Source: an uncultured Spirochaetaceae bacterium
GTDB lineage: Bacteria; Spirochaetota; Spirochaetia; Sphaerochaetales; Sphaerochaetaceae
Assembly: GCA_944390725.1 (NCBI GenBank)
Contig: CALXQU010000002.1
Span: 62,001-126,000, forward strand
Direction of reading: 5' to 3'
DNA: 64,000 nucleotides
The notes beneath the pieces were generated by a model. The model was not told the origin of the DNA, ran no database searches, and saw only the letters and a program-made list of their open reading frames with translations. The position numbers and the translations under genes are program-made. This document shows, in pieces, positions 1-64,000 of this stretch (the first letter of the stretch is position 1; each line of letters starts with the position of its first letter).

Positions 1-1270
1 CCTCCTCGATATCGCGGATGATATCGCCAGCTGATTCGATGCCGACGGAGAAGCGCACGAAGCCCGGCTCTATCCCCGCCTTGCGCAGCATCTCGTCCGA
101 CAGCTGCCTGTGCGTAGTGGATGCAGGATTGAGCACGCATGTCCTCGCATCGGCCACATGGGTGACTATGGCGGCAAGATGGAGCGAATCCATGAACTTC
201 ATCGCCTTCTCCCTGCCGCCCTTGACGCAGAAGGAGACAACGCCTGAAGCCATCCCGTCCAGGAGGTACTTCCCAGCCTTCGCGTGCTCGCTGTCATCCT
301 CGAGCCCAGGATAAGCGACCGATTCGACCACATCAGTCCTCGACCTGAGATAGCGAGCCACGGCAAGCGCGTTCTCCGAGTGCCTGCGGATCCTCACGTC
401 GAGCGTCTCGAGGCCGAGGTTGAGCAGGAAGGCCGCCATCGGCTGCGGAGTCGAGCCGAGGTCCCTCATCAGCTGGGTCCTGGCCTTCGTGATATAGGCA
501 GCCTTGCCGAACTGCTTCGTATAGATGACGCCATGGTAGGACTCATCAGGCTCCGTAAGCTCAGGATACCTGCCGTCCTTCTCCCAGTCGAAGGTGCCCC
601 CATCGACGATGCATCCCCCTACGACTGTGGCATGGCCATCCATGTACTTGGTAGTGGAATGGACGACTATATCGGCACCGAACCTGAATGGATTGCAGAG
701 TATCGGGGTGGCAAACGTATTGTCGATGATCACGGGCACGCCCTGGGAATGGGCCAGGGGCACGAAGCGGTCGAAATCGAAGACCTCGAGCGATGGATTG
801 GCAATCGTCTCCCCGAAGAAGCAGCGGGTCCTGCTGTCGAAGAGGGCCCTGATTTCATCATCCGTCATGTCGGATGTGGCTACGCGCGCCTCGATGCCCA
901 TCCTCTTCATCGTCACAAGGAAGAGATTCGTCGTCCCTCCATAGAGATTGGACATCATCACGAAGTTGTCGCCTGCCGAGGCGATATTGAATACGGAGAT
1001 AAGGGATGCAGCCTGCCCTGAGGACGTGAGCATGGCACCGACACCGCCCTCGAGCTCAGCGATCTTCTTCTCTACGAGATCGCAGGTCGGATTCGATATC
1101 CTCGTGTAGATATGGCCAGGGGCCGCGAGGTCGAAGAGCTTGGCAAGCTCCTCGGAGGTATCATACTTGAATGTCGTGCTCTGGTATATCGGCAGGGTAC
1201 GCGTTTCGCCATTGGCGGGAACGAAGCCTCCCTGCACGCAGATGGTAGAATTGTTCCATTTCTCGGTCAT
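1..1270 (-). CDS. metY: O-acetylhomoserine sulfhydrylase, C-terminus cut by window edge
   Basis: This is a PLP enzyme of the Cys/Met metabolism family. It makes homocysteine from O-acetylhomoserine and sulfide in the cytoplasm. Reading the minus strand from the ATG at 1270 gives a protein starting MTEKWNNSTICVQGGF. It contains the family signature STTKYMDGHATVVGG, whose lysine binds PLP, and late on FVRFSVGIES, typical of the C-terminal domain. About 423 codons are present. The family is about 425-430 residues, so only a few residues are missing beyond base 1. The start has no Shine-Dalgarno sequence. A -10-like TAGAAT ends 6 nt before the ATG, so the mRNA may be leaderless. I saw no T-box or SAM riboswitch in the 39-nt gap to the upstream gene. 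Cystathionine gamma-synthase is a less likely alternative, because the length and N-terminus fit MetY. Confidence 0.93.
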   Translation of the reverse strand, partial: MTEKWNNSTICVQGGFVPANGETRTLPIYQSTTFKYDTSEELAKLFDLAAPGHIYTRISNPTCDLVEKKIAELEGGVGAMLTSSGQAASLISVFNIASAGDNFVMMSNLYGGTTNLFLVTMKRMGIEARVATSDMTDDEIRALFDSRTRCFFGETIANPSLEVFDFDRFVPLAHSQGVPVIIDNTFATPILCNPFRFGADIVVHSTTKYMDGHATVVGGCIVDGGTFDWEKDGRYPELTEPDESYHGVIYTKQFGKAAYITKARTQLMRDLGSTPQPMAAFLLNLGLETLDVRIRRHSENALAVARYLRSRTDVVESVAYPGLEDDSEHAKAGKYLLDGMASGVVSFCVKGGREKAMKFMDSLHLAAIVTHVADARTCVLNPASTTHRQLSDEMLRKAGIEPGFVRFSVGIESAGDIIRDIEE

Positions 1271-1276
1271 GGAACG

Positions 1277-1306
1277 ATTCTACTTATTCATAAATGCGCT
1301 GTTCAA
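1277..1306 (-). promoter_or_regulatory. Promoter of metY (leaderless geometry)
   Basis: On the minus strand TTGAAC (1301-1306), an 18-nt spacer and TAGAAT (1277-1282) form a sigma-70-like promoter. The -10 box ends 6 nt before the metY ATG, which would put transcription start on the start codon. Confidence 0.55.
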
Positions 1307-1309
1307 GAC

Positions 1310-2185
1310 TCAGGGATCGTCCTGGACGACAGTTTCCGGAGGCAGCGTGAGCTCCTCAGGATGCTGGAAATACCTCTTCATGAGCTTGATGGCAGATGCA
1401 TAGTAGAAGCCATCGCAGATCCTCTCATCGAGGTTGGCTATCACATCCATCACCCTCTTCCTGGTCACCGTACCGTCATCGTTGGCAACAAGCTCCACAC
1501 GCTTCGTGCCGAAGGCGATGAAGATAGGCACGTTGCCGAAATCATAGAGATGGTGCGTAACCGGCGGGATATTCAGCGAAGCCATATTGGTGATGAACAT
1601 GGACCCGTGGAACGGCGAGATCTCCAACAGCGACATCGGGATGAGGTCATAATAGTCAAGGATCCTCAGCAGCCCTACGCAGCCGTTTATCAGGAACCTC
1701 GGCACGGACATGACGATACGGGCGAACCTGTCGGTTCCGTTCTCCTCCGCGCCGATCCCCACTATCTTCTCGTATTCGGACGTGAACTTGCTATATACGT
1801 CGAAGAGCGTATCCGACGGGTCGAAATGCATCTTCATCGCGGTCTCTTCCGCATCGAGGCTCATCTTCTTCTTCACGGTCAGGTTGACTACGATGCCATT
1901 CCTGGCATATACCCGCTGCCCCCTGATATACCTATTTACCTTAGGACGCTGGGATACGGCCCTTATATACGCCGCGATTATCACATGCATCAGGCCGATC
2001 GAGTTATAGCCCTCGGCCCTGAGCTTCTTGACGAGATTCTCTGCAGGTTCTATTTCCACAAAGGTCGAGAAGCTGTTCATAGCCCCCGTACGCCTAGGCA
2101 TTATAAAAGGTATCATCCCGGAAAAAGGATCCAGAGTCTTTATCCTTCTTCCTTCTCGATTTCTTCTCCCCATGGGCATAATCAT
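1310..2185 (-). CDS. Stand-alone E2-like (CoA-dependent) acyltransferase domain protein
   Basis: The 291-residue protein resembles the catalytic domain of 2-oxoacid dehydrogenase E2 and chloramphenicol acetyltransferase, without lipoyl or peripheral-binding domains. The C-terminal block NLDERICDGFYYA corresponds to the catalytic HxxxDG motif, but the catalytic histidine is a glutamate. Central blocks such as MHVIIAAYIRAVSQ and FGNVPIFIAFG fit the same fold. No E1 or E3 gene is nearby. The substrate is unknown and the usual acyl-transfer chemistry may be lost. The start is uncertain. The listed ATG overlaps a TATGAT hexamer (2181-2186), and an in-frame ATG at 2173 lies 7 nt after that hexamer, so MGRRNREG may be the true N-terminus. 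metY follows 39 nt downstream but seems to have its own promoter. Confidence 0.7.
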   Translation of the reverse strand: MIMPMGRRNREGRRIKTLDPFSGMIPFIMPRRTGAMNSFSTFVEIEPAENLVKKLRAEGYNSIGLMHVIIAAYIRAVSQRPKVNRYIRGQRVYARNGIVVNLTVKKKMSLDAEETAMKMHFDPSDTLFDVYSKFTSEYEKIVGIGAEENGTDRFARIVMSVPRFLINGCVGLLRILDYYDLIPMSLLEISPFHGSMFITNMASLNIPPVTHHLYDFGNVPIFIAFGTKRVELVANDDGTVTRKRVMDVIANLDERICDGFYYASAIKLMKRYFQHPEELTLPPETVVQDDP

Positions 2186-2289
2186 ACACTTGAACGCAGA
2201 TTCTGGCTACCGCCTCCGCGGAAATTCGGCGGCAGCAGGAAATAGGGCCTCGGAATGCCAAATGATTCCTATATAAGAATCATACATAC

Positions 2290-2318
2290 TTGCAAGGCTC
2301 TCCGATTGCTTTTACGAT
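2290..2318 (+). promoter_or_regulatory. Promoter of the esterase gene (leaderless geometry)
   Basis: TTGCAA (2290-2295), a 17-nt spacer and TACGAT (2313-2318) precede the ATG at 2325 by 6 nt. The AGGA at 2320-2323 touches the ATG almost directly, too close to act as a normal ribosome binding site. The 139-nt gap between the divergent genes otherwise holds only an inverted repeat GATTC/GAATC near 2263-2282. Confidence 0.6.
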
Positions 2319-2324
2319 TAGGAT

Positions 2325-3311
2325 ATGCCGGAATATAAGCTTACAGGGCGTGCCAGGCGGATCATCGGGATCTCAAGCCGATACCAGGCGAGGAATCCAG
2401 AGGCCCTCACGGACGACCTGATCGATGATATAAACAACATGACGATCACTGCGCGGGAGGCAAGGAAGGTGCTATGCCCATCGCGCAACGTGATTACCCA
2501 TACATTCGTGATACCTGTCACCGACGGGGCCATCACAGGCTACTACTTCTTCAACCCGAGGTTCTCGGAGCTTGCAGGCGTCATCCCGCTGATCATCTTC
2601 TGCCACGGAGGCGGATGGGTGTTCGGCAACATGGACTTCTATTCGATATTCCTGCGCCATCTGGCAGAAGCCACAGGCTCATCGATACTGCTCATCGACT
2701 ACCGACTGGCGCCGAAGCACAAGTTCCCGACTGCGGTCGAGGACTGCTATGACGCACTTCTCTGGGCATGCGAGGGGGCGAAGTACTGGAAGGCGGATCC
2801 GGACAGGATATTCATAGCCGGAGACAGCGCTGGCGGTGCGCTGGCGACTGTCACCGCGATGCTGGCAAGGGACCGGAAGGGGCCCCAGCTTGCCGGGCAG
2901 ATCCTGCTCTACCCCATCACCGACTGCCGCCTGAGGACCCAGTCCATGACGGAATACAAGGACAGCCCGATGCTGAACGAGAACATGCTCTCGTTCTATG
3001 TGAAGAACTATGCCAGGGAACCGAAGGACATCCTCTCGCCGATGTTCTCCCCCCTGCTGAGCCCTGACCTCTCGAGGCTGCCTCCCGCGCTGATCGTATC
3101 AGCGGAGATCGATCCCCTCTCGGATGATGGCGTGCTCTATGGGAAAGCCCTCAACGAGGCAGGGACCAAGGCCAGCTGCCTGATTGCCAAGGGCGCCCTC
3201 CATGGCTTCATGCCATACCGCCATGCAGTCGGCAGGAAGGAGACCGAGAACGCGATCAAGCAGTTCCTGGCAGGCAGGTCAGTGGAAAGCATACAGCTCT
3301 ATGACAGATGA
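2325..3311 (+). CDS. Alpha/beta hydrolase, acetyl-esterase (HSL) family
   Basis: This 328-residue protein is a carboxylester hydrolase of the hormone-sensitive-lipase/Aes group. HGGGWVFGN (about residues 93-101) supplies the oxyanion hole. GDSAGG (about 166-171) carries the nucleophilic serine. EIDPLSDDG (about 260) supplies the aspartate and ALHGF (about 290) the histidine. No signal peptide is visible, so it is probably cytoplasmic. The substrate cannot be told from sequence; small acyl esters or deacetylation of imported sugars are plausible. The stop codon overlaps the start of the vsr gene by 11 bp, so the two are probably co-transcribed. Confidence 0.88.
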   Translation: MPEYKLTGRARRIIGISSRYQARNPEALTDDLIDDINNMTITAREARKVLCPSRNVITHTFVIPVTDGAITGYYFFNPRFSELAGVIPLIIFCHGGGWVFGNMDFYSIFLRHLAEATGSSILLIDYRLAPKHKFPTAVEDCYDALLWACEGAKYWKADPDRIFIAGDSAGGALATVTAMLARDRKGPQLAGQILLYPITDCRLRTQSMTEYKDSPMLNENMLSFYVKNYAREPKDILSPMFSPLLSPDLSRLPPALIVSAEIDPLSDDGVLYGKALNEAGTKASCLIAKGALHGFMPYRHAVGRKETENAIKQFLAGRSVESIQLYDR

Positions 3312-3723
3312 ACAGCGAAGCTACTGCATGTCCAGGATCCGCGGGAAGGATACATCCATAGAGAGGATGCTCTCCCGCGAGCTGTGGCATCGCGGCCTCC
3401 GCTTCAGGAAGAACAGCAGGCACGTATACGGCCATCCTGACATCTCGATAAGGAAGTACAGGATCGCCATCTTCTGCGATGGCGACTTCTGGCACGGCTA
3501 TGACTGGGAGAGCAGGGAAAAGGGAATCAAGAGCAACAGGGATTACTGGATTCCCAAGATCGAGAGGAATATCGCGAAGGATATAGAGACCAACCATGTC
3601 CTTGCCTCGATGGGCTATACGGTAATCAGGATATGGGAGCATGACATCAGGAACGACCTCAAGGACACAGCTGACATGATCATGCGCATAGTCAGCGAGA
3701 AGAAAGCCCAGGCAGGAAGGTAA
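3301..3723 (+). CDS. vsr: Vsr-like very short patch repair endonuclease
   Basis: The 140-residue protein matches the Vsr fold. In enterobacteria Vsr nicks next to T:G mismatches left by deamination of 5-methylcytosine. Conserved blocks are MSRIRGKDTSIE at the N-terminus, HPDISIRKYRIAIF with the metal-binding aspartate, GDFWHG with the catalytic-region histidine, and VIRIWEHDI near the end. The cysteines that bind structural zinc in the E. coli enzyme are absent around FWHG. I chose the ATG at 3301 because it gives the family N-terminus and overlaps the upstream esterase stop. No cytosine methyltransferase gene is visible in the window, so its usual partner must lie elsewhere or be missing. 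Confidence 0.88.
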   Translation: MTDEQRSYCMSRIRGKDTSIERMLSRELWHRGLRFRKNSRHVYGHPDISIRKYRIAIFCDGDFWHGYDWESREKGIKSNRDYWIPKIERNIAKDIETNHVLASMGYTVIRIWEHDIRNDLKDTADMIMRIVSEKKAQAGR

Positions 3724-3836
3724 CCTGCCGCTTCGTCCTGCATCCTGGCAATGATATCGATACCGGACAGGGAGTCGCATACCGCAGTGCCACATATTTC
3801 CCCTGGAATCTCCCCAGACTGCAGCTTGAAAGAGAA

Positions 3837-3867
3837 TCCTCCGCCTATGGCATCCATAAGCGGAGGA
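3837..3867 (-). terminator. Terminator hairpin after the purine permease
   Basis: TCCTCCGC (3837-3844) pairs with GCGGAGGA (3860-3867), extended inward by TATGG/CCATA. On the minus strand the hairpin follows the permease stop by 21 nt and is trailed by a pyrimidine-rich run (TTCTCTTTC). The rest of 3724-3888 shows no gene I can support. Confidence 0.6.
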
Positions 3868-3888
3868 GTGAGAGGCAGGGCTTCCTGA

Positions 3889-5256
3889 TCAGCCGATTGC
3901 CTTGAGGACGAAGTCGACGATGAAGAGTATCGACGCGCCAGCGATGATCGGATGGATCTCATTGGCCTTCTTCGTGCAGATCTTCGTGATGCAGTACATG
4001 ATGAATCCTGCTGCGATACCATTCGTGATACCGTATGTGAAGCTCATGATGGCAACCGTGAAGAATGCAGGGACTGCATCCTCGAACTTCTTCCACTGGA
4101 TTTCCGCGAAAGGCTCGACCATCAGGATACCGACGACGATGAGGGCCGGCGATGTGGCAGCGCCCGGAACCATGCCGATAAGCCCGGAGAATGGCAGGCA
4201 GATAAGGAACATGGCAGCTGTGATGAGGCTGGTAAGACCCGTGCGTCCGCCAGCTGCGATTCCCGCGGAGCTCTCAACGAACGTGGTCGCGTTGCTCGTA
4301 CCGAAGCAGGCGCCGATGCTGGTTGCTACGCTATCTGCGACAAGGGCCTTGTCAAGGCGGCTCTTGAAGCCGGAGCCCTCAAGGGCCTTCTCATCCTCGG
4401 CATCGAAGATATGGCTCTTGCGGCCTGTGCCGATGAACGTTCCGATAGAGTCGAATGTATCGGAAAGGCTCATGGAGAATATGGTGACGATAACGAACGG
4501 GATCTTCGCAGGATCGGAGAAGAGCGACCCGAAGCCAGGATTGCCGAAGAAGCTGAATGCGACTTCCCTGAATCCTGCCATCGTCTCACTGCCGGAGAAG
4601 ATCGTCTCAGGCATCTGCGTGACTCCCATCGGTATGCCTATGATGGTCGTTGCCACGATGCCGATGAGTATAGCGCCCTTAACCTTCATGACCATGAGGA
4701 TGACTATGATAAGGAGGCCGATCACGGCAAGAAGGAGATGCGGCTGGTTGAACGGCTGCATGCCCGGCGTCACGCTGGGATACGCTCCCGTGAACGAGAC
4801 AAGGCCGGCATTGTTCAGGCCCAGATAGGCAATGAAGAGGCCTATTCCTCCTCCGATTGCGTTCTGCAGGCTTTCCGGAATCGACTTGACTATCGATTTG
4901 CGGAGCTTCGTGACGGTGATGATGATGTTTATCACACCGCAGATGAATACCATCGCAAGGGCTTCCTGCCATGTGAACCCGCCTGCCATGCAGATCGTAT
5001 AGGTGAAGAGCGCGTTGAGGCCCATTCCAGGCGCGACGGCATAGGGGACATTGGCGAAAAGCGCCATCACGAGCGTTCCCACGGCTGCGGCAAGACAGGT
5101 GGCGACGAAAACGCCATGCCAGCTCATGCCGGTCTCCGCCAGCATATTCGGGTTGACGAATATGATGTAAGCCATCGTAAAGAACGTAGTCAGACCTGCT
5201 ACTATCTCGGTCTTTACATTCGTCCCCTTCTCATTAAGACAGAAGAAATCCTTCAT
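3889..5256 (-). CDS. NCS2-family purine permease (AzgA/PbuG type)
   Basis: This 455-residue polytopic membrane protein belongs to the adenine/guanine/hypoxanthine permease branch of NCS2 proton symporters. Diagnostic blocks are FFTMAYIIFVNPNML near the N-terminus, VAPGMGLNALFTYT, SLSDTFDSIGTFIG and GTSNATTFVESSAGI in the substrate-binding half, and repeated hydrophobic helices to the C-terminus. The ATG at 5256 is chosen over the upstream ATG because GGAGGAGA lies just before it. It gives the standard start MKDFFCLNEKG. The gene is monocistronic, with its own promoter 60-90 nt upstream and a terminator hairpin downstream. Which purine it carries cannot be assigned. Confidence 0.92.
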   Translation of the reverse strand: MKDFFCLNEKGTNVKTEIVAGLTTFFTMAYIIFVNPNMLAETGMSWHGVFVATCLAAAVGTLVMALFANVPYAVAPGMGLNALFTYTICMAGGFTWQEALAMVFICGVINIIITVTKLRKSIVKSIPESLQNAIGGGIGLFIAYLGLNNAGLVSFTGAYPSVTPGMQPFNQPHLLLAVIGLLIIVILMVMKVKGAILIGIVATTIIGIPMGVTQMPETIFSGSETMAGFREVAFSFFGNPGFGSLFSDPAKIPFVIVTIFSMSLSDTFDSIGTFIGTGRKSHIFDAEDEKALEGSGFKSRLDKALVADSVATSIGACFGTSNATTFVESSAGIAAGGRTGLTSLITAAMFLICLPFSGLIGMVPGAATSPALIVVGILMVEPFAEIQWKKFEDAVPAFFTVAIMSFTYGITNGIAAGFIMYCITKICTKKANEIHPIIAGASILFIVDFVLKAIG

Positions 5257-5315
5257 ATTCTCCTCCAGGTGTACGGACGAAGGATGGAAACGATCCATCC
5301 ACACAAACCATAGCA

Positions 5316-5344
5316 ATTATAAAGCCTGAACACCCAGCGTGCAA
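5316..5344 (-). promoter_or_regulatory. Sigma-70 promoter of the purine permease
   Basis: On the minus strand TTGCAC (5339-5344), a 17-nt spacer and a perfect TATAAT (5316-5321) lie 60 nt before the ATG. The implied leader is about 50 nt and contains a small hairpin GGATGG/CCATCC. That is too short for a purine riboswitch, and none is recognisable. Confidence 0.8.
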
Positions 5345-5941
5345 ACCCAATAGACTGCGGCCCTATGGCGGGATGGGCAGAGGAATGCCGCATCATGCCA
5401 TCCCGTTGCCAGCAAGGGCAGACGATATCCGGCACCTGCAATATCGCGGATGAACCGTACAGGTTCCTCGTATCTACCCATGATTACTACTTCCTTGGGG
5501 CCTATGGTAAACAGCCGGAACCGGATATCAGGCCAGATACCGGGCAGAATTGCCTTATGACCAAGCCAAAGCCGTTCATGACAGGCTTGATATCTACTAG
5601 CTATATATACAGCTGTGCCTGCCGGACATCGCAATGATCACGGGAAATAAAAAACCCCACTGCGGAGAAAAAGGAGGTAAACCGCATTGTGGGGAACAAA
5701 AGGAGGTTAGAGTGGATTGTCATCCACTTCGCCTAAGAATATATTGGATTTCACCGACTATGAAAAGTACTTTTTCAGTCCTGTTTTTGGATTTTTCAGA
5801 CTTCATTGGTTTTATGATAATTCCATGTTAATGCTTCATGAATAAGCAATTAGTCAGAAACCGGGAATAAATGCCGGAATCAAGCTGAAACAAGGTAGAT
5901 TAAGCAGTCCGATATGCATATCATTGCTGCAGGCCATTGCT
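5345..5941. other. Mostly non-coding intergenic region
   Basis: This stretch separates two divergent transporter genes. Short open frames exist on both strands, but none has a family-like sequence or a convincing ribosome binding site. The right half (about 5700-5920) is clearly AT-richer than the genes around it. Its one strong structure is a minus-strand terminator hairpin at 5645-5694. No riboswitch was recognised. Confidence 0.5.
5645..5694 (-). terminator. Minus-strand intrinsic terminator, possible end of a small RNA
   Basis: CCCCAC-TGCGG (5655-5665) pairs with CCGCA-TT-GTGGGG (5682-5694). Read on the minus strand, the stem is followed by TTTTTTATTT, a textbook intrinsic terminator. 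The minus-strand loop carries ACCTCCTTTTT, and a second ACCTCCTTTT lies just upstream (around 5698-5708). Both are complementary to Shine-Dalgarno sequences. No minus-strand gene precedes it, so it may end an unannotated small RNA. Confidence 0.55.
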
Positions 5942-7288
5942 ATGAACCAGGATCTCACAGAAGGAAAGCCCCTCAGGTCTCTCTTCCTATTCACCCTGCC
6001 GATCATCGGCGGGAATCTCTTCCAGCTATGCTATACGCTGGCTGACACGCTCATCGTGGGCCAGACCATCGGAGAGGATTCGCTGGCAGCCGTCGGATCC
6101 ACGTCGGTATTCATCTACTTCATACTCATCTTCATCCAGGGCATGACGAACGGCTTCTCCATCGTCCTTGCCCAGCTGGCGGGCGAAAGGAACGAGGACG
6201 GGATGCGGAAGTCGATTGCCGCATCGATGGTGATTTCCCTGGCGTTCACGGCTATAGTCACGATAATAACGCTGGTCCTGACCCCGCAGATAGTAAGGGT
6301 GATGAAGACCCCGCTGGAGATATCCCATGATGCTGCGGTCTACCTTGCGGTCATAATGGCAGGAACGGGAGCGACCGTGCTGTACAACCTTGCCTCGAAC
6401 ATACTGAGGGCACTCGGCGACAGCAGGATCCCGCTCGTGACGCTGGTCTTTTCCTCCCTGCTTAATGTCATCCTCGATATCGTATTCATCGTACCCCTGG
6501 GAATGGGCGTCGGAGGGGCTGCGCTGGCAACGGTGATCTCGCAGCTGCTGTCGGGCATCCTCTGCCTTGCTATCGGCATGGCGAAGTACGCCCCGATGAG
6601 GCTGTCCCAGGCAAGCTTCCGCAGCTACGGCCCGGTCATGGGCAGGAACCTCAGGCTCGGCATGGTCATGGGCTTCCAGATGTCCATCATGTGCATAGGC
6701 CAGCTGGTGATGCAGGCATCGGTGAACGGCCTCGGCACAGTCGCTATCGCCGGATATACGGCAGCTACGAAGGCGGACCAGCTCTCGATACTGGTAAACA
6801 ACGCCTTCATCGCCTCGATTGCCGCATACGTGGCACAGAATTTCGGGGCTAAGCGCATAGACAGGATCGCAGAGGGAACGAAGGCCGCGCTGGTCATCAC
6901 GGAATCCTCCGCATTCCTCATGATCGCCATCATGCTGATAGTCCAGCCATACCTTGCCGACATCTTCGTATCGGACCCATCGCCCGAGATAGGTCGCTAT
7001 ATCCATGGCTTCTTCGCGATTACCCTGCCCTTCTACCCTGTGCTGGCGCTGCTATCCATCTTCCGTACCACGGTGCAGTCCATGGGCAACAGCAGGGCAC
7101 CGTTCGCCGCCTGCATAGCGGAACTGGGAGCAAGATGCGCGGCATCCATGCTCCTTGGCGCATTGCTCGGATATCCCGGCATCATACTCTCTTCCCCATT
7201 CGCATGGATATGCGCCGATTCGATAGTGATCCCCGCATATGTGAAGATGATGAGAAAACACAGAGAGGAATTAACGCAGGCAAGCTAA
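5942..7288 (+). CDS. MATE-family multidrug efflux transporter
   Basis: The 448-residue protein has twelve predicted membrane segments and MATE-family features. FTLPIIGGNLFQLCYTLADTL lies at the N-terminus with VGQTIG following. The second half repeats the pattern, with GMVMGFQMSIMCIGQLVMQA. MATE proteins export cationic compounds using sodium or proton gradients. I prefer the ATG at 5942 over the in-frame TTG at 5924, because MNQDLTEGKP resembles the usual start. The ribosome binding site is weak. The ABC importer genes follow 32 nt later, but a functional link is not obvious. Confidence 0.92.
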   Translation: MNQDLTEGKPLRSLFLFTLPIIGGNLFQLCYTLADTLIVGQTIGEDSLAAVGSTSVFIYFILIFIQGMTNGFSIVLAQLAGERNEDGMRKSIAASMVISLAFTAIVTIITLVLTPQIVRVMKTPLEISHDAAVYLAVIMAGTGATVLYNLASNILRALGDSRIPLVTLVFSSLLNVILDIVFIVPLGMGVGGAALATVISQLLSGILCLAIGMAKYAPMRLSQASFRSYGPVMGRNLRLGMVMGFQMSIMCIGQLVMQASVNGLGTVAIAGYTAATKADQLSILVNNAFIASIAAYVAQNFGAKRIDRIAEGTKAALVITESSAFLMIAIMLIVQPYLADIFVSDPSPEIGRYIHGFFAITLPFYPVLALLSIFRTTVQSMGNSRAPFAACIAELGARCAASMLLGALLGYPGIILSSPFAWICADSIVIPAYVKMMRKHREELTQAS

Positions 7289-7320
7289 CACTCTTAACAT
7301 GGATATTCTCATAGTCTACT

Positions 7321-8271
7321 GTGCGGATTTCGGTTAAGAACATAAGCAAGAGCTTCGGGGAGAAGCCAGTAATCGACAACCTGTCGATGGAGATAGCATC
7401 GAATAGCTTCACGACGCTGCTAGGCCCCTCAGGCTGCGGCAAGACCACGCTCCTGCGGATGATCGCAGGGCTTGAGGTCCCCGATAAGGGCGAGATATTC
7501 CTCGGCGGCAGATGCGTCTTCTCCTCCGCAGAAGGAATCTCGGTACCCCCGGAAGGACGGGGAATAGGATTCGTCTTCCAGGACTTTGCCCTCTGGCCGC
7601 ATATGCGCGTGAAGGACAATGTAGCCTTCGGCCTCAGGGCACAGCACAGGACAGAAGGGCTGGAGCGCAAAGTCAGGGATGCGCTCCATGCAGTACAGCT
7701 TGATGATTATGCCGACCGTTTCCCATCGGAACTCTCCGGGGGACAGCAGCAGAGGGTATCCTTCGCACGTGCCATCGTCACAGAACCCGAGTGCATACTC
7801 TTCGACGAACCGCTTTCCGCGCTCGATGCGCTGCTGAGGGAGGAGATGCGTACGGAAATCAAGGCTCTGGTATCATCACGCGGGATCACATCGGTATTCG
7901 TCACCCATGACCAGACCGAGGCGATGTCGATGTCGGATATGGTAGCCGTGATGTCAGAAGGAAGGATTGACCGCTATGGCACTCCTGAAGAGCTCTATGC
8001 AAATCCCATGACAGCATTCTCCGCCCGCTTCATAGGATCCTCGAACTGGCTCGATGAGAGGACGATGTTCCGTCCGGAAGATGCATCGATAGGCAGAGCC
8101 GGATACGAGGCCTCTGTCATAGGCTCTGAATACATGGGATCGCATTACAGGCTCATACTCGACCACCACGGCCGCAGATGGGTCGTGAACGCAGACGAAA
8201 GGCATGATATCGGGGAGAAGCTGATTATCAGCGTCGCCCCCGGATCGATAATCACTATCAAGGAGGCATGA
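7321..8271 (+). CDS. ABC transporter ATP-binding protein, ferric-iron/spermidine type
   Basis: This 316-residue ATPase energises the importer formed with the next two genes. It shows Walker A GPSGCGKTT (about residues 35-43), a Q-loop in FVFQDFALWPHM, signature LSGGQQQR (about 137-144), Walker B ILFDEP (about 159-164) and a switch histidine in FVTHDQTEAMSM. A C-terminal TOBE-like extension (MFRPEDASIG) is typical of the Fbp/Pot group. The start is a GTG at 7321 with no visible Shine-Dalgarno, so it is less certain than the frame. The stop overlaps the next frame at 8268-8271. Confidence 0.9.
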   Translation: MRISVKNISKSFGEKPVIDNLSMEIASNSFTTLLGPSGCGKTTLLRMIAGLEVPDKGEIFLGGRCVFSSAEGISVPPEGRGIGFVFQDFALWPHMRVKDNVAFGLRAQHRTEGLERKVRDALHAVQLDDYADRFPSELSGGQQQRVSFARAIVTEPECILFDEPLSALDALLREEMRTEIKALVSSRGITSVFVTHDQTEAMSMSDMVAVMSEGRIDRYGTPEELYANPMTAFSARFIGSSNWLDERTMFRPEDASIGRAGYEASVIGSEYMGSHYRLILDHHGRRWVVNADERHDIGEKLIISVAPGSIITIKEA

Positions 8272-8273
8272 AG

Positions 8274-9233
8274 ATGAAGAAAGCACTCATCGTTCTTCTC
8301 GTTCTCTTCGCTGCGGCATCTGCCGCAATGGCAGACGGAATCGTAACCGTATACATGCCATCGCCGGCAGGCCTGGCAAATAAGCTTGCCGCGGACTTCG
8401 AAGCCAAGACAGGCATCGAGGTCAGGACATTCCAGGGCACGACAGGAGAGATCCTCGCCAGGCTCGAGACAGAGCAGGCAAATCCTGTTGCCGATGTGGT
8501 GATACTCGCCTCATGGTCCGATGGCCTCTCGATGAAGGAAAGCGGACAGCTTGAGTCCTATGTACCTGCGAATGCAGACAAGATGGCCCCGGGCTGGATC
8601 GATGATGATTCATGCCTCTTCGGCTACAGCGCTTCCGCGGTAGGCGTAATCTACAACACGCTCATCTACCCCGAGCTTGATGCCGACTGGGCAGAGCTCG
8701 CAGACAGCCAGTACAGGAACGATATCGCGATTCCCGACCCTGAGCTCTCAGGAGCATGCAAGGACTTCGTAGCAGGATTCGTCAATGCATATGGATGGGA
8801 TACGTTCGAGGCGCTCGGAGCCAACGGTATGGTCGTCCCAGGCGCCAACAAGGCTGCGCTTGAGGCTGTCACCACCGGCGAAGTCGGCATACTCCTCGCC
8901 GGCGTGGACTACAATGCCTACTCCTCGATCGACAAGGGTGAACCCCTCGCGATCTACTATCCTGCAAGCGGCACGGTCGTCAACCCACGCCCTGCGATGA
9001 TCATGAAAACCGCTCCTGAGATGGATAATGCGAAGCTCTTCGTCGACTATCTCCTCTCCGATGATGCCCAGAGGATGGTGACCGAGGCATATCTCCTGCC
9101 TGGAAGGATGGATATCGAATACAGCAACAGGTCCACTCTCGACGAGATCCCGCAGATTGATTGCGACTGGGATGCGATGATGGAGATTTCGACCGAATCC
9201 GCAGCCAGGATCAACGAGCTCTGCGCAAGGTAA
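8274..9233 (+). CDS. Periplasmic substrate-binding protein, ferric-iron type
   Basis: The 319-residue protein starts with a signal peptide (MKKALIVLLVLFAAASAAMA) and continues as a type-2 periplasmic binding protein: GIVTVYMPSP, FEAKTGIEVRTFQGTTGE, ADVVILAS, GYSASAVGVIYNT. This pattern fits FbpA-like iron(III) receptors, although relatives bind thiamine or phosphonates. AAGGAGG at 8260-8266 decides the start. It is 7 nt from the ATG at 8274 but only 1 nt from the ATG at 8268, so the second ATG is used here. The adjacent ATPase and permease complete the importer. Confidence 0.88.
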   Translation: MKKALIVLLVLFAAASAAMADGIVTVYMPSPAGLANKLAADFEAKTGIEVRTFQGTTGEILARLETEQANPVADVVILASWSDGLSMKESGQLESYVPANADKMAPGWIDDDSCLFGYSASAVGVIYNTLIYPELDADWAELADSQYRNDIAIPDPELSGACKDFVAGFVNAYGWDTFEALGANGMVVPGANKAALEAVTTGEVGILLAGVDYNAYSSIDKGEPLAIYYPASGTVVNPRPAMIMKTAPEMDNAKLFVDYLLSDDAQRMVTEAYLLPGRMDIEYSNRSTLDEIPQIDCDWDAMMEISTESAARINELCAR

Positions 9234-9252
9234 CAAGGATGAGGAAGGGCAT

Positions 9253-10893
9253 ATGAAGGACAGGACATCAATTGCGCTGATAATCATCCTATCGTTCCTT
9301 ATCATATGCCCTCTCCTCTCGATATTCGCTGAGGCTGTCTTCCCGGAAGGGCATCCCAGCCTAGGCCAGGCAATCTCGACGATAACGGAGAGCGAGAACG
9401 CAGCGATGATAGGCTCCTCGCTCCTCCTCGGCCTGCTGGTCGTGATCGTCTCATCGCTGATAGCGCTCCCGCTGGCCTACATCTTCTCCAGGACGTCGTT
9501 TGCACAGTACGGCTTCTTCGACATAATCTTCATGATTCCTTTCATGACCCCGCCGTATATAGCATCGATGGGATGGATCCTCTTCATGCAGAAGAGGGGC
9601 CTCATGCAGCAGTTGTTCCCATCGCTTGTATTCCTCACGGACTGGTTCTTCTCGCTTGCCGGTCTCGTGCTCGTCATGAGCTTCCATGTATTCCCCTTCA
9701 TGATGACGATGATGAAGAATGCCATGCTCTCGATCCCATCATCGCTGGATGAGGCAGGATCCGTACTTGGAGCAGGCTTCCTGCTGCGCCTCAGGAAGCT
9801 ATTCATGCCGCTGCTGACAGGCAATTACGCCATAGGCGCACTCCTCGTGTTCGTGAAGACGATATCGGAATACGGCACTCCATCGACGCTCGGGCGCAGG
9901 ATCGGCTTCCAGGTCTTCACGACCGACATCCACAGGTACGCAACCGTCGCGCCGATAGAATTCGGCAAGTCAGCATCGCTTGCGTCGCTGCTTATCGGCA
10001 TCTGCCTGGCAATCTGGATGCTGCAGAACTATATAACGATGAGGAAGACGTACAACCTCGTCGGCGGCAGAAGCTCAGCTATCAGGACGATGAAGATGGG
10101 CAGTGCTGCCAAGGCTACCTGCTGGCTATTCATCATCGCCGTCATATTCTTCACGATGGCCATCCCGCTCTTCTCCGTCGTGGCATCATCGCTGATAAAG
10201 CTGAGGGGGTACGGCCTCCGCGCCGGCAACTTCACTTTCGACAACTACCTGCTGGTATTCACGGAAGACAGGCAGGGTATCAACGCGCTCTCCGTCTCGG
10301 TATTCCTTGCCGTCACTTCCGCAACCATCTCCGCGATGCTCGGCACGGCAGTCGCCCTCTCCTCTAGGAGGTCAAGGCATACAGGAAAGATCGTCGAAGG
10401 CCTTTCGCTGATACCTGAGATGCTCCCCAGCATCGTCCTCGTCCTCGGCATCATGCTCTTCTACAACAGGATCTACGATGCCATCCCAATCTACGGGACG
10501 ATCTGGATCATGGTCCTCAGCTATACGATCCTCTTCCTGCCCTACACCGTACAGTACGTGACATCCTCGCTATCGCAGATAAGCCCCAGCCTGGCCGCTG
10601 CCGGGCGCATATGCGGAGGAAGCCCTTCATATGTATTCAGGCACATAACGCTCCCCTTGATATCACGCGGCATCCTTTCCGGCTGGATGATGACATTCAT
10701 CATCGCCTTCAGGGAGCTGGTGACGCCCTCCCTTATCGCCCCGACCAATACGCTGACAGTCTCAACCTACATCAACAGGCAGTTCGAGCAGGGCAGCATC
10801 GGCAAGGGGATGTCGATGGCCGTCATCTGCATATTATCCAGCACCATATCGCTGCTGATACTCAACAAGGCAATCGCCAGGAAAAGGCATTGA
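9253..10893 (+). CDS. ABC transporter permease, fused two-domain ferric-iron type
   Basis: This 546-residue inner-membrane protein holds two tandem BPD_transp_1 permease domains, each with about six membrane helices. The length matches FbpB/SfuB proteins, which form the whole channel as one chain. The first domain carries the EAA-like loop SLDEAGSVLGAGFLLRLRK (about residue 160-180) and the second SPSLAAAGRICGGSPSY (about 440-455). These contact the ATPase. GAGGAAGG precedes the ATG at a normal distance, 20 nt after the receptor gene. The gene ends the three-gene operon, just before a hairpin shared with the convergent phosphofructokinase gene. Confidence 0.9.
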   Translation: MKDRTSIALIIILSFLIICPLLSIFAEAVFPEGHPSLGQAISTITESENAAMIGSSLLLGLLVVIVSSLIALPLAYIFSRTSFAQYGFFDIIFMIPFMTPPYIASMGWILFMQKRGLMQQLFPSLVFLTDWFFSLAGLVLVMSFHVFPFMMTMMKNAMLSIPSSLDEAGSVLGAGFLLRLRKLFMPLLTGNYAIGALLVFVKTISEYGTPSTLGRRIGFQVFTTDIHRYATVAPIEFGKSASLASLLIGICLAIWMLQNYITMRKTYNLVGGRSSAIRTMKMGSAAKATCWLFIIAVIFFTMAIPLFSVVASSLIKLRGYGLRAGNFTFDNYLLVFTEDRQGINALSVSVFLAVTSATISAMLGTAVALSSRRSRHTGKIVEGLSLIPEMLPSIVLVLGIMLFYNRIYDAIPIYGTIWIMVLSYTILFLPYTVQYVTSSLSQISPSLAAAGRICGGSPSYVFRHITLPLISRGILSGWMMTFIIAFRELVTPSLIAPTNTLTVSTYINRQFEQGSIGKGMSMAVICILSSTISLLILNKAIARKRH

Positions 10894-10900
10894 TAATGAA

Positions 10901-10921
10901 GCAGGCCCCGGCAGGGCCTGC
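10901..10921. terminator. Hairpin between convergent genes
   Basis: GCAGGCCC (10901-10908) pairs perfectly with GGGCCTGC (10914-10921) around a 5-nt loop, 8 nt after the permease stop and 22 nt beyond the phosphofructokinase stop. There is no U-tract on either strand, so termination in both directions is an inference. Confidence 0.5.
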
Positions 10922-10942
10922 AATCCAATCGTCTTCCGCAGC

Positions 10943-12271
10943 TCAGCTGTTCTTCATCGAGAATGGCTGCCTTGTGTTCTCCAGGACATCCCTCCACAGG
11001 GATCCCTCGATATCCACATGGCTCCTCTTGGAGACAGCTACCTTGATAGGAACATAGACATACTGGTTGTTCACGCGCGATGCAATGCACTGCGTCTTTC
11101 CCGCCATGGCGGCATGGACTGCATGCGCACCGATCCTGGCGCAGTAGATCGAATCGTAGCTGTTGGCCGCGGATGAGCGGATGATATATGACGGATCGAT
11201 GTACTTGATCGAGGTCGTTATCCCCTGCTCCGCAAAATACTGCTTCATCCTGTTCTTCAGGAAGATGCCGATATCATGGTACTTGATATTGCCGGACGCA
11301 TCGGTCTCGCCTGTCGGCGGGGCGAATTCCTGCCCGGCTCCCTCCGCCACGAGTATCACGGCATGGCCGCGCTCGAGGATCCTCCTCTTGACGTGCTCGA
11401 GAAGGCCATTGGGGCCATCGAGGTCGAACGGGCTCTCCGGGATGAGGCAGAAGTTGACATCGGACTGCGCAAGCGATGCGTTGGCCGCGATGAAGCCGGA
11501 CTCCCTGCCCATGACCTTGACAAGGCCTACCCCGTTTATGGCGCCCTTGGCCTCTACATGCGCACCCCTGATGATAGGCACTGCCATCGACACGGCGGTA
11601 TCGAAGCCGAAGGATGAATCGATGAACGAGAGGTCGTTGTCGATGGTCTTGGGGACGCCGACAACCGAGATCTTCAGGCCCCTCCTCTTTATCTCCTCGC
11701 CGATATCATAGGCACCGCGCAGCGTTCCATCGCCGCCGACCGAGATGAGTATGTTTATATTCAGCCTTTCCAGCGAATCGACGATCTCCTCGACCTGCTT
11801 TCCGCCTCCGCGGGCAGAGCCAAGGATCGTGCCTCCCTTCTCCTGGATCTCATCAACGACATCGGGGGTCAGCTCGATAAGGGGCCACGGCGAGTTCTCA
11901 AGCAGGCCGAGATAGCCATACTGGATCCCGGAGATCCTCCTGACGCCATAGCGGTACCAGAGGCAGCGGACGACAGCCCTGATGACGTTGTTCAGGCCAG
12001 GGCACAGGCCTCCGCATGTGCAGATCGCCGCATGGACATGAGCAGGATTGAAGTAGATCTTCTCCCTGGGTCCGGCAAGCATCAGCGTATCGGAATGGAC
12101 AGGCCTCGACCCCTGCTCGGTCTCCTCAGTCTCGATAGAGTACAGGATCCTGTCGGTATCCTGGACATAATCAACGAAGCCATCGCCTTCCTTCTTCGAC
12201 ATCCTTATCGGCGAATTGAGCTTCGCTGGCCCAAGCGATTCAATCGTGAAATCATACTGGGTTTCAGCCAT
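10943..12271 (-). CDS. 6-phosphofructokinase, long group (plant/protist-like)
   Basis: The enzyme phosphorylates fructose 6-phosphate in glycolysis. The 442-residue protein has CGGLCPGLNNVIR near the nucleotide site, GGDGTLRGA, the catalytic PKTIDNDL block and KVMGRESGFIAA. The GGDG sequence carries glycine where pyrophosphate-using enzymes normally have a second aspartate. This suggests ATP rather than pyrophosphate as donor, while the PKTIDND lysine is usual in the long group. I chose the ATG at 12271 because AAGGAGGAAG precedes it and it gives MAETQYDF. The 5' end overlaps the ModE-like gene by 8 bp, so it is the third gene of an operon. Confidence 0.9.
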   Translation of the reverse strand: MAETQYDFTIESLGPAKLNSPIRMSKKEGDGFVDYVQDTDRILYSIETEETEQGSRPVHSDTLMLAGPREKIYFNPAHVHAAICTCGGLCPGLNNVIRAVVRCLWYRYGVRRISGIQYGYLGLLENSPWPLIELTPDVVDEIQEKGGTILGSARGGGKQVEEIVDSLERLNINILISVGGDGTLRGAYDIGEEIKRRGLKISVVGVPKTIDNDLSFIDSSFGFDTAVSMAVPIIRGAHVEAKGAINGVGLVKVMGRESGFIAANASLAQSDVNFCLIPESPFDLDGPNGLLEHVKRRILERGHAVILVAEGAGQEFAPPTGETDASGNIKYHDIGIFLKNRMKQYFAEQGITTSIKYIDPSYIIRSSAANSYDSIYCARIGAHAVHAAMAGKTQCIASRVNNQYVYVPIKVAVSKRSHVDIEGSLWRDVLENTRQPFSMKNS

Positions 12272-12632
12272 CTGCTTCCTCCTTCTCCTGCAGCCTTCCC
12301 ACCTGCTCAGAGAATGATGCGAACCTCTTCTCGGCATCTTCCCTGACAGCCTTGTCCAACTCCCTATACAGGGAGATATATCCCTTCGCGAAGGAAGTGA
12401 GCTCAGCTCCCTGGTGGGAAGCGCCTCCCTTCCTCCTTCTTATCATACACCTTCCTGTCTCTTTCTCCAGACGTTCCACCATCGTCCTTGCCTTGGAATA
12501 CGAAAGCCCCATGCGCTTGGCGGAAGCAAGCAGGGAACCGGTCTCCTCTATGCCTTCCATCAGCCAGAGAACGCCTTCTCCCATGAACTTCCTGCCTTCC
12601 TGGAGGATGGTGGTCTTCGTCCTCAGCTCCAT
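12264..12632 (-). CDS. ModE-like winged-helix regulator lacking the ligand domain
   Basis: The 122-residue protein matches the N-terminal LysR-type winged helix of ModE: GVLWLMEGIEETGSLLASAKRMGLSYSKARTMVERLEKETG, followed by a short basic loop RRRKGGASHQGA and a helical tail. The molybdate-binding TOBE domains of full ModE are absent, so it probably does not sense molybdate by itself. It overlaps the aminotransferase gene upstream by 10 bp and the phosphofructokinase gene downstream by 8 bp, giving a tightly coupled operon. What it regulates is unknown. Confidence 0.8.
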   Translation of the reverse strand: MELRTKTTILQEGRKFMGEGVLWLMEGIEETGSLLASAKRMGLSYSKARTMVERLEKETGRCMIRRRKGGASHQGAELTSFAKGYISLYRELDKAVREDAEKRFASFSEQVGRLQEKEEADG

Positions 12633-13924
12633 AGCTCTCCTGCCGCCTTGTAGACCTTGTCGATCAGGTCCTCAAGGCCCTCCTCCTCAACGGAGCAATA
12701 GGCTACGCGGAGCGTATGCCCCACGATGTTGATAGTGCCGATGCTGTACTTATCGAGAAGATATGTCCTCAGCTCCTCGGCATCATGCCCGTTGGTGGAG
12801 AATCCCATGAAGTATCCGGAATTGAAGCGGTACGGGGCGATGACGGTCTCGCCCTTATGCTTCTCGACAGCCCTGTGGACTGCCTCGTACCTGCTCTTGA
12901 TGACGCTGAACAGATGCTCCTTGTCCTCAGCATAATGGGTTCCGTTCCTATACGCATTGAGGATCAGCGACTGGCCCGGGCGGTCGCAGTTGCTGACCGT
13001 GCACCTGATAGCGCCGAGCGTCTTCTTCTGCAGGGCATCGATATGCGCATCGGTGAAGCCCTTGGAAGCATATGTTATGAAGCCGATCCTGAAGCCCCAG
13101 ACCATCTCCTCCTTGGTAGCCGCATCGCCCTTTATCGCGAAGATGTCCTCATGGGCATCGGCAAGGTAGGAGAAGAGCGACTCCTTCTCGGTGCCCTCCT
13201 CGAAGAAGAGGCCGAAATAGGCATCATCGGATATCACCATGACCTTCTTGCCGGACTCAGCGACCTCGACGATAGCATCGACGATGGCCTTTGCCTCTGC
13301 TGCCGATGGCGTGTATCCTGTCGGGTTGTTCGGGAAGTTGAGGATTATCCTGGCATAGCCGCCCCTGCTTTCCATGAGCGCCTTCTTCATCCCTTCGGTA
13401 TTGAAGCCGCCATCCTTGCCATAGAAGGGGAAGAGCTTCATCTGGGCGCCTACAAGGTCCTGGAAGACGAGCTCGTAGTTATCCCAGTAGAGGTCAGGGC
13501 AGACGATCTCATCGCCTGGTGACACGAAAAGCTGCGCGATGAGGCTGATCGTATGCGTGAGCCCGGCAGTGACTATGGGCATCGAGGTCCTCTTCCCCTC
13601 CAGATGAGGGTTCTTGGCCACCATCTCACGCTTCCAGATGGCCCTGAGCTCCTTGTCGCCGCCGCCCGGCGCATAGGAGAATATCTGCGAAGGCCTGAAG
13701 ATCCCTTCCCTGAATGCGGAGAATATATCCGTCAGATGGAAAGGCTCGCCCTTCTCCGTCGCGAGGCCTGCCGTTGCATTGTAGAGCTTCGCCTTCTCCT
13801 TAGCTTCCTCGCTCTGGGCGACGATGCCCTTCGGGAAATACATCCTCTGCCCCACAGGCGAGAGGAAGCCATAAGCCGCTGAATCCTTCAGGATCCCATT
13901 GAGTTCGATAGCCAGATTGTTCAA
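12623..13924 (-). CDS. Class I/II PLP-dependent aminotransferase
   Basis: This 433-residue fold-type I enzyme transfers amino groups using PLP. Recognisable parts are SYAPGGGDKELRAIW, VTAGLTHTISLIAQLFVSPGDEIVCPD, LNFPNNPTGYTP, VISDDAYFGLFFE and the region with the PLP lysine followed by MVWGFRIGF. It is related to valine-pyruvate and aromatic aminotransferases, but the amino-acid partner cannot be fixed. The start codon is TTG at 13924, preceded by GGAG about 10 nt upstream. It is the first gene of the operon with the ModE-like regulator and phosphofructokinase. Confidence 0.87.
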   Translation of the reverse strand: MNNLAIELNGILKDSAAYGFLSPVGQRMYFPKGIVAQSEEAKEKAKLYNATAGLATEKGEPFHLTDIFSAFREGIFRPSQIFSYAPGGGDKELRAIWKREMVAKNPHLEGKRTSMPIVTAGLTHTISLIAQLFVSPGDEIVCPDLYWDNYELVFQDLVGAQMKLFPFYGKDGGFNTEGMKKALMESRGGYARIILNFPNNPTGYTPSAAEAKAIVDAIVEVAESGKKVMVISDDAYFGLFFEEGTEKESLFSYLADAHEDIFAIKGDAATKEEMVWGFRIGFITYASKGFTDAHIDALQKKTLGAIRCTVSNCDRPGQSLILNAYRNGTHYAEDKEHLFSVIKSRYEAVHRAVEKHKGETVIAPYRFNSGYFMGFSTNGHDAEELRTYLLDKYSIGTINIVGHTLRVAYCSVEEEGLEDLIDKVYKAAGELWS

Positions 13925-13980
13925 CTTATGATTTCTCCTGCAACTGATGATACATCGTTTGGCGCTTACGGGGAAAGTGC

Positions 13981-16080
13981 CTAGAAAAGCGTCAGCTGCC
14001 CGTCCCCGGGCTCCTTCCCCTGCCGGCCCAGCAGCCTGAGGAACCCGGCCTCATCGACGATTTCCACGCCAAGGCGCTCAGCTTCCGCCCTCTTCGAGCC
14101 TCCTCCTTTGCCCGCAAGGAGATGCGTGGTCTTCGATGTCACGGATGAGACGGTCCTGCCGCCTCTCGCCTCGACCTCGGCAAGCGCCTTCGTACGTGGA
14201 TTGAAGTTCTCGAACGAACCGGTTATGCACCAGACCTGTCCCGCGAATACCTGTGGCAGCTTCTCGCCCTTCGCATCCATATCCGCGCTCATGTGCAGGC
14301 CCGCGTCGCGCAGGGCCTGCACGGTCGCCAGCAGGCCGGGGTCGCTGAATGCCCTGATGACATTCTCTGCCATGACCTCGCCGAATCCGGGCAGGGCCGT
14401 GAAGCGGGATACGCTTCCTGCCTCTGCGGCCTCTATCAGCTTGTCGATGCTGTCGAACCCGCCCTGGATGAGGATGCCCGCGTTCTTCTTGCCGAGTTCC
14501 GCGATGCCGAGCGAGGAGAGGACGGTGGCGAATGGCCTGTCCCGGCTCTCCTCTATCCCCTTCGCCAGCAGCTCCGCTGACTTCTCGCCGAACCCCGGGA
14601 GGCCTGCCGCAGCAGCCGGATCCATCCTGTAGATATCCTCGATGCTGCCCAGCATGCCTGCCTTGTAGAGGATATCGACCGTCTTGGGCCCAAGCGACTC
14701 GATATCCATCTGGTCCGATGAGGCGAAGAAGGCTATCCTGCCCCTGACCTGGTCAGGGCAGCCGTAATTCGGACAGAAATCAAGGGCGCCTATATGCTCG
14801 AGCCTGGTGCCGCAGCATGGGCAGACATCCGGGATCCTGAACGTTGTATTGCCATCCTCGTTCTTGTCGATTACGCGCTCGACTGCCGGTATGACATCGC
14901 CGCGCTTGGATATCGAGACGGTATCGCCGATGGCCAGCTCAAGCTCGTCTATATATTCCTGGTTATGCAGGGTCGCCCGCCTGATCGTGGAGCCACCCAG
15001 CTTCGTCGGAGTGATCTCCGCCACCGGCGTTATGCGCCCCGTGCGTCCCACCTGCACCGTCACGCCCACGAGCTTCGCCTCCGCCTGCGGGGCTTCGAAC
15101 TTATAGGCGATGGCCCAGCGCGGATGATGCTCGGTATATCCCATCCTCTCGCGCACATCCAGCTCGTTGATCTTGAAGACGAGGCCGTCAATCTCATAGC
15201 CCAGGCCCTTCCTCGCCCCTGCCATCCCCGCGATATAACCCTCCAGGCCGGAGAACGCGTATGCCCTGCCTTCGATCCCGGCTTCCCGGAGCTTCCGTGC
15301 CGCCTCCTCTTCCGTATTGCTGAAGAAGGCGAGATCCTCATCGATGGTGAATCCCAGCGCCTTGAGCTTGGCCAGGATATGGAGATGGTCAGGAGGCGTC
15401 TGGTCCCTGTCGGCCCAGAACCCCTCATAGCAGAAGATGCGCAGCGGCACGAGCTTCGCTTCCGACGACTTCTGCCTGCGTACCGTCCCTGCCGCGAGGT
15501 TGCGTGGATTGGCGGCTCTCTTCGCCTCATCCGGCTCCCTGGCATTGAGAGCCTCGAAGTCGGCCTTGGCGATATATACCTCGCCCCTCACAGCTATCGT
15601 GAGAGGCTCCGGAAGCGACAGCGGGACGCTCCTCATGGTCATTATATTGGCGGTGACATCATTGCCGACCTCGCCATTGCCCCTGGTAACTGCCCGCACG
15701 AGGACGCCATCCTCATAGTAGAGCACCATCGAGACGCCATCGATCTTCTCCTCGGCGGCGAACGAGAGCAGCTCGCCGCCCTTCGCTATCGACTTGCCGA
15801 AGAAATCCCTGACCTGGTCCGGCGAATACGCCTTGTCCAGGGAAAGGACGGGAATCGTATGGCGCACCTCCGGGAAATCATTGGTAAGGTCCGAGCCTAC
15901 TCGCTTCGTGGGCGAATCCGGATGGGCAAGCTCCGGATGGGCAGCCTCAAGCTCCATCAGCCTGTCGGTCAGGCGGTCATACTCGCTATCCGATATGAGG
16001 GAGGTCCCTTCCTTATAGTATTTATCCTGATAGAGCCTGAGCTCATCGGTAAGCCTGTCTATCTCTTCCTTCGCGTTCAT
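13981..16080 (-). CDS. ligA: NAD-dependent DNA ligase
   Basis: LigA seals nicks between Okazaki fragments and after repair, using NAD. The 699-residue protein has all domains in order: adenylation domain with the catalytic lysine in EEKIDG (K112), OB fold, four-cysteine zinc finger beginning CPCCGTRLEHIG, helix-hairpin-helix repeats with GLPGFGEKSAELL and ALPGFGEVMAENV, and a C-terminal BRCT domain (QVWCITGSFENFN). Length is normal. The ATG at 16080 gives the standard N-terminus, yet no Shine-Dalgarno precedes it. A perfect TATAAT ends 7 nt upstream, so the mRNA is probably leaderless. It is divergent from the xanthine-dehydrogenase-like operon. Confidence 0.97.
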   Translation of the reverse strand: MNAKEEIDRLTDELRLYQDKYYKEGTSLISDSEYDRLTDRLMELEAAHPELAHPDSPTKRVGSDLTNDFPEVRHTIPVLSLDKAYSPDQVRDFFGKSIAKGGELLSFAAEEKIDGVSMVLYYEDGVLVRAVTRGNGEVGNDVTANIMTMRSVPLSLPEPLTIAVRGEVYIAKADFEALNAREPDEAKRAANPRNLAAGTVRRQKSSEAKLVPLRIFCYEGFWADRDQTPPDHLHILAKLKALGFTIDEDLAFFSNTEEEAARKLREAGIEGRAYAFSGLEGYIAGMAGARKGLGYEIDGLVFKINELDVRERMGYTEHHPRWAIAYKFEAPQAEAKLVGVTVQVGRTGRITPVAEITPTKLGGSTIRRATLHNQEYIDELELAIGDTVSISKRGDVIPAVERVIDKNEDGNTTFRIPDVCPCCGTRLEHIGALDFCPNYGCPDQVRGRIAFFASSDQMDIESLGPKTVDILYKAGMLGSIEDIYRMDPAAAAGLPGFGEKSAELLAKGIEESRDRPFATVLSSLGIAELGKKNAGILIQGGFDSIDKLIEAAEAGSVSRFTALPGFGEVMAENVIRAFSDPGLLATVQALRDAGLHMSADMDAKGEKLPQVFAGQVWCITGSFENFNPRTKALAEVEARGGRTVSSVTSKTTHLLAGKGGGSKRAEAERLGVEIVDEAGFLRLLGRQGKEPGDGQLTLF

Positions 16081-16087
16081 GGCATCG

Positions 16088-16116
16088 ATTATATAGGAAG
16101 GCGCGATTCTTGCTAA
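16088..16116 (-). promoter_or_regulatory. Promoter of ligA
   Basis: On the minus strand TTAGCA (16111-16116), a 17-nt spacer and TATAAT (16088-16093). The -10 ends 7 nt before the ligA ATG. The -35 overlaps the -35 of the opposing promoter by 5 bp. Confidence 0.7.
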
Positions 16117-16138
16117 TCGCTATTTTAGATGGTAATCT
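16110..16138 (+). promoter_or_regulatory. Putative promoter of the xanthine-dehydrogenase-like operon
   Basis: TTGCTA (16110-16115), a 17-nt spacer and a weak -10 TAATCT (16133-16138) precede the ATG at 16145 by 6 nt. Only three of six -10 bases match consensus, so geometry is the main support. Confidence 0.4.
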
Positions 16139-16144
16139 CAGAAC

Positions 16145-18079
16145 ATGGCCGAACGTAAGAACTTCTCACGCTACAAGATGCGCTGCGGCATGCTCATGCG
16201 CGTCGACAGCTGCGGCAGGAAGATCGAGGAAATAGAGCTGCCGAAGCAGGACCAGTACACGCTTCTCCTGACGGCTGATGACATCCCGGGAAGCAATGAC
16301 CTGGCCTTCTTCTCCGATACGAGGCCGATGATGGCCAGCGGGATTACGGCATACCCAGGGCAGGTCGCGTTCGCGCTCTTCGCCCCTGACTACGAGATCG
16401 CAGCCATGCAGATGCGCTCCATCGGGATGAAGCTCTCGGAGGAGGCCGTACCCGTGGAGCACCCCATGCCGGAGCCGCTGGAGTATTCATGGGGAGAGTT
16501 CACGCCTGAAGAGGGGGCTGATGCCGGATACAGGACGGTGGAATCCTCATATGACCTTGCCCATGAGGCCAGGCAGACCAGCATCATGTATACGGTGACC
16601 GCATGGATGGAGAACAGCAGGCTCCATATCGAGACGCCATGCGAATGGGTGGACCTCATCAAGAGCGCCGTATCCACCGCCATAAAGTACCCGAAGGAAA
16701 GCATAGTCGTGCACCAGCTCTCCCACAGGAGCAGGTTCGACGAGTTCCTCATCGACCCGGCCATCGTCGCGGCAATCGCTGCCGTAGCCGTCATACGCAC
16801 GGGAATGCCATGCGAGATAAGGGACAGGGCCATATTCTCCAGGCCTGGCATACATGTGACAAGGAAGACGGTCATCGACAGCGAAGGCAAGCCGCTGTCG
16901 GAAAATGTCGCCATGACCGTCGACATGGGAGCATCCCCTGTCCTTGCCGAGGAATACCAGAGGCAGGCCATGACCGGGCTGATACCGCCCTATCCGCTCA
17001 AGGAATTCCGGGCTTCCGTGGATGTAAGGTCTTCGGGCCTCTATCCGGCGGCCTTCTCCGGATCGCTCGGATACTCGGAGGCGCTATCGGCGACGGAATA
17101 CCATATCTCAAGGCTGGCCGAGGCGACTGAGATGACGCCCTACTCATACCGCAAGGATATCGAGAAGAGGAGATTCACCGACTACATCCCGGGCTTCGAG
17201 CTCGATGACCAGCACAAGACCATGGCCGCGGCAGCGTCGGCATCTACATACGAGAGGAAGTGGTTCGCCAACAACTTCCAGCGCCATAGCTTCGGCCTCC
17301 TGGGCTACATCAAGGGGATAGGCCTGGCTTCGGGAACCGGGATATCCGGATTCTCGACCACCTTCGCGCGCGCGGCGAAGTTCCGCTCGATGATGACCTA
17401 TACGCAGAAGCATAATGTCACCATCAACACCTCCGCGCTCAACCATCCCAATATGCAGAAAATCTGGCGCACGCTGATCTCCGACAGGATAAACCCAGGG
17501 CAGCCGGAGACCATCATGTTCCTCGACCCATCGCAGGATACGCTGGATGCAGGCCCTGACGTGCTCTCGAGGATCATCTCGTCGCTGACGCCGCAGCTGG
17601 AAAGCGCCGCACGCAAGCTGGCATCCCTGAAGGATACGGAGCCACTCCCTGTCTCCGTGGTATTCGACGCCCAGAACACCACGCTCCCATGCGAGTTCCA
17701 GAATGCCGGCTCGGCCACGGTAGTCGCGGAGATAATCATCAGCGAGACCGATTTCCGCCCCATGGTGACAGCGGTATGGGCCGATATCATCCTGCCGCAG
17801 ATGCTGAACTCTGCCTCGCTGCGCAATGCCGTCAAGCGGGCAATCCTCAGCACGGTCTCTGAATGCGGGTTCACTATCCCGATGGATTTCTCGATGCATC
17901 TGGATATCACGACGAACGGGGCGGATACCTCCGTATCATCGCTATCGGCGCTGATGAAGGCACTGACCATGGGGGCTCTTGCGAACGCCCTCTTCCAGGC
18001 CGTAGGCAGCGGAGGCAGCAGCCTGCCCACATCGAGCAGCGTGCTGGAGAAGGTGCTCAGCAGCCATACGGGAAGCTGA
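16145..18079 (+). CDS. Degenerate xanthine-dehydrogenase-like molybdopterin subunit
   Basis: The 644-residue protein aligns by eye with the large molybdopterin subunit of the xanthine dehydrogenase family. PAAFSGSLGYSEALSATEY corresponds to the RGxGxPQ region and DTLDAGPDVLSRII to the DTxxxPxxxGTxxSR block. DFRPMVTAVWADIILPQML and MKALTMGALANALFQAVG match the C-terminal part. The glycine-rich cofactor loops are not recognisable, the QG..T substrate block is lost, and the catalytic glutamate expected near the end is missing. The protein is also shorter than usual (700-770). It therefore probably does not hydroxylate purines. The two following genes encode matching iron-sulfur and FAD subunits, so the complex survives in altered form. 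Confidence 0.7.
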   Translation: MAERKNFSRYKMRCGMLMRVDSCGRKIEEIELPKQDQYTLLLTADDIPGSNDLAFFSDTRPMMASGITAYPGQVAFALFAPDYEIAAMQMRSIGMKLSEEAVPVEHPMPEPLEYSWGEFTPEEGADAGYRTVESSYDLAHEARQTSIMYTVTAWMENSRLHIETPCEWVDLIKSAVSTAIKYPKESIVVHQLSHRSRFDEFLIDPAIVAAIAAVAVIRTGMPCEIRDRAIFSRPGIHVTRKTVIDSEGKPLSENVAMTVDMGASPVLAEEYQRQAMTGLIPPYPLKEFRASVDVRSSGLYPAAFSGSLGYSEALSATEYHISRLAEATEMTPYSYRKDIEKRRFTDYIPGFELDDQHKTMAAAASASTYERKWFANNFQRHSFGLLGYIKGIGLASGTGISGFSTTFARAAKFRSMMTYTQKHNVTINTSALNHPNMQKIWRTLISDRINPGQPETIMFLDPSQDTLDAGPDVLSRIISSLTPQLESAARKLASLKDTEPLPVSVVFDAQNTTLPCEFQNAGSATVVAEIIISETDFRPMVTAVWADIILPQMLNSASLRNAVKRAILSTVSECGFTIPMDFSMHLDITTNGADTSVSSLSALMKALTMGALANALFQAVGSGGSSLPTSSSVLEKVLSSHTGS

Positions 18080-18101
18080 ATTCTTTGACGGAGGTTTGAT
18101 C

Positions 18102-18584
18102 TTGAAGGTCGATTGCACAATAGACGGGAAGACGCTTTCCCTATCGCTCAATTCGGATAAGCCGCTCTCGCTGATCATCAACGAGAACCTGGGAGCAGGC
18201 AGCGGCACGAACCACTGCAACGGCAGCCTGTGCGGGCTCTGCGCCGTGCTCGTGGATGGCAAGCCCACACTCAGCTGCCTCGTGCCGGCATTCGAGCTCA
18301 GGGGCAAGGAGGTGCAGACATTCGACGGCTTCAGGAGGACGAAGGCATTCAAGGACCTGGAGAAGGCATATGACGCGGTCGGGGCCTATCCCTGCTCGGA
18401 CTGCTATGAGGCCAGGTCGATCATCTTCCATTCGCTGATCGCGGATGATGTGACGGACCGCAGCGAGATACTGAAGGAGCTTTCCGTGATAAAGTGCAGC
18501 TGCATGGACCCCGATGACCAGGTAGCGATCGTGAAGCAGGGGATGGCGATAAGGAGCGGCAAGCGTGTTAGACGGATACAGTAG
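18102..18584 (+). CDS. Xanthine-dehydrogenase-family [2Fe-2S] subunit
   Basis: The 160-residue protein has the two-domain plan of the small subunit. A plant-ferredoxin-like cluster site appears as HCNGSLCGLC with a later SC in KPTLSC. A second cluster site appears as CSDC followed by KCSC, replacing the canonical CGFC/CRC pair. All eight cysteines needed for two clusters are thus present, unlike the eroded large subunit. The start is TTG at 18102 because GGAGG at 18090-18094 sits 7 nt before it, whereas the alternative TTG at 18096 is only 1 nt away. The 3' end overlaps the FAD gene by 20 bp. Confidence 0.8.
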   Translation: MKVDCTIDGKTLSLSLNSDKPLSLIINENLGAGSGTNHCNGSLCGLCAVLVDGKPTLSCLVPAFELRGKEVQTFDGFRRTKAFKDLEKAYDAVGAYPCSDCYEARSIIFHSLIADDVTDRSEILKELSVIKCSCMDPDDQVAIVKQGMAIRSGKRVRRIQ

Positions 18585-19503
18585 CCAGGCTTCCATGGAT
18601 AGGAACATATATGAGGGGCTCAGCTCCCCCAACATACATACCCCGCACAACATGGCGGAGTATGCATCGATCATAACGCACTATCCCGAGGCGGAACTCT
18701 GGGCAGGCGGCACGTTCCTGATGTCGCGTCCGGACTCCTACCCTTCCCGCAAGATGGGCAGGGAGATCATCTCGCTTGCCTCGATGGAGGAGCTCCATCG
18801 CTTCCAGAGGAACGACAGGTTCGCCGAATTCGGGGCGATGGTGACTCTCGATGAGGTCATGAGCACAGGCAAGGCAGTCCTGCCGAAGGTGCTCCTCGAC
18901 AACATCAGGTCGATAGGCTCCAGGCTCATAACGAGGAAGGCCACCATCGGCGGAGCCATCGCTACCAGGGAGCTCTCCACCACATTCCCCGGTACGCTTA
19001 TATCCCTTGACGCGACGGTGGAGATAAGGTTCATCAGGAAGAAGAGGCTCCACTCGAGATGGATGCAGCTGACGAGGATGCTGGACAAGAACGGCAAGGT
19101 ATCGCTCCCGCCAGGAGGGATGATCTCCAGGATAAGGATCTCCTTCTCCGACAAGGACTGCCAGTACTTCACATCCATCGGATCCGTGCTCAGCAGGCCC
19201 AGCGAGGCCGTAGCCATCGCCTTCACCGCCTCCATGGACCAGGACGTGCTGGACAATCCCACGATCGCATTCACGTACCCTGACATAGGCATCCTCTATT
19301 CCCGGGATATAGACAACATCTTCTCATCGCTGAGGTTCCCGCTCGATGAAGGCGAGTTCAGGTCGCTCGAGCAGATCGTCTTCACATTCATAGATTCATC
19401 CATCCAGGAGCTGAGCAGGCTGCAGAGGGCTCGCACAAGCGGCATCCTCAGGGCTATAATAGATGACCTGAACGAGAAATCGCTGACATCACCAGCTTCC
19501 TAA
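18565..19503 (+). CDS. Xanthine-dehydrogenase-family FAD-binding subunit
   Basis: The 312-residue protein resembles the medium FAD subunit. LWAGGTFLMSR (about residues 46-56) corresponds to the AGGTDL loop and TRKATIGGAIATREL (about 132-146) to the IRNxATIGGN block, both of which hold FAD in the family. The C-terminal CO_deh_flav_C part is weak and carries an unusual helical tail. The start is GTG at 18565 with AGGAG 8 nt upstream, inside the previous gene. dnaE follows 12 nt after the stop, so the trio probably shares a transcript with the replicative polymerase. Confidence 0.75.
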   Translation: MLDGYSSQASMDRNIYEGLSSPNIHTPHNMAEYASIITHYPEAELWAGGTFLMSRPDSYPSRKMGREIISLASMEELHRFQRNDRFAEFGAMVTLDEVMSTGKAVLPKVLLDNIRSIGSRLITRKATIGGAIATRELSTTFPGTLISLDATVEIRFIRKKRLHSRWMQLTRMLDKNGKVSLPPGGMISRIRISFSDKDCQYFTSIGSVLSRPSEAVAIAFTASMDQDVLDNPTIAFTYPDIGILYSRDIDNIFSSLRFPLDEGEFRSLEQIVFTFIDSSIQELSRLQRARTSGILRAIIDDLNEKSLTSPAS

Positions 19504-19515
19504 GGAGGAAGGCGC

Positions 19516-22500
19516 TTGAGCTTCGTACATCTCCATAACCATACCGATTATTCGCTTCTGGACGGAGCGGCTTCGATTCCCAGATACATCGCCAAGGCGA
19601 AGGAATGCGGGATGACGTCGCTGGCTATCACGGACCATGGCAACATGTTCGGCGCGATAACCTTCTATGAGGCCTGCCGCAAAGCCGGCATCAACCCTAT
19701 CATCGGCACGGAGTTCTACCTTGCCGTAGGCGATAGGAGGGACCGTACGCCGACACCGGAGGGCAAAGGCTACTACCACCTTATACTCCTGGCCATGAAC
19801 GATAACGGCTACCACAACCTGATGGAGCTGAACTCAATCGCATACAAGGAAGGGTTCTACTACAAGCCGAGGATAGACAGGGAGACGCTCAGCCAGTACA
19901 GCAGCGACCTGATCTGCCTCTCGGCCTGCCTGGCGGGAGAGATCCCCAGGATGCTGCTGACCCAGGGCTATGAGAAGGCCAGGGAAAGCGCGCTGTGGTA
20001 CAAGGACCTCTTCGGCGACAGGTACTACCTCGAGCTGCAGGACCACGGGCTTGAGGACCAGAAGAAGACCAATCCGCTCATCGTGAGGCTTTCGCAGGAG
20101 CTGGACATCCCGCTTGTCTGCACCAATGATATCCACTACATCGAGAAGAGCGACTGGAATGCGCATGATACGCTCCTCTGCATAGGCACGGCATCGAAGA
20201 AGAGCGACAGGAACAGGCTCAGGTACAAGGAAGGGGAATTCTACTTCAGGACCCCTGAGGAGATGGAGCAGCTCTTCTCATGGTGCCCAGAGGCCGTGGA
20301 GAATACGGGAAAGGTCGCGGAGCGCTGCCAGCTCGAGATCAAGTTCCCCGGGCCGACATTCCCCAACTGCACGATCCCGGAGGGATTCAGCTCCGAGGCC
20401 GAGTACCTCACCTACCTTGCCAACGAAGGCCTCAAGAAGCGCTATCCCGTCGTCACGGAAGAGCTGCAGAAGAGGCTTGACTATGAGCTTGGCATCATCA
20501 TCCAGATGGGCTTCCCCGCCTACTTCCTCATCGTGCGCGACTATATCCACTGGGCAAAGACCCATGACATCCCTGTCGGGCCGGGACGCGGAAGCGGAGC
20601 CGGATCCATTGTCGCCTATTCGATAACCATCACAGATGTCGACCCGATAAAGTACAACCTCCTCTTCGAGAGGTTCCTCAATCCGGAAAGGGTATCGCTC
20701 CCTGATTTCGACGTAGACTTCTGCTTCGAAGGACGCAGCAAGGTCATAGACTACGTCACGGAGCATTACGGCAAGGACAAGGTCGGCCAGATCATCACCT
20801 TCGGAACGCTGAAGCCCAAGCAGGTCGTCAAGGACGTCGCCAGGGTCCTCGACATCCCATATGAGGAGGCCAACAAGATCTGCTCATACATACCAGATGA
20901 ACTGAAGATGACGCTTGCCAAGGCCTTCGACGCCGAACCGAAGCTGAAGGAGATAAGGGCCCGCGGAGGCATCTATGAGGAGCTTTTCGACACTGCAGAG
21001 CGCCTAGAGGGCCTCAACAGGCATTCATCGCTCCATGCTGCGGGCGTCGTCATCGGCAAGGAGGTGCTATCCCATTACGTACCGCTCTTCGTCGACCCGA
21101 AGACGGGATCCGTCGCTACGCAGTATCCGATGACGCAGATCGAGAACTGCGGGCTTGTGAAGATGGACTTCCTCGGCCTCAAGACGCTCACCCTCATCAA
21201 GCACACTGTCGAGCTGATCCACAAGCACACCCCTGATTTCGACATAAACAGGATCGATGAGCATGACAGGAAGACATTCGACATGCTGGACAGGGGCGAC
21301 TCCAAATGCGTCTTCCAGTTCGAATCGGACGGCATGGCCAACATCCTCAAGCGCGAGAAGCCATCGACGATTGAGGAGCTGGTCGCCCTCAACGCCCTCT
21401 ACAGGCCGGGCCCGATGCAGTTCATCGACCAGTACATCGACTCCAAGCTCGGCAAGAGGCCCATCACCTATCCTGACCCCTGCCTCGAGGATGTCCTCAA
21501 GGAGACATACGGCGTCATCGTCTACCAGGAGCAGGTCATGAAGGTCGCCCAGGTAATCGCGGGATACACGCTCGGAGGCGCTGATATCCTCAGGAGGATC
21601 ATGGGCAAGAAGAAGGTCTATGAGCTGGCTGAGCAGCTGGTCAAGTTCAAGGCCGGCGCCGTGAGGAACGGCTTTACCGAGGAGCATGCAGAGGAGATCT
21701 TCCATATCCTCGAGCCATTCGCAGGTTACGGCTTCAATAAATCCCATGCAGTCGCCTATTCGGTCATCGCCTACCAGACAGCCTACCTGAAGGCGAACTA
21801 CCCTGCCGAGTTCCTGGCTGCCAACCTCACGAACGAGATGGGCAATCCCGCGAAGTTCACCGAGTACCTGAACCTGGCGCCCAAGTACGGGCTGAGGATA
21901 CTGCCGCCATCCATCAACAGGTCCGACAAGCATTTCAACGTATCCGACGGGGACATCGTATACGGGCTTGCCGGCATCAAGGGCGTCGGCGAGGGCGTCG
22001 TGGAGATCATCATCAGGGAAAGGGAGCAGCACGGGCCATACGCCTCGTTCATCGACTTCATCTCCAGGCAGGGAGAGGGCGTGGTGAACTCGAAGCTGCT
22101 GGAATCGCTGATCAAGGCAGGCGCCTTCGACGAGCTCGGCACGGACAGGGCCGTATTGCTGGCCAACCTGGATGATGCCATAAGATACGACAAGAGCATG
22201 AAGAGCGAGACGGCATTCGGGCAGCTCTCGCTCTTCGGCGATGAAGAGGAATCGACATTCCATTTCGAGATGCGCCCCGTCGACCCGATGCCGATATCGG
22301 AGAAGCTCCAGCTCGAGAAGGAGTATCTCGGCTTCTACATCTCGGGCCATCCGCTTGACAGATACAGCGAGCAGATCGAGGCATGCGTGAGGGCGGATCT
22401 CAGCAATCCGTCATCGATTATCCTCGGCAAGCCGCAATCGCTGATCGCGCTGGTCGCCGCCAAGCGCCAGATCATGACCAAGGACAAGAAGAAGATGGGC

Positions 22501-22920
22501 TTCTTCACCCTGCAGACAAAGGAAGGCGATATCGATGCGGTAGCCTTCCCCAAGCTGTATGAGCAGATCATGGAGGATGTGGTGGAGGATGGCATCTACG
22601 GCTTCGTCGGCACATTCGACCAGAAGGACAGGGAATCCAAGCTCTCGTTCCTCATCGACAAGGTCGTCAGGCCGGAGGACCTGCAGCCCGATGCCGTGCA
22701 GATGGTGCACATACAGCTGAGGGACTTCAGCCAGGAACCCATCCAGTCAGTCGCCCGGAGGCTGAAGGAGAGCGAAGGCTATATACCGGTGGGGCTCTCC
22801 CTTGCGAAGGTACCCGGCTATGAGCTGCAGACCGGTGCCGGCTACTTCGTAAGCTATTCCCCGGAGCTGCTCAACGACCTCAGGGGCATGGAGATAGTGG
22901 ACAGGGTCTGGATATCCTGA
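19516..22920 (+). CDS. dnaE: DNA polymerase III subunit alpha
   Basis: This is the replicative polymerase catalytic subunit, 1134 residues, close to the usual 1150-1170. The N-terminal PHP domain starts FVHLHNHTDYSLLDGAAS. The polymerase core has GPGRGSGAGSIVAY and the catalytic aspartates in PDFDVDF. Then come RHSSLHAAGVVI, tandem helix-hairpin-helix motifs, and a C-terminal OB-fold (TKDKKKMGFFTLQT). Translation begins at TTG 19516, preceded by AAGGAGGAA at a good distance. A rare start codon may keep its level low relative to the upstream genes. Confidence 0.97.
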   Translation: MSFVHLHNHTDYSLLDGAASIPRYIAKAKECGMTSLAITDHGNMFGAITFYEACRKAGINPIIGTEFYLAVGDRRDRTPTPEGKGYYHLILLAMNDNGYHNLMELNSIAYKEGFYYKPRIDRETLSQYSSDLICLSACLAGEIPRMLLTQGYEKARESALWYKDLFGDRYYLELQDHGLEDQKKTNPLIVRLSQELDIPLVCTNDIHYIEKSDWNAHDTLLCIGTASKKSDRNRLRYKEGEFYFRTPEEMEQLFSWCPEAVENTGKVAERCQLEIKFPGPTFPNCTIPEGFSSEAEYLTYLANEGLKKRYPVVTEELQKRLDYELGIIIQMGFPAYFLIVRDYIHWAKTHDIPVGPGRGSGAGSIVAYSITITDVDPIKYNLLFERFLNPERVSLPDFDVDFCFEGRSKVIDYVTEHYGKDKVGQIITFGTLKPKQVVKDVARVLDIPYEEANKICSYIPDELKMTLAKAFDAEPKLKEIRARGGIYEELFDTAERLEGLNRHSSLHAAGVVIGKEVLSHYVPLFVDPKTGSVATQYPMTQIENCGLVKMDFLGLKTLTLIKHTVELIHKHTPDFDINRIDEHDRKTFDMLDRGDSKCVFQFESDGMANILKREKPSTIEELVALNALYRPGPMQFIDQYIDSKLGKRPITYPDPCLEDVLKETYGVIVYQEQVMKVAQVIAGYTLGGADILRRIMGKKKVYELAEQLVKFKAGAVRNGFTEEHAEEIFHILEPFAGYGFNKSHAVAYSVIAYQTAYLKANYPAEFLAANLTNEMGNPAKFTEYLNLAPKYGLRILPPSINRSDKHFNVSDGDIVYGLAGIKGVGEGVVEIIIREREQHGPYASFIDFISRQGEGVVNSKLLESLIKAGAFDELGTDRAVLLANLDDAIRYDKSMKSETAFGQLSLFGDEEESTFHFEMRPVDPMPISEKLQLEKEYLGFYISGHPLDRYSEQIEACVRADLSNPSSIILGKPQSLIALVAAKRQIMTKDKKKMGFFTLQTKEGDIDAVAFPKLYEQIMEDVVEDGIYGFVGTFDQKDRESKLSFLIDKVVRPEDLQPDAVQMVHIQLRDFSQEPIQSVARRLKESEGYIPVGLSLAKVPGYELQTGAGYFVSYSPELLNDLRGMEIVDRVWIS

Positions 22921-22968
22921 GTAGCCTTTGCGCCGTTTTGCCCTTACTTTTACTTTGTGGAGGAAGCA

Positions 22969-23541
22969 ATGGAATTCCTGATGACTGCCGCGCTCTTCGC
23001 GGCAAGGCTTATAGAAGTATACTCGTTCCTTATCTGGATAAGGATCTTCATCTCATGGATCAATCCGTATCCGAGGCCGGGTTCGATGACGTACTATCTC
23101 GCATTGGCTGTCGACCCGTACCTGAACCTCTTCAGGACATCGCGGTACAGGATAGGCATGTTCGATTTCTCCCCCATCATCGGCATCGGCATCCTCTCGA
23201 TATTCCAGTCCATCTTCACCGTATTCGGCACATTCGGCTTCATCACCTTCGGCCTCATACTCGCATTCATCCTGAGCGCCTTCTGGTCATATGGCGTCTC
23301 GCTGATGATCTGGATCGGCGGCTTCTCGGCGGCTTTCCGCCTCATCGGCATGCTGATGCGCTCGCCTATGATGATGTCGGATCCCTTCCAGAGGCTCTCG
23401 AACATGATACGCGGCTGCTTCCGCAGGCCCAATGAGGCTGCCGTGGCAGCTATAGAGCTCGCGCTGCTGGTGCTCCTCTACTTCGTCATGAAGAACATCT
23501 TCGCCATCCTCATAAACCTGGCGGCCAGGATCCCGTTCTGA
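22969..23541 (+). CDS. YggT-like membrane protein
   Basis: The 190-residue protein begins with a YggT domain (LIEVYSFLIWIRIFISWINPYP), a small membrane module of unclear role linked in other bacteria to division or osmotic stress. A central hydrophobic part, a second membrane segment pair and a helix near the C-terminus follow, so it is longer than single YggT proteins and may hold two copies. GGAGG at 22959-22963 fixes the ATG at 22969 rather than the upstream GTG at 22957. Its TGA overlaps the recG ATG by 1 nt (TGATG), implying translational coupling. Confidence 0.82.
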   Translation: MEFLMTAALFAARLIEVYSFLIWIRIFISWINPYPRPGSMTYYLALAVDPYLNLFRTSRYRIGMFDFSPIIGIGILSIFQSIFTVFGTFGFITFGLILAFILSAFWSYGVSLMIWIGGFSAAFRLIGMLMRSPMMMSDPFQRLSNMIRGCFRRPNEAAVAAIELALLVLLYFVMKNIFAILINLAARIPF

Positions 23542-25571
23542 TGGAAAGCATCCGTTCCGTGCCGGGCGTCGGCAGCAAGCTGGCAGGGCGCTTCGAGGCA
23601 CTCGGCATCAGGACGCTGGAGGATATGCTGTCCTTCATGCCGCGTTCCTATGACGACAGGACACGTGAGCGGATGATCGGCGAGACGACGGAGGAGAACC
23701 CCACAGCCATCTGCAGGATCCACGTGAGGAAGGCCTCATCCTTCTACAACAGGAAGGGCGAGAAGACGCTCAAGGTCACCGTAGTCGATGATGACGGTAC
23801 CCCGCTTGACCTGCTCTGCTTCAACAGGGGCTTCCTGGAAGGCAGCCTCACGCCGGGTTCCTCTTGGTATATGATCTGCCAGGTCTCGGTGAGAAGCGAC
23901 CCGACGTTCTTCGGCAGGAGATGCTACCGCTCATCGGCTGCTTTCGAGCTGAAGAGGACAAAGGCCGAAGCCGGCATCGGTTCCATACTGCCCATCTACC
24001 CGCTGACAGAGGGGCTGACGGAGAAGGTCATGCGCAGGGCAGCGGAATACGCCATCCGCAATACCGAGATAAGCGACTCGCTCCCATTCAGCATATACGG
24101 GCGCCACGGCCTCCTGCATGACAAGGAGGCATATGCACTGCTCCATTTCCCCCGGACCGCGGAAGATGCCGCCAAGGCACGGAGGAGCCTCGCCTTCTCG
24201 GAGATCTTCAGGCTGCTCTTCCCCATCCTGCGCGGCAAGCCGGAGAGGAAGGACCGCCATGTACCGATGACGGAGAAGGAGAAGGCCCTCATATCATCAC
24301 TGCCGTTCTCACTGACAGATGACCAGCTCAGGGCCGCGGAGGAGATACGCTGCGATATCGACAGCCGGATCCCGATGAACAGGCTGCTGCAGGGCGATGT
24401 AGGCTCCGGCAAGACGCTGGTCGCCTGGATATCCGCGCTCCATGCCATCAGCAGAGGCGGGCAGGTCGCGTTCATGGCCCCGACTGAGCTGCTGGCGAAG
24501 CAGCATGCCGATGGGGCAAGCGCCCTGCTCTCCGGGCTCGGGGTACGCATCGCATTTCTTTCCGGAAGCGTGAAGGGACAGCCACGCAGGCTCCTGCTCA
24601 GGTCGCTGAAGGACGGGGATATCGACCTGGTCATAGGCACCCATGCCCTCTTCTCCGAGGATGTCGCCTTCCGCAGCCTCACGCTCGCCATCATCGACGA
24701 GCAGCACAGGTTCGGCATCAGGCAGCGCGAGGCGCTGGCCGGGAAGGGTCAGAACCCATCCATCCTCTATATGACAGCCACCCCGATACCGCGCTCGCTC
24801 GCGCTGACCATGCTTGCCGACTATGACATCTCCACGCTGAGGACGATGCCTTCCGGAAGGATTCCCATAAAGACGCATACCATCTTCCAGGAAAGCACGC
24901 GCAAGGCGATGTACGAGACTGTCGGCGTCGAATTCCAGCGCGGCCATCAGGCATACTTCGTCTACCCGCGCATCGATGACGAAGGGGATGGCGGCCTCCT
25001 TGACGTGACGACGATGTACTCAAGGCTGAAGGAGATCTATCCCGGCGTGCCGTCAGCCCTAATCCATTCGAAGCTCCCCGAGGAGGAGAAGATGGGCATC
25101 CTCAGCGACTTCAGGGACAGGAAGCTGATGTATCTCGTAGCGACATCAGTCGTCGAAGTCGGCATCGACGTGCCCGATGCGACCTGCATGGTGATAGAGC
25201 ATGCGGAACGGTTCGGGCTGGCAGCCCTGCACCAGCTCAGGGGCAGGGTCGGCAGGAGCACGCTGCCCTCCTACTGCTTCCTCGTAGCGATAGGCAGCCT
25301 CACCGATGATGCAAGGGAGAGGCTCAGGATCATGAAGGAGACCAACGATGGCTTCCTCATTGCCGATAAGGACCTCGAGATCAGGGGCCCTGGCGATATC
25401 GGGGAAGGGGAACGGCAGTCGGGCTTCGTCTCGCTCAGGTTCTCGTCCATCGCATCAGACCTGAAGCTGGTAGAGGAAGCCAGGGCGGAGTGCGAGAGGA
25501 TACTGGCAGAGGACAGGGGCCTGCTTAAGGCCGAGAATGCACCATTGCGCAATATTTCATTGCATCCATGA
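23541..25571 (+). CDS. recG: ATP-dependent DNA helicase RecG
   Basis: RecG remodels stalled replication forks and branched recombination intermediates. The 676-residue protein has an N-terminal wedge/OB domain (residues about 60-150), Walker A GDVGSGKT (about 285-292), the DEQH-box as DEQHRFG (about 390), MTATPIPRS and C-terminal helicase motifs RVGRS and LEIRGPGD. Length and motif order are normal. The start overlaps the preceding stop by 1 nt and is otherwise without its own spacer region. Confidence 0.97.
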   Translation: MESIRSVPGVGSKLAGRFEALGIRTLEDMLSFMPRSYDDRTRERMIGETTEENPTAICRIHVRKASSFYNRKGEKTLKVTVVDDDGTPLDLLCFNRGFLEGSLTPGSSWYMICQVSVRSDPTFFGRRCYRSSAAFELKRTKAEAGIGSILPIYPLTEGLTEKVMRRAAEYAIRNTEISDSLPFSIYGRHGLLHDKEAYALLHFPRTAEDAAKARRSLAFSEIFRLLFPILRGKPERKDRHVPMTEKEKALISSLPFSLTDDQLRAAEEIRCDIDSRIPMNRLLQGDVGSGKTLVAWISALHAISRGGQVAFMAPTELLAKQHADGASALLSGLGVRIAFLSGSVKGQPRRLLLRSLKDGDIDLVIGTHALFSEDVAFRSLTLAIIDEQHRFGIRQREALAGKGQNPSILYMTATPIPRSLALTMLADYDISTLRTMPSGRIPIKTHTIFQESTRKAMYETVGVEFQRGHQAYFVYPRIDDEGDGGLLDVTTMYSRLKEIYPGVPSALIHSKLPEEEKMGILSDFRDRKLMYLVATSVVEVGIDVPDATCMVIEHAERFGLAALHQLRGRVGRSTLPSYCFLVAIGSLTDDARERLRIMKETNDGFLIADKDLEIRGPGDIGEGERQSGFVSLRFSSIASDLKLVEEARAECERILAEDRGLLKAENAPLRNISLHP

Positions 25572-25577
25572 AAGCGC

Positions 25578-25583
25578 TATAAT
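25578..25583 (+). promoter_or_regulatory. -10 element of the HD-domain gene (leaderless geometry)
   Basis: A perfect TATAAT (25578-25583) ends 6 nt before the ATG at 25590, and there is no Shine-Dalgarno in between. A -35 is poor (TTTCAT around 25555-25560). Confidence 0.5.
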
Positions 25584-25589
25584 CGCCAT

Positions 25590-26156
25590 ATGGCAGTTTC
25601 AAGAGACGACGCGCTGGCGTTATTCAGGAAATACAATAAATCGGAAAGCCTCTACCACCATGCCCTTGAGGTGGAGGCCATCATGCGGGAAGCGGCAGTG
25701 AAGTACGGCGAGGACCCGGAGTACTGGGGCATCGTCGGGCTGCTGCATGATATCGACTGGGAGATGTTCCCGGAGCAGCACTGCAGGAAGGCACCTGAGC
25801 TCCTTGCCGAGATCGGCATGCCTGAAGACATGGTCCATGCGATATGCAGCCACGGCTGGGGCCTCGTCACCGACGTGGAGCCGGAACGCTTCATGGAGAA
25901 GATGCTCTACACCATCGATGAGCTTTCGGGCCTTGTGCATGCGACGGCGCTGATGAGGCCTGAGAAGATGAAGGGCATCTCGGTCAAGTCAATCAAGAAG
26001 AAATGGAAGGACAAGTCATTCGCGGCAGGAGTCAACCGCGACGTGATCGCAAAGGGCTCCGAGATGCTGGGAATCGATGTCGCTGACCTCATGCAGATCG
26101 CTATCGACGGCATGACGGAGGTCGCTCCCGAGACGGGAATCTGGCCTGCGGAATGA
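25590..26156 (+). CDS. HD-domain (HDIG) protein, probable phosphohydrolase
   Basis: The 188-residue cytoplasmic protein carries an HD domain: LYHHALEVEAIMRE with the first histidine (about residue 22), GLLHDIDWE with the HD pair (about 53-54), then AICSHGWG and YTIDELSGL, where the last metal ligand should lie. HD proteins hydrolyse phosphomonoesters or nucleotides. This small single-domain form is common and has no assigned substrate. Its stop overlaps the start of the EamA transporter gene (ATGA), so these two are coupled. Confidence 0.85.
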   Translation: MAVSRDDALALFRKYNKSESLYHHALEVEAIMREAAVKYGEDPEYWGIVGLLHDIDWEMFPEQHCRKAPELLAEIGMPEDMVHAICSHGWGLVTDVEPERFMEKMLYTIDELSGLVHATALMRPEKMKGISVKSIKKKWKDKSFAAGVNRDVIAKGSEMLGIDVADLMQIAIDGMTEVAPETGIWPAE

Positions 26157-27028
26157 CACGCCACGCGAAAGGCGTCCTCTGCATCATAGCCTCGGCATTC
26201 TGCTTTGCCCTGATGAATATGTTCGTCAGGGCAGCAGGCGACCTGCCATCGATTGAGAAGAGCTTCTTCCGCAATGCGATCGCGGCCATAGCGGCGGCAG
26301 CCATCATCGCCCGGGACCGCTCGGCAACCGGGATTGCCGCCAAGGACATCCCGCTCCTCATCCTCAGGTCAGTGATGGGAACGCTAGGCATCCTCTGCAA
26401 CTACTATGCCGTGGACCATCTCGTCCTCTCCGATGCCTCGATGCTGAACAAGATGTCCCCATTCTTCACGATCATCTTCTCCTGGATATTCCTTGCCGAG
26501 AAGCTCCCGCTGAGGAAGGCAGCCATGGTAGCCATCGCCTTCATAGGCAGCCTGCTGGTAATCAAGCCGTCATTCGCCAATGCCTCGCTGGGCGCCTCGG
26601 CTATAGGCTTCCTGGGAGGGCTTGGCGCAGGAGCGGCATATGCGTGCGTGAGGGCTCTGGGCAGGAAAGGCGTGAAAGGGCCGGCAATCGTGCTCTTCTT
26701 CTCCCTCTTCTCCTGCCTTGTCACGCTTCCCTACCTCATCTTCTGCTATGTGCCGATGACAGGGCGGCAGCTGATGATGCTCCTCCTTGCAGGCATCTCC
26801 GCGGCAGGAGGGCAGTTCACCATCACGGCAGCCTATTCCTATGCGCCGGCAAGCGAGATATCGATCTATGACTACTCGCAGATCATATTCTCGGCGCTCA
26901 TCGGCTTCATCATCTTCCAGCAGGTGCCGGACGGGCTGAGCGTCATCGGCTATGCAGTCATCATCGCCATGGCGCTGCTCATGTTCATGCAGGACAGGAG
27001 TATTGCCAAACATCAGACAAAAAGCTAA
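26153..27028 (+). CDS. EamA-family (DMT superfamily) transporter
   Basis: The 291-residue protein is built from two five-helix EamA repeats, about ten membrane segments in total. The first repeat includes FFRNAIAAIAAAAII and MLNKMSPFFTIIFSWIFL (about 95-112). The second includes AAYSYAPASEISIYDYSQIIFSALIGFIIF (about 225-255), the typical hinge of the second EamA unit. Members export amino acids, purines or other metabolites, and the substrate is unknown. The 4-bp overlap with the HD gene suggests joint translation. Confidence 0.88.
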   Translation: MTRHAKGVLCIIASAFCFALMNMFVRAAGDLPSIEKSFFRNAIAAIAAAAIIARDRSATGIAAKDIPLLILRSVMGTLGILCNYYAVDHLVLSDASMLNKMSPFFTIIFSWIFLAEKLPLRKAAMVAIAFIGSLLVIKPSFANASLGASAIGFLGGLGAGAAYACVRALGRKGVKGPAIVLFFSLFSCLVTLPYLIFCYVPMTGRQLMMLLLAGISAAGGQFTITAAYSYAPASEISIYDYSQIIFSALIGFIIFQQVPDGLSVIGYAVIIAMALLMFMQDRSIAKHQTKS

Positions 27029-27031
27029 CTT
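27003..27031 (+). promoter_or_regulatory. Putative promoter of rsmD (leaderless geometry)
   Basis: TTGCCA (27003-27008), a 17-nt spacer and TAACTT (27026-27031) end 6 nt before the rsmD ATG. The -35 is good and the -10 is weak (3 of 6). Confidence 0.4.
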
Positions 27032-27037
27032 CAGGCT

Positions 27038-27580
27038 ATGCGCATTACAGGAGGAAAGTATCTCAGACGGCAGGTAGTGTGCCCGCCGGGAATCATCAGG
27101 CCCGCCATGGATATGATGCGCGAGTCGATGTTCTCGATACTCGGCGACCTGACCGGATGCTCGTTCCTGGATCTCTTCTCGGGATCCGGCTGCGTAGCCA
27201 TCGAAGCTGCGTCACGCGGTGCCGACCCTGTGCATCTGGTAGAGATGGACATGGGCAAGAAGGCAACCATAGAGAGGAACCTCTCCTTCGTTGAGGAGAG
27301 CCACAGGCTCTATACGATGGACGTGATGAGGTATCTGGACACGACCAGGCTGAGATACTCTGTCGTCTATGCAGACCCTCCCTTCCCGATGGAGGGGAAG
27401 GTGGCCATCCTCGAGAAGGCTGCGAGGAACCATGTCGTGAAGGACGGCGGGCTCTTCTTCATCCACCTTCCGCGCGAGGAACGCAGGCTCTGGCCTGAGA
27501 GCGTCGAGGGCTTCCATCTCACGGATGAGAGGAAATACGGCAGGTCCATCCTCCTTTTCTACAGACCGGAGGGAATATGA
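27038..27580 (+). CDS. rsmD: 16S rRNA (guanine-966-N2)-methyltransferase
   Basis: RsmD methylates G966 of 16S rRNA during 30S assembly, using S-adenosylmethionine. The 180-residue length is typical. The start MRITGGKYLRR with RPAMDMMRESMFSIL is the classic N-terminal pattern. FLDLFSGSGCVAIEAASRGA (about residues 45-64) binds SAM and YADPPF (about 110-115) is the catalytic motif. No Shine-Dalgarno stands at a useful distance before the ATG. The stop overlaps the thioesterase ATG (ATGA). Confidence 0.93.
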   Translation: MRITGGKYLRRQVVCPPGIIRPAMDMMRESMFSILGDLTGCSFLDLFSGSGCVAIEAASRGADPVHLVEMDMGKKATIERNLSFVEESHRLYTMDVMRYLDTTRLRYSVVYADPPFPMEGKVAILEKAARNHVVKDGGLFFIHLPREERRLWPESVEGFHLTDERKYGRSILLFYRPEGI

Positions 27581-28374
27581 GAATCGATGAGAACAACATA
27601 GGCTATAAGGACTTCTTCGTCAGGGCCAGGGACACGGACATGCTCTACAGGGCGACCGTCCCCTTCTTCTTCTCGGCCATCCAGGAAATGGGCGGGGAGC
27701 ATGCGGCGGAGATGGGCGTATCGATAGCCGACCTGATGTCGGAGAAGGACTGGACGTGGGTCATCACGAGGACCAGGGTCATCTTCCACGGCACCGCATC
27801 ATGGCGTGACACGATATCGCTGGAGACATGGCCGGAGGAGCCTTTCGGCCTCCATGTGCCCCGTGTCGTGAATGGCTATGGCAATGATGGCAAGCCGCTT
27901 TTCGAGGCGATGACGCTTTGGGCGATACTCGACCTTGCCCGCAAGCGCCCCGTACGGCCCAAGGAGCTTATGGACAGGTTCTCGATCCCCACTGACGAGA
28001 AGCACCTGATCGATCCCGATATCGGGAAGGTGACGCCGTATGCAGAGGCACCGAAGCTCAGGGAGTACCCGGTATACAGGCCTGTGCCGGTATTCTACGA
28101 CCTTGACTACAACAGGCACGTGAACAATACGGTGTACCTCGACTGGATCATGGCTGCCATGGAAGAGGAAGTCATGAAGGACTTCATGCCCTCGGTGATA
28201 GATGTCCAGTGGAAGAGGCAGACCTTCCACAACGACAGGGTCTATGTCGAGACTGCCATGACCGGCGAATCCGATGATACCGTATCATTCGCCCACCGCA
28301 TCATGAAGGAAGAGGAAGGGAAAGAGGATTCCATAGCATTCGAGGCCAGCTCGGAATGGAAGAGGTGCCGCTGA
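27577..28374 (+). CDS. Acyl-ACP thioesterase
   Basis: The 265-residue protein is a double-hotdog acyl-ACP thioesterase that releases free fatty acids from acyl carrier protein. The N-terminal hotdog begins YKDFFVRARDTDMLYRATV and continues WVITRTRVIFHGTASWRDT. The second hotdog carries the catalytic region DYNRHVNNTVYLDW, with the asparagine/histidine pair expected of plant-type FatA/FatB enzymes. It follows rsmD with a 4-bp overlap. It is convergent with slyX, leaving 9 nt between the stops. Confidence 0.88.
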   Translation: MRIDENNIGYKDFFVRARDTDMLYRATVPFFFSAIQEMGGEHAAEMGVSIADLMSEKDWTWVITRTRVIFHGTASWRDTISLETWPEEPFGLHVPRVVNGYGNDGKPLFEAMTLWAILDLARKRPVRPKELMDRFSIPTDEKHLIDPDIGKVTPYAEAPKLREYPVYRPVPVFYDLDYNRHVNNTVYLDWIMAAMEEEVMKDFMPSVIDVQWKRQTFHNDRVYVETAMTGESDDTVSFAHRIMKEEEGKEDSIAFEASSEWKRCR

Positions 28375-28383
28375 GGCACCCAA

Positions 28384-28584
28384 TCAGTAATGAGGGGGCC
28401 TTCTGTTGGGCCTGGCCTCTCCAGAGACCTCCTCAAGGTCGCTCACCTTCTTCTCCAGGAGCTCGATGCGCTTCATCAGCTCCTGGATGGCCTTCTCCTG
28501 CCCTATCACCACCTCATTGAGCTCCTCTGCCTGCCCTTCGAGGAAGCCTATCTTGATCTCCAGCCTGTCTATTTCTTCATTCAT
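28384..28584 (-). CDS. slyX: SlyX-family small coiled-coil protein
   Basis: The 66-residue protein is a single long coiled coil (MNEEIDRLEIKIGFLEGQ through ELLEKKVSDLEE) ending in the characteristic RRPPHY tail of SlyX proteins, whose function is unknown. The upstream in-frame ATGs would add a non-conserved stretch. A CATAAT -10 box ends 6 nt before the ATG at 28584, supporting this start and a leaderless mRNA. It is transcribed toward the thioesterase gene. Confidence 0.85.
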   Translation of the reverse strand: MNEEIDRLEIKIGFLEGQAEELNEVVIGQEKAIQELMKRIELLEKKVSDLEEVSGEARPNRRPPHY

Positions 28585-28590
28585 GCGATG

Positions 28591-28620
28591 ATTATGCTTC
28601 TTTTGCATGCTGGAGGGCAA
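28591..28620 (-). promoter_or_regulatory. Promoter of slyX (leaderless geometry)
   Basis: On the minus strand TTGCCC (28615-28620), an 18-nt spacer and CATAAT (28591-28596). The -10 ends 6 nt before the slyX ATG. Confidence 0.55.
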
Positions 28621-28649
28621 TCCATGCTACAATGTCGGAAGGAGCGGAA

Positions 28650-29639
28650 ATGAAAGGAGAGAGGATTGCCCAGCTCGAGCTGCTGCTCAGGTCCCATCCG
28701 GAAGGGATACGGCGTGCGGAGATAGCGCGGCGCCTTGGCGTGCATCGTTCCACGATATCCAGATACGTGGAGGACCTTGCCAAGCATATAGATATCTACG
28801 AAGAGAACAGCCTGATCAAGATCAGATGCCCCGATGACGAGCCGACGAACATGGAGCTCTCGATCTATGAATGCCTTGCATTCAACATGGGAGCCGAGGC
28901 GCTTGCGGGCAAGGCGGAATTCGCCAATCCCCATCTGGCCTCAGGGCTGAGGAAGCTCGCCATGAACATGAAGTCCTACGCTCCCAAGATCAGCGAGAAC
29001 GCCCTGGGCATCGCCGACAGGATAGACAAGGCAATCCAGGAGAACAGGAGCAGGACCGGGCAGTACAACCAGGTGCTGGAGGTCCTCATCGACTGCTGGG
29101 TATCGGGCAGGATAGCAAGGATCACGACGGACATCCCCGACAAGGAGGAGATAGAGATCGCCCCCTACTTCATCGGCTTCAAGGATGAAGGCTACGGCAG
29201 GAAGCCGATAACGGTCACGGGAAGGCTCCGCCATACGAGGGACATCATCACGCTGAATATCTCATCGATCACGGATGCGACGATGCTGGACCAGACATAC
29301 ACGATCCCGGACAACCTCAAGCCTTTCTCCAAAAGGGATGATGCTGCCGGATACGACGCCATCGACATGATTCCGCTGACACTGAGGCTCAAGGAGAAAA
29401 GCGCCCTCAACTCCTTCTCCCCGCTGGTGCATTCCAGCTATGAGCTGGAAAAGGACGGAGACGGCTATATCTGCAGGATGGAAGCCGAGAATTCCATCGA
29501 GCTGATGCTGCGCATAGTGCAGTGCGGGACCTCCGTGAAGATACTGGAGCCCGCTGAATACCGCAGCCGGTTCATATCCTCGCTCAAGAGCATACTGGAA
29601 CTGTACGCTGACGATGTACACGATACTGCTGGTAGATGA
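28650..29639 (+). CDS. HTH/WYL-like transcriptional regulator
   Basis: The 329-residue protein begins with a winged helix-turn-helix (LELLLRSHPEGIRRAEIARRLGVHRSTISRYVEDL) and then has a beta-rich region resembling WYL/WCX regulators (IEIAPYFIGFKDEGYGRKPITVTGRLRHTRDII), although the literal WYL triad is not seen. Such proteins bind DNA in response to nucleotides or other small ligands. GGAAGGAG at 28637-28644 supports the ATG at 28650 over the one at 28632. The 3' end overlaps the response-regulator gene by 26 bp, so it probably belongs with the two-component system downstream. Confidence 0.75.
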   Translation: MKGERIAQLELLLRSHPEGIRRAEIARRLGVHRSTISRYVEDLAKHIDIYEENSLIKIRCPDDEPTNMELSIYECLAFNMGAEALAGKAEFANPHLASGLRKLAMNMKSYAPKISENALGIADRIDKAIQENRSRTGQYNQVLEVLIDCWVSGRIARITTDIPDKEEIEIAPYFIGFKDEGYGRKPITVTGRLRHTRDIITLNISSITDATMLDQTYTIPDNLKPFSKRDDAAGYDAIDMIPLTLRLKEKSALNSFSPLVHSSYELEKDGDGYICRMEAENSIELMLRIVQCGTSVKILEPAEYRSRFISSLKSILELYADDVHDTAGR

Positions 29640-31188
29640 CGAAGAGGCCGTCAGGTCCTCGATCAGGAACCTCACGCCATGGGCAGAATACGGCTTTGAA
29701 GTCATGGCGGAGGCATCAAACGGGCTTGAGGCGCTGGAAATCGTCAGCGAGACGATGCCCGATGTCATCATCTCGGACATCAAGATGCCTTATATGGATG
29801 GCATAGAGTTCATCTCCAAGGTACGCGAGGAGCTCTCGGAGACTGTCCAGGCCATATTCCTCTCCGGCTATGATGAATTCACATACGCACAGACCGCGCT
29901 GCAGCTGGATGCGGCTGAGTACGTGCTCAAGCCTGTAAGCGTCCAGACGATGCGGGACCTGCTTGCCCGCACCAGGGAGCGGCTTGACCGGGACCTGGCG
30001 CTGGTATCGGACAGGGAGCGGCTCGAAGCCTCGTACAGGGAAGCCTTCGAGCTGTACAAGGAGAAGTTCCTCATCTCCCTGATATCCCCGGCGAAGGCCC
30101 CTGACGAGAAGTTCCTCGAGGAGAAGGCACGTGAATACGGCGTGCCTATTTCCGGCAGGATGTTCGCGGCGGCTGTCGTCGACATCCCTTCCGGCACCCT
30201 TTCGCTGGAGGCCATACGCAACATCATCGGAGACGATGGAGGCCCGCTGTCATTCATCTACGAAAGCCAGCTCGTCCTCATATTCTCCTCGCAGATGGGC
30301 AGGGAGTTCACCCCGCTCTTCATCAGGCAGATAAGCCGTTCCCTGCAGCTCCTGCAGGATAAGATGACCCATTATTTCTCAAGGCCGTTCAACATGGGCA
30401 TAGGCGAGGTCGTATACCACATAAAGCTCATCCATGGGTCGTTCCGCAGCGCGATGGAAGCGCTGAACTACTCGGAGATCTATCCGGAGCAGCACATAAT
30501 CTCGATAAGCGACGTGGAACGGGTGGACATGCCGGACGAGAAGACCCTCGGCGAGCTGCGCTCAGATCTCGTCATGGCGATAAAGTTCGGCTCCGAAGCC
30601 GATGTCGCCGAGAAGGTCGGTGCCTTCTTCCGAAATCTCACCGATACAGACGGCATCCAGCAGGTCATGCTTGCGCTGATCACGACCATATCAGAGATCT
30701 GCATCGCCTACGGCACCAACATCGCATCGCTCCTCGATGGGGAGAACCTCTTCATAGCCCTCTCCAAGGCCAATACGGCGGCAAGGGCCAATGACCTTGC
30801 CCTGCGCATAGCGCTGGGAGCGCGGGGAATGGCTACCGGCATCAGGGAGAACTCCCATATCCTCTTCGTCGAGAAGGCCAAAGAGATAATCCGCGAGCGC
30901 TACCGCGATCCGCTCCTGAGGCTGGACCAGGTCGCTGACGAGATTTCCGTATCGCCTGCCTACTTCTCCACGACATTCAAGAAGGAGACCGGGATATCAT
31001 TCGTCCAGTACATCACCAACGTGAGGCTCGAGAAAGCGAAGGAGATGCTGAAGAATACGGACGTGAAGACATATGAGATCGCGGAAAGCACCGGATTCTC
31101 CGACCCCAACTACTTCTCCTTCACTTTCAAGAAGAACGTCGGGCTGTCGCCATCCCAGTACAGGGCGAAGCTGAGGGCAGGCAGATGA
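29614..31188 (+). CDS. YesN-type response regulator with AraC DNA-binding domain
   Basis: The 524-residue regulator has an N-terminal receiver (ILLVDDEEAVRSSIRNL; phosphoacceptor D55 in IISDIKMPYMDG; conserved lysine in YVLKPVSVQT). A long middle region of low conservation follows, then a C-terminal AraC/XylS double helix-turn-helix (about residues 420-520: RLDQVADEISVSPAYFSTTFKKETG, then FSDPNYFSFTFKKNVGLSPSQYR). This is the YesN architecture, generally paired with a YesM kinase and controlling nearby sugar-uptake genes. The kinase gene overlaps by 4 bp. The mgl operon next door is the likely target. Confidence 0.93.
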   Translation: MYTILLVDDEEAVRSSIRNLTPWAEYGFEVMAEASNGLEALEIVSETMPDVIISDIKMPYMDGIEFISKVREELSETVQAIFLSGYDEFTYAQTALQLDAAEYVLKPVSVQTMRDLLARTRERLDRDLALVSDRERLEASYREAFELYKEKFLISLISPAKAPDEKFLEEKAREYGVPISGRMFAAAVVDIPSGTLSLEAIRNIIGDDGGPLSFIYESQLVLIFSSQMGREFTPLFIRQISRSLQLLQDKMTHYFSRPFNMGIGEVVYHIKLIHGSFRSAMEALNYSEIYPEQHIISISDVERVDMPDEKTLGELRSDLVMAIKFGSEADVAEKVGAFFRNLTDTDGIQQVMLALITTISEICIAYGTNIASLLDGENLFIALSKANTAARANDLALRIALGARGMATGIRENSHILFVEKAKEIIRERYRDPLLRLDQVADEISVSPAYFSTTFKKETGISFVQYITNVRLEKAKEMLKNTDVKTYEIAESTGFSDPNYFSFTFKKNVGLSPSQYRAKLRAGR

Positions 31189-32936
31189 GGAAGGCCTTCT
31201 CGCTTTATGCATTGATAGAAATCGCGATCACTGCCCTCATCTCCGCCTTCGCCATCCTCATCGTCGTCATAATGTCGATCTTCTACACGCATACGACAAG
31301 GGAGAGCGCAGTGACGTCGATGAACAGGCTCGTCTCCCAGGTCAACAGGAACGTCGGCTTCTATATATCCGATATCATCGATGTCGCGGACTACGCGAGG
31401 AACCTCGTCCGGACATCCTCGAACAGGGACCTTGACGAGATACAGGCCTCATTCGAGGCCATCGTCGCCTCAAGAGATGACCTGGTACGCGTGGCCATCT
31501 TCCACACCGATGGCTCCTGCATAGTATCGACAGAGGCCATAGACCTGCCGCCGGAGGATATCATCCATGAGCAATGGTTCTCCAGGGCGGCAGCGGGAGA
31601 AGGCGACTTCTTCTTCACAGGGCCCCACTCGCAGCCCTTCGGGACAGAGGATGAATCGGTCCTCTCCTATTCGCAGCTGATCAGCTACGGCGACCCCACA
31701 AGCAGCGACAGGCGCGCGATCCTGCTGATTGACCTGAACTTCAATGCCATCGCGGATATCGCGAGGAGCACCGTCTTCGGCGATTCGGGATACATCTACT
31801 TCATCACCAACGACGGGGAGATCGTCTATCATCCATACATGGAGGAAATCGAGGAAGGGACTTTCTCCGAGAATCTTGGTTCGGTAAGCGAGAATGTATG
31901 GGGAACAGCCATCTCGGAATTCCAGGACCGCCAGCGTATCGCCGTCATACAGTCGGTCTCGCAGACACGGTGGCGCATCGTCGGCATAGGCTACCTTGAC
32001 GAGCTCCTGACAGGGCTCGGCCTCTTCATCGCCATGATAGTGGTCACTGCAGCCGCGCTCATCGTCCTGGCCATCCCTATCGCCAATATCGTGGCGAAGA
32101 AGATCGCCTGGCCGCTCAGGAGGCTCGAGCAGGAGATGCTCAAGGTCGAGAACGGCGACTTCGCGATAACGGAGCCTTACGGAGGCGCTGCCGAAGTGCA
32201 GGCCCTCTCCTCATCGTTCATGGTGATGGTATCAAGGATAGAGGGGCTGATGCGGGAGATAAAGGAAAACGAGGAGACAAAGAGGAAGATAGAGCTTGCC
32301 GCCCTGCAGGCGAAGATCAATCCCCACTTCCTCTACAACACGCTTGATAGCGTGATATGGATGGCCGAAAGCGGCGACAGCGAAGGCGTCGTGAAGATGG
32401 TCTCCGCCCTTGCGCGCCTTTTCCGCGTATCGATAGCCAAGGGCAAGGATACGATTACGCTGAAGGAGGAGCTGCAGCACGTCAGGTCCTATATGGACAT
32501 CCAGTCGATGCGCTACAAGGACAGGTTCAGGTATACGGTGGACCTGCCGCCGGAGCTGGAGAATGCCCCGGTCATCAAGCTGATCATACAGCCGATCGTG
32601 GAGAACTCCATCTACCATGGCATCAAGCCGATGCAGGATGAGGGCCTGATCGCCATACGCATCTGCCAGGAAGGGAACGATATCATCATCGAGGTGAAGG
32701 ACAATGGCGTCGGCATGGACAGGAAGACAGCAGCCTCGATCCTGGACAGGAATGCCGAGCATATCCATGACAAGGAAGGCAACGGGATCGGCATCATCAA
32801 TATAGATGAGCGGCTGAAGCTGACCTATGGTGAAGGCTATGGCGTCACGATAGAATCCGAGCTGGAAGCAGGGACGTCTGTCACGATACGGCTGCCCCGG
32901 CTGGATGATATCGAGCCGGTACTCACTTCCCGGTAA
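31185..32936 (+). CDS. YesM-type sensor histidine kinase
   Basis: The 583-residue membrane kinase has an N-terminal membrane helix (about residues 9-30) and a large extracytoplasmic dCache-like sensor. A second membrane segment (about 280-305, LFIAMIVVTAAALIVLAIP) leads into a HAMP linker. The His_kinase dimerisation block is INPHFLYNTLDSVIW, with the phospho-accepting histidine near residue 382. The ATPase lid carries DNGVGMD and GNGIGIINIDERL. It presumably phosphorylates the overlapping upstream regulator after sensing an external sugar or binding-protein complex. The last 100 bp overlap the convergent MglB-like lipoprotein gene. Confidence 0.93.
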   Translation: MRKAFSLYALIEIAITALISAFAILIVVIMSIFYTHTTRESAVTSMNRLVSQVNRNVGFYISDIIDVADYARNLVRTSSNRDLDEIQASFEAIVASRDDLVRVAIFHTDGSCIVSTEAIDLPPEDIIHEQWFSRAAAGEGDFFFTGPHSQPFGTEDESVLSYSQLISYGDPTSSDRRAILLIDLNFNAIADIARSTVFGDSGYIYFITNDGEIVYHPYMEEIEEGTFSENLGSVSENVWGTAISEFQDRQRIAVIQSVSQTRWRIVGIGYLDELLTGLGLFIAMIVVTAAALIVLAIPIANIVAKKIAWPLRRLEQEMLKVENGDFAITEPYGGAAEVQALSSSFMVMVSRIEGLMREIKENEETKRKIELAALQAKINPHFLYNTLDSVIWMAESGDSEGVVKMVSALARLFRVSIAKGKDTITLKEELQHVRSYMDIQSMRYKDRFRYTVDLPPELENAPVIKLIIQPIVENSIYHGIKPMQDEGLIAIRICQEGNDIIIEVKDNGVGMDRKTAASILDRNAEHIHDKEGNGIGIINIDERLKLTYGEGYGVTIESELEAGTSVTIRLPRLDDIEPVLTSR

Positions 32937-33886
32937 GGTATCCAGACGTATCTTCCATCCATCCCATAGCCGACTGAGGCGCTATCAGGAATCTTGCCCT
33001 CTGCCAGGAGCGAGGCAATGCGGTAGGCAGCCCTTGCCTGGTTCTCGGAGTCATTGATGACGGTATAGAGGAGATATCCCTGCTCCATTGCCTCAAGGGC
33101 CTCGTCGATGCCATCGCAGCCTATGACCGGCATATATTGACCGCCATCGAACCAGCCAGCCTCCTTCAGGGCATCGATGGCGCCAAGAGCCATCATATCG
33201 TTATTCGCGAATACGGCCTCGATGCCATCATCGGCACGCAGGAACGATTCCATCAGCGCCCTGGCCTCCCCACGCTGCCAGTTCGCAGACCCCTCTCCCA
33301 GCCGTTCGATCCGCACGCCGTTCTCGGCCAGCGCCTTGAGGAAGTACTCGGTCCTAAGCTCCGAATCCTGGTGGCCTGTCTCGCCGCGCAGGATGACGAA
33401 CTGCAGGATGCCATCGCCGTTCCTGTCTGCCTCAGGATGGCTCTTCCAGTATGCTGCCATATATTCCCCGGCCATCTCGCCGCAGACATCGGCACGCGCG
33501 CCTACATAGTAGGCCCTGTCCCACTTGGCCATATCCTCCTTGAGAGGTTCCCTGTTGAGGAATACGAGCGGGACATCAGCCTTCCGGCACTTCTCGATGA
33601 CAAGGCCGGCAGCAGTCCTGTCCACGCAGTTGATGATCATCGAGCTGCAGCCTTCATCGAGGAAGCCGGAGATCATCCTGTTCTGCACATCCTGGCTGTT
33701 CTCCGCCTCCCCGACTATGACGGGAATGCCGTCATGGCTCTCGCTGGCTATCCAGTCGACGACATCATTGATGAAGGCATCATCGCTCCGGAATACGGAA
33801 ACAGCGATAAGAGGCTCCTCATCGGATGAGCACGAGGGGAAGGCGAAGAGCGATGTAAGGATCAGGATGATGAGAAGCCTTGCCAT
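32837..33886 (-). CDS. MglB-like sugar-binding lipoprotein, canonical domain order
   Basis: The 349-residue protein has a lipoprotein signal (LTSLFAFPSC) and then the usual order of galactose/glucose-binding proteins. It starts PLIAVSVFRSDDAFINDVV, continues VPLVFLNREPL and the calcium loop EADRNGDGILQFV, then FANNDMMALGAIDALKEAGW and the closing VWIPYREV. Family members normally end about there. Here the frame runs another 25 or so residues (rich in serine) across the end of the kinase gene, giving a 100-bp antisense overlap. It is the last gene of the mgl operon, 44 nt after mglC, and may deliver sugar to the importer or to the sensor kinase. Confidence 0.88.
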   Translation of the reverse strand: MARLLIILILTSLFAFPSCSSDEEPLIAVSVFRSDDAFINDVVDWIASESHDGIPVIVGEAENSQDVQNRMISGFLDEGCSSMIINCVDRTAAGLVIEKCRKADVPLVFLNREPLKEDMAKWDRAYYVGARADVCGEMAGEYMAAYWKSHPEADRNGDGILQFVILRGETGHQDSELRTEYFLKALAENGVRIERLGEGSANWQRGEARALMESFLRADDGIEAVFANNDMMALGAIDALKEAGWFDGGQYMPVIGCDGIDEALEAMEQGYLLYTVINDSENQARAAYRIASLLAEGKIPDSASVGYGMDGRYVWIPYREVSTGSISSSRGSRIVTDVPASSSDSIVTP

Positions 33887-33930
33887 ATCAATGCATGAAG
33901 GCCAGGCATGCGCCCGGCCTTATCTGCGGA

Positions 33931-35607
33931 TCACTTCTTCTTCAGGTACTTGATGCTGTCAAGCGATACGGCAGCAAGGATGATGAAGCCCTTGAAGACG
34001 AACTGGAGGTTCGTATCGATGCCAAGGAATGTGAGGCAGTATGTAAGCGACGTGAATATTATGACGCCGACTACGGCTCCTCCTATCTTCCCTATGCCTC
34101 CATTGAACGATATGCCTCCGACTACGCAGGCCGCGATGGCGTCCATCTCGTATCCCTGTCCGGTACCTGCGCTCGCATTGGCCCTGAATGCCTCGAGGAA
34201 CGAGCCGCATCCATAGAACACGCCAGCCATCATGAAGACGCCGAGGGTGACCCAGAATACGGAGATTCCCGACACTGCCGCAGCCTCGGCATTGCCGCCG
34301 ACGGCATACATATTCTTGCCGAATGTCGTCTTGTTCCATATGATCCAGGCAATGACCGCTGCGATGATCGCAGGAATGATCAGCTTCGGGAACGTAATCA
34401 GCTGGCCGTTGAGCGCCCCAAGCACCCACCTTCCGCCGATGAGGTCCTTGATGCCTCTGTCAATCGAGCCGACAGGGGTTCCGGATGTCCCATAGAAGAG
34501 CATTCCGTAGATGATGAGCTGGGTGGCCATCGTCGAGATGAACGGATGCATCTTGAGCTTTGCCGAGAAGAATCCTGAGAACGTGGCGAATGCCGTACAG
34601 AGGATAATCGACAGCAGGAGCGCCATCAGCACCCTTCCTCCCATCGGCATCGAGGTGAAATCCCACGGCCCCATGCCCATGAACGATACGATATTCATGC
34701 CCGGATGGAGGATAAGGCCCGTCGTTACGGATCCGAGGGCTACCATCCTTCCGATCGAGAGGTCGGTTCCCGCAAGGAGGATGAGGCCGGCTACGCCGAG
34801 CGCATAGAACATCCTCGTCGAGGACTGCTCGAGGATCGTGAAGATATTCGGCAGCGTAAGCAGGTTGCCGGCACCCCTCATCGGCGCGATGATGATGCAG
34901 ACGATGAAGAAGATGATTATCGCGATATAGAGCCCATTGGCAAGGAAGAACTTGGAAGCCGAGAAGTTCGTCTTGTAGTTCTTCCATTTCATCGCCATAT
35001 CCTCGGAGAACTTGGCCTTTCCGTTCCTCAGCTCGCGGTTCTTCTGGATATGGTCGACATAGGCCTGGTTCTTCGCGGCCTTCGCCCTGTCTATCTGCTG
35101 CTGGAAGCGGCTCTTCGCATCATAGAGGGCGCTCTTGGTCTCATATCTGGCGATGCTGAGCTCAGCCTTGAGCTCCTTGGGGTCCTGGATGCCCAGCTTC
35201 TGGATCTCCTGCTCCCTCTTCTGGCCAGCTGCCCTTATCTCCGCGACCTCCTTCGCATAATAGGCCTTTGCCCCTGCCATCCTCTTGTTCTGGACCGCAG
35301 TGACCTCAGCCTCGATTTCCTTGGCGACGGAATTGGTATATGCGACTGCCTCCCTGGAAAGGGCCTCTATCTCTGCCTTATTCGCCTCGGCGACCTTCTT
35401 CGCCTTCTCGATCTCGGCATTCAGCCTGTCGACCTGGGCCTTCCTCTCAGCCTCATCGATAAGCTGGTTCTTCTTCGCCGCCGTCAGGGCGATCTTGCAG
35501 TCGGCAAGCTTGGTGACGCCATCGGCCCTGAGGGCTCTCAGCCTTGATGTATACTCCTGGATACGGCTATCGGTCTCGATAGACCTCATCTCCTTGTTTT
35601 CTGCCAT
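33931..35607 (-). CDS. mglC: Galactose/methyl-galactoside ABC permease with coiled-coil N-terminus
   Basis: The C-terminal 350 residues are an MglC permease of the Mgl/Rbs group: GLILLAGTDLSIGRMVALGS, HPFISTMATQLIIYGM, AVGGNAEAAAVSGISV, and CVVGGISFNGGIGKIGGAVVG are all present. The first 205 or so residues are unusual. This is a highly charged, Ala/Lys/Glu-rich coiled coil with no predicted membrane segment, absent from the 330-residue enterobacterial protein. The total is 558 residues. GGAGGAAGAG precedes the ATG. It lies 11 nt after mglA in the same operon. The extension would face the cytoplasm and could organise or regulate the importer. Confidence 0.92.
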   Translation of the reverse strand: MAENKEMRSIETDSRIQEYTSRLRALRADGVTKLADCKIALTAAKKNQLIDEAERKAQVDRLNAEIEKAKKVAEANKAEIEALSREAVAYTNSVAKEIEAEVTAVQNKRMAGAKAYYAKEVAEIRAAGQKREQEIQKLGIQDPKELKAELSIARYETKSALYDAKSRFQQQIDRAKAAKNQAYVDHIQKNRELRNGKAKFSEDMAMKWKNYKTNFSASKFFLANGLYIAIIIFFIVCIIIAPMRGAGNLLTLPNIFTILEQSSTRMFYALGVAGLILLAGTDLSIGRMVALGSVTTGLILHPGMNIVSFMGMGPWDFTSMPMGGRVLMALLLSIILCTAFATFSGFFSAKLKMHPFISTMATQLIIYGMLFYGTSGTPVGSIDRGIKDLIGGRWVLGALNGQLITFPKLIIPAIIAAVIAWIIWNKTTFGKNMYAVGGNAEAAAVSGISVFWVTLGVFMMAGVFYGCGSFLEAFRANASAGTGQGYEMDAIAACVVGGISFNGGIGKIGGAVVGVIIFTSLTYCLTFLGIDTNLQFVFKGFIILAAVSLDSIKYLKKK

Positions 35608-35618
35608 CTCTTCCTCCT

Positions 35619-37115
35619 CTATAAATACATAGCAGAGAGCCTCAGGAGCTCTTCCTGGTTCGTCTCGCTGGTGTTGACAATACCGGCCAGCCTGTGGTTC
35701 GACATGACTGCGATCCTGTTGGTGATGCCGAGGATCTCAGGCATCTCGGATGAGACGACGATTATCGTCTTCCCTTCCTTCGCCATGCGTACGATAAGCT
35801 GGTAGATCTCATACTTCGCACCGACATCGATACCCCTTGTCGGCTCATCCATAAGGAAGATCTGCGGGGCCCTCTCCATCCACTTGCCGATGATCACCTT
35901 CTGCTGGTTCCCGCCTGAAAGCGACGTGATGAGCTCGTCAGGCGATACGCACTTGGTATTCATCTGCTTGATCTCCCTGTTCGCCGCATCATACATCTTG
36001 CGGTTATCAAGGAACCTGAATGTCTTGTATGCCTCGAGATTCGTTATGGTCGTATTGAAGCGGATCGTATCCTTGCCGAACATGCCATTGAGCTTCCTCT
36101 CCTCGGTGACAAGGGCGAATGAGTGCGCCATCGCCTCCCGGGAAGAGGAGAACCTCATCTTCTTCCCGCCGACGAGAAGCTGGCCGGAAGCGATCGTCCT
36201 GATGCCGAACATGGCCTCAAGCAGCTCGCTGCGCCCTGCTCCCACCAGGCCGTATATGCCGAAGATCTCGCCCTTGCGCACCTTGAATGAGATCTCATGG
36301 AGGACCGGGTCGTACTTGGTCGTCAGGTCCCTTACCTCGAGGTAGTCATCTCCCGGCTTGTTGTCGATATCAGGGAAGCGCTTGTCGAGCGAACGGCCGA
36401 CCATGGCGGAGATTAGCTCGTTCATATCCGTCTCACTCACAGGCTTCTTGAATATCATCTTGCCATCGCGGAGCACGGCTACATCGTCGCAGATCTCGAA
36501 GATCTCATCCATCTTATGGGAGATGTACACGAATGAGACGCCCTTCTTCCTCAGGTCATCGACAATCGAGAAGAGCTTCTTCACCTCCCTTTCCGTCAGG
36601 GAGCTTGTCGGCTCGTCGAGGACGATGAGCTTGGCATCATAGCTGACAGCCTTGGCAATCTCGACCATCTGCCGCTGCGATACCGACATAGTCCTCATGA
36701 CTGTCTGCGGATTGACATTCATCTTGAGGCTCGAGAAGAGGTTGTTGGCCTCCCTCAGCATCCTGGCCTCATCCACTATCCCGCCCTTCTTGGGATACCT
36801 TCCCAGGAAGAGGTTGTCCATGACAGTGCGGTCCAGGCACTGCTGGAGCTCCTGATGCACCATCGCCACGCCGTTTTCCAGGGCCTCCTTGGGGCTGCGG
36901 AACTCAACCGGCTTCCCGAAAAGGGAAATCTGCCCCTCATCCTTGGCATAGATGCCGAACAGGCATTTCATCATCGTGGACTTACCGGCGCCATTCTCAC
37001 CCATCAGGCCGCAGACAGTCCCTTCCTGGACAGCAAGGTTGATGCCGTCAAGGACCTTGTTCTTGCCGAAAGCCTTGGACAGGTTCCTTATTTCCAATAC
37101 AGTCTTCCCACTCAT
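35619..37115 (-). CDS. mglA: Galactose/methyl-galactoside ABC ATP-binding protein
   Basis: The 498-residue protein contains two ATPase domains in tandem, as in MglA/RbsA. The first has Walker A GENGAGKST (about 38-46), MSVSQRQMVEIAKAV in the signature position and Walker B LIVLDEPTSSL. The second has a degenerate P-loop GLVGAGRSE, signature LSGGNQQKVIIGKWM and LMDEPTRGIDVG. It energises sugar import through MglC with the periplasmic MglB proteins. It is 83 nt downstream of the binding-protein gene, with a hairpin in the gap, and AAAGGA precedes its ATG. Confidence 0.95.
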   Translation of the reverse strand: MSGKTVLEIRNLSKAFGKNKVLDGINLAVQEGTVCGLMGENGAGKSTMMKCLFGIYAKDEGQISLFGKPVEFRSPKEALENGVAMVHQELQQCLDRTVMDNLFLGRYPKKGGIVDEARMLREANNLFSSLKMNVNPQTVMRTMSVSQRQMVEIAKAVSYDAKLIVLDEPTSSLTEREVKKLFSIVDDLRKKGVSFVYISHKMDEIFEICDDVAVLRDGKMIFKKPVSETDMNELISAMVGRSLDKRFPDIDNKPGDDYLEVRDLTTKYDPVLHEISFKVRKGEIFGIYGLVGAGRSELLEAMFGIRTIASGQLLVGGKKMRFSSSREAMAHSFALVTEERKLNGMFGKDTIRFNTTITNLEAYKTFRFLDNRKMYDAANREIKQMNTKCVSPDELITSLSGGNQQKVIIGKWMERAPQIFLMDEPTRGIDVGAKYEIYQLIVRMAKEGKTIIVVSSEMPEILGITNRIAVMSNHRLAGIVNTSETNQEELLRLSAMYL

Positions 37116-37149
37116 CTAAAGTCCTTTCCTCTCTCTTCTCCATTCAATA

Positions 37150-37176
37150 ATGGCGGAAGCATCCCGCTCCCGCCAT
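37150..37176 (-). terminator. Intercistronic hairpin between the binding-protein gene and mglA
   Basis: ATGGCGG (37150-37156) pairs with CCGCCAT (37170-37176). Such hairpins after a binding-protein gene commonly stabilise its mRNA or partly stop transcription, making more receptor than ATPase. No long U-tract follows, so it is probably an attenuator or stabiliser. Confidence 0.5.
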
Positions 37177-37198
37177 CATCGCTTCTGGCTTTACAGAA

Positions 37199-38557
<1,359 letters not shown>

Positions 38558-40834
38558 CTATCTGATCCGCCTCACCACATACAGGTCCGAGGCATTATCG
38601 AGGAGGATCCTCGTGGTCGGCTCGATTGCCTTGCCCGTGAAAATGGACGGCAGGGCGATTCCCGCAGAGGAGAGGATGCTTCCAGAGACCACCGCCGAGA
38701 ACCCCTGATGCTGTACCGAAGCCCATTCGTCCCATTTGTCTCCAAGGTCCTCCCGGAAGACATGCTTCTCCCTCCTTTCGATGGAATAGACGGCCGACGG
38801 GTCTGCAGAAGGGATCACCAGCCTCCTGTGCCGTCCGGTATTCACGCCGTTGCGCATCTGATGCTCGAGGATGATCATCTCGTCATCCGAGCATGCCATC
38901 CAGAAGACCGCGCCGTCAGAAGGGGGAAGATGCGAGAAGCGGCCATGCTGCAGCGTGCGCCTATGCTCCTTATAGAAGGAGACCTGGTCCCTGATTGCAG
39001 CGAGTTCCTCCTCCGACAGCTTCGTGAGGTCGAGCTCGTACCCGAGTATGCCGAAGCAGGCCGTGCCGAACCTGTCCTCCAGCGAGGTCCTGCGGAGATT
39101 CTGATGGTTTGGGGAGGCCGTTACATGGTTCGACAGGGATGAGAGCGGATACCCGCGCAGCGTGCCATGCTGTATCTCCATCCTCTCAAGGGCATCGGTA
39201 TCATCGCTGGTCCATCCCTGCGGCGAGAATGCCAGGGCCCCGAGGTCGAAGCGGTTCCCGCCGGATGAGCAGGATTCGAACAGGATATCCGGGAATGCGG
39301 ATGTAAGCTTCTCCAGAAGCGTGTACAGTCCCTGCATATACCTATGGAAGAACTCTCCCTGATGGCCCGCTTCCGGACAGGAGGTGAAGTAGTCGCTCAT
39401 ATTCCTGTTCATGTCCCACTTCACGTAATCAACCCCGGAAGAGAAGACATCCGCCATCGAGTCGAGCACATAGCTGACCACATCATCGCGCGTGAGGTCC
39501 AGGAAATACTGATGCCGCGCCACGGCAGGCTTCCTCCCGGGAATCGAGACAAGCCATTCCGGATGCTTCTCATAGAGGGCGGAATCGATGGAGATCATCT
39601 CAGGCTCGACCCATATGCCGGCCTTCATCCCGAGCGCATGGATCCTGCGGACGAATCCGGAAAGCCCTTCCGGCAGCTTGCTTGTATCAGCGGTCCAGTC
39701 GCCAAGCCCCCTTGTATCATCGGTCCGCCTGCCGAACCAGCCATCATCAAGCACGAAAAGCTCGATCCCCACATCTGCGGCCCTGGCGGCAAGCTCCAGG
39801 AGCTTCTCCTCGCCTATATCGAAATACGCGGCTTCCCAGCTGTTTATGGCAATGGGCCTGTCAGAATATACCGCCCTGCTCCTCTCAATGCGGCGCTCCG
39901 CGAAGCGATGAAGCGCGTATGAAAGACCATCGAGGCCGGATGCGGAATACGAGATGACGGCTTCGGGGCTCCTGAACGAGCAGCCCTTGTCCAGCTTCCA
40001 GCAGAAGCCATAGGGATTGATGGAGGCTATCAGCCTGCAGAGACCATAGGGAGAGACCTCGGCCTTCTCCATATGGTTGCCAGAGTACACCATATTGACG
40101 GCTATCGCCTCGCCATGCCTGTCATCGGTCTCCGGGCGCAGGAGGATCACAAGCGGGTTATGTTCATTGGAGGAAGCGCCCAGCTTGCTGTCTACGTATG
40201 AAACCCCGGGGACAAGCCTGCGCCTGTTCTCCTTCCGCTCGCGGCCCCATGTGCCATCGAATGTCATGATATCCCAGCCGGCATCCGGCAGGTCCAGCAT
40301 CGCGGAAGCGAAGGACCTCAGCAGAAGCGGCTCATCCATCCCGTTGCGGATCTCGGCGGAACGTACGATGACATCCTCTTCCTCATAGGCGGAGTATCTC
40401 AGGATGATATCTATCGGAAGGACCGCATCCCTGAGCGTTATCTCCAGCGTGGATGCGCCCTCTCCGGATACGGCAGGAAGCACAGGGTAATCCTTCCCCT
40501 CATAGATACGGAAGGAACGGAAGAGCGGATCGAGCGTTATGAGGCCATTGCGGTATTCGGCGATTACCGCGCTCTCGCGGGTATCTCCCTTGCCGGGGGC
40601 TGAGTATTCAAGGAGCTTCCTGGCAAGAAGCGTGTGCTGATGCTCCTCATCATAATACGTGCCATCGCCTATGCGGATATCATCAGGCCCCTGTATGCAG
40701 CCAAGCCCTTCCGCATCAGATGGTATATAGCCGCCATAGTGGACATGCTCCAGATGGCCAGCCTCGCCGACCTTCATGATATATGAAGTATGGCGCGTCG
40801 ATACGAAGAACCATCCGTCCCTAGCATCTATCAT
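38558..40834 (-). CDS. Alpha-galactosidase, glycoside hydrolase family 36
   Basis: This 758-residue retaining glycosidase hydrolyses alpha-1,6-galactosides such as melibiose and raffinose-type sugars. GH36 features are LFVLDDGWFGRR, KAGIWVEPEMI, YVKWDMNRNM with the nucleophilic aspartate, ESCSSGGNRFDLG and WTSDDTDALER with the acid/base aspartate. No signal peptide is present, so it acts in the cytoplasm on imported sugar. It is on the same strand just upstream of the mgl operon, fitting release of galactose for that importer's pathway. AGGAGG stands before the ATG. Confidence 0.94.
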   Translation of the reverse strand: MIDARDGWFFVSTRHTSYIMKVGEAGHLEHVHYGGYIPSDAEGLGCIQGPDDIRIGDGTYYDEEHQHTLLARKLLEYSAPGKGDTRESAVIAEYRNGLITLDPLFRSFRIYEGKDYPVLPAVSGEGASTLEITLRDAVLPIDIILRYSAYEEEDVIVRSAEIRNGMDEPLLLRSFASAMLDLPDAGWDIMTFDGTWGRERKENRRRLVPGVSYVDSKLGASSNEHNPLVILLRPETDDRHGEAIAVNMVYSGNHMEKAEVSPYGLCRLIASINPYGFCWKLDKGCSFRSPEAVISYSASGLDGLSYALHRFAERRIERSRAVYSDRPIAINSWEAAYFDIGEEKLLELAARAADVGIELFVLDDGWFGRRTDDTRGLGDWTADTSKLPEGLSGFVRRIHALGMKAGIWVEPEMISIDSALYEKHPEWLVSIPGRKPAVARHQYFLDLTRDDVVSYVLDSMADVFSSGVDYVKWDMNRNMSDYFTSCPEAGHQGEFFHRYMQGLYTLLEKLTSAFPDILFESCSSGGNRFDLGALAFSPQGWTSDDTDALERMEIQHGTLRGYPLSSLSNHVTASPNHQNLRRTSLEDRFGTACFGILGYELDLTKLSEEELAAIRDQVSFYKEHRRTLQHGRFSHLPPSDGAVFWMACSDDEMIILEHQMRNGVNTGRHRRLVIPSADPSAVYSIERREKHVFREDLGDKWDEWASVQHQGFSAVVSGSILSSAGIALPSIFTGKAIEPTTRILLDNASDLYVVRRIR

Positions 40835-40901
40835 ATGCTATCGCCTCCTGTGGAACCCCTTTGAAGATTCTAGCATACGGCATGTCCCATGTGTCATGGA
40901 A

Positions 40902-40923
40902 ATGGCCCGGTTTCCCGGGCCAT
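40902..40923 (-). terminator. Terminator hairpin after nifJ
   Basis: ATGGCCCGG (40902-40910) and CCGGGCCAT (40915-40923) form a perfect 9-bp stem with a 4-nt loop, 18 nt past the nifJ stop on the minus strand. The following TTTCC is a weak U-tract. Confidence 0.65.
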
Positions 40924-40941
40924 CGTCTTCATGCAGACCGC

Positions 40942-43900
40942 TTAGAGGATCTCTCCAAGGAGCTCGCCGCACTTCTGATAGAAGGAAAGCCTCTCCTTTG
41001 CATCGACCTCTGCCTGAGCGAACAGCTTATCGGCATCATCAGGATTGGTCTTATACAGCGATGAGTACCTGACCTCGCCCTTGATGAATTCCTGATAGTC
41101 TCCTGTCGCCGGCTTCGTCTCCCAGACGAACCTCTTGCCTTCCTCAAGCTGAGGATTGAAGCGGTACAGCGGCCAGTAGCCTGCCTCGACTGCCTTCTTG
41201 GCCTCAACCTGCGAATACCTCATGTTGATACCGTGGTTGATGCATGGCGCGTAGCAGAATACGATTGACGGTCCCTGGTATGCGACAGCTTCCTGCAGTG
41301 CCTTCTGCGTCTGGAGCCTGTTGTATCCGAGTGCAACCGATGCAACGTACGCATGGCCGTATGTCATGAGCATGAAGCCCATGTTCTTCTTGCCGACCTT
41401 CTTTCCAGCATTGGCGAACTTGGCGACAGCTGCCATCGGAGTGGACTTGGAAGCCTGTCCGCCTGTGTTGGAGTACACCTCGGTATCGAGGACAAGAATC
41501 GTCACGTTCTTGCCGGATGCGATGACATGGTCCACGCCGCCGTAGCCGATATCATAGGCCCAGCCGTCACCGCCGATGATGATGACATCCTTCTCGGAGA
41601 AGTAGTCCTGCAGCTCGATGATCTTGTCAAGGAGCGCCTGCGACTCAGCGTCAGCTGCCTTCTCCTTAGCAAGGACCGCCTGGACTTCCTTCTGAGCCGT
41701 GATGGAATCCTCGGATGTGTTGTCGGTCCACAGCGAATAGCACTTCTCGATAGCTGCCTTGAGCTCTGCGGAGCATCCCTTGGCCATGAGGGCATCGCAC
41801 TTCATCCTCAGGAGGTTCCTGTTGGAATCGACAGCAAGCCTCATGCCGAGACCATACTCAGCATTATCCTCGAAGAGCGAGTTGCCCCATGCCGGTCCGC
41901 GTCCGTCAGCCCTCTTCGTGTAAGGGATGGTCGGGAAGGTACCGGAATAGATGGAGGAGCAACCCGTGGCGTTCGCGATGATTGCCCTCTCGCCGGAAAT
42001 CTGGGAAAGGAGCTTGACATACGGAGTCTCGCCGCAGCCTGCGCATGCGCCGGAGAACTCGAAGAGCGGCTGCTTGAACTGCAGGCCCTTGACCGTTCCC
42101 ATGTTCAGTCCATCGAGGTTGTCATATGTAAGCGACTCGAAGAACTCCGCGTTCTTTGTCTCGCCTGCTTCCCTCTCGTCAACGAGCGGCCTGAACTCAA
42201 GAGCCTTCTCCTTGGCAGGGCATGCCTCGATACATACGCCGCATCCCTGGCAATCCTCTGGATAGACCTGGATCTTGAACATCAGGTTCCTGTCGTTCTT
42301 CGTATTGGACTTGATGGCCACGAATGTGGAAGGAGCCTTTGCCATATCCTCAGGAGTGATCTGCTTGGCGCGGATAGCTGCATGCGGACATGACTGCACG
42401 CACTGGTTGCACTGGATGCACTTCGTGCTGTCCCAATGAGGAACATATGCTGCTACGCCCCTCTTCTCGAGCTTCGTCGTTCCTGTAGGCAGCTTGCCGT
42501 CGAAGGACATCGCGGATACCGGGATATCATTGCCTTCGAGGTGCATGATGCGCTCGATGACGTCCTTCGTGAACTGGTCGGCATCATCGGGGATAAGCCT
42601 TGCAGGCTCATACCACTTGGTTGCCTTCTCAGGCACCTTGACCTCTACGAGAGCTGCGGAAGCGCCATCGACTGCTGCCCAGTTCTTGTTGACGACATCC
42701 TCGCCCTTCTTGAGGAAGGTCTTCTTGATGTACTTCTTGATCAGCTCGATAGCCTCTGCCTCAGGCAGGACGTTCGCGATCTTGAAGAACGCAGCCTGCA
42801 TGACGGTGTTGATCCTGGATCCGAGGCCTACGCTCCTGGAGATCTCAAGGGCGTTGATGTTGTAGAAGTGGATGTGCTTCCTGATGATCTGCTCCTGCAT
42901 ATCCTTCGTCAGGTGCTCGAAGACCTCGTCAGAAGGAATCTGGCTGTTGAGGAGGAACGTACCGCCATCCTTAAGAGCCGAGAGCATGTCATAGCGGCCG
43001 ATGTAGGCCGGGTTGTGGCAGGCCACGAAATCAGCATGGTCGATGAGCCATGGCATGTCGAGCTTGCCCTTGCCGAACCTGAGGTGGGAGATTGTGATGC
43101 CGCCGGACTTCTTCGAGTCATATGCGAAGTAAGCCTGCGCGTTCATATCGGTGTTGTCGCCGATGATCTTGATGGAGTTCTTGTTGGCGCCGACGGTACC
43201 ATCGGAACCAAGGCCCCAGAACATGCAGGAGACGACACCCTGCGGAGTGACATCGATCTTGTCACCGACCGGGATCGAGAGATGCGTCACATCATCATCG
43301 ATACCGACCGTGAATCCCTGCCATGCATCCGGGCGGACCATGAAGTCATAGACGGCCTTCGCATGCGTAGGCGTGAAGTCCTTGGAAGAAAGCCCATAGC
43401 GGCCTCCGATGACCTTGATACCCCTTCTCTGCTGCTGGTCAAGAGCTGCGACGACATCGAGGTAGAGCGGATCACCGATCGCTCCTGGCTCCTTCGTCCT
43501 ATCGAGGACTGCGATCCTCTCGACTGTCTTCGGGAGAGCTGCCACGAGGTGCTCTGCGGAGAACGGCCTGTAGAGGCGGACCTTGACGAGGCCGACCTTG
43601 CCGCCCTTCTTGTTGATATAGTCGACGACCCACTCGAATGTATCGGCAGCGGAGCCCATGATGATGACGACATCCGTCGCATCAGGAGCGCCGACATAGT
43701 CGAAGAGATGATACTGCCTGCCGGTGATGGAAGCGACCTTGTCCATGTACTTCTGCACGATTCCGGGAATCGCATCATAGTACTTGTTGACCGTCTCCCT
43801 GCCCTGGAAGTATACGTCCTCGTTCTGGGCCGCGACCTTCGTCATCGGCTGCTCAGGGCGCTGTGCGCGTGAGCGGAAGCGCTCGATGTACTTCTCATCA

Positions 43901-44487
43901 AGGATGGACCTGATATCGTCATAGGAGATCTCCTCGACCTTCTGGATCTCATGGGATGTCCTGAATCCGTCGAAGAATGCAAGGAACGGAACCTGGGACT
44001 CAAGGGTCGAGAGATGGGCGACAAGAGCCATATCCATCGTTTCCTGGATGGATGATGCGCATGTCATCGCGAAGCCTGTATTGCGGCAGGCCATGACGTC
44101 CGAGTGATCGCCGAAGATCGACAGGGACTGGGCAGCAAGGGCCCTTGCGGAGACATGGAAGACGGTCGGGATCATCTCACCGGCGATCTTGTACATGTTC
44201 GGGATCATCAGAAGAAGACCCTGGGATGCAGTGAATGTCGTCGTAAGCGCACCTGCAGAGAGAGCTCCGTGCACAGCACCGGCAGCACCAGCCTCAGACT
44301 GCATCTCCATGATGTCTACCGTCTTGCCCCAGAGGTTCTCGCGTCCTGTGGATGCCCACTGGTCTGCATACTCACCCATCGGCGATGACGGGGTGATTGG
44401 GTAGATCGCGGCTACATCGCTGAATGCATATGCTATATGCGCTGCAGCGGTATTTCCGTCAATTGTTACCATTTTCTTGTCAGCCAT
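40942..44487 (-). CDS. nifJ: Pyruvate:ferredoxin (flavodoxin) oxidoreductase
   Basis: The enzyme converts pyruvate and CoA to acetyl-CoA and CO2, reducing ferredoxin, and is the central reaction of fermentative pyruvate use in anaerobes. The 1181-residue single chain has the fused domain order. It starts with the pyrimidine-binding domain (DGNTAAAHIAYAFSDVAAIYPITPSSPMGEY). A ferredoxin-like insert carries two 4Fe-4S sites (CIQCNQCVQSCP and CQGCGVCIEACP). A cysteine pair for the proximal cluster (CAGCGETPY) leads into the thiamine-diphosphate domain (GGDGWAYDIGYGGVDHV). The promoter lies about 245-270 nt upstream with palindromes in the leader. Confidence 0.97.
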   Translation of the reverse strand: MADKKMVTIDGNTAAAHIAYAFSDVAAIYPITPSSPMGEYADQWASTGRENLWGKTVDIMEMQSEAGAAGAVHGALSAGALTTTFTASQGLLLMIPNMYKIAGEMIPTVFHVSARALAAQSLSIFGDHSDVMACRNTGFAMTCASSIQETMDMALVAHLSTLESQVPFLAFFDGFRTSHEIQKVEEISYDDIRSILDEKYIERFRSRAQRPEQPMTKVAAQNEDVYFQGRETVNKYYDAIPGIVQKYMDKVASITGRQYHLFDYVGAPDATDVVIIMGSAADTFEWVVDYINKKGGKVGLVKVRLYRPFSAEHLVAALPKTVERIAVLDRTKEPGAIGDPLYLDVVAALDQQQRRGIKVIGGRYGLSSKDFTPTHAKAVYDFMVRPDAWQGFTVGIDDDVTHLSIPVGDKIDVTPQGVVSCMFWGLGSDGTVGANKNSIKIIGDNTDMNAQAYFAYDSKKSGGITISHLRFGKGKLDMPWLIDHADFVACHNPAYIGRYDMLSALKDGGTFLLNSQIPSDEVFEHLTKDMQEQIIRKHIHFYNINALEISRSVGLGSRINTVMQAAFFKIANVLPEAEAIELIKKYIKKTFLKKGEDVVNKNWAAVDGASAALVEVKVPEKATKWYEPARLIPDDADQFTKDVIERIMHLEGNDIPVSAMSFDGKLPTGTTKLEKRGVAAYVPHWDSTKCIQCNQCVQSCPHAAIRAKQITPEDMAKAPSTFVAIKSNTKNDRNLMFKIQVYPEDCQGCGVCIEACPAKEKALEFRPLVDEREAGETKNAEFFESLTYDNLDGLNMGTVKGLQFKQPLFEFSGACAGCGETPYVKLLSQISGERAIIANATGCSSIYSGTFPTIPYTKRADGRGPAWGNSLFEDNAEYGLGMRLAVDSNRNLLRMKCDALMAKGCSAELKAAIEKCYSLWTDNTSEDSITAQKEVQAVLAKEKAADAESQALLDKIIELQDYFSEKDVIIIGGDGWAYDIGYGGVDHVIASGKNVTILVLDTEVYSNTGGQASKSTPMAAVAKFANAGKKVGKKNMGFMLMTYGHAYVASVALGYNRLQTQKALQEAVAYQGPSIVFCYAPCINHGINMRYSQVEAKKAVEAGYWPLYRFNPQLEEGKRFVWETKPATGDYQEFIKGEVRYSSLYKTNPDDADKLFAQAEVDAKERLSFYQKCGELLGEIL

Positions 44488-44507
44488 TCTATTCTCCTAC
44501 ATTCTGT

Positions 44508-44524
44508 CCATGGCTAGGCCATGG
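44508..44524 (-). repeat. Inverted repeat in the nifJ leader near the start codon
   Basis: CCATGGC-TAG-GCCATGG is a perfect 7-bp inverted repeat 20 nt upstream of the nifJ ATG. Folded in mRNA it would sit directly before the ribosome binding site (GGAGAAT) and could control translation. Confidence 0.5.
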
Positions 44525-44709
44525 CAAAGAGTATTTGCAATTATGCAGGATACCCCAACAACGTGAAGATGGCAATAAAAAGAGAGCAAAGCCCTGTAAA
44601 TAAACGGAGGAAGGAAGAGGATGCTTGGCTCCTCAGCCTCCCCAGGACGATACCGGAATAAGCCCCGGGAAAGGCATGAGCCTCCTCTTCCCACCTCCTG
44701 AATGACTTG

Positions 44710-44725
44710 GTTAGCTATGGCTAAC
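44710..44725 (-). promoter_or_regulatory. Operator-like palindrome at the nifJ transcription start
   Basis: GTTAGC-N4-GCTAAC is a perfect 6-bp inverted repeat starting 4 nt downstream of the -10 box, a position typical of repressor binding. The regulator is not identified. Confidence 0.55.
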
Positions 44726-44728
44726 TAA

Positions 44729-44758
44729 AATGTAGCACAGCCCTCCACTCATTGTCAA
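44729..44758 (-). promoter_or_regulatory. Promoter of nifJ
   Basis: On the minus strand a perfect TTGACA (44753-44758), an 18-nt spacer and TACATT (44729-44734). It implies a leader of about 235 nt. Apart from the two palindromes, the region 44488-44857 shows no gene. Confidence 0.65.
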
Positions 44759-44776
44759 TAGCAATATCATAGGAAT

Positions 44777-44849
44777 CCTGTGCCGCAGGAAACCGGCCTG
44801 TTCCGGGCACAGGGCAGCATAGGCATCGAAGCCCGAACCCCGGGCTTCG
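44777..44849 (-). terminator. Two hairpins after the transposase-like pseudogene
   Basis: CGAAGCCC/GGGCTTCG (44827-44834 and 44842-44849) and CCTGTGCC/GGCACAGG (44777-44784 and 44806-44813) are perfect 8-bp stems directly past the pseudogene stop. They probably insulate it from the nifJ promoter. Confidence 0.5.
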
Positions 44850-44857
44850 CCTTGGAT

Positions 44858-45819
44858 TCATAGCACAGCGCTGTTCCTGAGCCCCTCCACTTCGCTGAGG
44901 GAGAGTCCTGAGAACCTGGCAACCTTGTCAATCGGGATGGAGCCATCGGCAAGCATGCTCCTGGCGACATTCACCGCGGTATTCCGTGCGCCTTCCAGGA
45001 TTCCGTCCGCACGGCCTTCTGCAATGCCTTCAGCCCGGCCAGTCGCAATACCTTCTGCACGGCCTTCTGCACGGCCTTCTGCCATACCCGCAGCCCTTCC
45101 TTTCTCCGCGGCCTCAGCCGTGGCCTCGGCCTTTGCTTCCGCCAGCTTCCTCGCCAGCATCTTCCCGAATGTCTTGTCGAACTTGGTTGACATATCCAGT
45201 ATCCCCTCCTCCTGCTTCTTGAAGAACCTCGTCCGCTCCCTGAGCACATTATAGTGCATCTTCTCCGGATCGGTGCATGAAAGGTCATGCATCAGCTTCC
45301 CGAGATCAGTCTCCATGTCTGCAAGCGACGCGCTGACATGGACTATATGCGTGCCATCATCATATAGCTCCCCGGTCTCCCGTACGCATCGTTCTGCATT
45401 GTAAAGCGCCAGGCCTCTCCCGATCGCATCATCAGGCGTGATGAAGATGACGTAGCTCTCCGGGGCGATGAGCAGTCCTCGCCCTTCCCTAGCCAGCCCG
45501 CGTCCAGCATGGCGCTATAGGATCTGGCACGCCTCCTGCCGGCCCCTTTCCCCGCCTTCTGTATCTCGATGTCATAGATGCTGCCCCTGCTGTCCCTTGC
45601 CGTGATATCCAGCTTGGCTGAATGGCCGGGCAGGCCCTGTATCCATTCCTGCGTCCTCGTCTCCGTAACCTCGAGGTCATTGCGGCCGAGTATGACGCGC
45701 AGCATCAATTCGGCACAGGCATTGCTGCCCTCGAAGCATCTGGAGAAGAAGACATCATCCATGAGGCAAAGGTCCTCTATGAGCCTTCCTGCCTCCTCGA
45801 TGCTCAGACTTGCTGGCAT
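44858..45819 (-). pseudogene. PD-(D/E)XK nuclease family transposase (Rpn-like), frameshifted
   Basis: The N-terminal part (MPASLSIEEAGRLIEDLCLMDD with GGAGG before the ATG at 45819) continues through the nuclease core AKLDITARD and YDIEIQKAG. At the C run on the minus strand (45462-45465) the frame breaks. The downstream frame resumes as PESYVIFITPDDAIGRG, GLALYNAERCV and GTHIVHVSASLADMETDLGK, ending in a low-complexity tail of AEGRAEG-type repeats. Restoring one base there would give one continuous protein of about 320 residues. The family is Rpn/YhgA-like and works as a recombination-promoting nuclease. The break could be genuine decay or a sequencing error. Confidence 0.8.
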
Positions 45820-46007
45820 ATGATACCTCCTCCGGGAGCCTTCATGATGCTCCCTGCATCGTATACGCAGCGAACAGCCTTTCCTGACAGTCCGGATGGC
45901 TGCCGGATGCGTCCTGCCGGAGGGAATATAGGCATATGGAAAGACCAGTCCCCTTCCAGATGGGGCCACGGAAGGAGACTGGGAAAATCCGGCCTTCGCG
46001 GGTATTG

Positions 46008-47345
46008 TCAGTAGCCTAGCTGGCACATAGCATCGGCGACCTTGATGAATCCCGCTATATTTGCGCCCTTCACGTAATCGATGTATCCATCCCCTTCCCT
46101 GCCATACCTGATGCATTCATCATGGATTGACTTCATGATCGACCTCAGCCTTGAGTCGACCTCTTCCGCCGTCCAGTGGAGATGCATGGCGTTCTGGCTC
46201 ATCTCGAGCCCGGATACCGCCACGCCTCCTGCATTGGCTGCCTTGCCGGGAACGAATGCGATACGGGCCTTGCGCAAGGCCTCCGAGGCCTCGTTGGTGC
46301 ATCCCATATTCGATGTCTCCACGACAGCCTTCACCCCGTTGCCGATAAGCATCCTGGCATCCTCGAGCCCAAGCTCATTCTGGATAGCGCAGGGGAAGGC
46401 GAGGTCGACAGGGACCTCCCATGGCTTCCTGCCGGGGAAGAACTCGGCACCGAAGCGTTCGGCATACGGCTTCACCACATCATTGTTGCTGGCCCTCAGC
46501 TGCAGCATATACGCCCACTTCTCAGGGGTGGACACCCCGTCCTTATCATATACATACCCGTCCGGCCCGGAGATGGTCACGACCTTGGCCCCCAGCTGAG
46601 AAGCCTTCACGGCAGCGCCCCAGGCCACGTTCCCGAAACCGGAGACGGCTATCCTCTTGCCCGCGATATCATCACCGGCATCATGGAGCATGTTCTCGGC
46701 GAAATACATGGTGCCGTACCCCGTCGCCTCTGGACGCACGAGCGAGCCTCCCCAGCCGAGCCCCTTGCCTGTCAGCACTCCGGTATTCTCCCCCGCGATG
46801 CGCTTGTACTGGCCATAGAGATAGCCGATTTCCCTGGCACCTACCCCGATATCGCCAGCGGGGACATCGGTATCCGGGCCGATATACTTATAGAGCTCTG
46901 TCATGAACGAGCGGCAGAAGCGCAGTATCTCGGCATCGCTCCGTCCCTTCGGCGAGAAATCGGAACCGCCCTTGCCTCCTCCCATGGGAAGCGTGGTGAG
47001 GGCGTTCTTGAAAGTCTGCTCGAAGGCAAGGAACTTCATGGTCCCGGCCGTGACGGATGAATGGAACCTGAGCCCGCCCTTGTATGGGCCGAGGGCATTG
47101 TTGAACTGGACGCGGTAGCCCCTGTTCACCCTGATATTGCCGGAATCATCTTCCCACTCGACCTTGAAAGAGATGGCCCTGTCGGGTTCGACGATCCTCT
47201 CAAGTATCCTGTTCCTGATATACAGCGGATTCTCGTTCACCGTATCGATGACCGAGGAAACGACTTCGTAGACTGCCTGGATGAACTCAGGTTCCCCTGC
47301 GTTCTTCCTCTCGACTTCCGCCATGAAATCATCAAGCCTGTACAT
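46008..47345 (-). CDS. gdhA: NADP-type glutamate dehydrogenase
   Basis: The enzyme interconverts 2-oxoglutarate plus ammonia and glutamate. The 445-residue length and motifs fit the hexameric small-subunit type: GPYKGGLRFHSSVT, PMGGGKGGSDF with the catalytic lysine, DVPAGDIGVGAREIGYLYG and the nucleotide-binding SGFGNVAWGA. The start ATG at 47345 is preceded by GGAGG and gives MYRLDDFMAEV. A possible promoter TTGACG (minus, 47384-47389) lies upstream. It is divergent from the small membrane-protein gene. Confidence 0.95.
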   Translation of the reverse strand: MYRLDDFMAEVERKNAGEPEFIQAVYEVVSSVIDTVNENPLYIRNRILERIVEPDRAISFKVEWEDDSGNIRVNRGYRVQFNNALGPYKGGLRFHSSVTAGTMKFLAFEQTFKNALTTLPMGGGKGGSDFSPKGRSDAEILRFCRSFMTELYKYIGPDTDVPAGDIGVGAREIGYLYGQYKRIAGENTGVLTGKGLGWGGSLVRPEATGYGTMYFAENMLHDAGDDIAGKRIAVSGFGNVAWGAAVKASQLGAKVVTISGPDGYVYDKDGVSTPEKWAYMLQLRASNNDVVKPYAERFGAEFFPGRKPWEVPVDLAFPCAIQNELGLEDARMLIGNGVKAVVETSNMGCTNEASEALRKARIAFVPGKAANAGGVAVSGLEMSQNAMHLHWTAEEVDSRLRSIMKSIHDECIRYGREGDGYIDYVKGANIAGFIKVADAMCQLGY

Positions 47346-47493
47346 ATTGCCTCCAATCACAGGCTAAGGCAGGCATCCTGTCCCGTCAACTTATATTTAT
47401 TTCATATATCCGGTGTATCTTTTACGATATCCGCAGAAATCATCAAGCTTTTCGATGTATACGGAAACAAACCGGCACAGGAGCCTCCATCAA

Positions 47494-47522
47494 ATGACAT
47501 TAATGCATATCGCGCATATAAT
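47494..47522 (+). promoter_or_regulatory. Promoter of the small membrane protein operon (leaderless geometry)
   Basis: ATGACA (47494-47499), a 17-nt spacer and a perfect TATAAT (47517-47522) end 6 nt before the ATG at 47529. This is one of the strongest promoters in the window. Confidence 0.75.
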
Positions 47523-47528
47523 GATTGC

Positions 47529-47711
47529 ATGGCAACGAAACTGGACATTCTCTACAGGATAGCGCTGGCAGCCCTCGCCGTATCGCTTGCCGTGCTGGTC
47601 ATATCCCCGATAGCCGCGCCGGTATCCGACCGCTATCTCCTCACGTCCGGGATCATCACGATCCTGCTGATGGCCGCCTCGCTGGCCCTCTGGTTCGCCA
47701 GAAGGAAATAG
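47529..47711 (+). CDS. Small two-helix membrane protein
   Basis: The 60-residue protein starts MATKLDILYRIA and consists of two hydrophobic stretches (AALAVSLAVLVISPIAA and LTSGIITILLMAASLALWF) ending in ARRK. No family is recognised. The strong promoter with its -10 box 6 nt upstream of the ATG argues that the frame is real and its mRNA leaderless. The receiver/PEP-synthase-like gene begins 2 nt after its stop, so this small gene probably leads that operon. Confidence 0.65.
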   Translation: MATKLDILYRIALAALAVSLAVLVISPIAAPVSDRYLLTSGIITILLMAASLALWFARRK

Positions 47712-47713
47712 GA

Positions 47714-50635
47714 TTGTATCTCCTCGACCATACCTGGCTGCCTTTCTCCAACCTCATGCTCAGGCACGTATACAACGTGCTCCTGGTCTGTTCGGACTAT
47801 GACCGCTTCATGCTCGAGGAAGACGGCAGGGTCGAGGAAGAGCTGTACAAGGAGTACACCCAGCTGGGCCTCTCCAATCCCCCCAAGATCACCCATACAT
47901 CATCCGAGGAAGAGGCGCTCCGCCTCATCGATGAGCTGAGCTTCGACCTCGTCATAACGATGCTCGACCTCGGCTCGGAACGCGTGGAAGGCCTGGCCGA
48001 GGCGATAAAGAAGCTCAGGCCGCCGATGCCTGTAATCGCGCTTTCCCCTTCGCCTGACCACAGGAAGGCAAGGGAGCTCAAGGGCGAGAACTGCCCGTTC
48101 ATAGACTATCTCTTCTACTGGCAGGGCAATCCATCGCTCTTCCTGGCCATGGTGAAGCTTATCGAGGACAGGATGAACATCGACCACGATACATCGGAAG
48201 CCGATGTGCAGGTCATCGTCCTGGTCGAGGATTCCGTCAGGTTCATCTCCTCGTATCTGCCCAAGATGTATACCTCGCTTATCCACCAGAACAGGATATC
48301 GATCCTTGAGGCGCTGAATGAGTGGGGCAAGACCCTGAGGATGAGGGGCCGGCCCAAGATCGTGCTTGCCAGGACATACGATGAGGCCTGGTCGCTCTAC
48401 CAATGCTACAGGGACAACATCCTCGGCATCATCACCGACATCTCCTTCCCTTCCCCATGGGGGAATGACAATACAGGGCTCCGCCTCGCCAAGGCAATAC
48501 GCAGCGACAATCCGGAGACCCCCATCCTCATACAGTCCACAGAGAAGGAGAGCCAGGCAGATGCAGAGGCCATCGGTGCTGACTTCCTCTGGAAGCTGTC
48601 CGAGACGCTGCTGCAGGACCTCGAGAAGCATTTCATCAGGCGCTACAACTTCGGTCCGTTCATCTTCATCGATCCGCAGACCGGCAGCGAGATAGCGCGG
48701 GCCACGACCATGAAGGAAGTCCAGGACATCCTCGACTACCTGCCGGCGGACTCATTCGCATACCATTCAAGGAGGAACGACTTCTCCAGATGGCTCAGGG
48801 CACAGTCGCTCTATAACCTTGCCTCGATGATCAAGCATATCAACATCGGCGAAGGACAGGACCCGCGCGAGGTGCAGAAGGAGCTCCGCGACACGATTCG
48901 CCAGTACAGGACGGAACGGGCCAGGGGCGTCATCGCGGAGTTCTCCCCTGCCAGCTACGACGATACGCTGCTCTTCTCCAGGATCGGCAAGGGGTCCATC
49001 GGAGGCAAGGGACGGGGACTGGCATTCATCGCGATGGAGATGAAGGCCTCCGGTATCCGCCAGAAGTATCCCTCCGTCTACCTCTCGATCCCGCGTACCG
49101 TCGTCATATCGACGGAGGTCTTCTCCGACTTCATGGAGCTGAACGGCCTCGGGGACCTATCGTTCACGCACCTGCCTGACAGCAAGATCCTCAGGATATT
49201 CCTCGAAGGAAGGCTTCCGGAGAGCCTGGAGGCAGACCTGCACGCCATCCTCAGGCAGATATCGAAGCCGATGTCAGTAAGATCATCATCCCTGCTCGAG
49301 GATAGCCATTTCCAGCCTTTCGCCGGCGTATACCAGACATGCATGATCCCCAACAGGGGGAGCCTGGAGGAACGCTTCACGGACCTCGCCAATGCTGTGA
49401 AGACCGTCTGGGCGTCGACATATTCGACGACGGCCAAGGATTACCTGAAGCACACATATCACTCCCTCGAGGAAGAGAAGATGGCTGTCATCATCCAGCA
49501 GATCACAGGCTCCGAGCATGGAGGGCTCTGGTATCCGAACATCTCAGGGGTGGCAAGGTCGCTCAACTACTATCCCGTTCCCGGGCAGAAGGCGGAGGAC
49601 GGGGTCGGCATGCTCTCCTTCGGCTTCGGCAAGATGATCGTCGACGAGGGAACCGCGCTGCGGTTCTGCCCTGCCAGGCCCAAGGCTCCCTCATCGGCAT
49701 CGCTGACATCGGAATCATCGCCGCAGCACATGTTCTACGCCCTGGACCTCACCAAGCGATTCGACCCGCTGACGGATTCCGACAACCTGGTGAAGCTATC
49801 GATACAGGAAGAGGCAAAGCGGTTCCCGAAGTCATTCAGGGGCATCGCTTCCGTCCTCGATACCAGCACTGGGATGATCTCGGAATCCACGCTGGCCGAG
49901 GGCGAGCGGATGATTACGTTCAACGGCATACTCAAGTACGATACGCTGCCGCTGGCGCCTATCGTCTCCGATATGCTCAGGCTCGGGACGGAAGCCATGG
50001 CAGAGCCTGTGGAAATCGAATTCGCCGTCAACACGGAACATGGAAGCACCCCGGATTTCTCCATACTGCAGATCCGTCCCATCTCGGGCATCGCCGGATA
50101 CGATGACGTCAGGATATCGGAGGAGGATAAGGAAGGCGCGCTTGTCTTCGCGAATAGCGTCATGGGCAATGGGACAGCTGATGATATCAGGAACATAATC
50201 ACCATCAAGCCGGAAGCGTTCAAGGCAAGCGAGATGACCGCCATGGCGGCCGAGCTCGACAGCCTGAACAGCAGCGTGGATGGCGAATATGTGCTCATAG
50301 CCGCAGGCAGGCTCGGCTCTTCCGACAAATGGCTAGGCATACCATGCGTCTGGTCGCAGATCTCCAATGCGCATGTAATCGTTGAGACCGGGCTGAAGGA
50401 GATACAGGCAGAGCCCAGCCAGGGCACACACTTCTTCCAGAACATGACGAGCCTTGGCTGCCTGTACCTGACAATCAATCCGATGTACGGGGACGGCATC
50501 TTCGACTACGGGAGGATATCAGGGCTTGAGCATATTGCGGAAACAAGGCACTTCCTGCATGTAAGGAGCAGGAAGCCGCTTGTGATAAAGGCAAACGGCC
50601 TCCGGAGGATGGCCGTGATAAAGGAACAGGATTAA
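47714..50635 (+). CDS. Double-receiver protein with PEP-synthase-type ATP-grasp domain
   Basis: The 973-residue protein has three parts. A receiver-like region (YNVLLVCSDYDRF to MPVIALSP, residues about 20-120) is followed by a second receiver-like domain (VQVIVLVEDS, ITDISFP, PILIQST; about 165-305). A PPDK_N/PEP-synthase nucleotide domain (KPMSVRSSSLLEDSHFQPFAGVYQT and MAVIIQQITGSEHGG; about 400-850) comes next. The phosphohistidine and PEP-binding domains of true PEP synthase are missing, so it cannot complete that reaction alone. TTG at 47714 is chosen, with AAGGA 7 nt before. The longer open frame from 47525 would overlap the small membrane gene. Role unknown; signal-controlled phosphotransfer is a guess. 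Confidence 0.8.
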   Translation: MYLLDHTWLPFSNLMLRHVYNVLLVCSDYDRFMLEEDGRVEEELYKEYTQLGLSNPPKITHTSSEEEALRLIDELSFDLVITMLDLGSERVEGLAEAIKKLRPPMPVIALSPSPDHRKARELKGENCPFIDYLFYWQGNPSLFLAMVKLIEDRMNIDHDTSEADVQVIVLVEDSVRFISSYLPKMYTSLIHQNRISILEALNEWGKTLRMRGRPKIVLARTYDEAWSLYQCYRDNILGIITDISFPSPWGNDNTGLRLAKAIRSDNPETPILIQSTEKESQADAEAIGADFLWKLSETLLQDLEKHFIRRYNFGPFIFIDPQTGSEIARATTMKEVQDILDYLPADSFAYHSRRNDFSRWLRAQSLYNLASMIKHINIGEGQDPREVQKELRDTIRQYRTERARGVIAEFSPASYDDTLLFSRIGKGSIGGKGRGLAFIAMEMKASGIRQKYPSVYLSIPRTVVISTEVFSDFMELNGLGDLSFTHLPDSKILRIFLEGRLPESLEADLHAILRQISKPMSVRSSSLLEDSHFQPFAGVYQTCMIPNRGSLEERFTDLANAVKTVWASTYSTTAKDYLKHTYHSLEEEKMAVIIQQITGSEHGGLWYPNISGVARSLNYYPVPGQKAEDGVGMLSFGFGKMIVDEGTALRFCPARPKAPSSASLTSESSPQHMFYALDLTKRFDPLTDSDNLVKLSIQEEAKRFPKSFRGIASVLDTSTGMISESTLAEGERMITFNGILKYDTLPLAPIVSDMLRLGTEAMAEPVEIEFAVNTEHGSTPDFSILQIRPISGIAGYDDVRISEEDKEGALVFANSVMGNGTADDIRNIITIKPEAFKASEMTAMAAELDSLNSSVDGEYVLIAAGRLGSSDKWLGIPCVWSQISNAHVIVETGLKEIQAEPSQGTHFFQNMTSLGCLYLTINPMYGDGIFDYGRISGLEHIAETRHFLHVRSRKPLVIKANGLRRMAVIKEQD

Positions 50636-50645
50636 GGAGGACCAG

Positions 50646-51818
50646 ATGGTCTACTATACACCTACGAAGGTCGTCTTCGGGAAGGATGCGGAGCTGCAGG
50701 CAGGCGCCATGCTTGCCGGGCAGGGAGCCAGGAAAGTCCTGATCCACTATGGATCGGAACGTGTCGTCAAGACAGGGCTGATGAAGAAGATCACCGACCA
50801 GCTCGACAAGGAAGGCATCAGCTACACGCTGCTGGGCGGAGTGCAGCCCAATCCGCGCCTGGCGCTGGCCAGGAAGGGAATCGAGGCCGTAAAGGCAGAG
50901 GGGCTCGACTTCATCCTCGCAGTCGGCGGCGGAAGCGTCATCGACAGCGCGAAGTGCATCGGCTACGGCGCTGTATATGATGGCGATGTCTGGGATTTCT
51001 ATTCAGGCAAGGCAAAGCCATCCGGCTCGATGGGGATAGGAGTCGTGCTGACGCTGTCGGCAACGGGTTCCGAAATGAGCGACAGCTCCGTCATCACCAA
51101 TGATGATGGCGGCCTCAAGAGAGGCGTCAACACAGACTACTGCCGTCCGGCATTCGCCCTGCTCAACCCGGAGCTGACATATACCGTATCGCGGTACCAG
51201 ACATCCTGCGGCACTGTCGATATCATGATGCATACGCTTGAGAGGTTCTTCCATTCGGGAAGCGGCCTCGACCTCACCGACCAGCTCTCGATCGCGCTGA
51301 TCAAGGAAGTCATGAAAAGCGGGCTCAAGGCACTGCAGGATCCTTCGGATTATGATGCAAGGGCGAATCTCATGTGGGCCTCTTCCCTCTCGCACAACGG
51401 CCTCATGCAGGCAGGCAACGAGCAGAGGGGCGACTGGGCATGCCATCAGCTCGAGCATGAGCTCTCAGGCATCTGGGACGTGGCTCACGGAGCAGGCCTG
51501 GCAGCTATCTGGGCAACTTGGGCACGGTATGTGTACAGGGAGAACCCCGCACGCTTCGCCATGCTCGGGGAAGGCATCTTCGGATTCGCACCATCAGACA
51601 ATGTGGAGAACGATGCGCTGCGCACCATAGCATCGATGGAGGAATTCTTCCATTCGCTGGAAATGCCGATAAACCTCAGGGAGCTGGGCATCAATCCGAC
51701 CGAGGAAGAGCTCGACCTCCTTGCCGAGAAATGCTCCTTCTTCTCTAAGAGGACCGTCGGTGCCTTCAAGGTGCTTTCCAAGGAAGATATGAGGAATATC
51801 TACAAGGCAGCGATCTGA
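50646..51818 (+). CDS. Iron-containing alcohol dehydrogenase (butanol dehydrogenase type)
   Basis: The 390-residue NAD(P)-dependent enzyme reduces aldehydes to alcohols during fermentation. It starts MVYYTPTKVVFGKDAE and has the GGGS nucleotide loop in FILAVGGGSVIDSAK. LSATGSEMSDSSVITN follows, with the metal-binding histidine region near HQLEHELSGIWDVAHGAGLAAIW. The form matches BdhA/YqhD-like members. AAGGAGG precedes the ATG, 10 nt after the previous stop, so it probably shares that operon. Confidence 0.93.
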   Translation: MVYYTPTKVVFGKDAELQAGAMLAGQGARKVLIHYGSERVVKTGLMKKITDQLDKEGISYTLLGGVQPNPRLALARKGIEAVKAEGLDFILAVGGGSVIDSAKCIGYGAVYDGDVWDFYSGKAKPSGSMGIGVVLTLSATGSEMSDSSVITNDDGGLKRGVNTDYCRPAFALLNPELTYTVSRYQTSCGTVDIMMHTLERFFHSGSGLDLTDQLSIALIKEVMKSGLKALQDPSDYDARANLMWASSLSHNGLMQAGNEQRGDWACHQLEHELSGIWDVAHGAGLAAIWATWARYVYRENPARFAMLGEGIFGFAPSDNVENDALRTIASMEEFFHSLEMPINLRELGINPTEEELDLLAEKCSFFSKRTVGAFKVLSKEDMRNIYKAAI

Positions 51819-51825
51819 GGTGAAA

Positions 51826-53160
51826 ATGAAGAGGACATTCCTGACAATCGTACCGTTTTTCATCTTGCTGATGATATCTTGCGCTGGCGGCCCTCCTGCA
51901 GAGGGCGAGCCTGTAAACGTAGATGCTTCGGAGGTTCTTGAAAGCATTGGAGCCTCTAATGCAGTCTCGAATCCGATCGAAGTCGGCGGCGGAAATACCG
52001 AGATCACGCTGAGCGGCCTTGAGAGCGGAGAGATATACACAATCTATGGAGAAGAGAAAGCCTCAGGCCCTAAAGCCGCAGCGCCTGTCTCATATCTCGG
52101 AGAGGATACATATCTCTTCATCCTTCCCGAAGGCGAAAGCGAGATCAGCTTCACATCCTCTGACATCGGGCTTATGCATGGCGGAGAGTTCCGCATAGGG
52201 CGGAGCGAAGCGGAGAGCATGATATTCGCAGACGGGGCTTTGGGAATGAGAATCGGACAGAAGGTGACAGAACCTGTTTTCGTCGACAGCGATGGATCGG
52301 AGAAATACGAAGGGTTCTTCGCGATTGATGTATCCACCATTGAAGATCCTTCAAGAACCGTAGTTACTGAAGTGATAAGCCACCAAGGAAGCGGAAGCGG
52401 ATCCCACAGTTTCTCATTCGTCGATGAGAACGGAAAAAGAGTCGGCGCAATCAAGAACAAGGCAATCCTCGATCTATCTGGCTATGAGAAAATCTATCTC
52501 TGGGCGCAGATGACTGTTGTACATGCAGATTATGATGACATGATTATGTCGCTCCACATCCTCTCTCCTGAGACGATAAAGCCGGATGGTGGCGCCTTCA
52601 TCTCCAATCCAGGGACATACATCGTAGAGCCATCGCAGGAGGATCAGTATCTTGTCGTAGACGGACTTGCCAATTCCAATGGAGGCCTCGGGATGTTCGT
52701 CAATGATGTATGCCCACGATATACATCAAGCGGAAAGCGTTTCCCTGGAGTTCTTCCTCTTGCCGTGACTGAAGAGAGCCTCATCGTCAATATCCCGGCG
52801 CACTCTGAAGCGATAATGTTCGATTATGACGGCGAAACGCTCCCTGTCCGCCTTGTTCCGAATGACGGAAGCATAGAGACAGGCTCAATGGGAAGGGAGA
52901 CTAAAACATTCACAGTCCCTGAAGGAACTTATGTCTACCCTGTATTCATCACTGACTGCGGATATGGACGAACGATATCTCTCTCGACTGAATCAGAGAA
53001 CTCGCGCATCAAGCTCTTCTTCGGCGGCGAGACCGGATATGGCGGAAGAGAAGTGAATCCAGGAGAATCCGTGACTATGGGCAGCGATAAAGCAGCTGAG
53101 TGCTTCTTCTTCCAGAATAGGTCAAGAGAGGAATGCACATTCACGGTCACAATCAGGTGA
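51826..53160 (+). CDS. Putative lipoprotein of unknown function
   Basis: The 444-residue protein begins with a lipoprotein-type signal (MKRTFLTIVPFFILLMISC followed by AGG). The rest is beta-rich, with glycine- and serine-rich turns and no family I can name. It is likely anchored to a membrane and may be surface or periplasmic. Its codon use shifts toward A/T-ending codons compared with the alcohol dehydrogenase, marking the start of the accessory island. GAGGTG lies just before the ATG at 51826. It begins only 7 nt after the alcohol dehydrogenase stop. Confidence 0.6.
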   Translation: MKRTFLTIVPFFILLMISCAGGPPAEGEPVNVDASEVLESIGASNAVSNPIEVGGGNTEITLSGLESGEIYTIYGEEKASGPKAAAPVSYLGEDTYLFILPEGESEISFTSSDIGLMHGGEFRIGRSEAESMIFADGALGMRIGQKVTEPVFVDSDGSEKYEGFFAIDVSTIEDPSRTVVTEVISHQGSGSGSHSFSFVDENGKRVGAIKNKAILDLSGYEKIYLWAQMTVVHADYDDMIMSLHILSPETIKPDGGAFISNPGTYIVEPSQEDQYLVVDGLANSNGGLGMFVNDVCPRYTSSGKRFPGVLPLAVTEESLIVNIPAHSEAIMFDYDGETLPVRLVPNDGSIETGSMGRETKTFTVPEGTYVYPVFITDCGYGRTISLSTESENSRIKLFFGGETGYGGREVNPGESVTMGSDKAAECFFFQNRSREECTFTVTIR

Positions 53161-53382
53161 CATCCCTCTGATATGATGTGACCGTTGTAAAGAGCTATTT
53201 TGCGATTTTCTCCTTCTGCCGGTTTATAGGATGGCAAGGCCTATACAGGTAAGGGAAAGAGCTCAGTTTCTATCGGCACTTGGCCATTCTGATATACGCG
53301 GATTGATTACCTGCAGGTCAACGGTTCGCCGAAAGCTCTTTCAGTCTAGAAACGGGAATCTATTTCAGGGGACTCCCTTAAT

Positions 53383-54075
53383 GTGCTGGGACAGCAGAAG
53401 GCAGCAGAGGACATACGCATGATAGCGGAGAAAGGCCGGCCTTCCCTTGAGGATCTTTCGTCATGCCTCCGCGATTGTGCGGCCAGGTTCTCGAATGAGA
53501 GATTCGAACGCTATGCAAGGCGGGCAAAGATAGGAAGCCTATGCTCATTTTCTGACATCATCGATTCCCTGGAACCCAGGCTGGACATGGAATACATCTC
53601 GGAGCTGAATTCCCTGGGATTCATACGCGACGGCTTCAACCTGGTGCTCTGGGGACCTCCGGGAACAGGAAAGTCATGGATCGCAAGGATGATTGCCACA
53701 TCCGCATGCGCGGCCGGGCTACGCACGAGATGGACGTCGTTCCCTGTTCTCTATGACCAGCTCCTAAGGCTCTACAGGAACACAGATGGACAGACGCTGG
53801 ACAGCAAGCTCATGTACTATTCGAGATTCGACCTGCTGTGCATCGACGAATTCCCGAATGTCTCTCAGATGGATCCATTTCTTGTACAGCAGATGTTCAA
53901 TACCTTCTCCGAGAGGGGGCATTCCATTCTCCTCTGCATGCAATGCCAGCCGGAGAAGATCGAGGAGCTGTTCTCGATAACCAGCATAGGCCAGTCCATA
54001 AAAGGACGGATCCTTCAGAAGGCAAAGAGGCTTCATCTCAGCGGCACTGATCTCCGTTTGACGGACGTTTCATAA
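53383..54075 (+). CDS. istB: IstB-type ATPase of an IS21-family element (partner missing)
   Basis: The 230-residue protein has the IstB AAA+ core: FNLVLWGPPGTGKSWIARM (Walker A, about residues 85-103), a Walker B LLCIDEF (about 147-153), then QMFNTFSERGHSILLCMQ and GRILQKAKRLHLSG. In IS21 elements IstB assists the IstA transposase. No istA is recognisable upstream, although 53161-53382 holds a short open frame. The start is probably GTG at 53383. It is followed by a terminator hairpin and by repeats typical of an IS21 end, so the element is a remnant. Confidence 0.8.
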   Translation: MLGQQKAAEDIRMIAEKGRPSLEDLSSCLRDCAARFSNERFERYARRAKIGSLCSFSDIIDSLEPRLDMEYISELNSLGFIRDGFNLVLWGPPGTGKSWIARMIATSACAAGLRTRWTSFPVLYDQLLRLYRNTDGQTLDSKLMYYSRFDLLCIDEFPNVSQMDPFLVQQMFNTFSERGHSILLCMQCQPEKIEELFSITSIGQSIKGRILQKAKRLHLSGTDLRLTDVS

Positions 54076-54093
54076 AGGATTCTACGATTCCTG

Positions 54094-54135
54094 CGGATAG
54101 GTTCTCCGAACTGGGGCGGACAACCTATCCGTTTT
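54094..54135 (+). terminator. Terminator of istB
   Basis: CGGATAGGTT (54094-54103) and AACCTATCCG (54122-54131) form a perfect 10-bp stem, followed by TTTT. It lies 18 nt after the istB stop. Confidence 0.65.
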
Positions 54136-54278
54136 CAAGCGGACATGTTCTCCTTTTGAGGCGGAAGAAAACACATATGTCGACCTCCTGATAAAGTTTC
54201 TGCTCCTCAAGAAGCCGTTATCAGGAAGTTTACATCTCTATTTTTGCTGTCCGGCAATCTCCGCCCAGCTGTCCGCTA
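54101..54278. repeat. Remnant IS21 right-end repeats
   Basis: Short repeats recur: GTTCTCC-N7-GGCGGA (54101-54120) and GTTCTCC-N6-GGCGGA (54147-54165), GCTGTCCG twice at 22-bp spacing (54246-54253, 54268-54275), and AGCGGACA in inverted form. Multiple repeats at element ends are typical of IS21. No matching left end was found upstream of istB. The rest of 54076-54333 shows no gene. Confidence 0.5.
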
Positions 54279-54317
54279 GTTAACGCACACCTGTCCCGTT
54301 TCGAACGCCATATGCAG

Positions 54318-54337
54318 AAAAAACCTGAAATCTTCAG
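54318..54337 (-). terminator. Terminator closing the DUF262 operon
   Basis: On the minus strand CTGAA-GAT-TTCAG followed by G and TTTTTT overlaps the stop codon of the second DUF262 gene. It defines the 3' end of the operon that starts with the WYL gene. Confidence 0.6.
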
Positions 54338-56475
54338 CAATTCAGCAAATTCATGATTGCAACACCTTGCTCTATAAGATCTTCTCCCATCCCCTTCTTT
54401 ACGAAGACCTGAGACTTTCCTTCTTCTCCCCTGACTTCGTATTTCTTGCTAAGACGCGCAATGATATACTCTGCTTTCAGTTTTTCAGTCTCCATGATAA
54501 CCCAGCCGCTACCCCTTTCTGCAGGGATGAATCCATGCTCATACATATATACCTTTTCATTCTTCTTCCCCTCCATACGATGTCTTACGATATTCGTATA
54601 AGCATTGATGTAATAACTATGGAAATTATCTCCTTCCATTATCAATACACCATAGCTTGCCCATTCATCTGTTTCAAAACAGAGGAGATTGTGTCCTTTC
54701 GAGGCAGGGACAAGGGAGCATGGTTCTCTGAGAATATATTCAAGATACTCTGGGACCTCATTGGCTCTTTCCTCGATGATAAGATTTACGCCTTTGATTA
54801 TTTCCTCTTCCGTCTGCACTCCCATGAAATACAAGCGTCCAATCAAATCGGAAACAGCTTTTGACTTTTCTTTGCTGCTGAATATCTTCTTCCACGCTGT
54901 ATCATACCCAAGAGTATAGACAGGGCCATAAGATGAATACTTTATATATCGGCAATAATCTTCGTCTATAGCAAGAATGGCCCTGGCGAGAAGCGCATTG
55001 TCTATTCTTCCGGGGGAACCGCATGCACTGAGATCTTTCCTTATCCCCTCCGCCGCAAAAAGCATGGAAAATATCCTGAATCGCCCCAAAAGCTCTTCCG
55101 TGTCCGCTTCTGTCCAGAGGGTATATGAATCATCCGAGAACTTTTCATGCCATACAACCATCGGATCTGCATCGAGTAATGAACCATCCACCAGATTCTC
55201 ATCGATGATAGCCCAAATAGCCTTTGTCGCATCGGCCGACAAAGAAGCCACATATAGCTTGTAAAGCTCCTTCTTATCAAAGAGCCTGCCACTATCATCG
55301 TATGTGGAAATGACCTCAGGAAAGAAAATCCCTTTTAGCGCTTTCTCTGGATTCCTGCAAAATGCAAAGAATTCCTCCTTGTCCATCCTGTCCAGTCTTC
55401 CACGTTTGATAAGACTCTTCACACAGTAAACGAGAAATTCCCAGAGCTCCGGTTTTTCCGAATTTATCAGCAAGGCAATAAGGATATGGTTCTCAGGATC
55501 CTTTACATCAAAAACCCTTCTATCCTTCGATTTAAGCAGAACCTTATATATTCCAGGATATTTCTTCTTCAATTTCCTGATTTTCCTGAAAGTGTCTTCT
55601 ATGTCATCAAGAAATACTTTTTCGGCAAGCATCTCAGAATTGATAGAAGATACGAAGAGCTCTGTCTTCTCCACATAGATAGCATTGATCAGCGTATCAA
55701 GCATGGAATCGACTATTGCAGCAGGTTGTTCTTCTTTTGTGAAAGACTTTATCTCTCCATAAAGTTCTTCTTCCCACTCCTCCCATAGATGCCCATGCCT
55801 GTCCTTCTCAGAAGAATGTGCGAACAGAAGCGGCTTAAGTCTCTCCGTATCATTGAGAGAAAGCCCCCTGCTGTTGATATAGATATATATATCATCCCCC
55901 TGAGATGCTTTGCCGACATCAAAGACTGAGAAACTCAAGGATTCAAGGAATCTTCTGAAATCAAGATCTGTCCCCTCTGTTTTCTGCACGATAATGCGAA
56001 AAGCATTGAGCATATTCGCTATGGTCGGATCTGATGCCCAAGAAGATGCAAACCAGTTTTGATTCTTGATCATCGCAGGAAGATCCTCGGCATAAGGAAT
56101 GTCAGAGAAAAAGAGCCTCCGAAGGAAAAGCTCCGTTTCGTATCTCACCCTGTAAGAGAAGCGAAGCATATCATCATTTCCTTCCTGCGAGATGAAAGCC
56201 CGGAACTCCCTCAGCTCGTTGCGCTTCCATGCCAGTATGAAAGAAACAAGCATTATGGTCGTCAGTCTCTGCTGACCATCGATTATCCAGAATTCTTCTT
56301 CGCTCCTCTTCGAATAATAGAGAAAACCCAGATGATGGCATTTTCCATCGATGCATGAATCCAGAAACTGCCCAAGAAGCATCTCATCTCGCCCCCAGAC
56401 ATACTCCCTCTGTATCTCCGGTATCATATATCTTCTGCAAGGATACTTCTGGAACATATCATATATTCTCATCAT
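54334..56475 (-). CDS. DUF262 protein without a DUF1524 nuclease domain
   Basis: The 713-residue protein begins with a DUF262 (ParB/GmrS-like) domain: IPEIQREYVW (about residues 18-27) and WIIDGQQRLTT (about 63-73), the motif expected to bind and hydrolyse nucleotide. The remaining 500 or so residues are helical and unlike any domain I recognise. No HNH or DUF1524 motif is visible. It overlaps its upstream neighbour, which carries the nuclease, by 4 bp (ATGA), so the two are translated together. By analogy with GmrSD-type type IV restriction it may be the sensor/ATPase half, with its own C-terminal effector or recognition part. Confidence 0.75.
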   Translation of the reverse strand: MMRIYDMFQKYPCRRYMIPEIQREYVWGRDEMLLGQFLDSCIDGKCHHLGFLYYSKRSEEEFWIIDGQQRLTTIMLVSFILAWKRNELREFRAFISQEGNDDMLRFSYRVRYETELFLRRLFFSDIPYAEDLPAMIKNQNWFASSWASDPTIANMLNAFRIIVQKTEGTDLDFRRFLESLSFSVFDVGKASQGDDIYIYINSRGLSLNDTERLKPLLFAHSSEKDRHGHLWEEWEEELYGEIKSFTKEEQPAAIVDSMLDTLINAIYVEKTELFVSSINSEMLAEKVFLDDIEDTFRKIRKLKKKYPGIYKVLLKSKDRRVFDVKDPENHILIALLINSEKPELWEFLVYCVKSLIKRGRLDRMDKEEFFAFCRNPEKALKGIFFPEVISTYDDSGRLFDKKELYKLYVASLSADATKAIWAIIDENLVDGSLLDADPMVVWHEKFSDDSYTLWTEADTEELLGRFRIFSMLFAAEGIRKDLSACGSPGRIDNALLARAILAIDEDYCRYIKYSSYGPVYTLGYDTAWKKIFSSKEKSKAVSDLIGRLYFMGVQTEEEIIKGVNLIIEERANEVPEYLEYILREPCSLVPASKGHNLLCFETDEWASYGVLIMEGDNFHSYYINAYTNIVRHRMEGKKNEKVYMYEHGFIPAERGSGWVIMETEKLKAEYIIARLSKKYEVRGEEGKSQVFVKKGMGEDLIEQGVAIMNLLNC

Positions 56476-58202
56476 TTCATTTCCCCTTCAAAGAACCTTT
56501 CGACCTCACAGGCTATCGCTTCAGATGCCTCCTGTATATCTTTCTGATGGAGTGTATTCTTGCCTTCTGATTTCGGACAGTAGCCTCGCATGAACATCTT
56601 GAATGTATGCAGCCGTATAAAGATATCCGAATCATTCCTGTTATTGGAGAAATACATCCTCAGAATCTCATATGTCTTTTCCGGGAGATTATCGTTCTGA
56701 TATCCCCTATTCACCTTCTGATGCAGAAGCACGATGTTGCCGATTGCGCCAAGACCAACCTCCCCTATCAGCTTGTATACCTTCTCTCTATTCTCTTCTA
56801 TATCAGGCAATTCAAGAATCTCCTTTAACTTGGAAGCGACATCCGGATTCTTTTTGATAACCTCCTCTTCAAGAATATTTACAATGAATTCCCTGAAGGC
56901 TTCTTCTTGTGGATGCTGGCACGCGATATGCTCCTTATCCTCCATGCTATGCTGGAAATGCCTAAGTCCGAGTCGGGTTTTGTTTCCGGCCGTGATGACA
57001 TCCATGAGCATAAGAAGAGGATAGACACCGTCATCGAAATACCAATCATGCTTATCATCCTTGATATTCGATATGAACATACCGTATCCGATACTCTCAT
57101 CTGAATTATAGAGCTTGCCGAATTCAGTTCTCAGTGCAGCTTTGAGTTTCTGGACAAACTCATCTTTTGACGCACCATGCCAAATATCATGTATCTTCTT
57201 GAATTTCCAGTTGAACACGCAAGAAAGCAATGCGATAAGATGATACATCTCAATGTTCTCAAACCATTCCATAAGCTCCCGGTTGAACTGAAGAATCTCA
57301 TAGAGTATATCCTTCTTGCTGTGGCTCTTCTGGAAGGAATTGAGCGAGATTTCCTTGTTTTCCTTAATACAGAAGAAGATATACAGAAAATCGATTTTAT
57401 AATGGTCTGTATCAAAGCCTCGAATCTTCATTCCTGGCAGGAGCTTGGAGAAGAAACTATAGACATCTCTTCGATTCCACCAGGCGGCAGCTTCATCGAG
57501 CTGCATTCCTATCCGTATGCGGTACTCGTTAAGCTGATCCTGTTCCAGATTACGCCTCTTCATAGAAGAAGACATGACAACTGCCCTTATGAGATCTGCG
57601 GCATCGAGCTCTATTTTCATATTGTTGAATGCGGCGAATACCCTCTCCTCTTCGCTCTCGATAAGCTCTGTCCCAAGATGCACATCATCAAGTATGATGC
57701 TTTTCAGCTTTTCGGTTTCTTCAAGGCTTCTATCGCTGAACCAGGAATCTATTTCCTTTACGGCATTTGTAAGATATACAGTATCAAGACTGCCTTTTCC
57801 TTTCGGCGTTGAGAAGAACTCCTTAAACTTATCCTTATTATTGAGTAGTCTGAGGTATTCCCCGGAAGTCTCCCTTACCCTGTAATCAATATTCAACAAG
57901 GGAATCATCGCATCATCAAGCCTGCATCTGAGATATGATAGGATAATCGATATTGTAGTTAGCCTCTGCTGGCCATCAACTACAACGTAGCCTTCTTCTG
58001 TCTTCTTGATAATGAGATTCTGAAGGAAATAAAAGCTGTCTGGATTGCTATTGCCGTGTTCGCCCATCCATTCATGGATATCTTCTAGAAGAAGCCTGAT
58101 TTCTTCACCTGTCCATCTGTATCCTCTCTGATATTCAGGTATGATGAACGTCCCGTACTCATCGATAAGCTTACTGATGCTGAAAGTCTTGTCAGCTTCC
58201 AT
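56472..58202 (-). CDS. DUF262-DUF1524 protein, GmrSD-like nuclease
   Basis: The 576-residue protein unites both GmrSD modules. DUF262 carries IPEYQRGYRW (about 21-30) and VVVDGQQRLTT (about 73-83). The C-terminal DUF1524 HNH region carries EHIACQHPQ (histidine about 425), AIGNIVLLHQKVNRGYQND (about 486-503) and NLPEK. These match the expected nuclease layout, so the enzyme is probably intact. GmrSD proteins cut modified (glucosylated or phosphorothioated) phage DNA in characterised cases. The modification recognised here cannot be told. It overlaps the WYL gene by 11 bp and the second DUF262 gene by 4 bp. Confidence 0.85.
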   Translation of the reverse strand: MEADKTFSISKLIDEYGTFIIPEYQRGYRWTGEEIRLLLEDIHEWMGEHGNSNPDSFYFLQNLIIKKTEEGYVVVDGQQRLTTISIILSYLRCRLDDAMIPLLNIDYRVRETSGEYLRLLNNKDKFKEFFSTPKGKGSLDTVYLTNAVKEIDSWFSDRSLEETEKLKSIILDDVHLGTELIESEEERVFAAFNNMKIELDAADLIRAVVMSSSMKRRNLEQDQLNEYRIRIGMQLDEAAAWWNRRDVYSFFSKLLPGMKIRGFDTDHYKIDFLYIFFCIKENKEISLNSFQKSHSKKDILYEILQFNRELMEWFENIEMYHLIALLSCVFNWKFKKIHDIWHGASKDEFVQKLKAALRTEFGKLYNSDESIGYGMFISNIKDDKHDWYFDDGVYPLLMLMDVITAGNKTRLGLRHFQHSMEDKEHIACQHPQEEAFREFIVNILEEEVIKKNPDVASKLKEILELPDIEENREKVYKLIGEVGLGAIGNIVLLHQKVNRGYQNDNLPEKTYEILRMYFSNNRNDSDIFIRLHTFKMFMRGYCPKSEGKNTLHQKDIQEASEAIACEVERFFEGEMK

Positions 58203-59208
58203 CCCCAGCCTCCTTATATCTTCCCAGGATTTTCCCTAAATCCTCTGCAAGCTCCTCTCTGAGGGACACGGGTTCAAGAAGCTCTGCCTCAGTACCAAGA
58301 GAGAGAATCCAGCGTTTAATCCAGTATGAACCGCATGTCGTGACAGTGAAAAGATATCCACCTTCTGTATTTTCTATCTTTACAGAATCGGGCCATGCTT
58401 TCTCCGTTTCATATTGTCCTTGTCGTTCAGATAGCCATACAACAGCTGTGAACTCCTTACCGTCATTGACAATCCCGAAGGGATCTGAAAGCGCTTTGTC
58501 TATATCTGCCTGAGGAAAAGGAAGAGCCTTGCCCTCTTTCTGGAATGTTCTGGTTACGCGCCTTACCCTCGGAACTGAAACCGTATATATCAGGCCATCA
58601 GTCCGCATCACATAGCAATAAATCCCACCGGAAAAAGAAAAGCATTTGAGCGGATACAGGATCCTTGCTTCTTTTTCGTCTTTGTAATAGATATTCACGG
58701 CACGCTTTTCCTTCTGCGCTCGGAGAAGCATAAGAAGATTGCGTACATCAGTCATTGCAAAATATCCTTTCGTCCCAGTCGGCTCTATAATCATATCTCC
58801 AGCAAGTGTCATAACTCTTGAAAGAAAACCGTCATCTGCCGCTGAAATAAGCGGTGAAAGGCTTCCTATGCTCTCAATTACAAAAGAAAGAAGAAGTTTA
58901 TCATCCTCATTGAGAATCGTCTGCATAAACTGAGAACGAAAAGAGTTCCAGATGTCTTTATCAATGTACTTGACTACTTCCCTTCCGGATATCCCCCTCC
59001 GTTCATCCGAATCATATACTGGGATCATAAAACGTTCAGATAGCATCTGGAAATCAGCATAGATACTTGATCTCGAAGTATATCCAATACCAGACTTCAG
59101 TATTTCATTGACGGTTGCACCTTCTCCTGAAGAAAGCCGAGACGCAAGTGCAAACAAACGTAGAATATCTCTCATATTCCTCCTTGGCATAGCATCATCC
59201 ATAATCAA
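58192..59208 (-). CDS. WYL-domain regulator of the DUF262 operon
   Basis: The protein of up to 338 residues has an N-terminal winged helix (MRDILRLFALASRLSSGEG and SSIYADFQMLSERF) followed by a WYL-type domain (ILYPLKCFSFSGGIYCYVMRTDG; about residues 175-200) and a WCX-like C-terminus. Similar regulators (BrxR, CapW) repress phage-defence operons. AAGGAGG lies just before an inner ATG at 59175, so the first 11 residues may be untranslated. It is the first gene of the operon. An 18-bp dyad lies 2 nt upstream of the longest start and could be its operator. Confidence 0.8.
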   Translation of the reverse strand: MIMDDAMPRRNMRDILRLFALASRLSSGEGATVNEILKSGIGYTSRSSIYADFQMLSERFMIPVYDSDERRGISGREVVKYIDKDIWNSFRSQFMQTILNEDDKLLLSFVIESIGSLSPLISAADDGFLSRVMTLAGDMIIEPTGTKGYFAMTDVRNLLMLLRAQKEKRAVNIYYKDEKEARILYPLKCFSFSGGIYCYVMRTDGLIYTVSVPRVRRVTRTFQKEGKALPFPQADIDKALSDPFGIVNDGKEFTAVVWLSERQGQYETEKAWPDSVKIENTEGGYLFTVTTCGSYWIKRWILSLGTEAELLEPVSLREELAEDLGKILGRYKEAGDGS

Positions 59209-59209
59209 A

Positions 59210-59227
59210 TGTACAGATTTCTGGACA
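59210..59227. promoter_or_regulatory. 18-bp dyad between the divergent WYL and ankyrin genes
   Basis: TGTACAGATTTCTGGACA fits TGTnCAGAnnTCTGnACA. It is symmetric except at one pair and the centre, and occupies the 41-bp gap between the two divergent genes. A possible -10 TATAAG (59228-59233) for the ankyrin gene abuts it. It is the natural operator candidate for the WYL protein. Confidence 0.55.
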
Positions 59228-59249
59228 TATAAGAGCTTATCATGCCTTC

Positions 59250-61031
59250 ATGAACCAGAGAATACGGGATTATTACAGGGCGCTTATGATACAGGGTAAT
59301 GCATCGCAATCGGATATCGAGGAAGCGATGCTGACTGCAATCAGATGCGATGACGGCGAGCTGCTCGGGGCATGTCTCGCACGATATGATGGGAAAGATG
59401 AGGATCTTCCTTCGTTTGCAATCAAGGAAATGGCTTCCTATACTCTTATCGACATGCTGGTCGAGCATGGCTATGACTTGCCGAGCAATCCGGATATCAC
59501 GCCTTTTTCCGGCACACCCGAAAATCTTGTGGATGCGATAATGAGAACCGAGGGAAAATCCCGGAAGGAAGCACTATCGATCCTGCTTTCCGATGTTTCT
59601 TACTATCTCAGAGTCCTCACTGAAGATTACTCATGCTATAGAATCCCATTCAACATCTCCCCTGAAAACATCCATAAACCATCATTCTTCTCATACCTCG
59701 CCTATTGGCTTGCAGACTTTGCACCGCTTATCGCAGGAGAGAATCCGGATAGCCTGATATACCTGCTGTGCTCCATCGTCAGGCATCCTGAGCTTGGCAG
59801 CGCACTTCATGCATGCCTATCATCTTTTCCTGAGAGTATCTTCACTGCCGAGAATGTGAATAAGCTGCTTGATATCGCGATACGCAACGACAACGAGGAA
59901 GCATTCACGATGCTTATGGAAAGAAACAGCCGTGCAAGAATAACAACCTATCCAAAATCAAGCCTTTCCATTCTCAACAGGCTTTTCGATATGGGGATTC
60001 TGATACCGAAGACAAGAAAAGCGTTTGCAGCATTTCGAGACTTCATATCATACGAGGAGGTAGATGAGAAGAATGAGGATATCCTGATAAGGATAATGCA
60101 CCCATCATATGCCGGATGGACCGATAATTACGGCAATACAATCCTCTCTCTTGCTATCAGGAACAGAAGATTCGAACCCTCTCTCTACCATCTTCTGATT
60201 CCTTCTCCCGAGATACTGGATAGGCATGACAAAAACGGCAGAACGGCTCTTTTTCTCCTTGCTGAGAGCGAGTACCCAGAAGCCATGGAAATCCTTATCA
60301 GGCTTGGAGCCAATCCTTTTCTGCAGGACTGCGGCGGAAGGAATGTACTTCACGTCATGATTGATGAGGAATCGGTATCAATCGGAACAATTGAATACTG
60401 CATGGGATTCCTTCCAAAGGAACTTATGGATATCCATGATAATGACGGAAAGACACCTCTGGATTTGCTGAAAGAGCTTCTATTGAACGCTGCGAGCTGT
60501 GATAAAGCATACTCGCAACGCTTCCAGGATGCGCTCCCTACTCTTCTCAAGAGAGCCTTCACGGAAAAGAAGAATATCCTCATCGCAGGAAACAGTAAGG
60601 AAACAAGAGAAAAGGTATCCATGAACATAGCATCCTATTTGACTCGGAAATATGTTGATTTTCAGCAATATGATGCATCTGCAGATGATTCTGACAAACT
60701 GATTCCCATCTTGGATGTGGAAAGGCCAATCATAATCTGGATTGATGAACTAGCTGATATTCTGCAGAAAGATGGCGGTGAGTCGATAATCCATCAGCTA
60801 TCACGGAAGAGCAATATCCTGTTTATCGCATCCACAGCATATGCCTCCGCGGATATCGTTACTGTTTCAATGCTAGAAGCCTTCCCTATCAGGATTTCAT
60901 CCGCATTGACTTCCCAGATGAATAGCTTTCTGGTCTTTGGTAGCGAAGGAGCCGAAATGCTCTCTGATAACGAGCTCATGGTCCGTACAGGGGATGGATG
61001 CTTTATCTGCTGGCTTCCAGAAATCTTATGA
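59250..61031 (+). CDS. Ankyrin-repeat protein fused to a degenerate FtsK-like motor domain
   Basis: The 593-residue protein has an unassigned helical N-terminus (1-285), ankyrin-like repeats (about 291-408: GNTILSLAIRNRR, NGRTALFLLAESEYPEAME, GRNVLHVMIDEES, DGKTPLDLLKE) and a C-terminal part resembling the FtsK/HerA motor. That part includes ILIAGNSKETREKV at the P-loop position, IIIWIDELADIL matching the FtsK Walker B, and FPIRISSALTSQMNSF with SEGAEMLSDNELM matching FtsK's later motifs. The P-loop lacks the GKS/T needed to bind ATP and the stretch between the two sites is shortened, so the motor is probably inactive. It is divergent from the WYL/DUF262 operon and overlaps the pseudouridine synthase gene tail-to-tail by 29 bp. 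Confidence 0.75.
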   Translation: MNQRIRDYYRALMIQGNASQSDIEEAMLTAIRCDDGELLGACLARYDGKDEDLPSFAIKEMASYTLIDMLVEHGYDLPSNPDITPFSGTPENLVDAIMRTEGKSRKEALSILLSDVSYYLRVLTEDYSCYRIPFNISPENIHKPSFFSYLAYWLADFAPLIAGENPDSLIYLLCSIVRHPELGSALHACLSSFPESIFTAENVNKLLDIAIRNDNEEAFTMLMERNSRARITTYPKSSLSILNRLFDMGILIPKTRKAFAAFRDFISYEEVDEKNEDILIRIMHPSYAGWTDNYGNTILSLAIRNRRFEPSLYHLLIPSPEILDRHDKNGRTALFLLAESEYPEAMEILIRLGANPFLQDCGGRNVLHVMIDEESVSIGTIEYCMGFLPKELMDIHDNDGKTPLDLLKELLLNAASCDKAYSQRFQDALPTLLKRAFTEKKNILIAGNSKETREKVSMNIASYLTRKYVDFQQYDASADDSDKLIPILDVERPIIIWIDELADILQKDGGESIIHQLSRKSNILFIASTAYASADIVTVSMLEAFPIRISSALTSQMNSFLVFGSEGAEMLSDNELMVRTGDGCFICWLPEIL

Positions 61032-61704
61032 AATAATCCCAGGGCTCGCCATGCGGAGGCGGGGCGATGATATGGACCTCTTCCTTCCTGACAGGATGGA
61101 TGAAGCGGATGCTCCTGGCATGAAGGGATATGCCGCCATCAGGGTTGGATCTTGCCGCCCCGTATTTAAGGTCTCCCTTGATATGTATCCCGAGGGCCGC
61201 CAGCTGGGCGCGGATCTGGTGATGCCTGCCGGTATGGAGGTCAATCTCAAGGAGATGATAGTGGTCTGAGGATGCAAGCACCCGGTAGGATAGCTTGGCT
61301 ATCTTCGAGCCCTTCGCTTCCTTCGCAAGGGCTATCGACTTGTTGTTCTCGGTATTGCGGATGATGTAATGGACTAGCTCCCCTTCCCTTCTCTCAGGAA
61401 GCCCGTCAACGATAGCCCAGTATGTCTTCTTCACATCCGAGGTACGGAACTGGGATGACAGCCTGACAAGCGCCTTCTCCGTCTTGGCATAGACGACGAT
61501 TCCAGTCGTCGGCCTGTCAAGGCGGTGAGGTATGCCAAGATAGACGTTGCCTGGCTTCGAGTACTTCTCCTTCAGGTATGCCTTGACATCATCGGCAAGC
61601 GTCCTGTCTCCGGACTTGTCGCCCTGGACAAGCTCACCGGCCTCCTTGTTGACGATGATAAGATGATTATCCTCATAGAGGATCCTCTCAGCTACCGGAA
61701 CCAT
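61003..61704 (-). CDS. RluA-family pseudouridine synthase
   Basis: The 233-residue enzyme isomerises uridine to pseudouridine in rRNA or tRNA. It starts MVPVAERILYEDNHLIIVNKE and has the catalytic block HRLDRPTTGIVVYAK, whose aspartate attacks the uracil, then LEIDLHTGRHHQIRAQLAALG. No S4 domain is present. The ATG at 61704 is preferred over the adjacent ATG at 61707, since GGAAGG stands about 7 nt before it. The frame extends further upstream inside parC, but that is non-conserved. It overlaps parC by 17 bp and is therefore the end of that operon. Confidence 0.92.
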   Translation of the reverse strand: MVPVAERILYEDNHLIIVNKEAGELVQGDKSGDRTLADDVKAYLKEKYSKPGNVYLGIPHRLDRPTTGIVVYAKTEKALVRLSSQFRTSDVKKTYWAIVDGLPERREGELVHYIIRNTENNKSIALAKEAKGSKIAKLSYRVLASSDHYHLLEIDLHTGRHHQIRAQLAALGIHIKGDLKYGAARSNPDGGISLHARSIRFIHPVRKEEVHIIAPPPHGEPWDYFIRFLEASR

Positions 61705-63691
61705 CATCGCCTTCCTTGAAGAGCGAAGGCTGCTCTGCCTCCGCCGATGTCGAGGTATCCTTGGTCTGCCTGATCGAAATCGATGCCAGCACCTTGCCGG
61801 TAAGCTTCTGGCCTGCGGCCGTCGGGGACTTGTAGATGGGGAAATCCGCGAAGCGCATCGTATCCTCAAGCACCTTGTAGCCATAGCCAGGCTTGAACTT
61901 CAGCGTGATGAGGGCGCTCGGCCATATCGACATCTTCCTCACCTTGGCCTTGGGCCCTGAGATGACGGAATAGACCTTGTCGGTAGTGAAGGCGGAAATC
62001 CTGAACCTCTTGATCTGGTAGACATTCTTGTCCCTGATCTTATCCGAATAGATGACGGTGAAGACCTCCTGCGATATGACTTCCTTGTCGCCATAGTTGA
62101 TATAGAAGAGGCCTTCCGTGCCGATGAAGGTCTTATCCTCCACCGGGATGACCCTGTATTCGCCATTGTTCTTCATATAGAAGATCTTGTCGAAGGTGCT
62201 TACCTTGAGCAGCGGCTCACCCGTCTTGACATTCGTGCCGATATAGCCGGTCTCCGGATCGTAGCGGATATCCATGTTCCTGACGGCGACCTGCCTGGCG
62301 TTGAGCGTCTCGAACTGGGAAATCTCGGTCTTCCTGGCGAATTCCTCCCTGTCGACCATGCCCTCCAGCTCGGTAAGATAGCTCTCCGCATACTCCCTGA
62401 TATGCGCGAGATTGTAGTCAATGGTCTTTATATTGCCCTCGATCTCGCGGATCTCCGCCCTGTTCTTCTCGATATCGAAGAGGGAGATGCGCCTGATGGG
62501 GATCTTCAGGAGCCTCTCGATATCGTCATCGTCAAGAGGATTGCCTCCGAGCTCCGCTTCGAACGGGACGAAGCCTTCGATGATGGCATTGCGGACCTCT
62601 TCCTGGCTCTTCTTATCCTCTATCGACTTGTAGATGCGCTCCTCGATGAATATGCGCTCGAGCGTCCTCGCCCTGAGCTTCTCGAGGAGGTGGCGCTTAT
62701 CATTCTCAAGCTCCTTCGTCAGGACCTCGACCAGATGCTCCGCATGGAAGCGGATCATCTCGGAGATAGGCACGGCCTTCGGCAGGCCATCCACGATCAC
62801 CAGCGGATTGACGGAGATCTTCTTCTCGCAGTCGGTAGTCGCATAGAGGACAGGGATCATGTCCTCGGAATAGACATTGCGCTGCCAGCAGATCTCGATC
62901 TGGGCCTTCTTGGCCGTATAGTCATTGATTGATGCGATCTTCAGCTGCCCCGTCGCATTGGCCTTCTCTATCGATTCGATGAGCGCATCGCTGGTCACGC
63001 CATACGGGAGCTCCTCGATGACGAGCTTCTTCGGGTCCGATGCATTGAACCTGGCCCTGACAGCCACCTTGCCGAGACCGTCATTGTACTCGGAGACATC
63101 CATGATGCCGCCGCCGGGGAAATCCGGATAGATCTCGAACTTCTCGCCCCTCAGGGCCTTCTTCTGCGCCTCGAGGACCTCGAGGAGATTATGCGGCAGG
63201 ATCTGGGTGGACATGCCGACTGCGATACCTACGGTACCTTGTATCGCGACGATGGGGATCTTGGCCTGGAATACGACAGGCTCCTTGTTCCTGCCGTCAT
63301 AGGAATCCACGTATTCCGTGATCTCCGGGTTATACATCACCTTCTTCGCGAAAGGCTTGAGGCGGCACTCGATATACCTGGAGGCCGCAGCGCCGTCACC
63401 TGTAAGGAAGTTGCCGAAGTTGCCCTGCGTCTCGATGAAGAGGCCGCAGTTGGCAAGGTTGACGAGGGCCTGGTATATCGAGGAATCGCCATGCGGATGG
63501 TACTTCATGCAGTTGCCGACCACGTTCGCGACCTTGATGAACCTGCCGTCATCGGTCTCGAAGAGGGTATGCATGATCCTGCGCTGCACAGGCTTGAACC
63601 CATCGATCAGGTCAGGGATGGCCCTGTCCCTGACGACATATGACGCATATTCCAGAAAGTAGTTCCTATATAGTTTATCAGCCTGTGACAT
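61688..63691 (-). CDS. parC: DNA topoisomerase IV subunit A
   Basis: The 667-residue protein cuts and rejoins DNA to decatenate daughter chromosomes. Expected blocks are YASYVVRDRAIPDLIDGFKPVQRRIMH, KYHPHGDSSIYQALV, and AAASRYIECRL with the catalytic tyrosine. The C-terminal part is short and lacks the full set of GyrA beta-pinwheel repeats, fitting ParC rather than GyrA. It overlaps parE by 14 bp and the pseudouridine synthase gene by 17 bp. Confidence 0.9.
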   Translation of the reverse strand: MSQADKLYRNYFLEYASYVVRDRAIPDLIDGFKPVQRRIMHTLFETDDGRFIKVANVVGNCMKYHPHGDSSIYQALVNLANCGLFIETQGNFGNFLTGDGAAASRYIECRLKPFAKKVMYNPEITEYVDSYDGRNKEPVVFQAKIPIVAIQGTVGIAVGMSTQILPHNLLEVLEAQKKALRGEKFEIYPDFPGGGIMDVSEYNDGLGKVAVRARFNASDPKKLVIEELPYGVTSDALIESIEKANATGQLKIASINDYTAKKAQIEICWQRNVYSEDMIPVLYATTDCEKKISVNPLVIVDGLPKAVPISEMIRFHAEHLVEVLTKELENDKRHLLEKLRARTLERIFIEERIYKSIEDKKSQEEVRNAIIEGFVPFEAELGGNPLDDDDIERLLKIPIRRISLFDIEKNRAEIREIEGNIKTIDYNLAHIREYAESYLTELEGMVDREEFARKTEISQFETLNARQVAVRNMDIRYDPETGYIGTNVKTGEPLLKVSTFDKIFYMKNNGEYRVIPVEDKTFIGTEGLFYINYGDKEVISQEVFTVIYSDKIRDKNVYQIKRFRISAFTTDKVYSVISGPKAKVRKMSIWPSALITLKFKPGYGYKVLEDTMRFADFPIYKSPTAAGQKLTGKVLASISIRQTKDTSTSAEAEQPSLFKEGDDGSGS

Positions 63692-64000
63692 TCAGCAGAT
63701 TCTCCATGATGAAGTCCTTCCTCTGCGGTGTGTTGGCACCCATGTAGAACTCCATCTTATCCTTTATATCCTTGATTGATGTGATCGTGACCGGAAGGAG
63801 CTTCATGTCCTCCCCTATGAAGTCGCCGAACTCATCCGGGCTGATCTCGCCGAGGCCCTTGAAGCGCGTCACCTCGGCGCCCCTGATCCTTGAGATGGCA
63901 TCATCCCGCTCCGCTTCCGTATAGCAGTACTCCATCGTTGCCTTGTTCCTCACCCTGAAAAGGGGCGTCTCGAGTATGAAGAGGCGGCCTGATGTCACGA
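63678..64000 (-). CDS. parE: DNA topoisomerase IV subunit B, C-terminus only
   Basis: The last 107 or so codons of ParE run in from the right edge. GRLFILETPLFRVRNK belongs to the Toprim region, EVTRFKGLGEISPDEFGDFI is the conserved KGLGE motif, and the end ANTPQRKDFIMENL is typical. The ATPase domain lies outside the window. The stop overlaps the parC start, giving a parE-parC operon read leftwards. Confidence 0.92.
   Translation of the reverse strand, partial: VTSGRLFILETPLFRVRNKATMEYCYTEAERDDAISRIRGAEVTRFKGLGEISPDEFGDFIGEDMKLLPVTITSIKDIKDKMEFYMGANTPQRKDFIMENLLNVTG

Follow-up and report, generated by a model that had tools for sequence, protein, structure and literature searches.

A xanthine-dehydrogenase-like gene trio with eroded molybdenum cofactor loops in the Spirochaetia and its possible redox or scaffold role

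What can a three-subunit complex do when it is built like a xanthine dehydrogenase (XDH) and the loops that should hold its molybdenum cofactor (MoCo) are eroded? The question is raised by a locus at positions 16145-19503 of the window, the 64,000-nucleotide stretch of DNA from an uncultured Spirochaetaceae bacterium that was analysed here. The genes of a large (L), a small (S) and a medium (M) subunit lie there co-directionally in the order L-S-M (Table 1), the reading frames of S and M sharing an overlap of 20 nt and dnaE starting 12 nt past the end of M. The initial annotation had described an XDH-like trio upstream of dnaE, and both its coordinates and its description are correct for the window. 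Regarding the start of S, the listed reading frame begins at TTG 18096 (18096-18584, 162 aa); however, TTG 18102, located 7 nt downstream of a GGAGG, is probably the actual start, considering the Shine-Dalgarno spacing and the homologues.

Table 1. Genes of the trio locus in the window, with the evidence for each; the start given for S is the probable one.
Feature	Position	Strand	Evidence
Large subunit (L), 644 aa	16145..18079	+	MoCoBD_1 match, AF2 model, structure comparison, motif table
Small [2Fe-2S] subunit (S)	18102..18584	+	NCBIfam XdhC-like, alignment, Cys table, start context
Medium subunit (M), FAD_binding_5, 312 aa	18565..19503	+	Pfam, AF2 model, FAD-chain structure match
dnaE, conserved downstream neighbour (dnaE-YggT-recG)	19516..22920	+	ORF list, class-wide gene order
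ligA, divergent neighbour in the window's family	13981..16080	-	ORF list, gene order

Pfam and NCBIfam assign the trio to the xanthine oxidase (XO) family with low scores: L matches MoCoBD_1 with 37 bits (cut-off 27), M matches FAD_binding_5 with 74 bits, and the best NCBIfam match of S is to the XdhC-type Fe-S subunits, with 58.9 bits. The AF2 model of L (pLDDT 86) aligns with rat XOR over 629 residues (Z 33.9, rmsd 3.8), its predicted fold being that of a complete XO large subunit, and a profile comparison relates L to D. gigas AOR with an E value of 1e-64. The model of M (pLDDT 87.1) likewise matches the FAD chain of bovine XO, with a Z of 26.5. By descent and fold, the window trio belongs to the XO superfamily. 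The alignment and the Cys table place all eight cluster cysteines, that is, two [2Fe-2S] clusters, in the window's S, and M retains the two FAD loops (WAGGT and ATIGG), in agreement with the intact cluster cysteines and FAD glycine loop reported in the initial annotation. In L, HRSRFDEF stands where the MoCo Gly loop has GGAFGGKE, FSGSLG takes the place of AFRGFG and HPNM that of MGQG, with the Arg and the Gln absent, and SLSAL replaces GMGEL, with the catalytic Glu (GxGE) absent. Judged by these motifs, the trio lacks defining functional features of a molybdenum hydroxylase and would not be one.

The same motifs were compared in 99 large subunits and six intact sister XDHs. None of the 99 has at least six of the seven positions of the Gly loop GGxFGGK; the best has four of seven, and 81 are left with only one or none. 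The Arg of AFRGFG is retained in a single L and the Gln of MGQG in two, and the catalytic Glu is gone from 71 and present in 28. The sister XDHs, in contrast, carry six or seven of the seven Gly-loop positions, and the Gly loop, Arg, Gln and catalytic Glu are present in all six. The loss of the cofactor loops stated at first for the window, where every loop is eroded, can thus be extended to the Gly loop of all 99 proteins; the loss of the catalytic Glu, stated as well, is true of the window and does not apply in general, because its persistence in 28 orthologs means that this loss is not a defining feature of the group. A Gln similar to Q767, beside W168, is retained in 58 of the 99. The basal trio members are L172, L174 and L129; fragments of the MoCo loops (MGQG; FGGK) are left in L172 and L174, which look like transitional forms, as the fragments are those that a stepwise loss would leave.

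The trio large subunits group in one clade (SH-aLRT 100) of a 60-protein tree, adjoined by intact XDHs, one of them from the window's own genome. This clade possesses conserved residues of its own: W168 in 91 of 100 trio L subunits, where all six XDHs have Cys; E270, also in 91, where the XDHs have Val; K/R496 in 93, where they have Trp; and LP501-502, absent from the sister group. In the alignment, W168 falls immediately after the residue equivalent to bovine Gln767, and E270 precedes the Arg880 position by about one helical turn; both may fill or line the former active-site cavity. No Cys or His is conserved in at least 85% of the L subunits, so there is no new universal thiolate or His metal site, and a new metal site in L was rejected on this basis. 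As seen by the Nei-Gojobori method, the dN/dS values of all three genes fall at about 0.01-0.2 among the computable pairs, which include pairs from genomes without MoCo genes, and L, S and M are under purifying selection. The molybdenum site is gone, yet the trio is actively maintained; it must therefore do something other than the textbook XDH reaction.

Of 60 near genomes, 53 have a relative of L (E<=0.001), with identities down to 22-28% across the class, and the window trio and its relatives are far above chance. The raw count of 181 of 219 genomes mixes the trio clade with intact XDHs, and trio counts therefore include only genomes whose trio was actually read. The order L-S-M is constant across all loci read. 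In the window's family the locus is arranged as pfkA / aminotransferase / ligA (divergent) - L-S-M - dnaE - YggT - recG, and in most other families as NusG-like - CapD - DegT - L-S-M - dnaE - YggT - recG; the loci of family f24 follow the latter order with dnaE missing (NusG-like - CapD - DegT - L-S-M - YggT - recG). DegT, CapD and NusG-like were named via Pfam, and dnaE, YggT, recG, ligA and pfkA were recognised by eye. Because the locus is strikingly conserved across the class, the trio is most likely ancestral to it and vertically inherited, and the conservation in spirochaetes that the initial annotation had supposed is seen in orthologous trios across the Spirochaetia, in the dnaE-YggT-recG neighbourhood; most spirochaetes possess such a trio. 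No trio was found in family f19, presumably the Borreliaceae, with genomes of 0.9-1.8 Mb. A survey of the phylum Spirochaetota gave matches in other classes as well; the six of these that were read keep all MoCo loops and are thus intact XDHs, so that an extension of the trio clade beyond the Spirochaetia was rejected for them. Wherever DegT and L occur together (26 loci), they lie on the same strand and are translationally coupled; the gap ranges from -72 to +26 nt, apart from one locus with -220 nt and an uncertain start. This coupling suggests a link of the trio to DegT/CapD amino-sugar synthesis, the window's family having neither DegT nor CapD at the locus. In addition, much of the window's family has a gene for a ModE-like stand-alone HTH protein (TIGR00637, below the cut-off) close to the trio, flanked by the aminotransferase and pfkA genes (L120:12864-13253 and 13 further loci); none was seen in the window itself.

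The complete L-S-M trio is also present in Treponema pallidum, at about 87.0-90.6 kb of contig C1 of genome G104 (1,139,633 bp), which encodes Tp47 (1O75, 415/415 residues) and TroA (1TOA). Its S subunit (L135:11270-11737) has HNSY for CCCC at the plant-type ligands and keeps the second cluster, Pfam detecting Fer2_2 only. In XO enzymes, the plant-type cluster is located between the helical-type cluster and FAD; in T. pallidum, the classical chain would therefore be expected to be interrupted. These genes, TPASS_0079-0081, are orthologous to the window trio and differ from it in the loss of the plant-type ligands. TPASS_0079 and TPASS_0081 are listed as xanthine-dehydrogenase-like in an annotation paper (PMC4403809), beyond which nothing on TP0079-TP0081 was found in the literature searched. 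The initial annotation had mentioned a similar T. pallidum gene annotated as quinoline oxidoreductase: in substance this is right, as the full trio and the XDH-like listing show, and the name itself was not found in the papers searched. Very probably, the T. pallidum trio cannot perform the XDH reaction.

With high confidence, the trio can be taken as a MoCo-less L-S-M complex that derives from an ordinary XDH, with a remodelled L that would not hydroxylate. The predicted fold, the loss of the MoCo loops, the monophyly, the selection and the persistence without MoCo synthesis genes have been demonstrated at the level of sequences and models. The best explanation, to which as a whole we give about an even chance, is a class-wide, vertically inherited "pseudo-molybdenum hydroxylase", in which L-S-M would have a redox or scaffold role. 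It appears reasonably likely that an entire molybdenum hydroxylase was converted, one time, into an ancient, spirochaete-specific and molybdenum-independent machine, either redox or regulatory, kept even in the reduced T. pallidum genome and with a new function tied to the former cavity (W168, E270). In the proposed course of events, the L of an ancestral ordinary XDH would have lost MoCo binding, keeping the fold and acquiring new conserved residues. The complex would then act, in the window's lineage and most others, as a MoCo-free FAD/[2Fe-2S] electron-transfer module, where electrons may enter or leave at the FAD, with NAD(P)H as their probable source, pass the two clusters and reach a partner or a small molecule held by the remodelled L. 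This redox mechanism is put forward tentatively, its chances being a little short of even; a new redox role had already been proposed in the initial annotation and may apply to the complex.

Most S subunits retain both clusters (eight Cys), and both FAD loops are found in 85 of 100 M subunits. However, S is essentially without both clusters in L058, L117 and L119 and without the helical-type cluster in L068 and L060, and in L163-L167 the first FAD loop of M is lost while S still has eight Cys. Hence, an electron-transfer role is plausible and not universal, as a complete redox chain is not needed everywhere; a redox role is likely in most lineages, with no universal requirement. The retention of the electron-transfer parts, as first described, is accordingly correct for the window and most lineages and not everywhere. 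In many S subunits of f24, the last C-x-C pair of the helical-type cluster is now an adjacent CC (L123, L143, L146, L148-L158).

The main rival is a cofactor-independent scaffold or regulator, where the complex itself would be functional, for instance by arranging or modulating a partner, with FAD and Fe-S as relics lost piecemeal. The loss of different cofactors in different lineages (L058/L117/L119, T. pallidum, L068/L060, L163-L167) with all three genes kept speaks for it, as do the lack of any Cys or His conserved at 85% or more in L and the coupling of DegT and L in 26 of 26 loci, which suggests a linked process. Nevertheless, eight Cys and both FAD loops would hardly persist in most lineages if they were dispensable, and this explanation is considered rather unlikely.

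Of 219 Spirochaetia genomes surveyed for MoCo synthesis, 63 have MoaC, 62 MoaA (Mob_synth_C) and 57 MoeA, and all three are absent from 64 of the 81 genomes with a read trio and from 23 of the 24 genomes of f24; the initial annotation had held that trios in genomes without molybdopterin synthesis would support a new role, and such trios are common. No MoaA, MoaC, MoeA, MoaE or MoCF protein was found in T. pallidum G104. In the same family, genome G058, without MoaA, MoaC, MoeA and MoaE, encodes an additional, second large subunit of XDH type (L191:1534-3816), in which the Gly loop and the Glu are nearly intact. Neither MoaC, MoaA nor MoeA was found in the window's genome or 16 sampled congeners, nor MoaE in ten genomes tested among them. 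XDHs of the selenium-dependent type are intact in the window's genus (Se_dep_XDH 1215 bits, Se_sel_red_Mo 1176 bits) and are accompanied by YgfK, SelD and XdhC. In the window's genome, G000, clusters of this Se-dependent XDH/YgfK type lie at C2:18137-19870 (L082) and C9:70502-77455 (L083, L084), and these XDHs, as orphan molybdoenzymes, may rely on MoCo salvage or on another route. In the congener G018, genes for a ModA-like protein, the 158-aa MogA and a short, 335-aa MoeA-like protein stand side by side (L197:622-2930) without MoaA, MoaC and MoaE, so that late and not early MoCo steps are present. Considering these XDHs and the G018 cluster, another MoCo source may exist in the window's genus, so that missing MoCo carries most weight as an argument in Treponema and similar genomes.

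The trio might also be an unusual hydroxylase with divergent binding of a salvaged MoCo or another pterin, a reading consistent with the intact Se-dependent XDHs of a genus lacking MoaA, MoaC, MoaE and MoeA, with the Q767-like Gln (58/99) and the Glu (28/99), and with the loop pieces of the basal L172 and L174. It is very unlikely, however, given the Gly loop gone in 99/99, the Arg kept in one and the MGQG Gln in two, and the absence of MoaA, MoaC, MoaE, MoeA and a MoCF protein from T. pallidum. Slimmer still are the chances that the trio is the reductase partner of the neighbouring DegT in a 3-dehydrase (AscC/AscD, E1/E3-like) system. E1/E3 systems use FAD and [2Fe-2S], and DegT is directly upstream and coupled in 26 loci, but the window's family has no DegT at the trio locus. 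Moreover, the DegT proteins at all 26 loci have the PLP lysine (SFYATK or SFYANK), with no His replacement and no shared Cys set, and thus look like ordinary sugar aminotransferases; an E1/E3-type sugar dehydrase partner was rejected because of the retained lysine. A decaying pseudogene operon, which the stepwise loss of active-site motifs might evoke, was rejected as hardly tenable, largely refuted by the dN/dS of about 0.01-0.2, the intact frames, the class-wide synteny and the retention of the trio in the 1.14-Mb genome of T. pallidum.

For T. pallidum, the MoCo-less reading provides an initial rational account of three conserved genes, two of them listed as xanthine dehydrogenase, and warns that purine or quinoline metabolism should not be inferred from such annotations. 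No paper on a conserved class-wide MoCo-less XO complex or an XDH pseudoenzyme was found in the literature searched. A 2018 survey of "orphan molybdoproteins" described XO-family genes in genomes without MoCo synthesis and proposed molybdenum-independent forms, leaving this independence open and reporting no distinguishing sequence feature (PMC6147048). Compared to those orphans, the trio is a group with a clear sequence feature, the erased MoCo loops, which makes the question of PMC6147048 testable on one purified complex. The trio shares with the XO-family molybdenum hydroxylases (XDH, AOR, CODH, quinoline 2-oxidoreductase) the same three subunits, the folds of L and M, two [2Fe-2S] clusters and the FAD loops, and with the intact sister XDH of the same genome the L-S-M gene order; it differs from these hydroxylases in that the MoCo loops are lost in 99/99 and the Glu in 71/99 and in its occurrence in genomes without MoCo synthesis. 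As far as the structure entry describes it, the H. pseudoflava CO dehydrogenase lacking the Mo-pyranopterin moiety (1FFU) is an XO-family complex likewise assembled without Mo-pterin; however, it represents the cofactor-free state of a normal enzyme, whereas in the trio the binding site itself is gone.
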